Below, in pieces: positions 1-53,488 of a stretch of DNA of 53,488 nt. A program made the translations under genes and the position numbers. Where the stretch lies: the NCBI GenBank assembly GCA_040218145.1, contig JAVJQK010000090.1:1-53488 (forward strand), given 5' to 3'. Numbering within the stretch: the stretch's first letter is position 1; the number at the start of each line of letters is the position of its first letter. The notes below the pieces were generated by a model. It saw only the letters and a list, made by a program, of their open reading frames with translations. It was not told the origin of the DNA and did not search any database. Origin of the DNA: Sandaracinaceae bacterium (GTDB taxonomy: Bacteria > Myxococcota_A > Polyangia > Polyangiales > Sandaracinaceae).

Positions 1-274
1 ACAACAGCAGATCCAGGTCGTGCATGAAGTCGCTGACGTTCTCGTCCGGCACCGACGCGACCATGTGGAAGTGCGTCGACATCACCACCATCACGTGGAT
101 CTTCACCCCGTGCCTCTGCGCGAAGAGCGCGAGGTAGTAGCAGACGAGGTCGTTCAGCGCGCCGTCCGGCCGGAGCAAGAACCTCCGCCCCTCCACGCGC
201 CGCGTGATCGCGTAGACGGCGTTCGGCTCGATGTAGCGCGGCGGGGTCACGCCCGACGCCACCGCACCCGTCAT
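1..274 (-). CDS. IS200-like / Y1 (HUH) transposase, N-terminal fragment cut by window edge
   Basis: Reading leftward from an ATG at 274, the frame stays open for 91 codons to the window edge, so only the N-terminus is visible. The peptide starts MTGAVASG, runs through YAITRRVEGRRFLLRP, and reaches a histidine-hydrophobic-histidine core (THFHMV, about residues 72-77) after HGVKIHVMVVM. This is the layout of the Y1 transposase family (PF01797): single-strand endonucleases whose HUH motif holds the metal and which cut with one tyrosine. The catalytic tyrosine would lie beyond the edge. Such stand-alone proteins in myxobacteria are usually annotated simply as transposase and can be related to REP-associated transposases. 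No terminal repeats can be judged here. Whether the gene is intact is unknown. Confidence 0.75.
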   Translation of the reverse strand, partial: MTGAVASGVTPPRYIEPNAVYAITRRVEGRRFLLRPDGALNDLVCYYLALFAQRHGVKIHVMVVMSTHFHMVASVPDENVSDFMHDLDLLL

Positions 275-379
275 GCCGATGCCCCATCAAGCAATTCCGA
301 GCACTTACGAGCGCGGATCGGCGGGGGTGGCGGGCACGGGGGTGGCGGACGCCGGCCGCGAGGGGGGTCCAGGCGAGGC

Positions 380-1138
380 TCAGGGCGCGACCGTCGCCCG
401 GATGAACGAGACCAGCCGATCGAGGACGGAGTCGGGGATGGTGTGTCCGCCCTCGAACGGGACGAACGTGACCTCGGTCCCCCCGCGCTCGAAATGCCCC
501 CGAAGCCGCTCGGCGGCGTCGAAGCGCAGCAACGGATCGCCGCGGCCGTGGCTCATGAACACCGCACGGGGTGCGCGCTCCATGCGTGACCGCCAGCGGG
601 CCTCGTCCACTGGTCCCCCGCTCATGATGACCAACGCCGCGGGCCTCTCGCTCCACTCCAGCGACGCCGCCGTCGCGAGCATCGCGCCCTGGCTGAAGCC
701 CGCGAGCACCGTCCGCGAGGGCTCGATCCGACCGCGCGCGTGAAGCCGCTCGAGCAGCGCGATCAGGTCGCGTCGCGCCTCCGCGAGCCCGGGCGGCGTC
801 TCCTCGCCGCGATCGGTGGGCCGACGCAAGCCCTCCGGGTCGATGGGCCACCACGCGCGACCGGTCGGGGGACGCTCGAGCGGCGCCGCCGGCACCGCGA
901 CTCGCACCCCCGCGCGGCGTCGCAGATGCCCAGCGAGCGGCACCAGGTCGTCGCCCGGCGCCCCCCAGCCGTGGAGCAACACGACCACTGGCGCCTCGCC
1001 CTCCTCCGGGCCCGCCCAGCGCACGGAGAGCTCACGCGCGCTCGGTTCCGCGCCGAGCCGCGTCGGCTCGGCCTGGCGCTCGCCACCGCAACCCAGCAGC
1101 AGCGAGAGCGACGCGGCCGCGAGCGTCGCCCCCTTCAC
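380..1138 (-). CDS. Lipoprotein carboxylesterase/phospholipase-like alpha/beta hydrolase
   Basis: 252 residues beginning with a signal peptide that ends in a lipobox (LLLG-C, Cys17), so the mature protein should be lipid-anchored. The rest is a small alpha/beta hydrolase of the phospholipase/carboxylesterase (PF02230) type: an oxyanion-region HGWG (56-59), nucleophile elbow GFSQG with Ser149, an Asp in HGRGDPLL and the catalytic His in EGGHTIP near the C-terminus. It likely cleaves ester bonds of lipids or small acyl esters at the envelope. Its ATG overlaps the mlaD-like stop by 4 bp, so the two are translationally coupled, and a link to envelope lipid handling is a fair inference. The substrate is unknown. 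Confidence 0.8.
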   Translation of the reverse strand: MKGATLAAASLSLLLGCGGERQAEPTRLGAEPSARELSVRWAGPEEGEAPVVVLLHGWGAPGDDLVPLAGHLRRRAGVRVAVPAAPLERPPTGRAWWPIDPEGLRRPTDRGEETPPGLAEARRDLIALLERLHARGRIEPSRTVLAGFSQGAMLATAASLEWSERPAALVIMSGGPVDEARWRSRMERAPRAVFMSHGRGDPLLRFDAAERLRGHFERGGTEVTFVPFEGGHTIPDSVLDRLVSFIRATVAP

Positions 1139-2235
1139 TCTTCCGGCTCGGGCCGCGGCGGGGGATCGCGCGGCGCGTCCTCGCGGATCGAGTAGCGCAC
1201 GAGGGAGCGCAGGATCTCGTTCCGCTGCAGGTTCCCGACCAAGCGCTTGATGTCCTCGTAGATCGACGGGTCGACCAGCAGCCCCCCGAGCGTCCCGCGG
1301 CCCGCGCGGACGTCGGCCGTGATCGCGCGGAGGTCGGCGCTCATCTGCGTGAGGTTGGTGATCAGGTCCCCCGCCTCGTCGCCGTAGAGCAGCTCGTGTG
1401 CGTTGTTGTCGCCAGTCCGCACGTCTCGGAGGATCGTCGCGACCTCGCCCGCCGCCCCGGCGAGGCTCGTGAGCAGAACCACGCCCTGCTCGCCGTAGAT
1501 CACCTCGTGCGCGGTGCCGTCGCCCCGCTCGACCTCGTGCACGATGCGCCGCACGCCGGCCACGGTGCGGTTCAGCTCGTTCGACGTGCTCCGGATGCTC
1601 CGCAGCGAAGTCTGCACGTCGTCCGCCATCGAAGGGTCCGTCATCAGCCGCCGCACCGTGCCGTCGTTCTCGTGCACCAGCCGCGTGATGACGGCCAGGT
1701 TGTGCACGATGTCACGCACGTCCTGTTGCGTCTGCTCGTTGTCGAGCGTCTCCGCCAACCCCTCGGTCGCGCGGTTGACGTTGCGCATGATGCCCTCGGC
1801 GTCGCGCCCCGTGTCCCCGAGGAACGAGGTCAACAAGGACTCCTGGCTCGTAGGGATCGTCGCCCCCTCCGCCAGCGGATCGCCCTGCCCGACCGTGATG
1901 TCGACGAGCTGATCGCCGAGCAGCCCCTTGCTGCCGATGCTCGCGGTGCTCCCGTCCCGCACGAACGCCGAGGAGTCGTTCGCGACGCGCATGCGCACGC
2001 GGATGACCCCGGTCTGCTCGAAGCTGACCTCCTCGACCGTGCCGACGTCGATGCCCGCGATGCGAACGGGGCTCCCGGCGCGCAGGCCGTCGACGCTGTC
2101 GAACTCGGCGAAGTACTCCACCTTCGACGCGAACATCGCGCTGCGGTTGCCGATCACGAAGACCAGCACCCCGCCGACGATCAGGGCGGCGGTGACGAAG
2201 ATACCGACTCTCAGCTCGCTCGAACCCTCGTCCAT
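1135..2235 (-). CDS. MlaD-family (MCE) lipid transport protein
   Basis: 366 residues. A single N-terminal membrane anchor (about 9-30) is followed by one MCE domain (about 38-115, with the AGSPVRIAGIDVGTV stretch typical of the family) and a long helical C-terminal tail (about 120-345) ending in a Pro/Glu-rich segment. MCE proteins form periplasmic hexamers that shuttle phospholipid between the membranes, and the long tail resembles those of MCE proteins that build a tunnel rather than the short E. coli MlaD (about 180 residues). The gene starts 3 bp after the ATPase gene and overlaps the esterase gene, so all three form an operon. No MlaE-type permease lies in this cluster. Confidence 0.88.
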   Translation of the reverse strand: MDEGSSELRVGIFVTAALIVGGVLVFVIGNRSAMFASKVEYFAEFDSVDGLRAGSPVRIAGIDVGTVEEVSFEQTGVIRVRMRVANDSSAFVRDGSTASIGSKGLLGDQLVDITVGQGDPLAEGATIPTSQESLLTSFLGDTGRDAEGIMRNVNRATEGLAETLDNEQTQQDVRDIVHNLAVITRLVHENDGTVRRLMTDPSMADDVQTSLRSIRSTSNELNRTVAGVRRIVHEVERGDGTAHEVIYGEQGVVLLTSLAGAAGEVATILRDVRTGDNNAHELLYGDEAGDLITNLTQMSADLRAITADVRAGRGTLGGLLVDPSIYEDIKRLVGNLQRNEILRSLVRYSIREDAPRDPPPRPEPEE

Positions 2236-2238
2236 CGG

Positions 2239-3012
2239 TCACCCACCGTAGCGAAGTAGGGTCTCGGTGTCGTCCACCTCGGGCGCGTTGCCCTCGATGA
2301 AGTCGCGCACCCTCTGGTCGTCGCAATAGCGCATCTCGTCCGGTGTGCCCTCGAAGATCACGTATCCGCGGTCGATCATCGCGATGCGGTCGCTGATCCG
2401 GAACGCGCTCGGCATGTCGTGCGTGACGACCACGGTGGTCACCTCGTAGCGATCGTTGAGCTCGACGATCAGGTCCGTGATGTGCGCCATCGCCTCCGGA
2501 TCGAGGCCGGTCGTCGGCTCGTCGTAGAGCAAGACCTCCGGCCGGAGCGCGATCGCGCGCGCCAGGCCCACGCGCTTGCGCATCCCGCTCGAGAGGCTCG
2601 CCGGCGACATGTCGGCGATGCCCGGGAGCCCGACGTCCTCCAGACACTCCTCGACGCGCGCGTCGATCTCCTCCTCGGTCGGCCGCGCGTGCTCCCGCAT
2701 CGGATACGCGATGTTCTCCCGCACCGAGATCGAATCGAAGAGCGCCGCCCCCTGGAACAACATGCCGATGCGACGCCGCACGTCGGTCATCTGCCGCTCC
2801 TTCAGCCCGCTGATGACGTCGCCGTCGAAGCGAATCTGGCCCCCGTCGACCGGGAGCAGACCGATCAGAAGCTTGAGCATGACGCTCTTGCCCATGCCCG
2901 AGCCGCCGATGATGGTCAGCGCCTCGCCCTCCTGGATCTGCAGATCGAGGCGCTCGTAGACCACCTTGGGTCCGAACGACTTCTGCACTCCATCGAACTC
3001 GATCAGCGCCAC
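2239..3012 (-). CDS. MlaF-like ABC transporter ATPase
   Basis: 257 residues from a GTG at 3012; the open frame extends upstream but that part is low-complexity Arg/Pro and not protein-like, while VALIEFDGVQKSFG is the expected ABC N-terminus. Walker A GGSGMGKS (36-43), the signature SSGMRKR, Walker B LLYDEPTTGLD and the switch histidine in VVVTHDM are all present. Sequence style (early RRRIGMLFQGAALFDS, ENIAYPMREH) matches the MlaF/Ttg2A group that powers phospholipid movement with MlaE and MlaD. It is the first gene of the mlaF-mlaD-esterase operon and diverges from the lipoprotein gene at 3087 across 74 bp. It needs a permease encoded elsewhere. Confidence 0.88.
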   Translation of the reverse strand: MALIEFDGVQKSFGPKVVYERLDLQIQEGEALTIIGGSGMGKSVMLKLLIGLLPVDGGQIRFDGDVISGLKERQMTDVRRRIGMLFQGAALFDSISVRENIAYPMREHARPTEEEIDARVEECLEDVGLPGIADMSPASLSSGMRKRVGLARAIALRPEVLLYDEPTTGLDPEAMAHITDLIVELNDRYEVTTVVVTHDMPSAFRISDRIAMIDRGYVIFEGTPDEMRYCDDQRVRDFIEGNAPEVDDTETLLRYGG

Positions 3013-3086
3013 GGCGGCGGAGTTATAGGCCCGACACCCCCAGAGAGAAAGCGGACCCGCTCCGCCCCCCGTGGTACGGCTCCGAC

Positions 3087-3569
3087 GTGCTCCTCCCACG
3101 CGCGGCTTGGCTGGTCTGTGCGTTCGCCTTCGGGTGCGCAGGGGAGCCGTCCGACTCGGCGCGCGTGCGACGCGCGGTGGAGGCGCACGCGGAGGACTTC
3201 GCGCGCTACGACCGCTGGGCCCGACGCCTCGGCCTCGCCGACAGCGCCTTCCGCTCCGAGGAGGCGCTCGCGGAGGCGGCGTTCGCGCCCATCCGACGCG
3301 ATCGCGACATCGCGGCCGTGTGGCTCGTTCGCGAAGGGCCGGACGCGCGCGCGCTCCGTCACCCCGAGGACGCGCCCGACCTGCCGGGCGGCGGCTGGGT
3401 GACGGTGGTGACCGAGCCGCTCGGCCCGCTCGAGGCACAGCAGACGAGCCTCACCGTCGGCGGCGAGGCGCGCGACGCGATCCTGGTCCGTCGCAGCCGC
3501 CCCACCCAGGGCGACGCCACGCTGCACGTCACCATCGCCTTCGCGCGCCCACCGCGCGCAACGCCCTGA
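3087..3569 (+). CDS. Hypothetical lipoprotein
   Basis: 160 residues from a GTG start. The first 17 residues form a short signal peptide with a lipobox (AFAFG-C, Cys17), so export and lipidation are likely. The mature part is Arg/Ala/Glu-rich, with an apparent helical first half (RAVEAHAEDFARYDRWARRLG) and a beta-rich second half. I do not recognise the family. It diverges from the MlaF-like gene and ends directly against the stop codon of the S41 protease gene on the other strand, with no spacer. Confidence 0.65.
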   Translation: MLLPRAAWLVCAFAFGCAGEPSDSARVRRAVEAHAEDFARYDRWARRLGLADSAFRSEEALAEAAFAPIRRDRDIAAVWLVREGPDARALRHPEDAPDLPGGGWVTVVTEPLGPLEAQQTSLTVGGEARDAILVRRSRPTQGDATLHVTIAFARPPRATP

Positions 3570-4946
3570 TCAGCGCGGCGTCCGGAGCTCGCGCTGGAGC
3601 ACGAGCCCCCGCAACACCTGATGCGCGATGCGAGCCTGGAAATCGTCCGCGAAGATCCGCTCCGACTCGGGCTCCCCGCCCGCCTCGCGCCGGACCTCGG
3701 ATCGCGGGGTGAGCTCCTGCACCTCGCCCTCCTCCGCCTCGGTGTCCGACTCGAGGTGGCGCTCCAGGCTCGCCTCGCTGAAGCGCTCGATGGCGCGCTG
3801 GACGAGCTCGCGCGAGGTGGCCTCGTCGAGCTGCTCCACCTCGACGTCCGGCTCGATGCCGTGTGCCTGGATCGAGCGCCCGCTCGGCGTGTAGTAGCGC
3901 GCCACCGTCAGCTTCAGCGCCGAGCCGTCGGGGAGCTCGATGATGTTCTGCACGCTCCCCTTCCCCCAGGTGTCGCTGCCGACGACGATCGCCCGCCCGT
4001 GATCGCGCAGCGCGCCGGCCACGATCTCCGCCGCGCTCGCGGTGAAGTTGTCGACCAGGACGACCATCGGCCAGCGCGGTCGCGTCCCCGTCCGGTGCGC
4101 GCGCGCCTCGCTCAGCAGCTGCCCGCCGCGACCGCGCGTCGAGACGATCACGCCCGACTCGAGGAACTCGTCGCTGACGCGCACCGCCTCGTCGAGCAGC
4201 CCGCCCGGGTTGCGACGCATGTCGAGGAGCACGCCACGCACGCCGCCGGAGCTCGCAGTGCGCTCCACCGCCGCGTCGAGCGCCCGCCGCACCTCGTCCG
4301 TCGTGGTGCTCTGAAACGACTTGATGCGCAGATGCACGATGCGGTCGGGCAGGATGCGCGCCTCGACCGCCTCGATGCGCACGATCTCCCGCGTGAGCGT
4401 CATGCGCAGCGCTTCGTCCTCGCCCTCGCGGCGAATCGAGACCTGCACCTCGGTGCCGGGCTCCCCGCGCATGAGGCGCACCGCGTCGGAGATCGGCATG
4501 TCGCGGGCGCGACGACCGTCGAGGGTCAGGAAGCGATCTCCCGGCTGGATCCCCGCACGATCGGCCGGCCCACCGGAGAAGACCCCGTGCACGGTCAGCC
4601 AACCGTCCCGGACGTCGATCTCCACGCCCACCCCACCGAAGCGCCCCTGGGTGTCGGACGTCAGGATCCGATACTCCTCGGGATCCATGAAGGTGCTGTG
4701 CGGGTCGAGCGTCTCGACCATCCCGCGGATCGCGCCGTAGATCAGCTCGTCCTGATCCGGCTGCTCGACGTGCACAGCCTCGATGTGACTGAGGGCCCGC
4801 GCGAAGATCGCGAGGTTGGCGTAGGGCGAGGCGCGGCCCTCGGTGGCGAAGGCCCGCTCGACGGCGCCCAGGGTGAGCGTGGCCACGAACGCACCTGCGA
4901 AGGTGGCCAGGATCAGGGCGGCGCCACGGGTACGAAGTAGGGACAT
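3570..4946 (-). CDS. S41-family C-terminal processing protease (CtpA-like)
   Basis: 458 residues from the ATG at 4946; an upstream in-frame ATG at 5057 would add 37 Arg-rich residues in front of the hydrophobic signal segment (LILATFAGAFVATLTLG) and is less likely. Order: signal/anchor (1-32), N-terminal helical part, PDZ domain (about 85-170, GVGVEIDVRDG to GDRFLTLDG), then the S41 core. The catalytic Ser lies in NFTASAAEI and the general-base Lys in TWGKGSVQ, the Ser/Lys dyad of the family. A Glu-rich C-terminal tail follows (VEQLDEATS to ELTPRSEVR). Such periplasmic proteases trim C-termini of envelope proteins. Length fits the family. Confidence 0.92.
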   Translation of the reverse strand: MSLLRTRGAALILATFAGAFVATLTLGAVERAFATEGRASPYANLAIFARALSHIEAVHVEQPDQDELIYGAIRGMVETLDPHSTFMDPEEYRILTSDTQGRFGGVGVEIDVRDGWLTVHGVFSGGPADRAGIQPGDRFLTLDGRRARDMPISDAVRLMRGEPGTEVQVSIRREGEDEALRMTLTREIVRIEAVEARILPDRIVHLRIKSFQSTTTDEVRRALDAAVERTASSGGVRGVLLDMRRNPGGLLDEAVRVSDEFLESGVIVSTRGRGGQLLSEARAHRTGTRPRWPMVVLVDNFTASAAEIVAGALRDHGRAIVVGSDTWGKGSVQNIIELPDGSALKLTVARYYTPSGRSIQAHGIEPDVEVEQLDEATSRELVQRAIERFSEASLERHLESDTEAEEGEVQELTPRSEVRREAGGEPESERIFADDFQARIAHQVLRGLVLQRELRTPR

Positions 4947-4995
4947 CGCGGCAAGAATGCCGCCTGCGCGTCTGCGGAGCCACCGCGGCGTGCCA

Positions 4996-5025
4996 TTGAC
5001 ACGAGGCGACCGGGTTGGGTAGGAC
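4996..5025 (+). promoter_or_regulatory. Candidate sigma-70-type promoter for the ribbon-helix-helix gene
   Basis: A perfect TTGACA (4996-5001) is followed after 18 bp by TAGGAC (5020-5025). The predicted start is near 5032, about 55 bp before the ATG at 5088. The -35 is strong; the -10 matches only three of six consensus bases, as do other candidate promoters in this window. Confidence 0.45.
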
Positions 5026-5031
5026 TCCAAG

Positions 5032-5042
5032 CGACACTGTCG
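5032..5042. promoter_or_regulatory. Small palindrome at the predicted transcription start (possible operator)
   Basis: CGACACTGTCG is a perfect 5+1+5 palindrome located right where transcription from the 4996-5025 promoter would begin. Ribbon-helix-helix proteins commonly bind such sites and repress their own promoter, and the next gene encodes one; autoregulation is inference only. Confidence 0.3.
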
Positions 5043-5087
5043 TGTAGCTGCGCACATGTGTGCACGGGCGGTGGCGGAGGTTCGACG

Positions 5088-5285
5088 ATGGCCGGGAGCG
5101 ACAAGCGGAAGCAGAGCCTGTACATCCCGCAGGCGATGCTCGAGGAGATCAACCGAGAGATGGACCGGCTCGACCGGTCGCGCTCCTGGATCGTGCAGCG
5201 CTGCATCAAGATCGCCCTGCCCGAGATCAAGAAGCTCCCGTCGGTCAACGACATCGACGACGACGACCGAGACGAGGACGAGTGA
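5088..5285 (+). CDS. Small ribbon-helix-helix-like protein
   Basis: 65 residues. I chose the ATG at 5088 because GGAGG sits 8 bp upstream and the peptide MAGSDKRKQSLYIPQ has the RHH layout: a basic strand (KRKQSLYIP) followed by two helices (MLEEINREMDRLD, then RSWIVQRCIKIALPEIKKL), ending in a very acidic tail (DIDDDDRDEDE). A GTG at 5058 would add 10 Gly-rich residues. It resembles the small myxobacterial family labelled TIGR04563; that label is from memory. The likely role is DNA binding as a dimer, possibly self-regulating. Its stop codon abuts the first copy of the hairpin repeat array, so the array may be transcribed as its 3' end. Confidence 0.75.
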   Translation: MAGSDKRKQSLYIPQAMLEEINREMDRLDRSRSWIVQRCIKIALPEIKKLPSVNDIDDDDRDEDE

Positions 5286-6079
5286 GGCGGCCAGCTCTCG
5301 CGTAGCGAAAGCGCGACCCGCCGTAGTCGAGAGGGGGGCCCCATTGGCGCTCTGCCCAATGGGGGGGACCTGCGTTCAGGCACTCCGGCCAAACAAGGCG
5401 GCCAGCTTTCGCGAGAGCGAAAGCGCGAGCCGCAGGGCCCCCACCGCCCCGTCGGTGGGGTCGGCGTGTGAGCGCGCGGAGCGCGCGAATCGCCGTAGTC
5501 GAGAGGGGGGCCCCATTGGCGCTCTGCCCAATGGGGGGAGGGCCTGCGTTCAGGCACTCCGGGCAAACAAGGCGGCCAGCTCTCGCGAAGCGAGAGCGCG
5601 AGCCGCAGGGGCCCCAGCGCCCCGTCGCTGGGGTCGGCGACCGAGCGCGCGGAGCGCCGTAGTCGGGAGGGAGGGGGGCCCCATTGGCGCTCCGCCCAAT
5701 GGGGGGAGGGCCTGCGTTCAGGCACTCCAACGAGAACAGGCGGCCAGCTCTCGCGAAGCGAGAGCGCGAGCCGCAGGGGCCCCAGCGCCCCGTCGCTGGG
5801 GTCGGCGACCGAGCGCGCGGAGCGCGCGAATCGCCGTAGTCGGGAGGGGGGCCCCATTGGCGCTCTGCCCAATGGGGGGAGGGCCTGCGTTCAGGCACTC
5901 CGGGCAAACAAGGCGGCCAGCTCTCGCGAAGCGAGAGCGCGAGCCGCGGGGCCCCCACCGCCCCGTCGGTGGGGTCGGCGTGTGAGCGCGCGGAGCGCGC
6001 GAATCGCCGTAGTCGGGAGGGGGGCCCCATTGGCGCTCCGCCCAATGGGGGGAGGGCCTGCGTTCAGGCCCTCCAACAA
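5286..6079. repeat. Tandem multi-hairpin repeat array, about 4.6 units of roughly 170 bp
   Basis: The anchor CCAGC recurs at 5291, 5402, 5576, 5744 and 5917, giving one short unit (111 bp) and then units of 174, 168, 173 and about 163 bp. Each full unit has five hairpins in fixed order: CTCTCGC/GCGAGAG; CCCCAGCG/CGCTGGGG; GCGCGC/GCGCGC; CCCCATTGG/CCAATGGGG; GCCTG/CAGGC. Copies differ by paired changes: CTTTCGC/GCGAAAG in the second unit, and CCCCACCG/CGGTGGGG in the second and fifth. The first unit lacks the second and third hairpins. Frames are open by chance through the array on both strands, but the peptides are just the repeat translated. Function unknown: a structured RNA family or a mobile palindromic cluster. 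Confidence 0.9.
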
Positions 6080-6135
6080 AGGACAGTGACTCGGTCCGCT
6101 CGCGCTCCTGCGTAATTGCGCTAAGGCACCCGGTC

Positions 6136-7026
6136 ATGGAGTACGACCGGCAGGGCTTCGCGAGCGCAGAGGATGGGACGCGCCTCTTCTGGGGCGCACG
6201 TGGCGAGGGCCCCACGGTGGTGCTCAACGACGGCATCGGCTGCGACGGCTTCGCCTGGAAGTACCTCCAGCCTCACCTCGCCGAGACCCACCGCGTGCTG
6301 CACTGGCACTACCGCGCGCACGGTCGTAGCGGGCTGCCCGTGGACCCCGCGCGCATCGACGTGCCGGCCCACGCCCGCGATCTGCTGAGCGTGCTCGACG
6401 CGCACGAGGTGGACGAGGCGATCCTGGTCGGCCACAGCATGGGGACCCAGGTGGCGCTCGAGGCCCAGCGCCTCGCCCCCTCTCGGGTGCGCGCGCTGGT
6501 GCTCATGTGCGGCAGCTACGGCCGGGTCACCGCCACCTTCCACGGCAGCGACATGCTCAAGCAGGTCCTCCCCGGCATCCTGGAGGCGGTCGAGCGTCGC
6601 AAGGGCCTCGCCCGCGCGCTCTGGGGTCGCATCCCGGCCAAGCTGGCGTTCCACATCGCGCGCCTCTCCAAGGAGGTCGACGCGCTCGCCATCCGGGAAG
6701 AGGACTTCCGGCCCTACATGGAGCACGTCGCCGCGATGGACCCGCAGATCTTCCTCGCGATGCTCCGCCACGCGGGGGAGCACACCGCGGAGGACATCCT
6801 GGAGCGCATCGCCGTGCCGACCCTGGTGGTCGCCGCCGAGCGCGACACGTTCACGCCGCCGGCCCTCGCGGAGCACATGGCCGAGGTGATCCCGGGCGCG
6901 GAGCTCTTCCTGCTGCGCGGCGCGAGCCACGCCGCCCCGATCGAGCAGCCCGTGGCGATCCAGCTGCGCCTCGACAAGTTCGAGCGCGAGCGCCTCTCCG
7001 CCCGCGCCAGCGCCGCCAACGCGTGA
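6136..7026 (+). CDS. Alpha/beta hydrolase
   Basis: 296 residues, no signal peptide. It has the alpha/beta hydrolase fold marks: nucleophile elbow GHSMG with Ser101, a candidate acid in AERDTFTP and the catalytic His in GASHAAPIE near the end; the region around 160-215 is the lid. Proteins with this pattern include esterases, lactonases and dehalogenase-like enzymes; the substrate cannot be read from sequence. It stands alone downstream of the repeat array and converges with the FHA gene at 7054. Confidence 0.82.
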   Translation: MEYDRQGFASAEDGTRLFWGARGEGPTVVLNDGIGCDGFAWKYLQPHLAETHRVLHWHYRAHGRSGLPVDPARIDVPAHARDLLSVLDAHEVDEAILVGHSMGTQVALEAQRLAPSRVRALVLMCGSYGRVTATFHGSDMLKQVLPGILEAVERRKGLARALWGRIPAKLAFHIARLSKEVDALAIREEDFRPYMEHVAAMDPQIFLAMLRHAGEHTAEDILERIAVPTLVVAAERDTFTPPALAEHMAEVIPGAELFLLRGASHAAPIEQPVAIQLRLDKFERERLSARASAANA

Positions 7027-7053
7027 CGGCGGCGCGCGGATGAGCTCCCGCGC

Positions 7054-8283
7054 TCAGAACTCGATACGGAAGAGCTGCTGGCCGACGAGGACCATCGACC
7101 CCGCGTCGACGGTGGCGTCGCTCTCGAGGCGCAGGAAGGTGCCGTTGGAGCTCCCGACGTCCGTCAGGTAGATGCGTCCGCCCTCGCCGTGGATGCGCGC
7201 GTGCAGGCCCGAGACGTAGCCGTCGTCCGGGAAGAGGATGTCCCCGCGCTCGCGGCCCAGGTGGAGGCCCTCCGCCGGCACCGCGTAGCAGTTGCCAAGC
7301 GTCTCGCGCCCGGTGACCAGGCAGATGCGGCCGACGAGCCCCTCGCGCGGGCTCCCCATCTTCTCCACACCGTCGGGCCCCGCGTCGGGCTCGGACAGGC
7401 GCTCGAACCGGATGATCTCCTGGCCGACGCGGAAGACGGTCCCGTCCTTCAGCTCGACCGGCTCCTCGGCCATGATCCGCCGGTAGACGCCGTTGAGGCT
7501 GCCGAGGTCGCGCACCGTCACGCGGCCGCCGCCGAAATGGAAGCTGGCGTGGCGCGGGGACAGGTACGTGTCGCTCGCGAACTGCGGCATCGTCTCGCGG
7601 CCCACGATCGAGCCGTCGCTGATGGAGACCGAGTCGCCCTCGGTGCCGTCGGGACGGATGAGGACCAGCGTGCCGTTGCCGCCGCCCGAGGGGGCGGGAG
7701 CGGGCGCCGCGGGCGCAGGGGCAGGCGCGGCGTCTTGCAACGGATGACCGCACGAGCCGCAGAACTTGAAGTTCTTGTTGTTGCTCGTCCCGCACTTGGC
7801 GCACGGAACCTGCGCGCCTCCGGCCGCGGGCGCGCCGTTGCCTCCCGGCGCCGGGGACGGCCCACCGAAGCCACCGGACGGCGCCGCCGGCGCAGGGGCC
7901 GCAGCCGGGGAAGGCGCCGCGGCCGGGGAAGGCGCCGGCGCAGGTGCCGCAGCCGGGGAAGGCGCCGCGGCCGCTGGAGCGGGCGCAGGCGCGGCCGCTG
8001 GAGCCGGGGCGGATCCGGCCGCTGGAGCTGGAGCGGGTGCCGGAGCGGGTGCCGGGGCGGGCGCAGGGGCCGCAGCCGGGGGCGGCCCCGCAGCGGCGCC
8101 ACCGAATTGAGGTGCGGGAGCAGGAGACGGAGCCCCACCTCCCGCGACGGGCGTACCGCCGGGGGGTGTCGGAGCGTTGAAGCTCTTCGGCTGCTCGGCG
8201 TTCCGAGGCAGCTCGGCTCCGCACCCGAGACAGAACTTGTAGTGGTCCTGATTCTCCTTGCCGCAGCGAGGGCAGACGATCAC
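7054..8283 (-). CDS. Double zinc-ribbon, double FHA-domain protein
   Basis: 409 residues from a GTG at 8283, chosen because AGAAGGAG lies 8 bp upstream and the protein then begins directly with a zinc ribbon (CPRCG..CLGCG, 4-23). A long Ala/Pro-rich linker leads to a second zinc ribbon (CAKCG..CGSCG, about 160-179), another Pro/Ala linker, then two FHA domains (about 215-290 with VGRE, SPRHA and GSLNG; about 330-405 with LGRE, SGLHA and GSSNG). FHA domains bind phosphothreonine, so this is a probable reader of the adjacent Ser/Thr kinase, from which it diverges. Both FHA domains keep the Arg, Ser/Gly-x-x-His and Asn positions expected for binding, though the second has SGLH in place of SxxH. 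It is a paralogue of the gene at 10131. Confidence 0.88.
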   Translation of the reverse strand: MIVCPRCGKENQDHYKFCLGCGAELPRNAEQPKSFNAPTPPGGTPVAGGGAPSPAPAPQFGGAAAGPPPAAAPAPAPAPAPAPAPAPAAGSAPAPAAAPAPAPAAAAPSPAAAPAPAPSPAAAPSPAAAPAPAAPSGGFGGPSPAPGGNGAPAAGGAQVPCAKCGTSNNKNFKFCGSCGHPLQDAAPAPAPAAPAPAPSGGGNGTLVLIRPDGTEGDSVSISDGSIVGRETMPQFASDTYLSPRHASFHFGGGRVTVRDLGSLNGVYRRIMAEEPVELKDGTVFRVGQEIIRFERLSEPDAGPDGVEKMGSPREGLVGRICLVTGRETLGNCYAVPAEGLHLGRERGDILFPDDGYVSGLHARIHGEGGRIYLTDVGSSNGTFLRLESDATVDAGSMVLVGQQLFRIEF

Positions 8284-8481
8284 GGAGGATCTCCTTCTGT
8301 TGGCCGAGGCCGCAGGGACGGCGAAACCGTGCGGACGATACCGGCCCGCGGGCGGAATGGTCAAGGATTCCCGGGAGGCCAATGGCTTTTCGCCACGCCC
8401 GCCATCCCTTATGCTTCCGAACGTCGACCCAGCCGCCCCGCGCGCCCACCGCGTCCCGCTGCGCTCCGGCGCTCCCGCATC

Positions 8482-10119
8482 ATGACCCAACCCTCCGGCG
8501 AGCCGCGAGCCGAGCCCGAGCCCGATGACCCGTGGATCGGACGGACCATCGCGCAGAAGTTCACCCTGTCGGAGCAGATCGGCGAGGGAGCGATGGGCCG
8601 CGTCTACCGGGCCGAGCACGTCTCGCTCGGCAAGCCCGTGGCCATCAAGGTGCTCCACCGCCACCTCGGCGGCGACCCGCGCATCGCCAAGCGATTCCAC
8701 CGCGAAGCGCGCGCCGCGAGCCGCCTCTCGCACCCGAATTCGCTGCAGATCATCGACTTCGGCGAGGCGGGCGACGGCACCCTCTTCATCGCGATGGAGC
8801 TGCTCGAGGGGGAGGACCTGCAGACCCTGATCGACCACGACGCGCCCCTGTCACCGCGTCACATCGGCGAGATCATGACCCAGATGCTCCGCGCCCTCGA
8901 CGAGGCGCATCACGCGGGCATCATCCACCGGGACCTGAAGCCCGAGAACCTGGTGGTGATCCAGACCCGCGGCGGTGGGTTCCGGGTCAAGGTCTGCGAC
9001 TTCGGGATCGCGAAGATCACCGAGTCCGAGGGCAAGAGCACCGCGATCACCAAAGATGGCTACGTCTGCGGCACGCCCGAGTACATGGCCCCCGAGCAGG
9101 CGCGAGGCGACGCGATCGATCCGCGCGCGGACCTCTACTCGGCGGGGGTGGTCCTCTACCACCTGCTCTGCGCCAAGGTGCCGTTCTCGGCCGAGACCGC
9201 GCTGGGCATCATCACCAAGCACCTCATGGAGCAGCCCGTGCCGCCGCGCCGCGTGCAGCCGTCGTGGGGGATCCCGCGCGCGCTCGAGCGGGTCGCGCTC
9301 CGCGCTCTGGCGAAAGACCCCGACGAGCGCTGGCCGAGCGCGGCGGAGATGGGCGCGGCCGTCGAGTCCGCGGTGGACGCTCTGGGGGACCGCGCCGATG
9401 AGCGGTTGGGGCACGGCAGCTTCGCCGCGGCGGCCCTCGAAGACGACGACGATGAGGAGGCGCGCGAGGCGACGACCGAGGAGGCCATCCGCGCCGTCGT
9501 CCAGCCGGCGCGTGGGCACACGTGGCTCTACGCCCTCGCGGGCGCGCTGGCGCTGCTCGCCTTCGGCGTCTGGCTGTGGGCCCGGCCCACGGCTCCGGCG
9601 AGCTCTGCCGATCCGGTCGACCGCGCCGAGTCGCAGCCCCCGACCGAGCCGGAGCCGGCGGCGCCGACATCGGCGCGCGAGCCCGCCGCGGAGCGCCCCG
9701 CGGCGGAAGAGGTCGGCGCAGAGGGGGGCACGGCCGCGGAGGAGGGCACGGCCGCGGAGAGCGACGAGGAGAGCGACGAGGAGTCCGCGCCCATCGCCCG
9801 CCCACGAGCGACGGAGGCGCAGCGCCCCCGCGATCGCCCGCGCCCGGGGCCGCGCGATCCCACGCCGGCGCCCCCGACCACGCCCGATCCGTTCGACGAC
9901 GGCCGCGACCGGATGAGCCGCGGCGACCTCCGCGGCGCCATCGCCGCCTTCGAGCGGGCCGCCCGTGCGCAGCCTCGGAACGCGCAGGTCCACCGCCAGC
10001 TCGGTCGCGCCTACATGCGCCTCGGCGACACACGACGCGGCGCCGACGCCTACCGGCGCTACCTCGCGCTCGCGCCCGACGCACCCGACCGGGCGATCAT
10101 CGAGCGCCTGATCGAGTAG
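8482..10119 (+). CDS. Transmembrane Ser/Thr protein kinase with TPR C-terminus
   Basis: 545 residues from the ATG at 8482; the frame is open much farther upstream but that part overlaps the FHA gene in antisense. Kinase domain about 28-295: Gly loop GEGAMGRVY, Lys in VAIKVL, HRDLKPEN, DFG, and GTPEYMAPEQ. An acidic juxtamembrane segment precedes one membrane helix (about 347-368). The outside part is Ala/Pro/Glu-rich and ends with two TPR-like units (about 473-545). This is a PknB-type receptor kinase of the kind abundant in myxobacteria. It sits between two FHA genes, whose products are probable phospho-readers. Confidence 0.93.
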   Translation: MTQPSGEPRAEPEPDDPWIGRTIAQKFTLSEQIGEGAMGRVYRAEHVSLGKPVAIKVLHRHLGGDPRIAKRFHREARAASRLSHPNSLQIIDFGEAGDGTLFIAMELLEGEDLQTLIDHDAPLSPRHIGEIMTQMLRALDEAHHAGIIHRDLKPENLVVIQTRGGGFRVKVCDFGIAKITESEGKSTAITKDGYVCGTPEYMAPEQARGDAIDPRADLYSAGVVLYHLLCAKVPFSAETALGIITKHLMEQPVPPRRVQPSWGIPRALERVALRALAKDPDERWPSAAEMGAAVESAVDALGDRADERLGHGSFAAAALEDDDDEEAREATTEEAIRAVVQPARGHTWLYALAGALALLAFGVWLWARPTAPASSADPVDRAESQPPTEPEPAAPTSAREPAAERPAAEEVGAEGGTAAEEGTAAESDEESDEESAPIARPRATEAQRPRDRPRPGPRDPTPAPPTTPDPFDDGRDRMSRGDLRGAIAAFERAARAQPRNAQVHRQLGRAYMRLGDTRRGADAYRRYLALAPDAPDRAIIERLIE

Positions 10120-10130
10120 CGGAGCGTCGC

Positions 10131-11126
10131 TCAGGCGGTCTGTTCGACGCGCAGCAGCTGGTGGCCGACGAAGAGATAGTCGCCGTTGCCCAGCTCGCGT
10201 TCCTTGCCGAGACGCACGTACGTGCCGTTGCGCGAGCCGAGGTCCACGAGCGAGAACTGGCCGTCGCCGGCGAGCTCGACCTTCGCGTGGCTGCCCGACA
10301 TGAAGACGTCGTCGGGGAAGTTCATGTCGCTGTCCTCGCGACCGATCTGCACGGCGTTCTCGCGCGCGCAGTAGACCATCCCGTCCTGGCCACCCGCGAG
10401 CACCTGGACCACCCGGAAGGGGCTCGGGCGCTTGGGCGAGGAGTAGAAATAGGTCTGATCGGGATCGGGCCCCGAGGTGTCCTTCGGCGTCGCCTCGAGC
10501 CGGAAGACCTGCTCTCCGCACAGGAAGTGATCGTTCGGCTTCAGCGGGTTGGGCTTCTTGATGCGCAGGTAGACGCCGTTGACGCTGCCCTCGTCCCGCA
10601 CGAAGAGCTTGTCGCCGCGGTAGAAGAAGTTGGCGTGGCGCGGGCTGATCCACGGATCGGTCGGGAACGGGATCTGGGCGTCCGTCGTGCCCACGATGTG
10701 CTCCGTGCCCTGGAGGAGATAGCTCAGTCCGTCGGCCTCTTCGTTGCCGCGGATGAGGATCAGGCGCGCCTTGCCGGGCGCCTGCATGCTGCCGAAGAAG
10801 TCCACCTGGCGCTCGAGCACGTCCTTCGGGACGGTCGCGCCGCATGCACCGCAGAACTTGTGGCCCGACGGAACCGGGGTCGAGCACTCCTTGCAGACGT
10901 AGAACCTGGCTTGCTCCATCTCATCCTCCCGGGACGGCGCGGCGGCGTGCGCCGGCTCCGTGGGCTGCACTGGTTTGGGATGCGCCGTCGAAGATGGCGC
11001 GGCACTGCTGGGCGCGGACGGGCGCGAGAACAGGGCGAGGTCGTGCCCGCAGAGCGGACAGCGTTCCGTGCCCATCGGGCTGAACGTGTCGCAGCTGCCA
11101 CACGAAATCCCGATGTCCTCTTCCAT
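10131..11126 (-). CDS. Double zinc-ribbon, double FHA-domain protein (paralogue)
   Basis: 331 residues. Zinc ribbon 1 (CGSC..CPLCG, 9-27), a short Ala/Pro linker, zinc ribbon 2 (CKEC..CGACG, about 78-96), then two FHA domains (about 120-195 with VGTTD, SPRHA and GSVNG; about 235-330 with IGRED, SGSHA and GSRNG). Same architecture as the 7054-8283 protein with a shorter linker; the first FHA domain has VGTT where the phosphate-binding Arg (GRE) is usual, so that domain may not bind phosphothreonine. It converges on the kinase gene with an 11-bp gap. Probably another reader or scaffold in the same signalling unit. Confidence 0.88.
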   Translation of the reverse strand: MEEDIGISCGSCDTFSPMGTERCPLCGHDLALFSRPSAPSSAAPSSTAHPKPVQPTEPAHAAAPSREDEMEQARFYVCKECSTPVPSGHKFCGACGATVPKDVLERQVDFFGSMQAPGKARLILIRGNEEADGLSYLLQGTEHIVGTTDAQIPFPTDPWISPRHANFFYRGDKLFVRDEGSVNGVYLRIKKPNPLKPNDHFLCGEQVFRLEATPKDTSGPDPDQTYFYSSPKRPSPFRVVQVLAGGQDGMVYCARENAVQIGREDSDMNFPDDVFMSGSHAKVELAGDGQFSLVDLGSRNGTYVRLGKERELGNGDYLFVGHQLLRVEQTA

Positions 11127-11242
11127 GACGATAACGTACCAAGACCCGACCGACGGGGTGTGGAATTCCCGGCCCCTGCTGCCAGCCCGATGGGCCAGCC
11201 CGTTCTGAGCCAGCCCGTTTTAAGCCAGCTCGGGTCCCGAGG

Positions 11243-14200
11243 TCAACGAATGCCCGACTCAGGCTCGGTGACCGCGCGAACCCGCGGGCTCGCGTCGCGT
11301 CGCGTCTGGGCCCGCGCGCGCTGCGCCGCTTCTCCCCCGGAAGCGATCAGCGACGCCGCGGCGGACGCTCGGACCCTCGGCTCCTCGTCGCGCGCCAGGG
11401 CCCGCTCCAGCGCCTCCAGATCCTGCGCGCTCGCCTCCACGCCGAGCGCCGCGGCGGCCGCCTGGCGCACGAAGGCGTAGGGGTCTTCGGTCAGCGCCCC
11501 CCGCAGAGCCGCCCGCGCCGCCTCGTCGCGAGACCGGCCCAGCGCCGCGGCCGCGCGCGTTCGCATCGACCAGTCACGATGTTCGCGCACGATCTCGGAC
11601 AGCCGCGCCACCACGGCGCCGCTCGGCGTCCGGGTCGCCTCGGAGAGCGCGTCCAGCGCGGCGCGCTGCACCGACGCGGGCGGGCTCGACAGCGAGGCGG
11701 CCACCGCGCTCACCGCGTCGGGGTGGTCCAGGCGCGCGAGCAGGCGCACCGCCGCCACCCGCACCGCCGCGTCGAGGTGCGCGGCCGCCTCGACCAGCTC
11801 GTCCACCAGCCCGTCCCCGAGCTGGTCCAGCGCGCGCTCGGCGGCGCTGCGAGGCCCGTCCGGCCAGGCGTCGAGATCGGCGGTCAGAGGCCCGAGGGAC
11901 AGCCCGTGTGCGCGCGCGCCGAGCACGTCGAGGGCCGGGAGGGCTCGCTCGACCGGACCGCGCAGGGCGAGGGAGGCCGCCTCTTCGAGCGCGGGCGCCC
12001 ACGCCGAGAGATCTTCCACTGGCGGCAGCGCCGCGTCTTCTGCCCGCACGACACGCAGCACGTAGTCGCGCACGCGCTCGAAGGCGTGGGGGGCCGGCAG
12101 CTCGGCCGGCTCCTCGTCGTCGGCGCCTCCGTCGGCGCCTTCGTCGGAGCGCGCACGGAGCGCGAGCGCGGCCGCCCGGCGCAGCTGCGCGTCGGGGTCG
12201 AACAGCGCGCCGATGAGCGCGTCGCGTGCCTCGTCGCCGCCGATCCGCCCGAGGGCCTCGGCCGCGATCCGCGACGTCGCGCCGCCGCGCGTGCGGAGGA
12301 CCTCGGCGAGGGCCGGCGCGTGTCGCGCGTCCCCCGCGCGTCCGAGCGCCCAGATGGAAGCATGCAAGATGTCTTCATCCGTGGCGCTCCGCACGACGCG
12401 CTCGAGCTCCGCGGCGGTGTCGCCGCTACGCCCCGACCCGGCGGCGGAGTGCAGGCCGAGCCCGATGGCCGCGTAGCCGACCACCTGCGTGTCGTCGCTG
12501 CGCTGGAGGCGCCGCAGGGCGCGCTCGGCCTCGCGCCCTCCCAGTCGCGCCAGGCTCCAGGCCGCGAGCCCGCTCAGGCGATGGTCATCGCCCTCCGCGA
12601 GCGCGACGAGGCGCCCGACCTCGGACGCGTCGGCGACCGCCCCGGCCGCGCGCAGCGCTTGCAACCGGCTCCCGAGGTCCAAAGCGGGGTTCTCGGCCAC
12701 CGCGAGGAGCGGCGCGGCCGCGTTCGGGTTGCCGAGGTCGCCGAGGATGTCGAGGGCGACGCGTCGCTGGGACGGGTCCGCGTCGGCCAGGGCCTCGAGG
12801 AGCGGCTTGATCCCGCGCGTCCCGATCTGACGCAGCTCCTCGCGGGCCTCGGCCGCGCCCTCCCCTCCTCGCCGCGCGCGCAGGACGAGCGGGCCCGCGT
12901 ACGCGTCGTAGAGCTCCACCACCATGCGCCGGAAGATGGGTCGCTGCGGGTGACCGAGGGCGAGCGGGAGCAGGTCGCGCTCGAGCTCCACGAGCGTGCC
13001 GGCGCCGAGGTTGATCTGGATCGAGGCGCGCGCCGCGCGCGAGACGAGGTCGTCGTCGGGCGTGATCCGGAGCACCTGGCGGTAGAGTCGATCGGCGCGC
13101 GCTGACTCGCCGCGCGCCAGGTAGAGCTCCGCGAGCTCGAAGTAGACCGGATAGAGGCGCTCGTTCAGCTCGAGCGCGCGCTGGTAGCTCGCGATGGCGC
13201 GCGGCATGTCCTGTCGCGCGCGGTAGAGGTCGGCCAGCCGTCGATGTCCCGACGCGTCGTCCGGGTTCCGCTCGACCGCCTCGGCCGCGTACCGCACCGC
13301 CTCCTCGTCCCGGTACAGGGCGAGGGCGTGCTCGGCCATCTGCTGGAGGTAGTGCGCCGCGCGCCGCGGATCGGCGTCGCGCAGCCGACGCAGCACGTCG
13401 ATCGCGCCGGCGAGGTCGCCGCGGTGGCGTCGAATCCGCTCCAGGGCGAGCAGGCTCTCGACGTCCCCCGGCGCGATCTCGGCCACGCGCTCGAGCACAC
13501 GCTCGGCCTGCGCCTGGTGCTGTGGGCCACGACGCCGGTGCGCCTCCGCCAGGAACCGGCCCGCCTCGGCGTCGGGCGACTCCGACGCGAAGCGGCGCTC
13601 GAGCTCGCGGATCTGGGTGGGCAGCTGACGAGTCCGCGACCAGATGCCGACGATCCGCTCGCGCGCCTCGCGACGCGCCACGCGGTCGTCCCCCGCCAGC
13701 TCGAGCACGCGCTGCCACTGCGCCTCCGCCGCGTCGTTCTGCCGGTTGCGCTCCAGCGCCGTGGCGAGCCCGCGCACGTGCCCGACCTCCTCGGGCTCGA
13801 GTCGGACCGCCTCGCGCCACTGCTCGATGGCCAGGGGCAGCAGATCGTGGTCGCCGTAGATCTGCGCGAGGGTGGCGTGGCCTTCGGCGCCGCGCTCGAC
13901 CTCGAGCACGCGCCGCCAGGTGGCCAGCGCCGCCTCCCGCTCGCCTCGATCGAACTGGGAGGCGCCGAGCGCGATCACGTGCACCGGATCGCGCGGATCG
14001 ATCCGCGCCAGCAGCTCGATCTCGCTGGCCGCCAGCGCCTCCTCGCCCCAGCGCGCGTACAGCTCGGCGAGCTGCTGGTGCAGGATCGGGTCGCGAGCGT
14101 GACGGCGCCCCGTGTCGCGCAGGAGCCGCAGCGCGTCCTCGCGGTGGTCCGTCTGCATCAGGAGCTGCGCCAGCTCGATCACGAAGCGCGGCTCGCGAGG

Positions 14201-15424
14201 CGCCTGTCGGATCAGCGCGCGGTACTCGTCGATGACGTCGTCGAGCCGCCCGGAGCGGCTCAGGAGCTGGATGATCCGGACGCGGGTGTCGATGTCTCGG
14301 GGGCGAGAGCGGAGGGCGCGCCGGTAGGCCTCGAGCGCCTCGGCGTCGTTGCCGAGCTCGTCCTCGATGCGCCCGAGCAGCTCGTTCGACTCGAAGCCGC
14401 GCCCCGCTTCGCCGCGCAGGCGCTCGGCGAGCGCGGGCAGCCGGTCGGTGCGGCGGTGCGCGAGCAGGAGCTGGTCGTAGATCTCCGCGCGGATCCCCGC
14501 CTGACGCCCCGCCAGCCGGAGCGCGCGATCGAGGGTCTCGATGCTGGCCTCGGGATCGGCGCGCTCGAGCTGGGCGCGCGACAGCTCGAGGAGGACGGGC
14601 GGCAGCACGCGGTTGTCACCACGGAGGGAGCGGATCACCCGCTCGTATTCTTCGACCGCGCGGTCCCACTCCCGCGCCGCCGACAACGCGCGGGCGTATT
14701 CGGCGCGCAGGTAGACGCTTCCGTCCCCGCCGCGGGCGAGCTCCTCGTAGAAGCCGCGCGCCGCCTCGAAGTCGTCCATCTCGAGGGCGAGCTGCGCCAC
14801 CTCCCGGAGCAGCTCCTCGCGGGCGAGCCGCTCGCGGGTGCGCTCGAGCGCCTCCTCGTAGCGCTGACGCGCGGCGGCGGACGCGCCGGCCGCCCGCTCG
14901 ATCTGCGCCAGCGCGATCCGGGGCGCAGCCTCTCGCGGGCGCAGCTCCGACGCGCGCTCGTAGGCGGCGCGCGCCTCGTCGGCGTGATTCTGTGCCTTGA
15001 AGATGTGCCCGATCATCATGCGCGGCGCGTAGGCCTCGCCGTCCGCCGCGATCTGCGCGCGGAGGTCTTCCACGAGCCGGTCGATGTTGCCGTCGCGCTC
15101 GCGATAGAGGTCCAGGAGGCGGCGGAACGCGAAGGTCTCCCGCGGATCCTGCTCGACGATGCGCCGGTAGCGCTGGATCAAGACATCGGCGCGCTCCGGG
15201 GCCTCGCGCTGCGGCCCCTGTGGCTGCGCCCGCTCGCCTCGCGGGCGGCGTCGCCCCTGCCCGCGCGCGGGGCGGCTCGGTCGGCGTGGGCGCGCGCGAT
15301 CCCGCCCGCCACGCTGCCGGGTCAGGCCCCAGTCGTCCTGCGCGTGCGCGGTCGCCGGGACGGTCGGTAGGTCGGCGAGGCACAGCGCCCCCGCCAGCAT
15401 CACGATCCACGGCCAACGCACCAC
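11243..15424 (-). CDS. Giant exported TPR and HEAT repeat protein
   Basis: 1393 residues from a GTG at 15424; the frame extends upstream with no convincing protein, while the chosen start gives a signal peptide (WIVMLAGALCLADL, cleavage near AHAQ). After an Arg/Gly-rich segment, residues from about 90 to 850 are TPR-like helix pairs (patterns such as AEALEAYRRAL, AIASYQRALELN), and the remainder is a string of HEAT/PBS-lyase-like repeats (IKPLLEALADADPSQRRVALDILGDLG type). Both repeat types are binding scaffolds, so this is a large periplasmic or outer-surface interaction platform; partners are unknown. The antisense frames are long but composed of His/Arg-rich shadow peptide. Confidence 0.85.
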   Translation of the reverse strand: MVRWPWIVMLAGALCLADLPTVPATAHAQDDWGLTRQRGGRDRARPRRPSRPARGQGRRRPRGERAQPQGPQREAPERADVLIQRYRRIVEQDPRETFAFRRLLDLYRERDGNIDRLVEDLRAQIAADGEAYAPRMMIGHIFKAQNHADEARAAYERASELRPREAAPRIALAQIERAAGASAAARQRYEEALERTRERLAREELLREVAQLALEMDDFEAARGFYEELARGGDGSVYLRAEYARALSAAREWDRAVEEYERVIRSLRGDNRVLPPVLLELSRAQLERADPEASIETLDRALRLAGRQAGIRAEIYDQLLLAHRRTDRLPALAERLRGEAGRGFESNELLGRIEDELGNDAEALEAYRRALRSRPRDIDTRVRIIQLLSRSGRLDDVIDEYRALIRQAPREPRFVIELAQLLMQTDHREDALRLLRDTGRRHARDPILHQQLAELYARWGEEALAASEIELLARIDPRDPVHVIALGASQFDRGEREAALATWRRVLEVERGAEGHATLAQIYGDHDLLPLAIEQWREAVRLEPEEVGHVRGLATALERNRQNDAAEAQWQRVLELAGDDRVARREARERIVGIWSRTRQLPTQIRELERRFASESPDAEAGRFLAEAHRRRGPQHQAQAERVLERVAEIAPGDVESLLALERIRRHRGDLAGAIDVLRRLRDADPRRAAHYLQQMAEHALALYRDEEAVRYAAEAVERNPDDASGHRRLADLYRARQDMPRAIASYQRALELNERLYPVYFELAELYLARGESARADRLYRQVLRITPDDDLVSRAARASIQINLGAGTLVELERDLLPLALGHPQRPIFRRMVVELYDAYAGPLVLRARRGGEGAAEAREELRQIGTRGIKPLLEALADADPSQRRVALDILGDLGNPNAAAPLLAVAENPALDLGSRLQALRAAGAVADASEVGRLVALAEGDDHRLSGLAAWSLARLGGREAERALRRLQRSDDTQVVGYAAIGLGLHSAAGSGRSGDTAAELERVVRSATDEDILHASIWALGRAGDARHAPALAEVLRTRGGATSRIAAEALGRIGGDEARDALIGALFDPDAQLRRAAALALRARSDEGADGGADDEEPAELPAPHAFERVRDYVLRVVRAEDAALPPVEDLSAWAPALEEAASLALRGPVERALPALDVLGARAHGLSLGPLTADLDAWPDGPRSAAERALDQLGDGLVDELVEAAAHLDAAVRVAAVRLLARLDHPDAVSAVAASLSSPPASVQRAALDALSEATRTPSGAVVARLSEIVREHRDWSMRTRAAAALGRSRDEAARAALRGALTEDPYAFVRQAAAAALGVEASAQDLEALERALARDEEPRVRASAAASLIASGGEAAQRARAQTRRDASPRVRAVTEPESGIR

Positions 15425-15486
15425 GCGGTCAAGATAGCAACGCAGCGGCCCGGCGCCGCCCCGCGACGCGCTCGCCCGAGCGCGCC

Positions 15487-16482
15487 TCAAGGTTGGCAGA
15501 AGAGCATCGCGCCCTCGCCACTGCACATCTGCCCCCCGGCCACGTTCGGGCACTCGTCGCTCACGCCGCAAGGCTGGAAGCAGGCGCCGGGCGTGGGGGG
15601 CCCTGCGTCGGCGTCCATCGAGCCGTCGGGCGCCATCGGGAAGTCCTCACCGATGCACGCGCCGGTGAAGAGGGAGCGGTCGGCGCCGATCGGCGCGCAG
15701 TCCGTGTCGAGCAGGCAGCTCGTGCGGGCGTTGCCGCGCAGCCAGGTCGTGCACGACGCGCCCGCGGGCGGGATGCAGCGCATCGAGCCCGCGTCGCACA
15801 CCAGCCCGGGCGGACAGGCGGGCGCGCCCGGATCGCACTCGAGGAGGCAGACGCGCTCGCTGATCTCGCCCATGACGGTGCGGTCGGTGCAGCGCCCGAC
15901 GAAGGCGCCCGTTCCGTCGTCGCACTCGGCGTCCACGCGGCACGGGGCGCAGTGGCGCGGCGCGAACTCCACGCAGGCCCCGTTGGCCACGTCGCAGATC
16001 GGGCGCAGGCCGGCGCAGAAGCCCGGCTCGCCCGGCGCGGCGGCGACGGTCTCGATGCTGCACTCGACGCACACACCCGCGAGCGGGTGACAGACGGACG
16101 GGGCCGCGCACTCCACCCCGTCGCAGGGGCTCGGCGGCCCCGAGTCGGGCGGGCCCGCGTCGAGCATGGGGCCCGAGCCGCGCACGCAGGCGCCCGACGC
16201 CCCGCACTCCTCGCGGGGCCCACAGTCGGAGTCGTCGGTGCAGGAGGCGTAGCAGCGCCCTTGCAGACAGATCTGACCGGCCGCACAGGCGGCAGGTCGA
16301 GCGCCGCCGTCTTCGATCGGCCCCGCGTCCTCCGAGGAGGGCGCCTCTGGCCGGCACTCGATCGCTTTGTCCGGATCGGGCCGCGGCGGCGCCTCCCGCG
16401 CCTCGTCGCAGCCCGGGAGGAGGAGCGTCAGCGCGACCACCCAGACGGAAGAGCGTCTGCCCACGAGGCCGAAGTCAAGCAC
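15487..16482 (-). CDS. Cys-rich lipoprotein
   Basis: 331 residues. A signal peptide ends in a lipobox (LTLLLPG-C, about Cys25). The mature protein has many Cys spaced in short loops (GQICLQGRCYASC, DSDCGPREEC, SVCHPLAGVC), separated by Asp/Gly/Pro-rich linkers (DAGPPDSGPP). This is the style of the Cys-rich surface lipoproteins of myxobacteria, built of EGF- or dickkopf-like disulphide modules; no enzymatic motif is seen. It lies 62 bp upstream of the TPR-HEAT gene on the same strand and could be cotranscribed with it. Confidence 0.78.
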   Translation of the reverse strand: MLDFGLVGRRSSVWVVALTLLLPGCDEAREAPPRPDPDKAIECRPEAPSSEDAGPIEDGGARPAACAAGQICLQGRCYASCTDDSDCGPREECGASGACVRGSGPMLDAGPPDSGPPSPCDGVECAAPSVCHPLAGVCVECSIETVAAAPGEPGFCAGLRPICDVANGACVEFAPRHCAPCRVDAECDDGTGAFVGRCTDRTVMGEISERVCLLECDPGAPACPPGLVCDAGSMRCIPPAGASCTTWLRGNARTSCLLDTDCAPIGADRSLFTGACIGEDFPMAPDGSMDADAGPPTPGACFQPCGVSDECPNVAGGQMCSGEGAMLFCQP

Positions 16483-16545
16483 GCCCGAACGTTACCATGG
16501 CCTGCACGCGAGCGTCACGGGATCGGTCGCGGTATACACGCCCGC

Positions 16546-17211
16546 ATGACTCGCCTGCACGCTGGCGCCCAGCTGGATCGAGCCCCCGGGCCCAAGTACC
16601 TCGCCGCGCTCGACTTCGCGGAGATCGCGCCGATCGGGCCCACGCCGAAAGCGAAGACGCTGGCCCGGTGGCGCGACGGTGTCCCCGACGACTTCACGCT
16701 CAGCTTCGTGGTCCCGCACGAGGCGCGCGGCTCCGCGCAGGGGCCGCTCCGCTTCGACGCGGAGATGGAGGGGGCGGTCGACCGCGCCGCCGAGGCGGCC
16801 GACGCGCTCGGCGCCCGCTTCGCGGTGCTCCCCACCGCCGGCGACGTGACGACCGGCCAGCGCGACCGCGATCTGCTCGCCGCGTGGGTGGAGCGCTGGA
16901 AGACGCGCGCGAAGGCCGAGCTCGTCTGGCACCCCACCGGGCTCTGGGACGAGGAGTCCGCGCCGTCGTTCGCGCGCCGGCTGGGCGTGATCTGGGGCTT
17001 CGATCCGCTCGAGGTCGAGGCCCTCCCCCGCCTCGACGTCGCCTACTGTCGGCTCCGGGCGATCGGGACGCGGAAGAGCTTCAACGAGACGCTCCTGCTC
17101 GAGGTGGTCGAGCGGCTCCTGGACGGTCCCGAGGCGTGGGTCGCCCTGGAGTCGGGCAAGTCGTTCAAGGAGGCGCAGCGGCTCGCCGCGCTGGCGGCCG
17201 AAGAGGCGTGA
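16546..17211 (+). CDS. DUF72 family protein
   Basis: 221 residues from the ATG at 16546. Features of DUF72 (TIM-barrel-like, YecE family): KYLAALDFAEI, the FTLSFVVPHEA stretch, RFAVLPTAGDVT, an EVWRH-like middle and a late AYCRLRAIG. The usual highly conserved early Gly/Tyr motif is not obvious and the protein is somewhat short for the family, so it may be a divergent member. Its stop overlaps the next start as GTGA, showing translational coupling with the NFACT protein gene. Confidence 0.65.
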   Translation: MTRLHAGAQLDRAPGPKYLAALDFAEIAPIGPTPKAKTLARWRDGVPDDFTLSFVVPHEARGSAQGPLRFDAEMEGAVDRAAEAADALGARFAVLPTAGDVTTGQRDRDLLAAWVERWKTRAKAELVWHPTGLWDEESAPSFARRLGVIWGFDPLEVEALPRLDVAYCRLRAIGTRKSFNETLLLEVVERLLDGPEAWVALESGKSFKEAQRLAALAAEEA

Positions 17212-18548
17212 GCGCCTTCGGGGCGCTGATCGGGGCGCAGCTCCAGCGCGTCGACGCGCCCCACCGCGACCTCGTCGCGCTGACCCTCCACACGCCAGCG
17301 TTGCACGGCGTCTTGCTCCTCTCGTGCGCGCCCGACGCGCTCGGTTGGGGCTTCGTCGCCGAACGGCCCCGAGGCGAGCCGGCCTCGTCCTTCGTGCAGC
17401 TGCTGCGCAAGCACGGCTCCAACGCGCGCCTGACGGCCGTCGAGCCGGAGCGCGGCCGTGTCCTCTTCGCGCGCGGCGACGAGACGTTCGCGCTCGCGCT
17501 GAGCGCGGACCCACCGAACCTGGTCCTGGAGCGGCTCTCACCCGACGGGACGGGCGAGGCGCTCGGCGGGCGCCGCGGGCTCCGACTCGGCCCTCCCCCG
17601 CGAGGGCTCGCGGCGGACGGCGAGACGCTGGCGGATAGAGGCGAGACGCTCGCGCGCGCGGTGATGGGAGGCGCGCTCGACGCGGACCGGCGCGCGCTGG
17701 CCAAGCTCGTGCGTCGCCGGGAGGCGGCCCTTCGGAGACGGCTCCAGAAGATCGAGGCGGACCTCGACCGCGTGGACGACGTCGACGGCCTGCGGGCTCG
17801 GGGCTCCGCGCTCCTGGCCGCGCTGTCCACCCTGCCGCGCGACGCGCGCACGGCGACCGTCATGGACTGGAGCGCCGAGCCCCCGGCGGAGATCGAGATC
17901 CCGATCGACCCCCGCCGGACGCCGCGTGAGGAGGCGGACCACCTCTTCACGCGCGCGCACAAGCTCGAGCGCGGGGGCGAGATCGCGCTCCGGCGCCACG
18001 CCGCGACGGGGGCAGAGCTGGACGCGCTCCGGGAGATCGGGGCGCAGATCGACGCCGCGGACGAGGCGTCGCTCGAGGCGCTCTCGCAGCGCGCCCGACA
18101 GCTGGGGGCACGCGCCCAGCGAGTCAGCGCGGGTCGGCGCAGCGAGCCCGAGGCGCGGGCCGCGTACAGGACCTTCCATGCCGCGAGCGGCCGCACGGTG
18201 CTGGTGGGCCGCTCGGCCACCGACAACGACACGCTGACGCTGCGGCACGCGCGCCCGTGGGATCTCTGGCTCCACGCGCGGGGCGTGCCCGGCTCTCACG
18301 TCGTCGTGCCGCTGGAGAAGGGCGAGAGCTGCCCTCCGGATCTGCTGGCGGACGCCGCGCACCTCGCGGCCCACTTCTCGGAGCTGCGGGGCGAAGACCG
18401 AGTCGAGGTGAGCTACCTCGAGCGACGCTACGTTCGCAAGCCGCGCGGCGCCGCGCCTGGCTCGGTGACCCTCCAGAGAGAGCGCGTGTTCCTGCTCCGG
18501 CTCGAGCCCGATCGCCTCGCGCGCGTGCTCGAGGCCGAGCAGCACTGA
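17208..18548 (+). CDS. NFACT-domain protein (RqcH/Rqc2/FbpA-like), divergent
   Basis: 446 residues from a GTG overlapping the upstream stop. The C-terminal part is a clear NFACT-R domain (DNDTLTLRHARPWDLWLHARGVPGSHVV, about 340-435), the middle (about 165-300) is helical coiled coil, and the N-terminal part aligns by pattern with NFACT-N (LLRKHGSNARL, then a hydrophobic strand). RqcH recruits Ala-tRNA and adds C-terminal alanine tails to chains stalled on 50S subunits. Where typical members have GRHSN, this one has SADPPNL, and it is shorter (446 versus about 570 residues), so whether it tails peptides is uncertain. Confidence 0.82.
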   Translation: MSAFGALIGAQLQRVDAPHRDLVALTLHTPALHGVLLLSCAPDALGWGFVAERPRGEPASSFVQLLRKHGSNARLTAVEPERGRVLFARGDETFALALSADPPNLVLERLSPDGTGEALGGRRGLRLGPPPRGLAADGETLADRGETLARAVMGGALDADRRALAKLVRRREAALRRRLQKIEADLDRVDDVDGLRARGSALLAALSTLPRDARTATVMDWSAEPPAEIEIPIDPRRTPREEADHLFTRAHKLERGGEIALRRHAATGAELDALREIGAQIDAADEASLEALSQRARQLGARAQRVSAGRRSEPEARAAYRTFHAASGRTVLVGRSATDNDTLTLRHARPWDLWLHARGVPGSHVVVPLEKGESCPPDLLADAAHLAAHFSELRGEDRVEVSYLERRYVRKPRGAAPGSVTLQRERVFLLRLEPDRLARVLEAEQH

Positions 18549-18633
18549 CGACTCGTGGTGACGATTCCGTCGCCCCGACACGGTTCTTCCGAAACGGTCC
18601 CTCCGACATGGAGCAGTCCGCGCGGACGGCAAC

Positions 18634-18655
18634 GCCCCGACGGGGTCGTCGGGGC
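18634..18655 (+). terminator. Hairpin after the NFACT gene
   Basis: GCCCCGACG, a four-base loop GGGT, then CGTCGGGGC: a perfect 9-bp stem 85 bp downstream of the stop. There is no T-tract, so intrinsic termination is plausible but not proven in a GC-rich genome. Confidence 0.5.
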
Positions 18656-18980
18656 GCGCGTTCGTGCTCGACACCCTGAATCTCGGGTGCCGGCGGGCGA
18701 TCGGAATGTCAATCGAAGCGGACGGCCGCTCGTCACCTGGAGCGCTGAGGTGGCTCCTCGTGTGTTCGCGCCCCGGGTGTCGTCGGGCAGAGCGCGAGCC
18801 CTCTTGGATGAGAACGGCCTGAAAGCGACCGCGTCTCGGAACAGAACGCGCCCGAAGAAAAGCGCGTGACCTCGACCGGCTCGCGGGCGACGAAGCCGGT
18901 GAGGGGTTCCCCGTGGGTCGTGTCTCGCGGGCGAGACCGCTCGGAAGAAGCGAGCGGGCTACCTGCCAGTCACCTGCCTG

Positions 18981-19015
18981 CCGGACATCGAGCGATACAG
19001 CAGCTCGATGTCCGG
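18981..19015 (-). terminator. Strong hairpin after the Lys/Ala-rich protein gene
   Basis: CCGGACATCGAGC, nine-base loop, GCTCGATGTCCGG: a perfect 13-bp inverted repeat just 21 bp past the stop of the minus-strand gene. It lacks a U-tract but is the strongest simple stem nearby; a terminator or mRNA 3'-end stabiliser is the likely role. Confidence 0.6.
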
Positions 19016-19036
19016 CCCCAGCGGGGGAGGATCTGC

Positions 19037-19642
19037 TCAGCTGAGCAGCGAGGTGCTGCCCGGAGCCGGCGCGGAAGAGGCCGGGCCCGTCTTGGGCTTC
19101 TTGGTGGCCTTCTTGCGCGTCGACTTCTTCTTGGCCGCCTTCTTGGTGGCCTTCTTCTTCGGCGCCTTCTTGGTGGCCTTCTTCTTCGGCGCCTTCTTGG
19201 CCGCCTTCTTCTTGGCCTTCTTCTTCGGCGCCTTCTTGGCCGCCTTCTTGGTGGCCTTCTTCTTCGGCGCCTTCTTGGTGGCCTTCTTCTTCGGCGCCTT
19301 CTTGGCCGCCTTCTTCTTGGCCTTCTTCTTCGGCGCCTTCTTCTTGGCTGCCTTCTTCTTGGCCGCCTTCTTCTTCGGCGCCTTCTTGGCCGCCTTCTTC
19401 TTGGCGGTCTTCTTCTTCGCCGTCTTCTTCTTCGGCGCCTTCTTGGCCGCCTTCTTCTTGGCGGTCTTCTTCTTCGCTGCCTTCTTGCGCGGCGCCTTCT
19501 TGGCCGTGCGCTTGGCAGCAGTCTTGGTCGACCGGCGAGTCGTCTTCTTCTTGGCGGCCTTCTTGGTCACCTTCTTCTTCGCCGTCTTCTTCTTCGCCTT
19601 CTTCTTCGCCGCCTTCTTGGCGGCCTTCTTTGCCTTGGCCAT
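19037..19642 (-). CDS. Histone H1-like Lys/Ala/Pro-rich DNA-binding protein
   Basis: 201 residues made almost wholly of Lys, Ala, Pro and Thr in units such as [11 protein letters not shown] and [10 protein letters not shown], with a short non-basic tail ([16 protein letters not shown]). This is the composition of the H1 C-terminal tail and bacterial H1-like proteins (Hc1/AlgP/KapN-like), which bind and compact DNA without sequence specificity. An AGGAGG ribosome site precedes the ATG. The same block of about 33 residues occurs twice, so the gene has grown by in-frame duplication and its length may vary among strains. Its upstream region is unusually AT-rich and carries a good promoter, suggesting high expression. 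Confidence 0.85.
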
Positions 19643-19678
19643 GTGGGACCTCCTCCCGTGGGGTCTCAGGTCTGACGT

Positions 19679-19708
19679 ACCGTATTGTCACGTCATGCAA
19701 TGTGTCAA
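19679..19708 (-). promoter_or_regulatory. Promoter of the histone-like gene
   Basis: On the minus strand TTGACA (19708-19703), 18-bp spacer, TACGGT (19684-19679), leading to a start near 19672 and a leader of about 30 nt with AGGAGG before the ATG. The flanking 19715-19770 is exceptionally AT-rich (TATAAATTATATG) for this genome and may act as an UP element. Confidence 0.5.
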
Positions 19709-19875
19709 GCCGAAGGAACATATAATTTATACCTAACTTACCCCCAAAAGACCCAAATTTTGCACGGCGGCGAGCTAAGGCGATGGAATCCTTTGGCAAA
19801 ATTGTATGGCAGCGTACTTGCCCGTAACCCTTGAAAAACTGCCGAGTCACCCCGAAAACGCGGATCTCGTGGCCG

Positions 19876-19905
19876 TTGACACCGCCGATCTCCACGGCCT
19901 ACGGT
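19876..19905 (+). promoter_or_regulatory. Candidate promoter of the OmpA-family gene
   Basis: TTGACA (19876-19881), 18-bp spacer, TACGGT (19900-19905): the same two hexamers and spacer as the divergent histone-like promoter. The implied leader is only about 12 nt but still covers the GGGAGG ribosome site. Confidence 0.38.
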
Positions 19906-19923
19906 CGGCCCGTGGGAGGTCAC

Positions 19924-20757
19924 ATGGTCCGGAACATCGGGCGCCGCGGCGCCGCACTCGTCGCCTTCGCCCTGCTCCTCACCGCCGTCGGGTGCGGCTA
20001 CTCCGAAGAGCAGATGCAGGCGCGGCTCGACCAGATCGAGACGCTCGAGGGGCAGCTGCGGGATAGCCGGGAGCAGAGCGAGCAGCTCGAGAGCCGGCTC
20101 GCGGCGGTCGAGGCCCGCAATCAGGAGCTCGTCGATCGGCTGCGGGCGCTCGGAGAAGAGGTCGAGGGCCTCGAGAGCGAGCGCGGCAACCTCCAGAGCA
20201 GCCTCCAGGAGACCCAGCGGGCGCTCGAGGAGCTCCGGGCCCGCGAGCGCGCGCAACAAGAGCGGCTCGCCACCTTCCGCCGCATGATCGAGCGCTTTCG
20301 CTCCATGATCGACTCCGGGCGGCTGCGCGTGCGTATCGTGCGCAACCGCATGCTGATCGAGCTGAGCGAGAACATCCTCTTCGACTCGGGCCGCGCCGAT
20401 CTCCGCGACGAGGGCGAGGTGGCGCTGAGCGAGATCGTCCAGGTGCTGAACTCGATCCCCAACCGCCAGTTCCAGGTCGCGGGACACACCGACAACATCC
20501 CGATGCGGAGCAGCCGGTTCCAGAGCAACTGGGAGCTGTCGACCGCCCGGGCGGTGAACGTCGCCCGTTTCATGATCGATCAGGGGCTCAACGCCGAGCG
20601 GATCTCCGCCGCCGGCTACGCCGAGACCCAGCCCGTGGCCTCGAACTCGACACCCGAGGGCCGCGCCCAGAACCGCCGCATCGAGATCGTGCTGGTCCCG
20701 AACCTGGACGAGCTGCCGGATCTGTCGTCGCTGAGCGAAGAGGGCGGCGCCTCCTGA
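19924..20757 (+). CDS. OmpA-family peptidoglycan-associated lipoprotein with coiled coil
   Basis: 277 residues from the ATG at 19924, chosen for the GGGAGG just upstream and a proper lipoprotein signal (ALLLTAVG-C, about Cys24); an earlier ATG at 19831 would bury the signal. Residues about 30-115 are a Glu/Gln/Leu/Arg coiled coil (LEGQLRDSREQSEQLESRL). The C-terminal OmpA domain (about 135-270) carries LFDSGRADLR, GHTDNIPM and SNWELSTARAVNV, the peptidoglycan-binding surface seen in MotB/OmpA proteins. It likely tethers an envelope membrane to the cell wall. No partner genes are adjacent. Confidence 0.9.
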   Translation: MVRNIGRRGAALVAFALLLTAVGCGYSEEQMQARLDQIETLEGQLRDSREQSEQLESRLAAVEARNQELVDRLRALGEEVEGLESERGNLQSSLQETQRALEELRARERAQQERLATFRRMIERFRSMIDSGRLRVRIVRNRMLIELSENILFDSGRADLRDEGEVALSEIVQVLNSIPNRQFQVAGHTDNIPMRSSRFQSNWELSTARAVNVARFMIDQGLNAERISAAGYAETQPVASNSTPEGRAQNRRIEIVLVPNLDELPDLSSLSEEGGAS

Positions 20758-20783
20758 ATCGCCCCTGATCCGCGGGGGTCCGA

Positions 20784-20812
20784 TTGACCCACACCACCGG
20801 ACGGGCCATACT
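20784..20812 (+). promoter_or_regulatory. Candidate promoter upstream of cdnL
   Basis: TTGACC (20784-20789), 17-bp spacer, CATACT (20807-20812): five of six and four of six matches to consensus, the best plus-strand pair in the interval. The predicted start is near 20819, giving a leader of roughly 350 nt to the cdnL ATG. Confidence 0.45.
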
Positions 20813-20925
20813 CATGCGCCGCGCCAAACCGGGCGTGGTGCGCTTCTTCGGTCGGTCCCACGGTGGAGGTGCCAGCGGCCCTGACAGCGTCCTTCCCAGA
20901 GGTCCCGTCCGTTCGACTCCAGGAT

Positions 20926-20972
20926 CGCCCGCTCTCGCCTTCGGCCGACGTCACGCCGATGGAGAGCGGGCG
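20926..20972 (+). promoter_or_regulatory. Stem-loop in the cdnL leader
   Basis: CGCCCGCTCTC (20926-20936) pairs perfectly with GAGAGCGGGCG (20962-20972); the 25-nt loop itself holds small GGC/GCC stems. It could be a terminator for the upstream OmpA-family gene, a leader control element or part of a small RNA; sequence alone does not decide. Confidence 0.4.
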
Positions 20973-21168
20973 GCTTTCGGTGAAGCGGTCGGGGATCGAG
21001 CCGCCCTCGCAGCACCGTCCGGCACGGAATCATCCGTCCGAGATCCGGCAGCTTCGAGGTTCAACCGCGCATAGGCGCCGGCTCGGGGACGCACTCAGGC
21101 TCTTTCGGCCCCTCGGCCGCTGGCGAGCTCCCTAGGACCGATCCCACAGCCCCGAATCAGGAGTTTCC

Positions 21169-21672
21169 ATGCAGGCTCGCAAGCAGCAGTTCAAGGTCGG
21201 AGACAAAGCCGTCTATCCGGCTCGAGGCGTCGCCGAGGTCGTGTCCATCGAAGAGAAGGACATCGCAGGCAACCGTCAGCAGTTCTACGTCCTCCGCCTG
21301 CTCGACACCGAGCAGAAGATCATGGTCCCCGTCGCCAACGCGAAGAACGTCGGCCTCCGCCCTCCGGTCTCGGAGAAGGAGATCAACGACATCTTCGAGA
21401 TCCTCAAAGAGCAGACGATCGCGTTCGACAACCAGACGTGGAACCGCCGCTACCGCGGGTTCATGGACAAGATCAAGACCGGCAGCGTCTACGACGTCGC
21501 CGAGGTGCTCCGCGACCTCTACCGCCTCAAGGCGGAGAAGTCCCTTTCGTTCGGTGAGCGTCAGATGCTCGACAAAGCACGCACGCTGATCGTGAAGGAA
21601 ATCGCCGTCGCTCGCCGTCGCAGCGAGGACAAGGTCATCGCCGAGATCGAGGCGATCTTCGAAGCCAACTGA
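21169..21672 (+). CDS. cdnL: CdnL (CarD-family) transcription regulator
   Basis: 167 residues with AGGAG upstream. The N-terminal RNA-polymerase interacting domain (about 1-70, FKVGDKAVYPARGVAEV, then IMVPVANAKNVGLR) and the helical C-terminal DNA-binding domain (about 75-165, with NRRYRGFMDKIKTG and LSFGERQML) match CdnL, the essential myxobacterial member that binds the RNAP beta subunit and stabilises open complexes at rRNA and other sigma-A promoters. It lacks the extra HMGA-like tail of CarD itself. Length fits CdnL (about 164). It lies upstream of the RNase G/E gene with a 138-bp gap. Confidence 0.93.
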   Translation: MQARKQQFKVGDKAVYPARGVAEVVSIEEKDIAGNRQQFYVLRLLDTEQKIMVPVANAKNVGLRPPVSEKEINDIFEILKEQTIAFDNQTWNRRYRGFMDKIKTGSVYDVAEVLRDLYRLKAEKSLSFGERQMLDKARTLIVKEIAVARRRSEDKVIAEIEAIFEAN

Positions 21673-21810
21673 GAGCGTCGCGACGGCGGCTCCGTGGGCA
21701 CACGCCCGTGGACCGGGTCCGGCGATCCACCGATCTCCGGACCGCCCAGAGAGGGTCCCGGCGCGCGCTCGCGCACCGAGCACCCGTCGCACGCGCGGAG
21801 GCAGACCGCG

Positions 21811-23340
21811 ATGGCGAACGATACAATCGTAATCAGCGTTGACGTCGGGGAGACCCGCGTCGCCCTGATCGAAGACGGAATCCTGGCAGAGCTGTACGTC
21901 GAGCGTGAGCGCGACCGCAGCCCGGTCGGCAGCATCTATCTCGGCAAGGTTACCCGCGTGCTCCCGGGCATGCAGGCGGCCTTCGTCGACATAGGGCTCG
22001 ACCGCGCCGCCTTCCTGCACGTCGAAGACGTGATCCCCACGACGGATCTCGATCGGCTGGCGAACAAGGACGACGACGACAACGGCAACAGCAACGGCGC
22101 CGCCAAGAAGAAGCGGGGACGGGTCACGCGCAAGACGCCGATCCGAGACGTGCTCAAGGAGGGCCAGCAGATCGTCGTGCAGGTGAGCAAAGGGCCCATC
22201 AGCACGAAGGGCGCCCGCGTCACCAGCCACGTCTCCCTCCCCGGCCGCTACGTCGTGTACATGCCGACGATCGAGCACGTGGGCGTCAGCAAGCGGATCG
22301 GCAACGACCGTGAGCGGCGCCGACTTCGGGAGGTCATCGACTCGTGCAAGCCGCCGTCGGGCGGGCTCATCGTGCGCACGGTCGCGGCGGGCCTGACCAA
22401 GGGCGGGCTCAAGGCGGACGTCGGCTACCTGGTCAAGACCTGGGACGAAATCCTCGAGAAGCAGAAGAAGCTCCGACGCGCCCCGACCTCGCTCTACGCA
22501 GAGCTCGACATCGTCTGCCGGACCGCGCGCGACATGTTCACCGAGAGCGTGCGCAAGATCATCATCGACGACGCCGAGGAGTACGGGCGCCTGAAGAAGT
22601 TCGTCGAGGACTTCATGCCCGAGCGGGCCGGCGACGTGGAGCTCTACGAGGGCGGCGATCCGATCATGGACGCGTTCGGCCTCGAGGACGAGATCGCCAG
22701 GGCGCTCAGCCGCAAGGTGCCGCTGCCCTCGGGCGGCTATCTGATCATCGATCAGGCCGAGGCGCTCACCGCCATCGACGTCAACACGGGTCGCTTCACC
22801 GGGAAGGGGAAGGACGTCGAGGAGACGATCTTCCAGACCAACCTCGAGGCGGTGAAGGAGATCGGCTACCAGCTGCGCTTCCGCAACATCGGCGGCCTCA
22901 TCGTGCTCGACTTCATCGACATGGAGCGCTCGAGCCACCGCGAGAAGGTCTATCGCGCGCTCCTCAAGGAGCTGAAGAAGGACAAGTCCAAGACGACCGC
23001 GGTGCGGATCAGCGAGCTCGGCCTGGTCGAGATGACCCGCAAGCGGACGCGTGAGTCGCTGGGGCGGACCCTCTACGAGCCGTGCTTCTTCTGTGACGGC
23101 ACCGGGCAGCTCATGAGCAAGACCACGGTCTGCCACGAGATCTTGCGCCAGATCCGGCGCGAGAAGGACTCCCTCCCGGGCTTCAAGGTCGTCGTCAACG
23201 CGCACCCCGCGATCTGCGACATGTTCCAGCGCGAAGAGAAGAAAGCGCTCCAGCGCGCGAGCGCGCGTTACGCCCGACAGATCGTGTTACAAGCCCGGAA
23301 GGACTACCATCTGGAGCAGTTCGATCTGACCGGGCAGTGA
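21811..23340 (+). CDS. rng: Ribonuclease G/E
   Basis: 509 residues from the ATG at 21811 (GGAG 11 bp upstream). N-terminal S1-type RNA-binding domain (about 36-125), interrupted by a charged insert (KDDDDNGNSNG followed by Lys/Arg) unlike E. coli; then the catalytic domain with the two metal-binding Asp, in AIDVNTGRF (about 323) and VLDFIDM (about 369). A CxxC-type link (EPCFFCDGTG, about 424) corresponds to the zinc link that joins subunits. It lacks the long degradosome arm of RNase E, so RNase G-like: endonucleolytic cleavage of AU-rich mRNA and rRNA precursors. It is followed closely by a PilZ gene (30 bp) and a J-like gene, suggesting an operon. Confidence 0.93.
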   Translation: MANDTIVISVDVGETRVALIEDGILAELYVERERDRSPVGSIYLGKVTRVLPGMQAAFVDIGLDRAAFLHVEDVIPTTDLDRLANKDDDDNGNSNGAAKKKRGRVTRKTPIRDVLKEGQQIVVQVSKGPISTKGARVTSHVSLPGRYVVYMPTIEHVGVSKRIGNDRERRRLREVIDSCKPPSGGLIVRTVAAGLTKGGLKADVGYLVKTWDEILEKQKKLRRAPTSLYAELDIVCRTARDMFTESVRKIIIDDAEEYGRLKKFVEDFMPERAGDVELYEGGDPIMDAFGLEDEIARALSRKVPLPSGGYLIIDQAEALTAIDVNTGRFTGKGKDVEETIFQTNLEAVKEIGYQLRFRNIGGLIVLDFIDMERSSHREKVYRALLKELKKDKSKTTAVRISELGLVEMTRKRTRESLGRTLYEPCFFCDGTGQLMSKTTVCHEILRQIRREKDSLPGFKVVVNAHPAICDMFQREEKKALQRASARYARQIVLQARKDYHLEQFDLTGQ

Positions 23341-23370
23341 CCCGAACGGGCAGCAGAGGAGGCACGGCGC

Positions 23371-23718
23371 ATGTCCGAAGAGAACGGCGAGAGCAACGAC
23401 AAGCGAGTGGAAGAGCGCGTCACCATCAACAAGGAGTTCGAATCCTTCGACGCGTTCATTCACGAGTACGTGACCAACATCTCTCGGACCGGCGTCTTCG
23501 TGAAGAGCAAGCAGCCTCTCACCATCGGGACGCGCGTGAACCTCAAGTTCACGGTCATCATGGATGACATCGAGACGATCGAGGGCGTCGGGCAGGTGGT
23601 GCGCGTCCAGGAGGATCCGCCCGGTATGGGTGTGGTCTTCACGGAGCTGAGCCAGTACTCCCAGCATCTCATCGAGCGCCTGCTCACCGCGCCTCCGGGG
23701 GCGGAGAGCGAGGAATGA
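23371..23718 (+). CDS. PilZ-domain protein
   Basis: 115 residues, essentially one PilZ domain: KRVEERV near the start as a possible RxxxR-like c-di-GMP motif, NISRTGVFVKS for the (D/N)xSxxG motif, and GVVFTEL at the end. The first motif is imperfect, so nucleotide binding is uncertain. This is the small stand-alone type common in myxobacteria (TIGR02266-like, from memory). It lies 30 bp after RNase G/E and 13 bp before the J-like gene, so the three are likely cotranscribed. Confidence 0.85.
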   Translation: MSEENGESNDKRVEERVTINKEFESFDAFIHEYVTNISRTGVFVKSKQPLTIGTRVNLKFTVIMDDIETIEGVGQVVRVQEDPPGMGVVFTELSQYSQHLIERLLTAPPGAESEE

Positions 23719-23731
23719 CCGGAGGCGCGCG

Positions 23732-24148
23732 GTGGGGGTCATGCGAAGGATCGCCGACGCAACGCGCGCCAAGCTCGACGGGTGGAGAGACCGCAAGGTG
23801 GTGCGCATCGACGGCAAAGCGCTGAGTGAGCTGAGCGACGCGGAGCTCGAGTCCGAGCTCGCGCGCCGCCGCCGCGCGCGCGGTCACAAGCCCGCGGCCG
23901 GCTCCAGCGCGAGAGGCCGCGGCGGCACGGGCAAGGCGCCGGGCTGGAAGGTGCGGCAGTGGTACCGCGACCTCGAGCTGGAGCCGAAGTCGTCCCGTGA
24001 GCAGGTCGAAGAGGCGTACCAGCGCCTCATGAAGAAGTACGACCCCGACAAGTACGACGACGCCGAGAAGCGGCGCGCCGCCGTCCGCCTCGTCGTCGGC
24101 CTGCGCGAGGCCTACGACGGCCTGATCGAGCAGCACTTCGAGGCCTGA
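23732..24148 (+). CDS. Degenerate J-domain protein (DPD instead of HPD)
   Basis: 138 residues. A GTG at 23732 has GGAGG at good spacing; an ATG nine bases later is the alternative. Basic N-terminal half (LSDAELESELARRRRARG), Gly/Ser linker, then a J-like domain (about 75-135: WYRDLELEPKSSREQVEEAYQRLMKKYDPDK). The J signature HPD, which drives Hsp70 ATPase stimulation, is replaced by DPD, so classical co-chaperone function is doubtful. Similar proteins with HPD occur in deltaproteobacteria (recalled, not searched). Last gene of the probable RNase G/E-PilZ unit, converging with the gene at 24173. Confidence 0.7.
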   Translation: MGVMRRIADATRAKLDGWRDRKVVRIDGKALSELSDAELESELARRRRARGHKPAAGSSARGRGGTGKAPGWKVRQWYRDLELEPKSSREQVEEAYQRLMKKYDPDKYDDAEKRRAAVRLVVGLREAYDGLIEQHFEA

Positions 24149-24172
24149 GGCCCTCCTGGCGCGAACCTCGGC

Positions 24173-24718
24173 TCAGGGCTGGGGAGCGACGCGCGCGAGG
24201 GCCTCGCGCAGGGCGTCCTGCATCGCGTCGGCCTCCTCGTCGGTCAGCGCGTCGAAGAGCAGGACGCGGTCGTCGGAGGTGCGCGCCCAGACCGTGCGGA
24301 GCGGCCCGTCGACGCCGGTGCCGATCTCGAGGACGTCGGCGAGCGCCACCTCGGCTGAGCGCGACGGGGCCGCGAGCCGCATGACGTCGTCCTCCACCGT
24401 GAGGGTCTCGCGACCGGTGCGGCGGGGGCGGCGCGCGCGGAACACGAGCCAGGCGAGCGCCATCAGCACGACGCTCACGCTGCCGATGGCCGGGCCGGAG
24501 CCCACACGGATGGCGAAGAGCAGCAGGATGGCGCCGAGCACACCGATCAGCACCGCGATCGAGCCGGGGTAGCGGCGCTCGCCGACCACCTCCTCGACGC
24601 CGCGCGAGACGGCCAGCCTGCGGCCGTGCTCGCTGCGATAGGTCGGCTCGCCGTCGACGCTCTCCAGCTCGAACAGCAGGCGGCCGACCTCCTCGGATGC
24701 GCTGGGGGCGTTCGTCAT
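24173..24718 (-). CDS. Hypothetical two-TM membrane protein
   Basis: 181 residues. Cytoplasmic N-terminal part (1-50), two membrane helices about 52-72 (IAVLIGVLGAILLLFAI) and 78-95 (VSVVLMALAWLVFRA), then a C-terminal domain about 100-181 that looks PH-like in pattern (LTVEDDVMRLAAPSR, LLFDALTDEEADAM). Resemblance to bacterial PH/DUF304-type domains is only suggestive. No family assigned. It converges on the J-like gene. Confidence 0.6.
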   Translation of the reverse strand: MTNAPSASEEVGRLLFELESVDGEPTYRSEHGRRLAVSRGVEEVVGERRYPGSIAVLIGVLGAILLLFAIRVGSGPAIGSVSVVLMALAWLVFRARRPRRTGRETLTVEDDVMRLAAPSRSAEVALADVLEIGTGVDGPLRTVWARTSDDRVLLFDALTDEEADAMQDALREALARVAPQP

Positions 24719-24754
24719 CGCGGGGAGCTTAGGGTCGGAACCCGCTGGAGGCCC

Positions 24755-24796
24755 GCCCTACTCGACGCGCCCTACTCGACTCGCCCTACTCGACCC
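24755..24796. repeat. Three 14-bp tandem repeats covering a stop codon
   Basis: GCCCTACTCGAC plus two variable bases repeated at 24755, 24769 and 24783. The third copy contains the stop codon and final Val-Glu codons of the FHA-DUF4388 gene on the minus strand; the other two copies are downstream, so a repeat expansion has duplicated the gene's end together with its stop. Confidence 0.8.
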
Positions 24797-25772
24797 GCAG
24801 GTAGCCGCTCTTCAGGAGCTTGATCAGGATCTGGCTCGTATCCAGGTCGCTCGCGAGGCTCTTGTTGAGGATCGTCTCCGTGTGGCCGTAGTTGTAGGCG
24901 AGCTGGAGCACGTCCAGCTCCTCGGGGGCGAGGTCTCGGAGCGGCGGGATCATCGGCATCGCCAGCGAGATCGTGGCGTGCATGGGCGGCATGTCCGGGC
25001 CGAGACGGCGGATCTCGTCGATCTGCCGCATCGCCTCCATGAGGATGCCCTCGGTGCTCATCGAGATGGGCTCGAGGAACTCGCGCTCCTCCGGAGGCTC
25101 CATGTCGAAGGTGCCGTCCTCCCACGTGAGGATGCGATAGAGGCTCTTGAGCGGCGAGACGTCGAAGTTGTCGTTGACCGTCGAGTAGACGACCGAGCCG
25201 CCGTCGAAGAAGAGCTTGCCGACGTCCTGGTCGGTCCGGATCACGAGCGTCCCGCTCTTCTTGCTCGCGCTGAAGAGCTGCATCAGGTCGGGGAGCGGGA
25301 TCTCGGCGATGGACCCGCTCATCGTGCGGACCTGCGAGGTGCGTCGGCCGGCCGCCACGTCCTCGAGGTTGCTCTTGGCGCCGCTGCCGTCGTTGACGCT
25401 GCTCGAGTCGACCGCGACGAGCTTGATGATGCTGGTCCCGATCAGGATCCGGTCGCCCTCCTGGAGGCGCGCCCGCTTGATCTTCTCGCCGTTGACGAAC
25501 GTGCCGTTCGTGGAGCCCAGATCCTGGATGAAGATCTGGTCACCGGTCACGGTGATCTTGGCGTGACGGCGCGACACCATGTCCTCGACGAGGACCATGT
25601 CGAGCTCGCTCGAGCGACCGACCACGATCTCCTTCGACACGGGGAGAGGGAATTCCCCCCCCTGGTACTTGCCGGAGATGAACCGCAGCGCGTACTGCTT
25701 GGCGGGCCGCGAAGGCGGCGGAGGGGTCATCTTGGGGACCGACGGCTCCATCGAGGTATCCGGGGTACTCAC
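24786..25772 (-). CDS. FHA and DUF4388 (PATAN) domain protein
   Basis: 328 residues. Pro-rich start, then an FHA domain (about 27-120: VVGRS, SRRHA, GSTNG), short Ser-rich linker, then a DUF4388 domain (about 150-245: SIAEIPLPDLMQLFSASKKSGTL, VYSTV, LTWEDGTFDMEP), then a helical C-terminal region. DUF4388 proteins are frequent in deltaproteobacteria and cyanobacteria next to two-component or motility genes; the FHA module again points to phosphothreonine recognition. The stop lies inside the 14-bp repeat at 24755-24796. Confidence 0.88.
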   Translation of the reverse strand: MSTPDTSMEPSVPKMTPPPPSRPAKQYALRFISGKYQGGEFPLPVSKEIVVGRSSELDMVLVEDMVSRRHAKITVTGDQIFIQDLGSTNGTFVNGEKIKRARLQEGDRILIGTSIIKLVAVDSSSVNDGSGAKSNLEDVAAGRRTSQVRTMSGSIAEIPLPDLMQLFSASKKSGTLVIRTDQDVGKLFFDGGSVVYSTVNDNFDVSPLKSLYRILTWEDGTFDMEPPEEREFLEPISMSTEGILMEAMRQIDEIRRLGPDMPPMHATISLAMPMIPPLRDLAPEELDVLQLAYNYGHTETILNKSLASDLDTSQILIKLLKSGYLRVE

Positions 25773-25842
25773 CCTGTTCCAGAGAGCCCGGATTCCAGAA
25801 ACCAGATCGGGAGAACCGGCTTCGGGAAAACGAGGTCCGGAG

Positions 25843-25872
25843 AGAGTACGAACCTGCCTAAGCTGGGGTCAA
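25843..25872 (-). promoter_or_regulatory. Candidate promoter of the FHA-DUF4388 gene
   Basis: On the minus strand TTGACC (25872-25867), 18-bp spacer, TACTCT (25848-25843), about 75 bp before the ATG. The -35 is good and the -10 weak, as elsewhere in this window. Confidence 0.3.
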
Positions 25873-26037
25873 GAAGCGCGCCAGAAAGCGCGGCTCACAC
25901 GCGATCACAGTGCCGTGAAGCCCAGGGAAACGCAAGCTTCGTCCATATCTCGGCCTAGAGACACCTACACCGACCTACATCGCCGCCGCTACGGCGCTTG
26001 ACCTGACGGCCCTTCGAGAGGACCGTGGCGAGCCTCC

Positions 26038-28926
26038 GTGCTGCGCCACCGCGTCGCCTTCGTCCTGTCCCTCGCGACGCTGCTGTCGGCCGCGCCGGTC
26101 GACGCCCAGGTGCGGGACCCGTCGCTCGACTGGCGCACGATCGATACGCCCCACTTCACGGTCCACTACCACATCCCGCTCGGGGTGCTGGCGAGGCGGG
26201 TCGCGGTGGTGGCCGAGCGCGCCCACGCGACGCTCAGCACGGTGCTCGGCTACACCGCCGACCGCCGCACGCAGATCGTGCTCACCGACAACACGGACAG
26301 CTCGAACGGCTCCGCCACCGCGCTCCCCCGGAACGAGATCCGCCTCTTCGCGACCGCGCCGTCGTCGATGTCGCCGCTCGGGGACTACGACGACTGGCTC
26401 AACCTGCTGGTCACCCACGAGCACACCCACATCGTGCACCTCGACCAGTGGAGCGGGATCGCGTCGTTCATCAACATCCTGCTCGGCAAGGTCTACTCAC
26501 CCAACCAGGTTCAGCCGCGCTGGATCCTCGAGGGGGTCGCGACCTGGCAGGAGTCGGAGCAGACGGGCGGCGGTCGCGTGCGCTCGACGATGTTCGACAT
26601 GTACCTGCGCATGGACGCGCTCGAGGACCGCTTCTTCGACCTCGACCAGATCTCGAACATCGCCGACCGCTGGCCGCACGGGAACGTCTGGTATCTCTAC
26701 GGCTCGCAGTTCGTGAAGTACGTGGCCGACCGGCACGGCGCCTCGGCCATCGCCGCCATCGCGCGGGAGTACGGGAACGAGGTCCTGCCGTGGGGCATCA
26801 ACCGCGTGACGCGGCGGGTGACGGGCCGCGGGTGGACGGAGCTCTACGACGACTTCCTCGCCGAGCGGCGCGCGCACTACGAAGCGCAGCGCGACGCCGT
26901 CGTCGCCGAGGGGCGCGTCGAGGGGGAGCGGCTGACCCATCACGGCGAGGTGGCGCGGCTGCCGCGCTTCGACCGGGAAGGACGCGTGCTGTACTGGCGG
27001 GCGGACAACCGCAGCCGGGCCGAGATCCGTCGCTTCTCGCTCGACACGCCGACCGAACAGGCCGAGGTGGCGCGCGTCAACGGCGACGACGGGTACGACC
27101 TGCACCCGAGCGGGCGCTACGTCGTCTACTCGCTCACCGCGCCCTTTCGCGACATCTACAACTTCCACGATCTCTTCCGGCGCGACCTCGAGACGGGCCG
27201 GGTCGATCGCCTGACGCACGGGATGCGCGCGCGCGAGCCCGACATCTCTCCCGACGGCCGTCGCGTGGTCTTCACGGTCAACGAGGCGGGGACGACGACC
27301 TTGATGATCGCCGAGCTGCGGGACGTCGAAGGCACCGCGCGGGTGCTCGTCCCGAGCGAGCGCTTCGAGCAGGTCTTCAACCCGCGCTTCTCCCCCGACG
27401 GACGCGCTGTCGCGCTGTCGCGCTGGCAGCGGGGCGGCCACCGGGACATCCACCTCGTGGACGTGGAGACCGGGCGCGTCACGCCGCTGATGCGCGATCG
27501 AGCGCAAGACGGCTCTCCCACCTGGAGTGCGGACGGGCGGACGCTGTACTTCAGCTCCGATCGCACCGGCATCGCCAACATCTACGCGCACGACGTCACG
27601 AGCGGCACGCTGCGACAGGTGACGAACGTGGTCGCGGGCGCGTATCAGCCCGCGATCTCGCGCGATGGGCACCACCTCGTCTACGTCGGCTACACGTCGT
27701 ACGGCTTCGATCTCTTCCACCTCGACCTCCGCGAGGTGAGCACGCGGCCCGCGCCGCCGTACATCGACGACCGCCCTCCCCCGGTGGACGACGACGCGAT
27801 CTGGAACGGGCCGAGCCGGGACTACGAGCCGCTCGAGACGCTCTGGCCACGCGCGTACCTGCTCGATCTCGCGAACGACGGCTTCGGCAGCGCGCTCGGC
27901 GTGACGGTCAGCGGCGAGGACATGGCCGGCTTCCACCGCTGGAGCCTGCGCGCCACGCAGGGCTTCGAGCGCCCCTGGGCCCACAATGTGAGCCTCAACT
28001 ACGACTACCAGCGGCTACCGCTGCGCGTGGGCTTCGGGCTCTTCCGGCGCGTGGTCCCGCGCCGCGGCTTCGTCATCGCGGGCGAGAACGAGCGCTGGAA
28101 CGAGGAGGCCTGGGGCGGCGACGTCGGGGTCAGCTACCGACTTCCGCGCGTGTTCCGGAGCCAGAGCGTCTCCTTGTCATGGCGCGGCACCTTCCTCGAC
28201 AACGCGGAGCCTTTCCGGGGCCGGCTCGACCCGAACGACGCGCCGCCTCGCTTCCCGGAGCTCGGGCTGCGCTCGGAGGTGCGCCTCGGCTGGAGCTACT
28301 CCGACGTCGAGCGCTACACGTACGACATCAGCGCCTCCAACGGCCAGGCGATCGGCTTCACGCTCTCGGTCTCGCACCCGGCCATCGGCAGCCAGTTCGA
28401 GGTCGTGCAGCTGACCTGGTTCGCGCAGCGCTTCTTCCCGATGCCGTGGCTGCAGCACCACGTGGTGGCGCTCAACTACGCGGGCGGCATAAGCGGCGGC
28501 GACATGGATCGGCGCGGCACCTTCTCGATCGGCGGCTTCCCCGAGGTCAGCCCGATCGACGGCCTGCTCAACGGGCTCGTGCTCGGAGGCGTGGCGCTGC
28601 GCGGCTACCCGGCGTTCGACCGCTCGGGCACGCAGTACCACTTGCTACAGCTCGAGTACCGCTTCCCGATCTGGCGCATCAACCGGGGCGTGCTGACCCT
28701 CCCCGTCTACCTCAACCGCGTCCACGCCGCGCTCTTCGCGGACGGCGGCGACGCCTTCCGCGGTCAGCTCGACTTCTCGACCTTCCGCGTCGGCGTGGGC
28801 GCGGAGATCCTGATCGACTTCACGCTCGGGTACGTCCTGCCCTTCACCTTCCGCGTCGGCTACGCGCGCGGCCTGATGGAGGGCGGGATCGACTCGGTGT
28901 ACGGGCACATCGGCGTGCCCTTCTGA
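26038..28926 (+). CDS. Exported HEXXH-metallopeptidase-like protein with propeller and beta-barrel
   Basis: 962 residues from a GTG, with a signal peptide (VLSLATLLSAAPVDA). Residues about 35-290 form a gluzincin-type domain: HEHTH (127-131) is an intact HEXXH zinc site and Glu165 in WILEGVATW is the expected third ligand. A run of TolB/PD40-like blades follows (about 300-560: SPDGRRVVF, FSPDGRAVALS, WSADGRTLYFSS), which would make a propeller. The last ~330 residues are beta-rich with aromatic ends and match an outer-membrane barrel (surface-antigen or BamA-like). It may be a secreted or surface-exposed protease; the fused order is known in proteobacterial TolB-like proteins but substrate and location are inferred. 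Confidence 0.82.
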   Translation: MLRHRVAFVLSLATLLSAAPVDAQVRDPSLDWRTIDTPHFTVHYHIPLGVLARRVAVVAERAHATLSTVLGYTADRRTQIVLTDNTDSSNGSATALPRNEIRLFATAPSSMSPLGDYDDWLNLLVTHEHTHIVHLDQWSGIASFINILLGKVYSPNQVQPRWILEGVATWQESEQTGGGRVRSTMFDMYLRMDALEDRFFDLDQISNIADRWPHGNVWYLYGSQFVKYVADRHGASAIAAIAREYGNEVLPWGINRVTRRVTGRGWTELYDDFLAERRAHYEAQRDAVVAEGRVEGERLTHHGEVARLPRFDREGRVLYWRADNRSRAEIRRFSLDTPTEQAEVARVNGDDGYDLHPSGRYVVYSLTAPFRDIYNFHDLFRRDLETGRVDRLTHGMRAREPDISPDGRRVVFTVNEAGTTTLMIAELRDVEGTARVLVPSERFEQVFNPRFSPDGRAVALSRWQRGGHRDIHLVDVETGRVTPLMRDRAQDGSPTWSADGRTLYFSSDRTGIANIYAHDVTSGTLRQVTNVVAGAYQPAISRDGHHLVYVGYTSYGFDLFHLDLREVSTRPAPPYIDDRPPPVDDDAIWNGPSRDYEPLETLWPRAYLLDLANDGFGSALGVTVSGEDMAGFHRWSLRATQGFERPWAHNVSLNYDYQRLPLRVGFGLFRRVVPRRGFVIAGENERWNEEAWGGDVGVSYRLPRVFRSQSVSLSWRGTFLDNAEPFRGRLDPNDAPPRFPELGLRSEVRLGWSYSDVERYTYDISASNGQAIGFTLSVSHPAIGSQFEVVQLTWFAQRFFPMPWLQHHVVALNYAGGISGGDMDRRGTFSIGGFPEVSPIDGLLNGLVLGGVALRGYPAFDRSGTQYHLLQLEYRFPIWRINRGVLTLPVYLNRVHAALFADGGDAFRGQLDFSTFRVGVGAEILIDFTLGYVLPFTFRVGYARGLMEGGIDSVYGHIGVPF

Positions 28927-28938
28927 GCGTCCAGGCGC

Positions 28939-29496
28939 TCAGATCTCCATGATGTCTTTCTCTTTGGAGCTGACGATGTCGTCGGTCTTCGCGTTGCCGT
29001 CCTGGACCACGCTCTCGACCTGCTTGAGGCCGCGGTCGGCCTCGTCCTCACCGACGTCGCCGTCCTTCTTGAGCCCCTCGATGAAGTCGCGGGCGTCGTG
29101 TCGGGCAGAGCGAATGGCGATCTTGCACTTCTCGCCGTAGTCGCGCGCGACCTTCGTCAGGCTCTTGCGGCGCTCCTCGGTCAGCGCCGGGATCGGGATG
29201 CGGATGACCTCACCGTCGTTCTGCGGGTTGAGGTCGACCGGCGAGGTCTGGATGGCCTTCTCGATCAGCTGGATCGTGGACTTGTCCCACGGCTTGATGA
29301 GCAGGCTGCGCGCCTCGGGCACGGTGACGCTGGCCATCTGGTTGATGGGCGTCGGTGTGCCGTAGTAGTCGACCTTGATCGACTCGAGCAGCTCGGGGCT
29401 GGCGCGCCCCGTCCGGAGGGTCCCCAGCTCGCGCCGAAGCGCCTGGTGTGCCTTACCGATGGCGTCTTCGAGCTCCGCGATGGCGTCTTTGATCAT
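28939..29496 (-). CDS. frr: Ribosome recycling factor
   Basis: 185 residues, the standard size for RRF. The three-helix body shows LGTLRTGRASPELLESIKVDYYGTPTP and NDGEVIRIPIPALTEERRK. It splits post-termination ribosomes with EF-G. Last gene of the rpsB-tsf-pyrH-frr block, 52 bp after pyrH; its end faces the convergent exported-protein gene with a 12-bp gap. Confidence 0.97.
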   Translation of the reverse strand: MIKDAIAELEDAIGKAHQALRRELGTLRTGRASPELLESIKVDYYGTPTPINQMASVTVPEARSLLIKPWDKSTIQLIEKAIQTSPVDLNPQNDGEVIRIPIPALTEERRKSLTKVARDYGEKCKIAIRSARHDARDFIEGLKKDGDVGEDEADRGLKQVESVVQDGNAKTDDIVSSKEKDIMEI

Positions 29497-29548
29497 GGTC
29501 TCCTCCCAAGCATGCGGGGCGGGACTGTAGCGCCGGGCGGCGCGCGAG

Positions 29549-30283
29549 TCAGCCCTCTTCCTGGACCAGCGTGCCGACGTCCTCGCCGAGCACGACCCGC
29601 TTGATGGTCCCTCGCCGCTTGAGCGAGCAGACCCGGATCTGGAGCCGGTTGTCGCGGCAGAGCGTGATCGCGGTCGAGTCCATCACCGCGAGCCGGTCGG
29701 CCAGCACGCGATCGTAGCTGATGCGCGGCAGCAGCTCCGCGTCGTCGTGCTTCTCCGGGTCCTTGTCGTAGACGCCGTCGACCTTGGTCGCCTTGACGAG
29801 CAGCTCGGCGCCGATCTCCATCGCGCGGAGCGCGGCGGCGGTGTCGGTGCTGAAGAAGGGGTTGCCCGTGCCGGCCGCGAAGATGACCACGCGCCCCTTC
29901 TCGAGGTGCCGCATGGCGCGGCGGCGAATGTACGGCTCGGCGACCTGGCGGATCTCGAGGGCGCTGAGCACGCGGGTCGGGACCTTCAGCTTCTCGAGCG
30001 CGTCCTGGAGCGCCAGCGCGTTGATGACCGTCGCCAGCATGCCCATGTAGTCGGCGCTCGCGCGGTCCATGCCCTGCGCGCTCCCGCGGAGCCCGCGGAA
30101 GATGTTGCCGCCGCCGATCACGAGGGCCATCTGGGCGCCGAGGGCCCGCACCTCCGCGATCTCCCCGCTGATGTTCCGCATGGTGTCGGGGTCGACCCCG
30201 TAGCCGGTGTCGCCGCAGAGCGCTTCACCGGAGAGCTTGAGCATCACGCGACGAATGCGCAGGTCGGGGGAGACTTCGAGCAT
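29549..30283 (-). CDS. pyrH: UMP kinase
   Basis: 244 residues of the amino-acid-kinase type: [39 protein letters not shown] and [10 protein letters not shown] are the bacterial UMP kinase signatures. Converts UMP to UDP for RNA, DNA and cell-wall precursors, allosterically set by GTP/UTP. Sits in the conserved block between tsf and frr; a hairpin lies between tsf and this gene. Confidence 0.97.
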
Positions 30284-30309
30284 GGGGAACCTCGGGGGGT
30301 GGATATGAA

Positions 30310-30342
30310 GAAGGCAGGGCCGTGGGACACGACCCTGCCTTC
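30310..30342 (-). terminator. Hairpin between tsf and pyrH
   Basis: GAAGGCAGGG pairs with CCCTGCCTTC (10 bp) and the interior adds CGTG/CACG. On the minus strand it is followed by TTCATAT, a modest T-rich tail. It lies 18 bp past the tsf stop, so it may partly terminate the rpsB-tsf transcript, with pyrH-frr read through or from their own start. Confidence 0.65.
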
Positions 30343-30360
30343 AGCGTTCAAGTAGTCGCC

Positions 30361-31041
30361 TCAGCTGCCCTTGGCGAGGGTCTCGGCGACGTCGGCCGCG
30401 AGATCCTTCTTCTGGACCTCGATGCCCTCGCCGAGCTCGTAGCGCACGAAGCGGCGCACGGCGATCTTCTCGCCGAGCTTCACCGTGAGGTTCTCGCACG
30501 CCTTGGCGACGGTGGTCTTGTCGTCTCGGGTGACCAGCTCCTGGTCGTCGAGGCAGGCCTCCTTCATCCACTTGGCGAGCTTGCCTTCGATGATCTTCGC
30601 GATGGCCTGCTCGGGGCGCTTCTTGCCGGTCTGCTTCTCTTCCTCTTCGAGCTGACCGACGAAGATGCTCTTCTGCTTCTCGATGTCCGCGGCCGGGATG
30701 TCCGACTCGCGCACGTAGAGGGGCGCAGAGGAGGCGATCTGGAGACCGACCTCGTCGACGAACGCGGTGAACTCTTCGTTCCGCGCCACGAAGTCCGTCT
30801 GGCAGTTGACCTCGACGAGCACGCCGATGCGGCTCCCCGCGTGAATGTACGCGTGGATCACGCCCTCGGCCGCGATCGCGCCGGCCTTCTTGGCGGCCTT
30901 CGCGAGGCCCTTCTTCTGGATGATCTCGAGCGCCTTCTCGTGGTCGCCTTCGGCCTCCACGAGCGCGTTCTTGCAGTCCATCATCCCAGCGCCGGTGCGA
31001 TCACGCAGCGCCTTCACATCCTGAGCTGTGACGTTCGCCAT
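30361..31041 (-). CDS. tsf: Elongation factor Ts
   Basis: 226 residues from the ATG at 31041 (AAAGAGG upstream); the longer open frame is an artefact. N-terminal TDVKALRDRTGAGMMDCKNAL-type motif (here QDVKALRDRTGAG) and TDFVARNEEF identify EF-Ts, the nucleotide exchange factor of EF-Tu. It is shorter than E. coli EF-Ts (283) and lacks part of the coiled-coil region, a size common outside the gammaproteobacteria. 32 bp downstream of rpsB. Confidence 0.96.
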   Translation of the reverse strand: MANVTAQDVKALRDRTGAGMMDCKNALVEAEGDHEKALEIIQKKGLAKAAKKAGAIAAEGVIHAYIHAGSRIGVLVEVNCQTDFVARNEEFTAFVDEVGLQIASSAPLYVRESDIPAADIEKQKSIFVGQLEEEEKQTGKKRPEQAIAKIIEGKLAKWMKEACLDDQELVTRDDKTTVAKACENLTVKLGEKIAVRRFVRYELGEGIEVQKKDLAADVAETLAKGS

Positions 31042-31073
31042 GTTCCTCTTTCCTGGTTGGCGTTCGTGAGTCT

Positions 31074-32036
31074 TCAGCGGCGCGGACGGCCACCGCCGCC
31101 GCCACCACCGCCGCCGCCGCCGCGGCCACCGCGGCGACCACGCGAGAACTCGACCTGGACGTCGCCGCCCTGGCTCTGCTGACCGTAGCCCTGCTGGCCG
31201 TAGTCGCGACGGCGCTGCTGGCCGGCGACGCACGCGTCGGCGATGCGCGACGTGAAGAGCTTGATCGAGCGGATCGCGTCGTCGTTGCCGGGCACGACGA
31301 AGTCGATCAGGTCGGGGTCGCAGTTGGTGTCGGTGATCGCGATGATCGGAATGTGGAGCTTGCGCGCCTCGCGGATCGCGATGTGCTCGTGGTGCGGATC
31401 GATGACGAAGAGCACCGAGGGGAGCGTGTTCATCATCTTGATGCCGCCGATGAACTTCTCGAGGCGGTCCTGCTCGCGACGCATCCGGAGCTGCTCCTTC
31501 TTCACGAAGGCCTCCGCGGTGCCGTCGTCGAACATGCGCTCGAGCTCGCGCAGGCGCTCGATGGCGCCCTTGACGGTGCGGAAGTTGGTCAGCGTGCCAC
31601 CGAGCCAGCGGCCCGTGACGTAGAACTGGCCGGCGCGCTCCGCCTCTTCGCGGACGGTGTCCACGGCCTGGCGCTTGGTGCCGACGAAGAGCACGTGGCC
31701 GCCGCGGCCGACCGCCTCGACGCAGAAGTCGTACGCGCGCTTGAAGAGCACGGCCGTCTGGTCGAGATCGATGATGTGGATCCCGTTGCGGGCGCCGAAG
31801 ATGAAGGGGCGCATCTTCGGGTTCCAGCGGCGGGTCTGGTGACCGAAGTGCACGCCGGCGTCGATCAGGGCCCGGAGGCCGATCGGGAAGTCGCCGCTCG
31901 CGGCGGGGTGGTCGTCGTGGACCTGCTGGGTGGGCTGCGCCGGGGCCGCGGGGGCAGCTTCAGCAGCAGCAGGGGCCTCGGCAACGGGGGCTTCGGGCTG
32001 GGCAGACGTATCCGTCTGCGTCTCGGCTTCACTCAT
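31074..32036 (-). CDS. rpsB: 30S ribosomal protein S2 with N- and C-terminal extensions
   Basis: 320 residues from the ATG at 32036 (GGAGAGGA upstream). Core S2 from about residue 52: [49 protein letters not shown]. coli S2 is about 240 residues; the extra length comes from an Ala/Pro-rich N-terminus (about 48 residues) and a Gln then Gly/Arg-rich tail (GRRGGRGGG, ending in RPRR), which might bind RNA. First gene of the rpsB-tsf-pyrH-frr block, with a promoter about 140 bp upstream. Confidence 0.95.
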
Positions 32037-32173
32037 GGCTCTGTCCTCTCCGGTTGCGCCTCCACCCCCTCGGCCGACCACCTCCAGAGGAGGCACCGGA
32101 GTCGGTCCGTTTCGAGCAGGGGGTGTGTGTGATTTCGGTGGTTTACACCGGCTCCGTGAGGCGGAGCGCGCGG

Positions 32174-32202
32174 GGTATATCACGCGGGGCCGACCGCGCC
32201 AA
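32174..32202 (-). promoter_or_regulatory. rpsB operon promoter
   Basis: On the minus strand TTGGCG (32202-32197), a 17-bp spacer, and TATACC (32179-32174): the best -10 of the window. It implies a leader of about 130 nt to rpsB, where S2 is known to act as its own translational regulator in other bacteria; that control is not shown here. Confidence 0.55.
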
Positions 32203-32223
32203 CCGACCGGACGCGCCGTTTTG

Positions 32224-32253
32224 TTGACGAGACCCGAGGTATGGGCGTAGGCG
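32224..32253 (+). promoter_or_regulatory. Possible promoter of the M15-like peptidase gene
   Basis: TTGACG (32224-32229), 18 bp, TAGGCG (32248-32253). The start codon at 32261 is so close that the mRNA would be nearly leaderless, matching the lack of a ribosome site there. Weak -10, low confidence. Confidence 0.25.
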
Positions 32254-32260
32254 TGTATGT

Positions 32261-33592
32261 GTGGGCAGGTACTACACACTCCTCGTCTGCGCCATCTGGG
32301 CCCTCACGTCGACGGCCGCCGCGCAGCCCGTGACGACGGTCTGGTTCGGCGGCGAAGCGTGTCCCCGCGCGCCCTCCGTGGTCGACGCCCGCCCGAGCGG
32401 CCGTGCGGCCGATGCCCCCCGCGCCAGGGCAGATTCGGTCGCAGACGCGGATCCGGCTGCGAACGCGGGGGCGGGCGCGGCTGCGGGGGCGGACGCGGCT
32501 GCGGACCCGGCTGCGGTCGCGGATGCGGGAGCGGTCGCGGATGCGGGGGCGGATGCGGGGGCGGATGCGGACGCGGGGACGGTCGCGGATGCGGGGGCGG
32601 CCGCGGCTGCGGTCGCGGATGCGGATTCGGTCGCGGATGCGGATTCGGGGGCGGATGCGGATTCGGGGGCGGTCGCGGATCCGGTCGCGGATGCGGCTGC
32701 GGTCGCGGATTCGGTCGCGGATGCGGATTCGGGGGCGGTCGCGGATGCGGATGCGGTCGCGGATGCGGATGCGGTCGCGGATGCGGTCCCGGATGCGGGT
32801 CCGGTCGCGAACACGACGCCCCCCCGGTCGGACTGCCACGCGCCGGTCACGATCGTGCGGCGCATGGGCGGCGAGCGTGAGCGTGTCTCGCTCCCTCTCC
32901 TGGACTGCGCCGGCCTCGCGCTCCCCTCGGCCCTCCGCGCCGTCTCGCTCCTCGCGCGCCCGCGCCAGCTCGACACGCCGCCGACCGAACGCGAGCTCGA
33001 GGCCTGGCGGGCCGCGGACGGCGACCCCGGCTTCCTGGCCGCCGACGTGCGGCTGTTGCACCCGGAGCTCCTCGTGCGGCTCCAGCAGATCGGCGACGCG
33101 TTCCCCGGTCAGGCCATCGAGATCATCAGCGGCTATCGGCCGCAGTCGCCCCGGACCAGCCGCCACCACCACGGGCGCGCGCTCGATCTGCGGGTGCGTG
33201 ACGTGCCGCGCGAGCACGTGCGGGATCTGGCGGTGACGTTCCCCGAGACGGGCGTCGGCTGGTATCCCAACAGCGTCTTCGTGCACGTCGACGTGCGCAG
33301 CGAGCCGGCGTACTGGGTCGACCTCAGCGGGCCGGGTGAGCCCGCGCGCTACGTGCAGGGCGCGCAGCCGCCCTCACCCGCCGACGCGGCCTCCGACCCG
33401 GACGCGGTCCCGGACCTGGAGCCGAGCCTCGACCTCATCCGCCGGGGCCTGCACATCGGGTTGCCGGAGGCGGCCGCGGAGCCGAGCGAGCCGGCCGAGG
33501 AGACGCTGACGGACGACGAGCTGGAGCGGCTCCGCAGCGAGATGGAGTCGGCGCTGTCGGGGATCCGCGTCGACGACTTCACTGCACGTTGA
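32261..33592 (+). CDS. Exported M15A/DUF882-like peptidase with Ala-Asp repeat
   Basis: 443 residues from a GTG with a signal peptide ([16 protein letters not shown]). Residues about 60-185 are a low-complexity Ala/Asp/Val/Ser region ([19 protein letters not shown]). The catalytic-like domain (about 195-350) holds the zinc pattern of the M15A/DUF882 (YcbK) family: SGYRP, then HHHGRALDL, and later VFVHVDVR. It likely cuts peptidoglycan cross-links. An acidic tail follows ([17 protein letters not shown]). The repeat is encoded by GCGGAT-type hexamers and may vary in length. Its stop overlaps the convergent VHL-like gene by 14 bp. Confidence 0.85.
32440..32812 (+). repeat. In-frame hexanucleotide repeats (GCGGAY/GCGGTC) inside the M15-like gene
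   Basis: Many copies of GCGGAT, GCGGAC, GCGGTC and TCGGTC in a row, encoding Ala-Asp, Ala-Val and Ser-Val dipeptides. Because units are multiples of six bases, gain or loss by slippage keeps the frame. Confidence 0.85.
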
Positions 33593-33923
33593 AGCCGCCG
33601 TCGCCGATCTGCACCGTGCCGGCGCGGCGATCGACGCGCCACTCCCCGATCTGCGCGCCGCGCTGGGTCTCGACGCGGAACCGCCAGACGTGCCCGACGA
33701 AGGTGTCCTGATGGCGGACGCCGTCCGGCGGCACGATCGCGTAGTGCACCTCGCGCCCCTCGAAGTCGACCCAGGAGACCGCGACCGGGCGGGTGCCGAG
33801 GTTGCGGAAGACCACGTGGGAGGCGTCCTCGCTCCGCGCCGAGCGCTGGGCGTAGGCCACCGAAGCTCCGGCGAGGGCGAGGAGCCCGAGCGCGAGCAGC
33901 GAACGGACGAGGCGGGTCGGCAT
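33579..33923 (-). CDS. Exported von Hippel-Lindau beta-domain-like protein
   Basis: 114 residues with a signal peptide (LLALGLLALAGASVA, cleavage near AYA-Q). The mature part matches the pVHL beta domain: F39, N41, P46, W51 in VSWVDFEG, Y61 in VHYAIVPP, and DTFVGHVWRF with T74, H78 and W80. In human pVHL the hydroxyproline pocket is W88, Y98, S111, H115, W117; the same spacings (10, 13, 4, 2) occur here with Ser replaced by Thr. The alpha domain that binds elongin C is absent. The gene lies between a PPC-like lipoprotein and an M15 peptidase gene. Function is unknown; a peptide or hydroxyproline-binding role is inference. The upstream hairpin may hide its ribosome site. Confidence 0.8.
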   Translation of the reverse strand: MPTRLVRSLLALGLLALAGASVAYAQRSARSEDASHVVFRNLGTRPVAVSWVDFEGREVHYAIVPPDGVRHQDTFVGHVWRFRVETQRGAQIGEWRVDRRAGTVQIGDGGFNVQ

Positions 33924-33925
33924 GA

Positions 33926-33943
33926 GGGGAGCGTGCGCTCCCC
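33926..33943 (-). terminator. Perfect hairpin directly in front of the VHL-like start codon
   Basis: GGGGAGCG (33926-33933), two-base loop, CGCTCCCC (33936-33943) ends two bases before the ATG at 33923. It can act as terminator of the upstream PPC-like gene, and it also covers the GGGGAG ribosome site of the VHL-like gene, so it may restrain its translation. Confidence 0.5.
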
Positions 33944-33981
33944 CCAGGCCGGCGCAATTCCAACGCGTGCGCGAACCCAGC

Positions 33982-35970
33982 CTACTGCGCGCGGGAGACC
34001 TCGACGTCCAGCGTGAAGCTCCCCTGGCTGTTGTTCGCGAAGCCGTCCACGAAGACGTAGTAGGTGCCCGCGTCCAGGGTGGTCTCCACGCGCGAGTGGC
34101 GGTTGTCGCCCTCGTCGTCGTTGCACGCCACCTCGGTCGTCACGTCGGTGCAGTCGCGGCGGATGTAGAGGGCGCCGTCGTACTGCTGCTCGCTCGTGAT
34201 CACCACGCGGCTCCGACGCGTGAGCTGGAGCCGGTAGACGAGATCGTTGCTCTGGGCGTTGCCCGCGCAGGTGGCCTGGAAGCGGTCGCTCGAGGTGCCC
34301 GTGTCGCCCGTCACCGTTCGACCGGGGCGCAGCCGCGGCGCGCTCCGGCATGCGGTCTCGAGGGCCTGCAGGTTCTCGAGCTGTACCTCGAGGCGCGCGG
34401 CCCCGAAGTTGTCCTGGGCGGCCCCGTCGACCACGAGGAAGTACGTACCGGGCTGCACGTTGGTGTCGAGCTCCGTCTGGCCGCCCGCGCCGATCGCGGC
34501 GCAGGCCACCTCGGACGCCTGCTGCCCGCAGGTGGACTGGAGGTAGAGCACGGCCGGGAACTCGCTCTGCTGGAGCGTGGCCCGCAGCCGCGAGCGCTCG
34601 CGCACCTCGAGGCGGTAGACCGTGTCCGGGGCGCCCGCTCCGCCGCAGCTCGCCTGGTAGTCGTCGGCCGCCGCGAAGGTGTCGAGCTCCACGTCCTGGC
34701 CGGCCGTGACCGTGCCCGCCGCGGCGCAGCGATCGGCGGGCGCGGTCCCTCCCGCGACCGGGGCCAGGTCGGCGCGCATCGAGTAGTCGCCCTGCTCGCT
34801 GGTGCTGAACCCGTCGGCGAAGATGTAGTAGCGGCCCGGGTCCAGGGTGGACACGACCATCGAGTGCCGCGTGTCCTGGTGATCGTCGTTGCACGCGATC
34901 TCGGAGCTCGGGTTGGCGCAGTCGCTCCGGACGTGGAGCGCGCCGTCGTACGTGCTCTGCATGCGGAGGCGCATGCGCGAGCGGGTGGGCACGTCCATCG
35001 CGTAGACCCGGTCGGGCGAGCCGGCGCCGCCCGCGCAGGTCGCCGTGAAGTAGTTCGGTTGCCCCGCGGTGCTGCCCGTGACGGCCACGCCGGGCCGGAG
35101 CGGGGTCGCCGCGCCGCACACCTGGGCGAGGCTCTGCAGGTCCTGCGTCTGCGCGATCAGCTCGAACTCGCCGGACTCGGTCGCGTAGCCGTCGACGACG
35201 ACGAAGTAGGTGCCCGCGTCGAGGGTGGTGTCGATGTGCGACCGGGTGGTGTTGGGGTCGTCGTCGTTGCAGGCGATCTCCGAGCGCATCTCGCCGCAGC
35301 TACCGAGGAGATAGAGCGCGCCGTCGTAGTCGGAGTTGATGGTCACGCTGACCTGCGCGCGCCGCTCGACCGTGAGCTGGTAGACGCGCTCGGGCGCCTC
35401 GCCGCCGCGGATGCAGGTGCCGGTCATGGTCGACGCGCCTCCCGTGGTGCTGCCCCGGACGGGCGTGCCGATCGCGAGCGGGAGGGGGCTGCTGCAGGTG
35501 CCTCGACCTCCCGCGCCGCCGCCGCCTGCGACGGGGCCCGCGCCCGCGCCACCGCGCGGCATGCCCGACCAGCTCGTCACGACGTAGCCGCCGTTGCCCT
35601 GCGCCATGCGGACCGCGATCTGGTAGTCGCCCTCAGCCTCGGGGCAGAGCTGCGCGGCGGCCTGGGCGTCGTTCGTGCGGTCGGCGGCGACCTCGGTGCC
35701 GGTGTCGTCCATGACCACGACGTCGAGATCGCGCACCCCCTCGCTCCCGAAGGCGACGATGGTGTAGCAGTCGCCCGCGCGCAGGTGGCTCGTGACCCGG
35801 GCCACGCCGCCCTCCGCGAGCGAGCCCTCGCTGATCTCCCCGCTCTGGACGAGGCCCATCGCGCTCATCGTGTTGTGGACGGCCACGTAGCTCGGAGTGA
35901 GCCGCACCGAGCCTCCTCCACAGCTCACCAGCAGGAGGGAGAGAGCCAACCATCGCGCGTGCTGAATCAT
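33982..35970 (-). CDS. Lipoprotein with four PPC-like repeats
   Basis: 662 residues from the ATG at 35970 (GAGGTG upstream); a longer open frame lacks a signal. The lipobox is LLLVS-C (Cys18). After an N-terminal domain come four repeats of about 120 residues, each carrying a Cys-rich loop ending CNDD or similar and a closing strand such as [44 protein letters not shown] or [15 protein letters not shown]. These resemble pre-peptidase C-terminal (PPC) domains, beta-sandwich binding modules common in secreted bacterial proteins. No catalytic domain is present, so it is likely a surface adhesin or binding lipoprotein. Confidence 0.85.
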
Positions 35971-36003
35971 CGACACCTCGAGCACTTCCTTTTCTACGGC
36001 TCG

Positions 36004-36190
36004 CGCCGGCCTCGCGAGAGAGGCGAACCGCTTACCGGACCGAGCATGCCGTTTCCTGCGGTTTCCGGGCAAGGCGCGACGAGCGAGCGTGCTTTCAGCA
36101 CGTGACCGAGGAGCAACGCGGCCCAGGAATCGCAGGGGGCGGCAGGCGACGGGAGGTAGCGGATCGACTCTTGGGACTCGCGCCGGTCGC
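36004..36190. repeat. Long imperfect palindrome A (about 185 bp)
   Basis: Symmetric about 36095: the apex CGTGCT-TTC-AGCACG (36088-36102) is flanked by arms in which CGAACCGCT and TGCCG, CCTGCGGTT on the left face CGATCCGC, TGCCG and CCTGCGATT read from the right. Pairing is good to about 36024/36166 and weaker beyond. The apex GCTTTCAGC and the flanking CGACGAGC and CGAGGAG are shared with the elements at 36250 and 53375. It sits between the PPC-like lipoprotein gene and the phospholipase D-like gene. Confidence 0.6.
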
Positions 36191-36249
36191 CCGACGTTGG
36201 GCCCCGAGCTTACTGACGGGCTCGCGGGACCACAAACGGTTGAACCGAC

Positions 36250-36410
36250 TAGGACTACTTGGTCACATGTCGGCGGATGATCGCGACGGACAGTGGTTTC
36301 GGGCGCGCCGAGACGACGAAGGAGGGGCTTTCAGCCCCTTCGAGGAGGAGCGACGTGCCCGTAACCGCTGAACGAGCGAGGGCCGTCGTGAATGTGACCA
36401 AGTAGTCCTA
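36250..36410. mobile_element. MITE-like palindromic element B with TA-flanked 17-bp terminal inverted repeats
   Basis: GGACTACTTGGTCACAT (36252-36268) and its exact reverse complement ATGTGACCAAGTAGTCC (36392-36408) bound a 157-bp element; both are directly flanked by TA (36250-36251 and 36409-36410), the target duplication expected for IS630/Tc1-mariner-type transposition. Inside, the element continues as an imperfect palindrome around AGGGGCT-TTC-AGCCCCT, with the family motifs CGACGAAGG and CGAGGAG. There is no coding capacity, so it would need a transposase in trans. TA could be coincidental, and the family is not identified. Confidence 0.7.
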
Positions 36411-36435
36411 ATACCTCGCCACGCGAGTACCAGGC

Positions 36436-37626
36436 TCAGAGGAGCTTCCGGAACAGGTAGAAGAACTGCTCCAGCAGACGCTCGGAGAGCGGACGGAAGC
36501 CCCAGTCGTGGGGATCGACGCGCTGAGAGCGCGACAGATCCGCGCGGAAGCGGCGCGTCATGGCGCTCGCGACGCCGTCGTCCTCGACGGTCACGTTCAC
36601 CTCGAGGTTCGTGCGCCAGGAGCGGTAGTCCATGTTGTAGGTGCCGACGGTGCACCAGCGGTCGTCGATGACCGCCGTCTTGGCGTGCAGCACCGTGCCC
36701 TTCCACTCCCAGAGCTCGACCCCTCGCTTCAGGAGCCAGCCGAAGAGCCGTCGCGCGGCGAAGTGCACGGCGGGGACGTCGCTCTCGCCCGGGACGAGGA
36801 CCTTCACGTCGACCCCGCGCGCGACGGCGCGGGCGAGCGCGCGACGGATCACGCCGTCGGGCACGAAGTAGCTGTTCGAGATGTAGATGTGCTTCGCCGC
36901 CTTGCGGATCTGGCGAAGGTACGAGCGACGGATGGCGGCGCGCGCGACGCGGTAGTCGTTCGAGAGCACCCGGACCGGGCTGCCCTCGTTCGGATCCGGG
37001 ATGCGGACGCCGGAGTCGTAGAGCTCGGCCTGGCTCATCGTCGGAGAGGGGTCGACGCCCCCCAGGTCGCGCCACGTGGCGAGGAACACGTCACGCAGCG
37101 CGAGCGCCGCGACGCCCTCGATGCGGATCATGTCGTCGCGCCAGCCGCCGCCGCCCTCGCTCTCGGGCGCCCAGGGCTCGCCGACGTTCACGCCGCCCGT
37201 GAGCGCGACGTGCTGGTCGACGACGATGATCTTCCGGTGGTCGCGGTTGTTGACGAGGCCCACGCGGAAGCGCTGCCGCCACGGCGCGATCGGGTTGTAC
37301 TCGCGCACGTCGCAGCCCGCCTCGCGCATGCCGGCGAACATCTCGTCGTCCGCCTCGAGGCTGCCGACCGCGTCGTAGATCACGCAGACCTTCACGCCCC
37401 GACGCGCCTTGTCGGAGAGCGCCTCGGCGAAGCGACGCCCCACCCGGTCGGAGCCGAACCAGTACATCTCGAAGAGGATCTCGCGCTCCGCGGACTCGAC
37501 CGCGTCGAGCATCGCGGGCAGGCACGCCGCGCCGTCGTGGAGCAGCGTGACGCGGTTCCCCTGCACGAGCGCCTCGTACCGGTCGGTCCTCTTCCGCGAG
37601 AGGAGTCTGAAGCGCGGGATCCGCAT
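36436..37626 (-). CDS. Phospholipase D-type cardiolipin synthase
   Basis: 396 residues with the two HKD motifs of the PLD superfamily: HRKIIVVD (about 129-136) followed by LTGGVNVG, and HAKTAVID (about 310-317) followed by VGTYNMDYRSW. There is no N-terminal membrane pair as in ClsA, so the layout is like ClsB: condensation of phosphatidylglycerol with another phospholipid at the inner membrane. Ends 25 bp from the palindromic elements. It lies just downstream of corA (9 bp), probably one transcript. Confidence 0.88.
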   Translation of the reverse strand: MRIPRFRLLSRKRTDRYEALVQGNRVTLLHDGAACLPAMLDAVESAEREILFEMYWFGSDRVGRRFAEALSDKARRGVKVCVIYDAVGSLEADDEMFAGMREAGCDVREYNPIAPWRQRFRVGLVNNRDHRKIIVVDQHVALTGGVNVGEPWAPESEGGGGWRDDMIRIEGVAALALRDVFLATWRDLGGVDPSPTMSQAELYDSGVRIPDPNEGSPVRVLSNDYRVARAAIRRSYLRQIRKAAKHIYISNSYFVPDGVIRRALARAVARGVDVKVLVPGESDVPAVHFAARRLFGWLLKRGVELWEWKGTVLHAKTAVIDDRWCTVGTYNMDYRSWRTNLEVNVTVEDDGVASAMTRRFRADLSRSQRVDPHDWGFRPLSERLLEQFFYLFRKLL

Positions 37627-37635
37627 GGGGGCTCC

Positions 37636-38730
37636 TCAGAGCCACTTCTTGCGTCGGAAGTACCACAGCATGACGAGGGAGATCGCGAGCATGAGCCCGA
37701 GCGCCCACGGATAGCCGAGCCGCCAGGCGAGCTCGGGCATGTTGTAGGGCGAGCTCGTGTCGAAGTTCATCCCGTAGAGCCCCGCCACGAAGCTCAGGGG
37801 GATGAAGATCGTGGCGATGATGGTCAGGACCTTCATCACCTCGTTCATCCGGTTGCTCACGCTCGACAGATAGACGTCGAGCAGGCCCGACGCGATGTCG
37901 CGCTGGCCCTCGACCAGCTCCACGAGCTGCACGGTGTGATCGTAGACGTCGCGCAGGAACACGCGGGTCTCCTCCGTGACCAGCTCGCGCTCCTCGCGCA
38001 GCAGGATGCTCACCGCCTCGCGCAGCGGCCAGACCGCGCGTCGCACCGCGGTCAGGTCGCGCTTGATGATGTGGATCTCGCCGACGAGCGACTCCTCGGG
38101 ATTCTCCAGCACGCGATCCTCGAGCCGCTCGAGGCGATCGCCGAAGTGCTCGATGACGGGGAAGTACGCGTCGACGACGGCGTCCATCAGCGCGTAGGCG
38201 AGGTAGTCGGCGCCGCGCGAGCGGATGCGCCCGCGGCCCTGCCGGATCCGGTTGCGCACGGGCTCGAAGCAGTCGCCGTCGCGCTCCTGGAAGGTCAGGA
38301 CGTACCGATCGCCGAAGAAGAGGCTGACCTGCTCGAGGTCGAGCGTGCCGTCTTCGTGGATGGAGGGCATCCGGAGCACCACGAAGGTCCTCGACGGGTA
38401 CTCCTCGACCTTGGCGCGCTGGTGTGGGCTGACCACGTCCTCGAGGGCCAGCGGGTGGAGCTCGAACGCCTCCCCCACCGCGCGGATCAGCTCGACGTCG
38501 GCGAGGCCGACCACGTCCAGCCAGCCGACTGCCTGGGCGTCCATGTCCTTCTTGGCCCGGGCCGGCTTCTCTGCAACACGCTCCACGATGTCCTCGCGGC
38601 CGTACGCGATCACGCTCGCGCGGGTGGCCTGCGCGTCGGGGTGAGCGCTCAGCGTCCCGGGCGGGGCGCCGATGGGCCCGCGGGTGGACTTCCTCCGACG
38701 GGTTCTCAGGCGGCTCTTCCGTTTCGCCAT
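37636..38730 (-). CDS. corA: CorA-type magnesium/cobalt transporter
   Basis: 364 residues. A basic N-terminus (KRKSRLRTRRRKS) precedes the large cytoplasmic alpha/beta domain and long helix, and the two C-terminal membrane helices flank YGMNF, the GMN signature of the CorA selectivity loop. The end of the protein is a second hydrophobic helix with a basic end (WYFRRKKWL). It imports Mg2+ (and Co2+ or Ni2+) as a pentamer. Divergent from yacG with a 20-bp gap, so promoters must overlap the coding starts. Confidence 0.95.
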   Translation of the reverse strand: MAKRKSRLRTRRRKSTRGPIGAPPGTLSAHPDAQATRASVIAYGREDIVERVAEKPARAKKDMDAQAVGWLDVVGLADVELIRAVGEAFELHPLALEDVVSPHQRAKVEEYPSRTFVVLRMPSIHEDGTLDLEQVSLFFGDRYVLTFQERDGDCFEPVRNRIRQGRGRIRSRGADYLAYALMDAVVDAYFPVIEHFGDRLERLEDRVLENPEESLVGEIHIIKRDLTAVRRAVWPLREAVSILLREERELVTEETRVFLRDVYDHTVQLVELVEGQRDIASGLLDVYLSSVSNRMNEVMKVLTIIATIFIPLSFVAGLYGMNFDTSSPYNMPELAWRLGYPWALGLMLAISLVMLWYFRRKKWL

Positions 38731-38750
38731 GGTGATACCCTCCTACAACC

Positions 38751-38933
38751 ATGCCCGCTTGTCCTGTTTGCAAGTCGGAACGGCTCGTGCGCGACGCCGA
38801 CCACTCCCCCTTCTGCTCTCGCCGCTGCAAGCTGATCGATCTCGGTCAGTGGCTCGACGAAGGCTACCGCATCCCCGACGACGCCCCGCCCGTTCCCGGG
38901 CTCGCGCCGAGCGCGAACGGGAGGCAGCCGTGA
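38751..38933 (+). CDS. yacG: YacG, zinc-binding DNA gyrase inhibitor
   Basis: 60 residues. C4 and C7 (CPVC) with C22 and C26 (CSRRC) make the four-Cys zinc site, and the following [15 protein letters not shown] is the family hallmark. YacG binds GyrB and reduces supercoiling activity in E. coli. The stop overlaps the next start as GTGA. Confidence 0.95.
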
Positions 38934-39994
38934 GGGGGCTGGGCGTGGGCCTGGCGCTGCTGCTCCTGTCCGCGAGCGCCGCGGCGCAGGAGGGCGAGCC
39001 GGAAGAGCCGGCGGTCGACGCGGGCGACAGCGACACCGCGGGAGGCGCCGAGGTCGACTCGAGCGCGGACGCGGCGGGGTCCGATTCGGGATCGGGGGCG
39101 GACTCGGCTTCGGGGGCGGATTCGGTTTCGGGGGCGGGAGCGGACTCGGGAGCGGGGGCGGGAGCGGGAGCGGGAGCGGGAGCGGGTTCGGGTTCGGGTT
39201 CGGGAGCGGGTTCGGGTTCGGGTTCGGGTTCGGGAGCGGGTTCGGGAGCGCGTTCGGGAACGGGCGCGGGAACGAGCGCGGGTTCGGCGACGGGTTCGGG
39301 CTCGAGCTCGGGAGCCGGGACGATGGACGCGGGCGCGCCGGCGGGGACTCCTGGATACGCGCAGGTGATCATCCGCGAGGAAGAAGAAGAGGAGGAAGAC
39401 GAGGGGGACCCCTACGACTTCCTCTGGATCGAGCTCATGGGCGGGGTCAGCTACGTCGATCTGCGCGCGATCGATCAGAACAACTACTACCCGACCTTCG
39501 TGAAGCTCAGCGGGATCGGGCCGATGGGCGGGCTCGCGCTCGGCTTCCGGATCGAGTTCCTCAGCTTCGGCGTGCGCGGCGCGCTCGCGCACTACGACGA
39601 CGGCTTCGACGTCGGGACCGCGGTGGCGGAGGTGACCCTCGCGCTGCCCATCCCGATCGTGAAGCCCTTCATCCGCGTCGGCTTCGGCATGGGCTGGCAC
39701 GGCGACAGCGACGTCGAGAACAGCCTCGGCGAGATGGGCGCCCGCTACCCCGAGAACGTGCAGACCACCGTGTTCGGCTTCGCGTTCTCGGGCGCGGTCG
39801 GGCTCGACATCTACCTCGCCCACTGGTTCAGCATCGGCGCCGCGGCCACGGTCGACATCCTCAACATGAACCGTCAGTCGACCGAGGAGCCCATCGAGGA
39901 TCCGATGGACGTGAGCGAGGTGCGCTTCGAGGAGACGGGCGACGCGGTCGGCATCCAGGCGCGCGGTCAGGCCGTCGTCACCTTCCACCTCTGA
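38930..39994 (+). CDS. Outer-membrane beta-barrel protein with Gly/Ser/Ala-rich region
   Basis: 354 residues from a GTG overlapping the yacG stop, with GGGAGG upstream and a signal peptide ([15 protein letters not shown]). Residues about 25-140 are low-complexity Asp/Ser then Gly/Ser/Ala repeats, a Glu run ([12 protein letters not shown]) follows, and residues about 165-354 alternate in the way of an 8-strand barrel, ending in AVVTFHL with a terminal aromatic-hydrophobic pattern. No close family. The repeat is coded by GGTTCG/GGAGCG hexamers. Confidence 0.75.
39054..39325 (+). repeat. In-frame hexanucleotide repeats inside the barrel protein gene
   Basis: Runs of GGTTCG, GGAGCG and GGGGGC units code for Gly-Ser and Gly-Ala dipeptides. 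Slippage in multiples of six would change length without breaking the frame. Confidence 0.8.
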
Positions 39995-40027
39995 GCCAGC
40001 CACCTCCGAGCCGCCCCGCGAGACGAC

Positions 40028-41869
40028 TCACGGGCGGCAGCGGAGTCGGACGCGGGCCGCCACGTTCCCGCTGCGGGGAGCGGACGCGTAGTCGCCGCGG
40101 CTCGACATCACGAGCGCGTCCGGCGCGCCGATGATCTCGCCGAAGTTCGAGTTCCAGTACGCGAAGCCCCAACTCGACCGATCCATGTCCGCGGGGATGG
40201 CGAGCGCCTCGAGCGAGGAGGCGCCGTCGCGCAGCACGTGGCTCGTGGAGCGTCCACCCTCGTGCGAGGCGTAGACCAGCACGTATCCGCTGCCCCAGCG
40301 CATGGCGCCGACGGCGACCCCCATCACGCTGGCGCGCGGGGCGAGCACGAGCGCGGGCTCCGTGGCCGCGCCGAGCGCGTCGAAGCGCTGGCAGTGGACC
40401 GAGAGGTCCCACATGCCGTAGACGCGCTGGAAGCACCAGATCCCGCCGTCGTCGCCTGCGGCGAGGGTGGGCACGGTGAGGGCCGCGCTCGGCGCGCCGG
40501 GCACGGAGGCTCCCCGCGTGCTCTCGACGGCGGTGTCGGTGAGGACGGCCATGTGCGCGGCGGTCGTGTCGGTCCGCGACCACGCGAAGATCCAGCGCTG
40601 CCCCGTCCAGACGAGCCCGTGTCCTCCCATGTCGAGGTTGGCGACGCCCGTGCCGGCGCTCGGGGGCAGGACCTCCACCGTGGGCCCCGTGGGCGCGAGC
40701 GACGGGTCGAAGGTGCGGAAGTAGAGCCCGCGGCCCCCCGTGCCCAGGTAGGCCACGCCCACGCGGGAGCCGTTGTAGGCGATGAAGCCGTGCGGACCGG
40801 CGAGCGGGACCGGCGCGCCGACGGAGGAGCCGTCGAGGGCGAGCCGCTGGAGCGTCAGCACGCCCCCCGTCGTGTAGGCGACGACGAGCTCGGCGCCGGT
40901 CCACACCATGCCGCGAACCTTGTCGAAGCCGATGAGCCGCAGCGCGGTCGGCGCGGTGGCGACGTGCGACGCGCTCGCGTCGTAGCGGGAGACGTGGATC
41001 GCGTCCTCTCCAGCCGCGTTTCGCGCCGCGAAGACCCAGACGTACTCGGTGCCCGTCCACACCCCACGCGACGCCTCCGGCGGGGAGACGGGGTCCGTGG
41101 CGGGTCGGGACACGCGATCCCACGCGAGATCCGCGGTGGCGCAGCGGTCCACCCCGATCGGCCCGGGCATGCCGCCGTCGAGCACGCCGCCGTCCATCGG
41201 CGTCCGGCACGAGGGCTCGTCGGTGACCCCGTCGCAGTCGTTGTCGACGCCGTCGTCGCACACCTCCACGACCGGAACACAATCACATCCTTCATTGACG
41301 AGCCCGTCGCAGTCGTCGTCGAGGTCGTTCTCGCAGTTCTCGGCCGAGGGGCCCACCGCGTCGAGGCAGGCCGACCAGACGCCGTCTTCGCCACAGGTCT
41401 GGTCGCCGGCCCGGCAGATCCCGGCCATCGGGAACTCGCCCGCGCACGAGCGCGTCGCGCCGGCCTCACAGGCGCAGCCCTCGTCGACCGCGCCGTCGCA
41501 GTCGTCGTCGCTCCCGTCGCACCCTTGCTCCCCGGGAGTGACGTCCCCGCTGCACACGCCCCAGGCGCCGAACTCGACCGAGTCGTCGACGTCGCAGCGC
41601 TGCACGCCGTCGGCGCAGGTGCCGACGCGGCGGTTGGGGTAGCGCCCGCTGAAGCAGGCCTGCGTCTCACCCGCGCCGCAGGGGCAGCCCTCGTCGATGC
41701 GGCCGTCGACGTCGTCGTCCATGCCGTTGCCGCACTCGTCGTACGGGCCAGACGGGATCGGCGGCGTGGTGCCGTCGAAGCGACCCGCGTCGCTCTCACC
41801 GACGTTGGAGGTCATCGAGCAGGCGGTGCTCGCGAGCAGGATCGAGATGGGGATCAGGCAGTGGCGCAT
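40028..41869 (-). CDS. MopE-like Cys-rich lipoprotein with calcium-type loops
   Basis: 613 residues; lipobox LLASTA-C (Cys17). The first 220 residues carry four DxDGxxDEGC-type loops (DDDVDGRIDEGC, DDDCDGAVDEGC, DDDCDGLVNEGC, DNDCDGVTDE), the MopE / putative metal-binding motif frequent in myxobacterial surface proteins. The rest (about 240-613) is beta-rich with repeated WTG and Gly/Ala/Val strands and may form a propeller. No enzyme motif. Surface lipoprotein of unknown role. Confidence 0.82.
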   Translation of the reverse strand: MRHCLIPISILLASTACSMTSNVGESDAGRFDGTTPPIPSGPYDECGNGMDDDVDGRIDEGCPCGAGETQACFSGRYPNRRVGTCADGVQRCDVDDSVEFGAWGVCSGDVTPGEQGCDGSDDDCDGAVDEGCACEAGATRSCAGEFPMAGICRAGDQTCGEDGVWSACLDAVGPSAENCENDLDDDCDGLVNEGCDCVPVVEVCDDGVDNDCDGVTDEPSCRTPMDGGVLDGGMPGPIGVDRCATADLAWDRVSRPATDPVSPPEASRGVWTGTEYVWVFAARNAAGEDAIHVSRYDASASHVATAPTALRLIGFDKVRGMVWTGAELVVAYTTGGVLTLQRLALDGSSVGAPVPLAGPHGFIAYNGSRVGVAYLGTGGRGLYFRTFDPSLAPTGPTVEVLPPSAGTGVANLDMGGHGLVWTGQRWIFAWSRTDTTAAHMAVLTDTAVESTRGASVPGAPSAALTVPTLAAGDDGGIWCFQRVYGMWDLSVHCQRFDALGAATEPALVLAPRASVMGVAVGAMRWGSGYVLVYASHEGGRSTSHVLRDGASSLEALAIPADMDRSSWGFAYWNSNFGEIIGAPDALVMSSRGDYASAPRSGNVAARVRLRCRP

Positions 41870-41936
41870 CCGAGTTTCCTCTCTTCGCCGGGAGATGTGC
41901 GTGGAGGGCGCGGCTTCCCAACCCGCGCGACGATTT

Positions 41937-42620
41937 TCATCGGTCGACGAGGCTCCTGACGCGTGGCGCGTGCGCGGAGTGGGGCCAGCGCGAGAGAAAC
42001 GCGTCCGCCCGTGTGCGCGCCGCGGCCGGGCTCCCGGATCGGCTCAGCGCCTCGATCGCGATGAGCTCGCGCTCCTGGGTCAGGGCTCCCTCCGGGTAGC
42101 GCCGCTGGTGGCGCCCGGCCCAGCGCAGGGCGGCCCGCGGCGAGGTGGCCAGGGCGCGCTGGGCGCGATCGATCAGGTCCGTCTCGGAGAGCGCGCTGGC
42201 CGGCGAAGGAGTCGGCGCCGACGGTGGCGGGGGCTCCGGCCGCGGGCTGGGATCGACCGAGCTCTCCACGGCGCTCTCCGCGACCACGCCCGCCGCCTCG
42301 GGCGCGCGCTCGGGGATCCTGTCCGGGGTGGGCGCGCTCTGCGTCACGGCAGGGGGCGATGACTCGGGCGCGACCTCGGTTGGCCCCGCGAGGTAGACGG
42401 CCAGGCCGAGCACCACCGCGGCGGCCCCGATCGCGGTGACGGCGCCATATCCGAACGCGCTCCCTCCCGCTCCGCCGCCGCCCGGGCCGCCCCCGCCGAG
42501 CTGCGGCGCGAGCCGCTCGCGCAGCGCCGCGCGCTCCGCCTCGGACGCCTCCTCACGGCGGCCCGCGTCGAAGAGCGCCTCGAGCCCGTCCGGCAGATCC
42601 ACGTCGTCAGGCTCGTTCAT
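41937..42620 (-). CDS. Membrane protein partner of the ECF sigma factor
   Basis: 227 residues. Acidic cytoplasmic N-terminus (1-50), a membrane helix about 55-82 (YGAVTAIGAAAVVLGLAVYLA), a Pro/Ser/Glu-rich linker and a C-terminal TPR-like part (about 155-225, LIDRAQRALATSPRAALRWA). Its start overlaps the sigma gene's stop by 4 bp, the classical place of an anti-sigma factor; no ZAS zinc motif is seen, so anti-sigma function is inference. Confidence 0.6.
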   Translation of the reverse strand: MNEPDDVDLPDGLEALFDAGRREEASEAERAALRERLAPQLGGGGPGGGGAGGSAFGYGAVTAIGAAAVVLGLAVYLAGPTEVAPESSPPAVTQSAPTPDRIPERAPEAAGVVAESAVESSVDPSPRPEPPPPSAPTPSPASALSETDLIDRAQRALATSPRAALRWAGRHQRRYPEGALTQERELIAIEALSRSGSPAAARTRADAFLSRWPHSAHAPRVRSLVDR

Positions 42621-43159
42621 CGCTCCCCCCGGTGCTCGGCTTCCAGCGCCTCGTAGGCGGCCGCCGCCGCGCGCTTCGCGGCGTAGAGCCGCGAGTACGC
42701 CGTCTTCAAAGGGATGGACAGCGCGTCGGCGACGTCTCTCATGGGGATCTCCTCGATGGCGTGCGCCACCAGCACGGCCCGCTTGTCCTCGTCGAGCGCC
42801 GCGAGGACCTGCCGGAGACGCGCGCGCTGCTGGGACCGCTCCACCGGATCGGGCGCGGGCGGCTGCGTCTCTCGCGCGGCCGGGGCGGCGGTGGGCACCT
42901 CGCGTCGCACCTGAGCGCGGCGCTGGTGGTTGCGCACGACGCCGAAGCAGATCCGGTAGAGCCAGCTGCGCGCCCCGTCGGGCCGATCGAGCTGCGCGCG
43001 CTTCTCGTGGGCGACGGTGAAGACCTCCTGCGCCAGGTCGAGCGCGTCCGCCTCCCGCGCCCCGAGGTGGCGCACGGAGCGGAGCACGAACGACGTGTGC
43101 GCCTCGAAGAGGGCGCGGAAGCCGTCCTCATCGACGCGGCTCGGGGCAGGAGCGCTCAC
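42617..43159 (-). CDS. RNA polymerase ECF sigma factor
   Basis: 180 residues. Region 2 (about 14-80: FRALFEAHTSFVLRSVRHLG, DALDLAQEVFTVAHEKR, WLYRICFGVVRNHQRR) and region 4 (about 110-170: EDKRAVLVAHAIEEIPMRDVADALSIPLKTAYSRL) with the expected helix-turn-helix; no region 3. It directs RNAP to a stress or envelope regulon; the target is unknown. Overlaps its membrane partner by 4 bp. A possible auto-promoter upstream could not be confirmed by eye. Confidence 0.92.
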   Translation of the reverse strand: MSAPAPSRVDEDGFRALFEAHTSFVLRSVRHLGAREADALDLAQEVFTVAHEKRAQLDRPDGARSWLYRICFGVVRNHQRRAQVRREVPTAAPAARETQPPAPDPVERSQQRARLRQVLAALDEDKRAVLVAHAIEEIPMRDVADALSIPLKTAYSRLYAAKRAAAAAYEALEAEHRGER

Positions 43160-43190
43160 CTGAGGAGATGTGTGTGGCGGGGCCAGGTTC

Positions 43191-44213
43191 TCACTCCTCG
43201 GGAAAACTGAGCGCGAGCGAGGCGGCGAGGCCGAGCGAGATCGGCGCCCCCTCGAAGACGACCTGCTCGTCCCCCGGCGGCCCAGCGGTGAGGCGATGCT
43301 GGATGAGCGGGACGTCGACCAGCGCGGCGAGCGAGACCCAGAGCGGACCGGCCAGCCGGAGCGCGGCGCCGATCCGCGTGATCAGGTCCAGCCGCGGCGC
43401 CTCCACCCGCCGGACCACGTCGAGCCCGACGCCCGCCGCGTGCAGCTGCCCCCCGACCACGCCGGCGCAGGTGATCAGCCGCAGATCGTCCCCGTCGAAG
43501 AAGCGCGGACAGATCGACGCGCCCGCCGACCAGAGCCACAGATCGAGCGCCGCCGCGCCCTCCCAGCGGAACGGCGGCACGACCTGCACCTCCGCGACGA
43601 GCTCCAGCGGCCAGGCCGTCCAGCGCAGGCCGAGGGTCTGCCGGATCCCGAACGCCGGCCCGGGCACGCCGAGGCCACGGACGCTCGCGCCGAGCCCGAC
43701 GCTGAGCCCCAGGCGGCCCTCGTCCACCGGCGGCGGCTCGATCTCCTCCGCGGGGATCGGCGGCGAGGGGCGCGCGGGGGTCGGGGCTGGAGGAGGCGGC
43801 GGCGGCGCGGGCTCGTACAAGCGGACGAGCGGCTCGTGCTGCGTCACGAGCAGCGAGACGACGATGGCCACCGTCCGGAGGAGCGCCCCACAGGGCGCCT
43901 CGCCTCCCTCGATGACGCGCTCCCCGAGCGCCGCGCCGTCGGGGGCCTGCAGCGCGAGGCGCGCGCGGAAGCCATCGTCGACCGGCTCGATCGCGCCCTC
44001 GATGACGAAGCCTGGAGAGTCTCCGTCCGAGAACACCGACCGCCCCAGGCGCTCCTCGACCGCGAGCGCGACGGCGCTCCGATCGGGGCAGCCCGCGCCC
44101 TCGGGGGCGCGCCAGCGCAGCTCGACATCGGCCCGCGCGGTCGTGGCCGCGAACAGGGGAGCGAGCAGCGCACCGAGGAGCCAGGGCCCCCACGCTCGGC
44201 GATGGCCCATCAT
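43191..44213 (-). CDS. Exported hypothetical protein, probable beta-barrel
   Basis: 340 residues from ATG ATG at 44213-44208 with a signal peptide (WLLGALLAPLFAATTARA). N-terminal part to about 130 is a globular domain (DVELRWRAPEGAGCPDR, then AIVVSLLV), then a Pro-rich linker (about 135-170) and a beta-rich C-terminal part (about 170-340) with amphipathic strands that could form an outer-membrane barrel. I do not recognise the family. Its start overlaps the upstream gene's stop as TGATG, so they are coupled. Confidence 0.65.
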   Translation of the reverse strand: MMGHRRAWGPWLLGALLAPLFAATTARADVELRWRAPEGAGCPDRSAVALAVEERLGRSVFSDGDSPGFVIEGAIEPVDDGFRARLALQAPDGAALGERVIEGGEAPCGALLRTVAIVVSLLVTQHEPLVRLYEPAPPPPPPAPTPARPSPPIPAEEIEPPPVDEGRLGLSVGLGASVRGLGVPGPAFGIRQTLGLRWTAWPLELVAEVQVVPPFRWEGAAALDLWLWSAGASICPRFFDGDDLRLITCAGVVGGQLHAAGVGLDVVRRVEAPRLDLITRIGAALRLAGPLWVSLAALVDVPLIQHRLTAGPPGDEQVVFEGAPISLGLAASLALSFPEE

Positions 44214-45367
44214 CAGCGGGGGAGCGGGGCGTCGGGGACCCAGGCGGCGCGGACGCGGGGACCGCGCGGCGGGAGCAGCGCGCGCCGGGCCTCGAACCAC
44301 GCGCGCAGCTCGGCCGACGGCGTCGCCTTGGGGCCGTCGAAGAGCGCGGCGCCGTACCTCGCGTCGCGCGCGAAGGCGCCGACGATGGCGGGCGCGCGGG
44401 AGAGGCTGCGCCCGTGCTCGAGCGTGAGCGCGACGATCACCGCGTCGTCGGGCAGCCCGTCGTCGAGCGACTCGACCTCGGCCGCGTCGAGCAGCGGGAC
44501 GATGGCCCGGGAGGGCGGCGTCGCGCCCGTCGGCAAGACCGCGCCCCCGCACGCCCGCGCGACCGCGTCCGCCAGCGCCCAGCGCGCCTCCGAGACGGCG
44601 ACCACGTGCCGGGGGCGCTGCACCGTCGCCTCGAGCAGCCACCCGAGGTCGGCCAGCCACTGCGCGACGCGCGCGGCGTCCACCTCGAGCGTGCGGTAGC
44701 GCCCCCCGAGCGGGCCGCCCGCGTCCAGCACCGCGCCCGCGTGCTCGACGAAGTAGTAGTCGCGCGCGTCCTCCATCTCGCCGTGCTCGGCCCGGGCCAG
44801 GGCGTGCTGGAGCTTGCGGCGGAGCGAAGGCGCGCCGTGCAGCTCCCCCAGCGCGCCCGCCGCCGCCTCGAGGTCGCCCGTCAGCAGCGACGCCCACCCG
44901 AACTCGAAGAGCGCGCCGGGGTCGTCGCCGAGGCAGGGGTGCAAGGCGAGCGTGGCGATGACCATGTCGGGCCGCCCCGCGCGCGCCTGGGCCAGCGCCA
45001 GCTCGCTGCGCACGACCGCGTCGAAGGGCACGAACGCGAGCGCCCGCTCGAGCAGCACCGCCGCGACCTCGGGCTGCTCGCGCGTGAGCAGCTCGCTGCC
45101 CAGCTCGAAGAGCCGCTGCGGGTCGTGGGGCGCGTCGGCGGCGCGGTCGAAGAGCTCGGCCGTGACCGGCTCGCCGGCCGAGCGCAGGACCTGGCCCGCG
45201 AGGTGGAAGAGCTGCTCGTCCTCCGGATCGGCGCGCAGCGCCTCGACGATCGGCTCCCACGCGCGCTCCGCCCCGCCCCCTTCGTAGAGATCGGTCAGAC
45301 GCGCGAGCACCTCCGCGCGCTGCTCGCGGCGCTTGCGCGAGCCGAAGATGTTGCCGAGCCAGCCCAT
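44213..45367 (-). CDS. TPR-type protein of unknown function
   Basis: 384 residues from the ATG at 45367. A short amphipathic Arg/Lys-rich start (FGSRKRREQRAEVLARL), then about 20-190 of helical TPR-like repeats (AWEPIVEALRADPEDEQLFHLAGQVL; AAVLLERALAFVPFDAVVRSELALAQAR), and an alpha/beta C-terminal part (about 200-384) with RHVVAVSEARWALADAV. No catalytic motif found. Downstream of hemY by 35 bp on the same strand and coupled to the next gene, so part of the heme-linked operon by position only. Confidence 0.65.
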   Translation of the reverse strand: MGWLGNIFGSRKRREQRAEVLARLTDLYEGGGAERAWEPIVEALRADPEDEQLFHLAGQVLRSAGEPVTAELFDRAADAPHDPQRLFELGSELLTREQPEVAAVLLERALAFVPFDAVVRSELALAQARAGRPDMVIATLALHPCLGDDPGALFEFGWASLLTGDLEAAAGALGELHGAPSLRRKLQHALARAEHGEMEDARDYYFVEHAGAVLDAGGPLGGRYRTLEVDAARVAQWLADLGWLLEATVQRPRHVVAVSEARWALADAVARACGGAVLPTGATPPSRAIVPLLDAAEVESLDDGLPDDAVIVALTLEHGRSLSRAPAIVGAFARDARYGAALFDGPKATPSAELRAWFEARRALLPPRGPRVRAAWVPDAPLPR

Positions 45368-45402
45368 GGGGGCGGAACCCTGAGGCGCAGACCGCGCTCC
45401 GG

Positions 45403-46785
45403 TCAAGCCCCGCCGACCCGCTCGTCGACCCACGCGTCGATCGTGGACTCCGCGTAGCGGATCGAGTCCGGGATGCCCACGCCGCGGTAGGCGTTGCCGG
45501 CCAGCCGCACGCCCGGGAGGGACGTCGCGAGCGCCTCGATCGCGTCCGCGCGCTCGCGATGGCCGAGCTGGTACTGCGGCATGGCTCGCGCGTAGCGCAC
45601 CACGAGCGAGAAGCCGGGCTCGCGCTCGACGCCCATGAGGCTGCGCAGCTCGCGGCGGGCGAGCGCGACGAGCGAGGCGTCGTCGAGATCGGTGGCGTCC
45701 GGCGCGTTCGCGCCGCCGATGAACACGCGCAGCAAGACCTGCCCCTCGGGCGCGCGCCCGGGCCACTTGACGCTGCTGAAGGTCGCGGCGAGCACGCTGC
45801 GCCGCTCGACGGCCGGGACGACGAACCCGAACGCGTCCATCGGGTGCGGGATCGCGTCCCGGGGCCAGCTGAAGGTCACCGTCGCGGCGGAGCCGTAGGG
45901 GATGGCGTCGAGCGCGTCCGCGAGGGGCGCCGCGTGGGGGCGCAGCAGGGCCGCGCTCCGCCACGCCGGCAGCGCGAGCAGGACACGGTCGGCCTCGAAG
46001 ACCTCGTCGTCGGTGCGCACGCGCCAGCCCGCGTCGAGGGCGCGGACCGGAGCGCGGGTCCGGATCCGGTCACCGAGCCGCGCGGCCAGCGCGTCGACGA
46101 GCACCTGCATGCCGCCGTCGAACGCCACGAACAGGCCGTAGCGCGCCCCGCTCGCCGCCTGCTCGGTCTTCTTGCGCTGCCCCGCGCGCATGCCGCGGAT
46201 CACCGAGCCGTGGCGCCGCTCGAGGTCGACGAAGCGCGGCATGGTGGCGGCGAGGCTCAGCCGATCCGGATCGCCCCCGTAGATCCCTCCGACGAGCGGC
46301 TGCGCGAGGCGGTCGAGCACCTCGCGGCCGAAGCGGCGCCGGACGAAGCGCGCCATGCTCTCCTCCCCCTCGCCCTTCGGCACGAGCGGCTCGAGCGCGG
46401 CGCGGAGCTTGCCGGGCCAGCTCATGACCGGCGTCGTGGCCCAGGTCGTCCAGCGCGTGGGCGCCATGAGCGAGAAGCCCTCCGGGACCTTCACCAGCTC
46501 GCCCCGGAACACCACGTACGCGCCGCGGTACGCGGTGTTCGTCTCGATGATCCGATCGGCGATGCCGAGCCGCGTCGCCAGCTCGATCGCGGCGCGCTTC
46601 TCGCTGAGGATGGAGTCGGGGCCGGTCTCGACGACGAACCCGTCCGTCTCGACCGTGCCCAGGATGCCGCCGACGCGGTCGCTGGCCTCGAGCACGACGA
46701 CGTCGGCGGCGGGGTCCTTCTCGAGCAGCCGATGCGCGGCCGCGAGCCCGGACAGCCCTCCCCCGACGACGACCGTGCGGCTCAC
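45403..46785 (-). CDS. hemY: Protoporphyrinogen oxidase (oxygen-dependent type)
   Basis: 460 residues from a GTG overlapping the hemE stop as GTGA; the longer open frame is an artefact. N-terminal FAD fold VVVGGGLSGLAAAHRL and VVLEASDRVGG, then PLVGGIYGGDPDRLS, FVAFDGGMQVL, and the C-terminal LAGNAYRGVGIPDSI that closes on the FAD. This is HemY/PPOX, which makes protoporphyrin IX from protoporphyrinogen; its presence argues for an aerobic organism. Directly follows hemE. Confidence 0.95.
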   Translation of the reverse strand: MSRTVVVGGGLSGLAAAHRLLEKDPAADVVVLEASDRVGGILGTVETDGFVVETGPDSILSEKRAAIELATRLGIADRIIETNTAYRGAYVVFRGELVKVPEGFSLMAPTRWTTWATTPVMSWPGKLRAALEPLVPKGEGEESMARFVRRRFGREVLDRLAQPLVGGIYGGDPDRLSLAATMPRFVDLERRHGSVIRGMRAGQRKKTEQAASGARYGLFVAFDGGMQVLVDALAARLGDRIRTRAPVRALDAGWRVRTDDEVFEADRVLLALPAWRSAALLRPHAAPLADALDAIPYGSAATVTFSWPRDAIPHPMDAFGFVVPAVERRSVLAATFSSVKWPGRAPEGQVLLRVFIGGANAPDATDLDDASLVALARRELRSLMGVEREPGFSLVVRYARAMPQYQLGHRERADAIEALATSLPGVRLAGNAYRGVGIPDSIRYAESTIDAWVDERVGGA

Positions 46786-47816
46786 CGCGCGCTCTGCTCG
46801 TGCACGTAGTCGACGAGCGCCCTCACCTGATCGACCTCGGACCAACGCAAGATGCCATGACCGAGGTTGAACACGTGGCCCTCCTGGCCCTTCACCTCGT
46901 CGAGCACGGCCTTCGTGCGCTCGAACATCACCTCGCGGGGCGCGAGCACGCTGACGGGATCGAGGTTGCCCTGGATGCCGACGTCGCGGCCGACCCGGTC
47001 CCACGCCTCGCTCAGCGGCAGGCGCCAGTCCACGCTCATCACGTGACCGCCGGCCTCGCGCAGCACGGGGTAGAGCGCGGGGTTGCCCTGCCCGAAGTGG
47101 ATGCAGGGCACGCGATCGCCGAGCGCCTCGAAGATGCCCTTCACGTGCGGGAGCACGTAGCGGCGGTAGTCGGCCTCGCTGAGGCAGCCCACCCACGAGT
47201 CGAAGAGCTGCACCGCCTGCGCGCCGGCGTCGATCTGCGCGATGAGGTAGCCCGTGATGGCGCGGCTGAAGCGATCCATCAGCGTGTTCCAGGCGCCCTC
47301 GTCGCCGTACATGATCTTCTTCGTGTGGTGGTAGTCGCGCGAGCCGCCGCCCTCGATCGCGTAGCTGGCGAGGGTGAAGGGCGCCCCCGCGAAGCCGATG
47401 AGCGGGGTCTTGCCGTCCAGCTCCTTCCGGATGGCCTTGACGGACTCCATCACGTAGGAGAGCTCCGCCGCCGCGTCGATCTCCTCGGCCACGCGATCGA
47501 TGTCCGCCGCGCTGCGGAGCGGGTTCTCGATCTTGGGGCCCTCGCCCTTGGCGAAGTGGAAGCCGACACCGAGCGGCTCGAGGATGAGCAAGATGTCGGC
47601 GAAGAGGATCGCCGCGTCCACGCCGAGCTGCTCGACCGCGTCGACGGTCACCTGGCAGGCGAGCTCGGGCGTCTTGCAGAGCTCGACGAAGCTGACCTTC
47701 GAGCGGATCTCCATGTAGCTGGGCTGGTAGCGCCCTGCCTGACGCATGAGCCAGATGGGGGTGTAGGGCACCGGCTCGCGGCGACAGGCCTTGAGGAACA
47801 CGTGGTCGTCGGACAT
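46782..47816 (-). CDS. hemE: Uroporphyrinogen decarboxylase
   Basis: 344 residues from the ATG at 47816. PIWLMRQAGRYQPSY holds the substrate-binding Arg and the rest (DILLILEPLGVGFHF, GFAGAPFTLASY, WVGCLSEADYRRYV, GNLDP) is canonical HemE. It converts uroporphyrinogen III to coproporphyrinogen III. It heads the hemE-hemY pair, 32 bp after the CapA-like gene and 4-bp overlapping hemY. Confidence 0.97.
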   Translation of the reverse strand: MSDDHVFLKACRREPVPYTPIWLMRQAGRYQPSYMEIRSKVSFVELCKTPELACQVTVDAVEQLGVDAAILFADILLILEPLGVGFHFAKGEGPKIENPLRSAADIDRVAEEIDAAAELSYVMESVKAIRKELDGKTPLIGFAGAPFTLASYAIEGGGSRDYHHTKKIMYGDEGAWNTLMDRFSRAITGYLIAQIDAGAQAVQLFDSWVGCLSEADYRRYVLPHVKGIFEALGDRVPCIHFGQGNPALYPVLREAGGHVMSVDWRLPLSEAWDRVGRDVGIQGNLDPVSVLAPREVMFERTKAVLDEVKGQEGHVFNLGHGILRWSEVDQVRALVDYVHEQSAR

Positions 47817-47848
47817 CCCGCGGAGGGTTCGGTTAGCCGGGCTCCCCG

Positions 47849-49000
47849 TCAAGGGAGGAGATGCACGGCGTCACCCAGGACGCGACCGATCGCACGGCGC
47901 CGCTCGTCGGTGAGCGCCTCGTCTCCGGCGCTCGAGAGCGGGATCACCCGGATGTCCGGCTGGTCCACGCGGCGCCGCTCCTCGTCCCACCAGTTGTTCG
48001 CCGTCCAGAGCGGGACCGCCTCCGCCGCCGACACGCTCACCCGGCCGTCCTCCATCACGTCGAGCGCCACGCGCAGCCACACTCCGTCGCGCGTGGCCGG
48101 CTCGCGGAGCGGCAGCTGGACGGATCGATCGCGCCGCCCCTGGCGGAAGTGGTAGCCCTGGTTCGAGACCAGGTTGCCGAGGCTGTACGCGACGAAGGCC
48201 TCGCCCCGAGGAGACGCGACGCGCTCCGCACGCTGCAACACGTGTGGACCATGCCCGAGCACGACGTCCGCCCCGTGCTCCACGAGAAAAGCGGCCCGGC
48301 TGCGCTGCTCGGAGCGATCTTCGTGACGGTAGGCGAGCCCCCAGTGCATCGACGCGACCACCACGTCCGCGTCGGCGCGCGCGCGCTCGAGCACGCGACG
48401 GGCTCTGCGCTCGTCCCAGGTCGCGATGCGCACCGCGGGCCGTCTCGTGCCCGGATGCCCCTGCAGGATCACCGTGAAGGCGACGAAGGCGACCCGCACT
48501 CCGTCTCGCTCCACGATGACCGGCCCCGCCGCCTCCTCTTCGTCCGCGGCGGCGCCCACGGGCGCGATGCCCTCGCGGCGCAGCACCTCGAGGGTGTGCA
48601 CCATGCCGGTGTCGCGCTGGTCCCACGCGTGGTTGTTGGCGACGCTCAGCACGTCCAGGCCCGCCCGCGCCAGCGCGCCCGCGGCCTCGGGCGGCGCGCC
48701 GAGCCTCGGGGGATCACCCCGCATCGGCTCGCGGTCGACGCTGAGCGGGGTCTCGAGGTTGGCGAACGCGATCTCCCGGTCGGAGACGGTCTCGCGGAGA
48801 CCGGCGAAGAGCCGGTCGAAGCCGTGCGCCGCCGCCGCCTCGACCACGCGCGTGTGGAACAGCACATCCCCGCTCGCGCCGATGATGACGTGACGCGGCC
48901 GCTGCTGCGCGCGCAGGGGCAGGCTGGCCGCGCCCAGGGCGAGGGCGGCGAGCGAGAGCGCGAACACGAAGGGGGCGCGTCGAACGGCGGCGCGGCGCAT
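47849..49000 (-). CDS. CapA/poly-gamma-glutamate-synthesis-like metallophosphatase protein
   Basis: 383 residues from the ATG at 49000 (an upstream ATG would add 96 low-quality residues). Signal peptide FVFALSLAALALGAASLP. Then the CapA pattern: IIGASGDVLFH, NLETPLS, SVANNHAWDQ, MHWGLAYRH and GHGPHVLQ, the metal and substrate sites of this calcineurin-like family. Such proteins occur with capsule or polyglutamate synthesis but many have unknown substrates. Last gene upstream of hemE on the same strand; divergent from the redoxin gene across 160 bp. Confidence 0.88.
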   Translation of the reverse strand: MRRAAVRRAPFVFALSLAALALGAASLPLRAQQRPRHVIIGASGDVLFHTRVVEAAAAHGFDRLFAGLRETVSDREIAFANLETPLSVDREPMRGDPPRLGAPPEAAGALARAGLDVLSVANNHAWDQRDTGMVHTLEVLRREGIAPVGAAADEEEAAGPVIVERDGVRVAFVAFTVILQGHPGTRRPAVRIATWDERRARRVLERARADADVVVASMHWGLAYRHEDRSEQRSRAAFLVEHGADVVLGHGPHVLQRAERVASPRGEAFVAYSLGNLVSNQGYHFRQGRRDRSVQLPLREPATRDGVWLRVALDVMEDGRVSVSAAEAVPLWTANNWWDEERRRVDQPDIRVIPLSSAGDEALTDERRRAIGRVLGDAVHLLP

Positions 49001-49160
49001 CGCCGCAAGGTGATCCCAGGGGGGCACGCGAGTCAAATCCCGCGCGGCTTGGCCGCTTCGACGGTGGCGGCCGAGTCGTCTCGGTGCGTCGCGCTGCCAC
49101 GCCCCGCCAGGGCCCGCCCCGTCGGGGCCCGGCGGCACACGCGCTGCACCACGGGGACGC

Positions 49161-49685
49161 ATGAACACCAAACCGATGCCCGACGGCCCCGCCCCCTCGC
49201 TCGAGCTCCAGCTGACGGACGGGACGACATGGTCTCTCGACGCGCAGCGCCCCGAGAGCTTCACCATGATCGTCATGTACCGGGGCAAGCACTGCCCGGT
49301 CTGCGAGAAGTACCTGAAGACCGCGCAGACGCTGGCCGACCGCTACGAGGAGCTGGGCGTGAGCCTCGTCGCCGTGAGCATGGACGACCTGGAGCGCGCG
49401 AAGGACTCGAAGGAGGAGTGGGGGATCGACCGCTTCCCCGTCGCCTACGGCATGAGCGAGGCCACCGCCCTCGCCTGGGGCCTCTACCTCTCCGACTCCA
49501 TCAAGGAGGAGGAGCCCCGGCGCTTCAGCGAGCCTGGACTCTTCCTCGTGCGCCCCGACGGCACCCTGCACTACGCCGCGATCAACTCCATGCCGTTCGG
49601 GCGTCCCGACCTCGAGGACATGGCCGACGCGATCGAGTTCGTGCTCGAGAAGAAGTACCCCGCGCGCGGACGCGTCGCCGCCTGA
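49161..49685 (+). CDS. Peroxiredoxin-like AhpC/TSA-family redoxin
   Basis: 174 residues, no signal. Thioredoxin fold with YRGKHCPVCEKYL placing Cys45 and Cys48 in a CxxC-type site, then TLADRYEELGVSLVAVSMDD, and a late TLHYAAIN. The pattern fits the PRX-like group of AhpC/TSA rather than a classic 2-Cys peroxiredoxin (no PxxxTxxC). Likely reduces a peroxide or disulphide. A strong terminator-like hairpin follows. Confidence 0.82.
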   Translation: MNTKPMPDGPAPSLELQLTDGTTWSLDAQRPESFTMIVMYRGKHCPVCEKYLKTAQTLADRYEELGVSLVAVSMDDLERAKDSKEEWGIDRFPVAYGMSEATALAWGLYLSDSIKEEEPRRFSEPGLFLVRPDGTLHYAAINSMPFGRPDLEDMADAIEFVLEKKYPARGRVAA

Positions 49686-49710
49686 CGGCGCTCGCGCTCT
49701 CTCTGCCATC

Positions 49711-49738
49711 GACGCCGCTCCCCCCGGGAGGCGGCGTC
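49711..49738 (+). terminator. Terminator-like hairpin after the redoxin gene
   Basis: GACGCCGC, loop TCCCCCCGGGAG (itself TCCC/GGGA), then GCGGCGTC followed by TCTCTCGT: an 8-bp stem plus inner pairs and a pyrimidine tail, 26 bp after the stop. Confidence 0.7.
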
Positions 49739-49938
49739 TCTCGTCGAGCGCCGCAGCGCCATCTCGCCGCGGTGGCGCGACCGTCGCACCTCGCCACAGG
49801 GAGCGGAGGCGCGCGACCCGCGAAGACCCGGCCCACGCTCAAGCCAGGTGAAGAGGGGTCGGCACGAGCGATGCAGTGCCCCGGGTGACTGACACGAGGC
49901 GCGGCCCGTATGTGCGCGCCACTACGGAGGAAGAGAAC

Positions 49939-50307
49939 ATGACTACGAAATGGATGACCGCGCTCGGAATCTTCGCCGCTCTGGGCCTGACCGCCTGCAG
50001 CGAGCGCACGGAAGGCCACCTCGAGCAGAGCGGGCGCAGCCTCGGCGAAGCGACCGAGTCTGCGGCCGAGGACATCGATCGCGCCGGCGAGCACGCCGAG
50101 GCCGAGGCGGCCGAGGACTGGAACGAAGCCGAGCGTGAATGGAACCAGGAGACCCGCGAAGCGGATCGCGCGATGGACCGCGCCGAGAACGACGTCGAGC
50201 GCGAGGTCGCCGGTGCGCGCGCGGAGATGGAGGCCGAGGCCGAGGCCCTCGAGCGCGCGGAAGAAGAAGGTGACCGCGCGGAGGCCGAGGCAGAGCGCCG
50301 CTACTGA
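49939..50307 (+). CDS. Small acidic coiled-coil lipoprotein
   Basis: 122 residues from the ATG at 49939 (GGAGG 8 bp upstream); an ATG at 49876 would add residues before the signal. Lipobox LGLTA-C (about Cys20). The mature protein is almost wholly Glu/Ala/Arg heptad (EDWNEAEREWNQ, EMEAEAEALERAEEEGDR), an extended coiled coil. Likely an envelope spacer or stress lipoprotein. Function unknown. Possibly cotranscribed with the DUF1206 gene. Confidence 0.7.
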   Translation: MTTKWMTALGIFAALGLTACSERTEGHLEQSGRSLGEATESAAEDIDRAGEHAEAEAAEDWNEAEREWNQETREADRAMDRAENDVEREVAGARAEMEAEAEALERAEEEGDRAEAEAERRY

Positions 50308-50360
50308 TCGCGCCGCTCACTCCACCCCCACCGATTGACCCCCAAGGAGGAAGAACACCC

Positions 50361-51173
50361 ATGAGGACCCCACAGGCCCTACGCAACAGACCCTGGCTCG
50401 AGCCGGCCGCACGCGCCGGCTACGTGGCCAAGGGCATCATCTACGCCCTGATCGGCGGCCTCGCGATCGCGCAGGTCGTGGAGAGCGCGGGCAGCATCGG
50501 CGGCGGCCGCAACGCCGTCCAGACCATCGGCCAGCAGCCCTTCGGGCAGATCCTGCTCGTGATCATCGGTGTCGGCCTCTTCGCCTACGCCCTCTGGCGC
50601 GCGGTCCAGGCCATCTTCGATCCCGAGGACGCGCAGTCGGACACCGGCGGCACCCTCAAGCGGATCGGGTACGGCGCCAGCGGCGCGGTGCACGCGATGC
50701 TCGGCGTGGCGGCGTTCCAGATGGCGCTCGGCAGCGGCGGCGGCGGCTCGTCGAAGAAGACCTACCTCGCGGAGCTGCTCGCGATCGACACGATCGGACC
50801 GGTCCTCGTCATCGGCCTCGGCCTCTTCGTGATCGGCTTCGCCGTCTACCAGCTCTACAAGGCGGCGACGCTGAAGTTCCAGGAGGAGTTGAAGACCGGA
50901 GAGATGAGCCGCTCGCTCCGCAAGTGGGTCCCCAAGCTCGGCCGCTTCGCGCTCGCCAGCCGGGGCGTGGTCTTCGCCATCGTGGGCGTCTTCCTCGTGA
51001 AGGCGGGCCTCGACTCGAACCCGGGTGAGTTCGAGGGCGTGGGCGGGGCGCTGCGCGAGATCGGATCCGAGAGCTTCGGCTCGATCCTGCTCGTGCTCGT
51101 CGCGACCGGCCTCGCCGCCTACGGCGCGTTCCAGGTCGTGATGGCGCGCTATCGCAAGATCCCCGCGCGCTGA
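50361..51173 (+). CDS. DUF1206 membrane protein
   Basis: 270 residues with three pairs of membrane helices and the DUF1206 pattern repeated three times (AARAGYVAKGIIYALIGG; KRIGYGASGAVHAMLG; GRFALASRGVVFAIVG). The family is wide in bacteria with no settled function. GGAGG precedes the ATG. Converges on the hybrid kinase gene across a strong hairpin. Confidence 0.9.
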   Translation: MRTPQALRNRPWLEPAARAGYVAKGIIYALIGGLAIAQVVESAGSIGGGRNAVQTIGQQPFGQILLVIIGVGLFAYALWRAVQAIFDPEDAQSDTGGTLKRIGYGASGAVHAMLGVAAFQMALGSGGGGSSKKTYLAELLAIDTIGPVLVIGLGLFVIGFAVYQLYKAATLKFQEELKTGEMSRSLRKWVPKLGRFALASRGVVFAIVGVFLVKAGLDSNPGEFEGVGGALREIGSESFGSILLVLVATGLAAYGAFQVVMARYRKIPAR

Positions 51174-51179
51174 GCAGGA

Positions 51180-51217
51180 CGCCCGCGCCGTGGCCCCAAT
51201 GGGGTGCGGCGCGGGCG
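51180..51217. terminator. Bidirectional terminator-like hairpin between convergent genes
   Basis: CGCCCGCGCCG (51180-51190) pairs with CGGCGCGGGCG (51207-51217), 11 bp, and the loop contains CCCC/GGGG around AAT. It sits 7 bp from each stop, so it can serve both strands. Confidence 0.8.
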
Positions 51218-51224
51218 CGCGCCT

Positions 51225-53327
51225 TCAGGCACGCTCGACGCCGCGCGCGCGGTCGATGGCCGACAGCAGCCGCTCGGGCGTGAAGGGCTTGGAGACCAGC
51301 TCCGCGTCGAGCGCGGCCAGCCGGGCCGGCTCGGTCAGCGGCGCCGCGTAGCCGGAGATGATCACGACGGGCTGCGTGGGCCGCCGCTCTCTGAGCCGCG
51401 TCAGCAGCTCCACCCCGTCCATCCCGGGCATGACCACGTCCGTGACCACGACGTCGTAGCGCTCCGCGGGGCTCGAGACCCGCTCGAGCGCGGACGCGCC
51501 GTCCGCCGCCGTCTGCACCTCGAAGCCCATGCGCTCGAGCAGCTTGCGGGTGACGCCGCGGACGCGCGGGTCGTCATCGGCGAGGAGCACCTTCCCCGAG
51601 CGCGTGCGCTCGAGCGTCGCGGGCGGGCGATCCGAGGCGAGGCGGGCCGCGGTCTCTGGCGCCTCGACGCGCGGGAAGCGCAGCGTGAACGTCGTGCCCT
51701 CGCCCAGCTCGGACGCGACCGTGATGTCCCCGCCCATCTGCCGCACGAGGCCGTACGCGGTGGCGAGCCCGAGACCCGTGCCGCCGCTGCTCTCCTTGGT
51801 CGTGAAGAACGGCTCGAAGATGTGCGCGAGGGTCTCCGCGTCCATCCCGTGGCCCGCGTCCGACACGGTGAGCACGGCCTGGGTCTTCTCGGCCCGCACG
51901 TCGAGACACACGCAGCCCCCGGTGGGCATCGCGTCGCGCGCGTTGATCACCAGGTTCAGCAGCACCTGCGTCAGGAGCGCGCGGTCACCCCGGACGAAGC
52001 CCGCCTCGGCCTGGGGTGAGACCTCCACCCAGACGCCGTCGCCCAAGGTGCGGGTCAACATGCGCGACTGATCACGCGCGACCTCCCGGAGATCGACGGG
52101 CTCGGCGCGCTCTTCACGGCGCCGCGCGAAGGCGAGCAGGTGCTGCGTCAGCTCCATGCCCCGGTCGGCGGCCATCTCGATCGCGTCGAGGTCCTCGTCC
52201 TCCCCGATTCCCTTGGCGACGCGGTGCAGGTGCACGCCGGAGACCACCACCGTGAGGAGGTTGTTGAAGTCGTGCGCGATGCCGCCCGCGAGCCGCCCGA
52301 GCGCCTCCATGCGCTCGCCGCGCGCCGCCTGCTCGCGCAGCAGTCGCTCAGAGGAGAGGTCGCGCACGAACCCCTCGAAGGTGTGGGAGAGCCCCTCGTC
52401 CGCCGAGACCCGCCGCGCGACGAGCTCCACCGGGAGCTCCTCGCCGTCCGCTCTCCGGAGCCGCGCGTGCGCGCGCAGGATCGCGCGCTCGCCGTGCTCG
52501 GCGATGATGCGGTCGCGCTCCTCGGGGTCGGCGTAGAGGTCTTCGCGGATGTTCAACCCGAGCAGGTCCTCCGGGCGCTCGTAGCCGAGCATCTCGACGA
52601 GCGCGCGGTTGACGAAGACGAAGCGGCCGTCCGCCGTCGACGCGAAGATGCCCTCGATGGCGTTGTCGAAGAAGCGCTCCAGGCGCTGGGCGCTCCGCTC
52701 GGCCTCGAGCCGCGTGCCGTCAGCGTGCATCAGGATGAAGCCGGTGCCGATCACCGTGATCAGGACCTCGGCCACCATCGTGCCCCACGGCCGCACCCAC
52801 TCGAGATGCCCGACGAAGGGGAAGTCGAGCGCGTGCAGTCCCCACAGGCAGAGCGCCGCGCCCGCGACCTTGGCTCCCACCCCGCTCAGACGGCTGAGCT
52901 GGACGCCCCTCGTCAGCAGCCACGCGCCGAGCACGGCGAAGAGCGGCAGCGTGACCACGAGGAGCGGCAGCCCGAGCGCCGCGCCCGCGACCACCGCCCA
53001 CGCGACCCCGACGCTCTCCGCCACGAGCCAGCGCCACGGCCATCGAGCCCGCAGATAGAAGCTCGCGCCGATGAGCGTCGCGTTGGCCGACAGCATCGTG
53101 AGCACGCCGATCAGCTCCGGCGCGTCGAGCCCCGCGGACACGAAAGAGGTCACCGCGAGGACGTTGCCGAGCGTGTAGAGGGCCCACGCCGTCGACCAGG
53201 CGACGAGATAAGGGCGGCGGTCCGACCACAGGAGCGCGGCGAACACCACGGTGAGCGCGAGGTTCGTGAGCGTCAGCCCCACCAGATAAGGGGCGAGCGT
53301 CATCATCGGATCGATCGAGCTCTCCAC
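51225..53327 (-). CDS. Hybrid histidine kinase with membrane sensor, PAS and receiver
   Basis: 700 residues. N-terminal six-to-seven membrane helices (about 8-200; LVGLTLTNLALTVVFAALLW to LITVIGTGFILMHA), PAS domain (about 215-325; RFFDNAIEGIFASTADGRFVFVN, LGYERPEDLLG), then HisKA with HDFNN (His about 348), HATPase with NLVINARDAM and GTGLGLATAYGLV, and a C-terminal receiver with the phospho-Asp in VVVTDVVMPGMDG and Lys in VSKPFTP. The His/Asp pair indicates a phosphorelay within one protein. A membrane ligand or state is the likely signal. Next to the palindromic element at the window end. Confidence 0.93.
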   Translation of the reverse strand: MESSIDPMMTLAPYLVGLTLTNLALTVVFAALLWSDRRPYLVAWSTAWALYTLGNVLAVTSFVSAGLDAPELIGVLTMLSANATLIGASFYLRARWPWRWLVAESVGVAWAVVAGAALGLPLLVVTLPLFAVLGAWLLTRGVQLSRLSGVGAKVAGAALCLWGLHALDFPFVGHLEWVRPWGTMVAEVLITVIGTGFILMHADGTRLEAERSAQRLERFFDNAIEGIFASTADGRFVFVNRALVEMLGYERPEDLLGLNIREDLYADPEERDRIIAEHGERAILRAHARLRRADGEELPVELVARRVSADEGLSHTFEGFVRDLSSERLLREQAARGERMEALGRLAGGIAHDFNNLLTVVVSGVHLHRVAKGIGEDEDLDAIEMAADRGMELTQHLLAFARRREERAEPVDLREVARDQSRMLTRTLGDGVWVEVSPQAEAGFVRGDRALLTQVLLNLVINARDAMPTGGCVCLDVRAEKTQAVLTVSDAGHGMDAETLAHIFEPFFTTKESSGGTGLGLATAYGLVRQMGGDITVASELGEGTTFTLRFPRVEAPETAARLASDRPPATLERTRSGKVLLADDDPRVRGVTRKLLERMGFEVQTAADGASALERVSSPAERYDVVVTDVVMPGMDGVELLTRLRERRPTQPVVIISGYAAPLTEPARLAALDAELVSKPFTPERLLSAIDRARGVERA

Positions 53328-53374
53328 TGCCTCGTCCTCGCCTGGGTCTAACAGTCCGTTGAAGAACCTCGCTC

Positions 53375-53488
53375 CTCGTCTCTCGGGCGGGACGACCCGT
53401 CTCTCGGCCCGTGTCTCCTCGAAAATGCTGAAGCATTTCCTCGTCGCCCCGAACCGAGAACCGGGCCGTCGCGCTCCGAGATCCTTCG
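53375..53488. repeat. Long imperfect palindrome C, reaching the window edge
   Basis: Symmetric about 53430: AAATGCT-GA-AGCATTT at the apex, flanked by CCTCG/CGAGG-type family motifs (on the minus strand CGACGAGGAAATGCT and TTTTCGAGGAG), with arms sharing TCTCGGGCGGGACG on the left and TCTCGGAGCGCGACG read back from the right. It may continue beyond the window. Family partner of the 36.0-36.4 kb elements. Confidence 0.6.

Follow-up and report, generated by a model that had tools for sequence, protein, structure and literature searches.

The array and its units

At about 5285–6080 of the window (the whole stretch of 53,488 nucleotides that was analysed) lies a tandem array with a 173-bp period, with a 65-aa ORF on one side and an alpha/beta hydrolase gene on the other (Table 1). 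It is built head-to-tail from units of ~170 bp, of which the first is partial and the other four are near-complete. An earlier note on this DNA had described tandem units of about 170 bp with five stems each; the array itself stands, while the five stems are not complete in every copy, the first and third units being the exceptions.

Table 1. Features of the array and its neighbours in the window.
Feature	Coordinates	Strand	Description
65-aa ORF	5089–5285	+	Neighbour outside the element; its TGA abuts the array end opposite stem 5
Unit 1	5286–5395	+	Partial; lacks stems 2 and 3, stem 1 being followed directly by stems 4 and 5
Unit 2	5396–5569	+	Five stems; stem 1 in the TTT/AAA form, stem 2 in the CACCG/CGGTG form
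Unit 3	5570–5737	+	Shortened stem 3
Unit 4	5738–5910	+	Five stems
Unit 5	5911–6080	+	Five stems; sole window copy with fully paired stem 5 (6051–6074)
Core	6023–6074	+	Stems 4 and 5 of the last unit, common to class Polyangia
Alpha/beta hydrolase gene	6136–7026	+	Neighbour; starts 56 nt past the array and points away

On the plus strand, stem 1 reads GCTYTCGC-GNA-GCGARAGC with an outer clamp GCGGC/GCCGC, stem 2 CCCCAGCG..CGCTGGGG, stem 3 GCGCGC-GGA-GCGCGC within CGGCG/CGCCG, stem 4 CCCCATTGG..CCAATGGGG and stem 5 GGAGGGCCTGCGTTCAGGCCCTCC. Stem 3 is connected to stem 4 by a G-rich linker, GTAGTCGGGAGGGGGG, and an A-rich tail follows stem 5. The changes on both arms that had been read from the window were confirmed in stem 1 (CTCTCGC/GCGAGAG vs CTTTCGC/GCGAAAG) and in stem 2 (CAGCG/CGCTG vs CACCG/CGGTG), as was the first copy of stem 1, which is mismatched on the plus strand and G-U paired on the minus strand. 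These two-sided variants are alleles present in arrays genome-wide and therefore need not have originated in the window array. In stem 5, four of the five window copies carry an identical one-sided C-to-A mismatch (5366, 5537, 5705 and 5878).

Folding of single units gave z = −5.0 for the minus strand and −4.3 for the plus strand. In the predicted minimum-energy folds, two GGGGCCCC blocks pair over a long range and compete with the local hairpins; if the prediction holds, five independent hairpins would be just one of two competing folds. No intrinsic terminator (hairpin and U-tract) was found in window 4900–6400. The product of the 65-aa ORF looks, by its sequence, like a small ribbon-helix-helix type DNA-binding protein; neither Pfam nor NCBIfam gave a match to it, and its own genome encodes no paralogue.

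Dispersed copies and distribution across Polyangia

The genome search for dispersed copies that the earlier note had proposed was performed on the window's own genome (G000, 11.06 Mb). A query of one unit gave 96 matches at about 40 places, and the stem-5 sequence alone gave 75, against 0 for the reversed-pattern control. Copies inside one genome are nearly identical. Many contigs of this genome terminate within such arrays, as is expected of repeats. The exception seen to the head-to-tail arrangement is a single fragment in L059 that runs the other way.

Outside this genome, the core, which consists of GGGGGGCCCC, stem 4, GGGGGGAGGG, stem 5 and CCCTCC in this order, was found in 11/183 genomes of the order, and its reversed pattern in none. 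In a scan of 84,980 species, almost all of the matches listed were from Myxococcota (Sandaracinaceae, Kofleriaceae, Polyangiaceae, Enhygromyxa and unnamed bins), and one Rubrobacter match to the core pattern was without a paired stem 5. All carriers in a phylum-wide sample belonged to the window's own class, Polyangia, and the core was found in no other class of the phylum in that sample. The distribution is patchy, as the repeat is absent from some genera of the same taxonomic family. Virus-borne copies were considered and rejected: there were two pattern matches, neither with a paired stem 5. No description of such an element was found in the literature on Sandaracinus or myxobacterial intergenic repeats.

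The stems were compared across carriers. The 55 distinct inner sequences of stem 4 have 5.8 matched pairs vs 1.3 when shuffled, and the 39 of stem 5 have 3.9 vs 1.4. The stem sequences are wholly different between genera, yet self-complementary, which means that the sequence has been replaced lineage by lineage while the fold and the skeleton were kept.

Pairing within the stems

Covariation statistics, also proposed in the earlier note, were obtained on 50 distinct full units. At fixed structure, 97.2% of cells are paired vs 94.3 ± 0.2% in letter shuffles, with 0/500 shuffles reaching 97.2%, and two-sided changes amount to 61 cells vs 15.6 ± 3.0. Sliding the structure along the units left just 35–52% pairing. 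The proposal that the folded form is preserved is thus borne out, both measures lying far beyond the controls. There are 65 non-paired cells, plus 12 of wobble type. A recurrent tandem G-A/A-G in stem 1 makes up 22 of the 65, and many of the remainder fall in stem 3, whose length variants are poorly aligned. This stem 1 variant (CGAG/CGAG), seen in 11 of the 50 full units (e.g., L071 3233 and L084 3689), replaces Watson-Crick pairs in the same register.

The wobble-type pairs comprise six G-T and six A-C. As these numbers are equal, the test favours RNA of neither strand, and a preference for RNA of one strand is unsupported. Stem 1 has a GNA loop in 47/50 units of the own genome and in 15/19 of a second genus, with all four bases occurring at N. 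In DNA, a GNA triloop with a closing C-G pair is exceptionally stable. We regard the loops as a lead, in that they hint at DNA hairpins.

Position at gene 3′ ends

The main feature overlooked in the earlier note is the fixed position of the arrays behind convergent stop codons. Genes were called around 120 array ends in the own and related genomes, with gene ends taken from a home-made codon-usage caller, and a neighbour on the stem-5 side was called at 110. This neighbour points toward the array in 97 cases and away in 13 (p = 5 × 10⁻¹⁷), tandem copies and loci common to sister species being not fully independent in these counts. On the opposite side of the array the numbers are 53 vs 37, with no significant bias. 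Stem 5 typically lies 4–15 nt from the stop codon, a range which also holds for most copies in Kofleriaceae. The spacing is exactly 7 nt in 12 of the 20 copies of G004, with four more at 6 to 8 or 12, 7–8 nt in most G001 copies and in roughly half of the G006 copies, and 10 nt in 5/6 copies of G002. Copies were also observed directly behind tRNA genes and the SRP RNA gene. Since only a few nucleotides separate the stem-5 end from the stop codon or RNA 3′ end that it follows, it is the minus strand of the element that continues the transcript of the gene. The far neighbour is convergent in 59% of cases vs a baseline of 25% (p = 3 × 10⁻⁸), and this excess points to the ends of transcription units.

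The stop context CTGAG is enriched (33/65 vs 65/301, p = 5 × 10⁻⁶), most strongly in G004. A CTGAG target was rejected as the whole explanation because other lineages use other contexts. The stop-codon position may reflect targeting, selection against other positions, or function. The window copy is an exception to the orientation rule, as its stem-5 end faces the start of the hydrolase gene and not a stop codon. A separate observation concerns L089, where a YrlA (Y RNA-like) match just above the Rfam gathering score (936–1051, minus strand) sits inside a cluster of 17 tRNA genes that also contains two hairpin arrays.

Gain and loss between relatives

Fourteen loci of G006 were compared with their orthologous positions in a sister species, G001 (10.33 Mb): the core is missing from 11 of these positions, and the other three align through it. 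At locus L140, G006 has 147 bp including the element, about 40 bp of which extend past the consensus, and the G001 flanks join with zero bases between them, exactly at the TGA stop. No target duplication was found at the cleanest empty site. Terminal inverted repeats are also missing, the unit ends not being inverted copies of each other. Presence differs at two sites even within one species. At several other empty sites the intergenic DNA differs too, so that deletion or rearrangement is possible there; at the clean sites, a gain explains the difference most simply. A palindrome-based mobile element, the other reading in the earlier note, is well supported by the dispersed copies, by the same architecture with replaced stems in other genera, and by these empty sites in the sister species.

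Alternative explanations and known repeat families

A serious alternative, albeit an unlikely one, is a functional RNA element of the 3′-UTR, a terminator or 3′-end protector read from the minus strand, which was spread and kept by selection for its function and not by selfish mobility. The 97:13 orientation, the tight spacing between stop and hairpin, the enrichment at convergent transcription-unit ends, the copies behind tRNA and SRP RNA genes and the strong single-unit folds all agree with it. The element also resembles an intrinsic terminator in being a GC-rich hairpin directly 3′ of a stop codon or RNA gene. Nevertheless, a U-tract does not follow the hairpins in the window region examined, and whereas intrinsic terminators evolve independently, the element is near-identical genome-wide. 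The equal wobble counts give no G-U bias to the mRNA strand, the window's neighbouring genes are not in the expected orientation, and at most sites the element is missing behind the orthologous gene of the sister species. At one such site (L143), the sequence beyond the inserted element still contains a palindrome that looks like a native terminator.

It was also considered that the arms are matched by template-switch correction of palindromes during replication, with no selection on folding and with spread by ordinary duplication. Such correction would account for the small number of G-U intermediates (12 wobble-type vs 61 two-sided cells), the perfect DNA palindromes and the tandem growth, but it leaves unexplained the conserved GNA loops, the constant skeleton with variable stems across families and the stop-codon position, and we find it very improbable.

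The statement that no described family fits is right for Rfam, in which no family matches the unit above the gathering threshold, but REP/BIME repeats are clearly the nearest kind. The likeness lies in extragenic, high-copy palindromes that are clustered, are often found at gene 3′ ends and have arms matched by complementary changes. REPs keep their palindromicity through complementary changes (PMC2817692), and some provide stop codons for flanking ORFs, with GTAG-REP ends often providing TAG (PMC3733652). However, the defining REP unit is a palindrome of 20–40 bp with an unpaired GTAG or CGTC head, whereas here the units are 125–180 bp with up to five hairpins and no constant head across genera; in G000, GTAG stands before stem 4, without being constant in the other genera. 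BIMEs consist of REPs in alternating orientation, while the arrays are head-to-tail. That a RAYT (Y1) transposase moves the element as a classical REP/BIME system is mostly refuted and in our view very improbable: Y1_Tnp is present in G000 and G004, but the G000 RAYT adjoins different repeats (GGGGACG/CGTCCCC) with no hairpin unit nearby, and the carriers G001, G002 and G006 gave no Y1_Tnp match. As the RAYT link, unit size, orientation and head all differ, we file the element as REP-like and not as a REP member. The G000 RAYT is itself flanked by a dispersed inverted repeat, ...AAGTCAACCTAGCGTCCCC / GGGGACGCTAGGTTGACTT... (L097 around 1860–2400, L060 around 230–640 and the G056 locus L228), which looks from its sequence like a CGTC-tagged REP of this genome.

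Miniature elements, MITEs and those of IS200-IS605, were compared as well. These are likewise short, non-coding, dispersed, and gained and lost, and elements derived from IS200/IS605 have hairpin-rich ends. MITEs differ in having terminal inverted repeats and a target duplication, neither of which is seen here, and no source transposase was found for the element. A reverse transcriptase (RVT_1), considered as a mobiliser and as a sign that the element derives from a group II intron or retroelement, is absent in the carriers G004 and G034 and present in others. The searches of the carrier genomes found no mobilising enzyme. A local tandem duplication whose stems pair by chance in DNA very rich in G+C, a reading that the base composition and the tandem arrangement might suggest, is refuted by the dispersed copies, the cross-genus architecture and the zero control matches, and we give it practically no chance.

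Proposed explanation

The array probably consists of tandem copies of a non-autonomous repeat that is dispersed in the genome, is about 125–180 bp long with up to five hairpins, is peculiar to myxobacteria of class Polyangia, and is mobilised in trans and kept at gene ends. The repeat is multicopy, is gained or lost among close relatives, has its stems rebuilt genus by genus, and lies in one prevailing orientation behind gene 3′ ends. Its spread would proceed via a mechanism acting on folded single-stranded DNA, with the mobilising enzyme supplied in trans. Copies would survive chiefly at gene ends, since hairpins in that position would do no harm or would be of use, by terminating or protecting the transcript; the arms would stay matched through selection on the fold together with copying between copies.

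A more far-reaching version, which we put forward tentatively and hold to be rather unlikely, is that the repeats form a class of mobile elements recognised by structure and not moved by RAYT, whose insertion would be aligned on stop codons and the 3′ ends of RNAs via folded single-stranded DNA or via coupling to the end of transcription or translation, and which spread as a ready-made 3′ tail. If the main proposal is right, a class-wide family of mobile hairpin repeats supplies dozens of genes in each genome with 3′ tails that are nearly identical. The pairs with and without the element in sister species would then offer direct tests of the effects of the tail on transcript ends, and the same natural pairs would let the spread of a folded repeat without RAYT be studied. 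The replacement of stems across genera would be an unusually clean case in which structure is kept while sequence is turned over.

Other repeats near the arrays and in the window

Repeats of other kinds were seen beside the arrays. In L071 (2713–3230), a different short tandem repeat (GAAGCGCTGACGCCGCAGACGAGTTTGTATAGATGAATAGGATCGTCCCC) adjoins hairpin arrays, and a related-looking repeat lies upstream of the L092 array. Low-complexity filler repeats, GAGCGCAGCGAAGC, flank the sense-3′ side of many arrays of the window's own genome, e.g., in L061, L070 and L094. The window itself contains a long CTTCTTGGC-type repeat at 19097–19630, which probably encodes a lysine/alanine-rich repeat protein on the minus strand.
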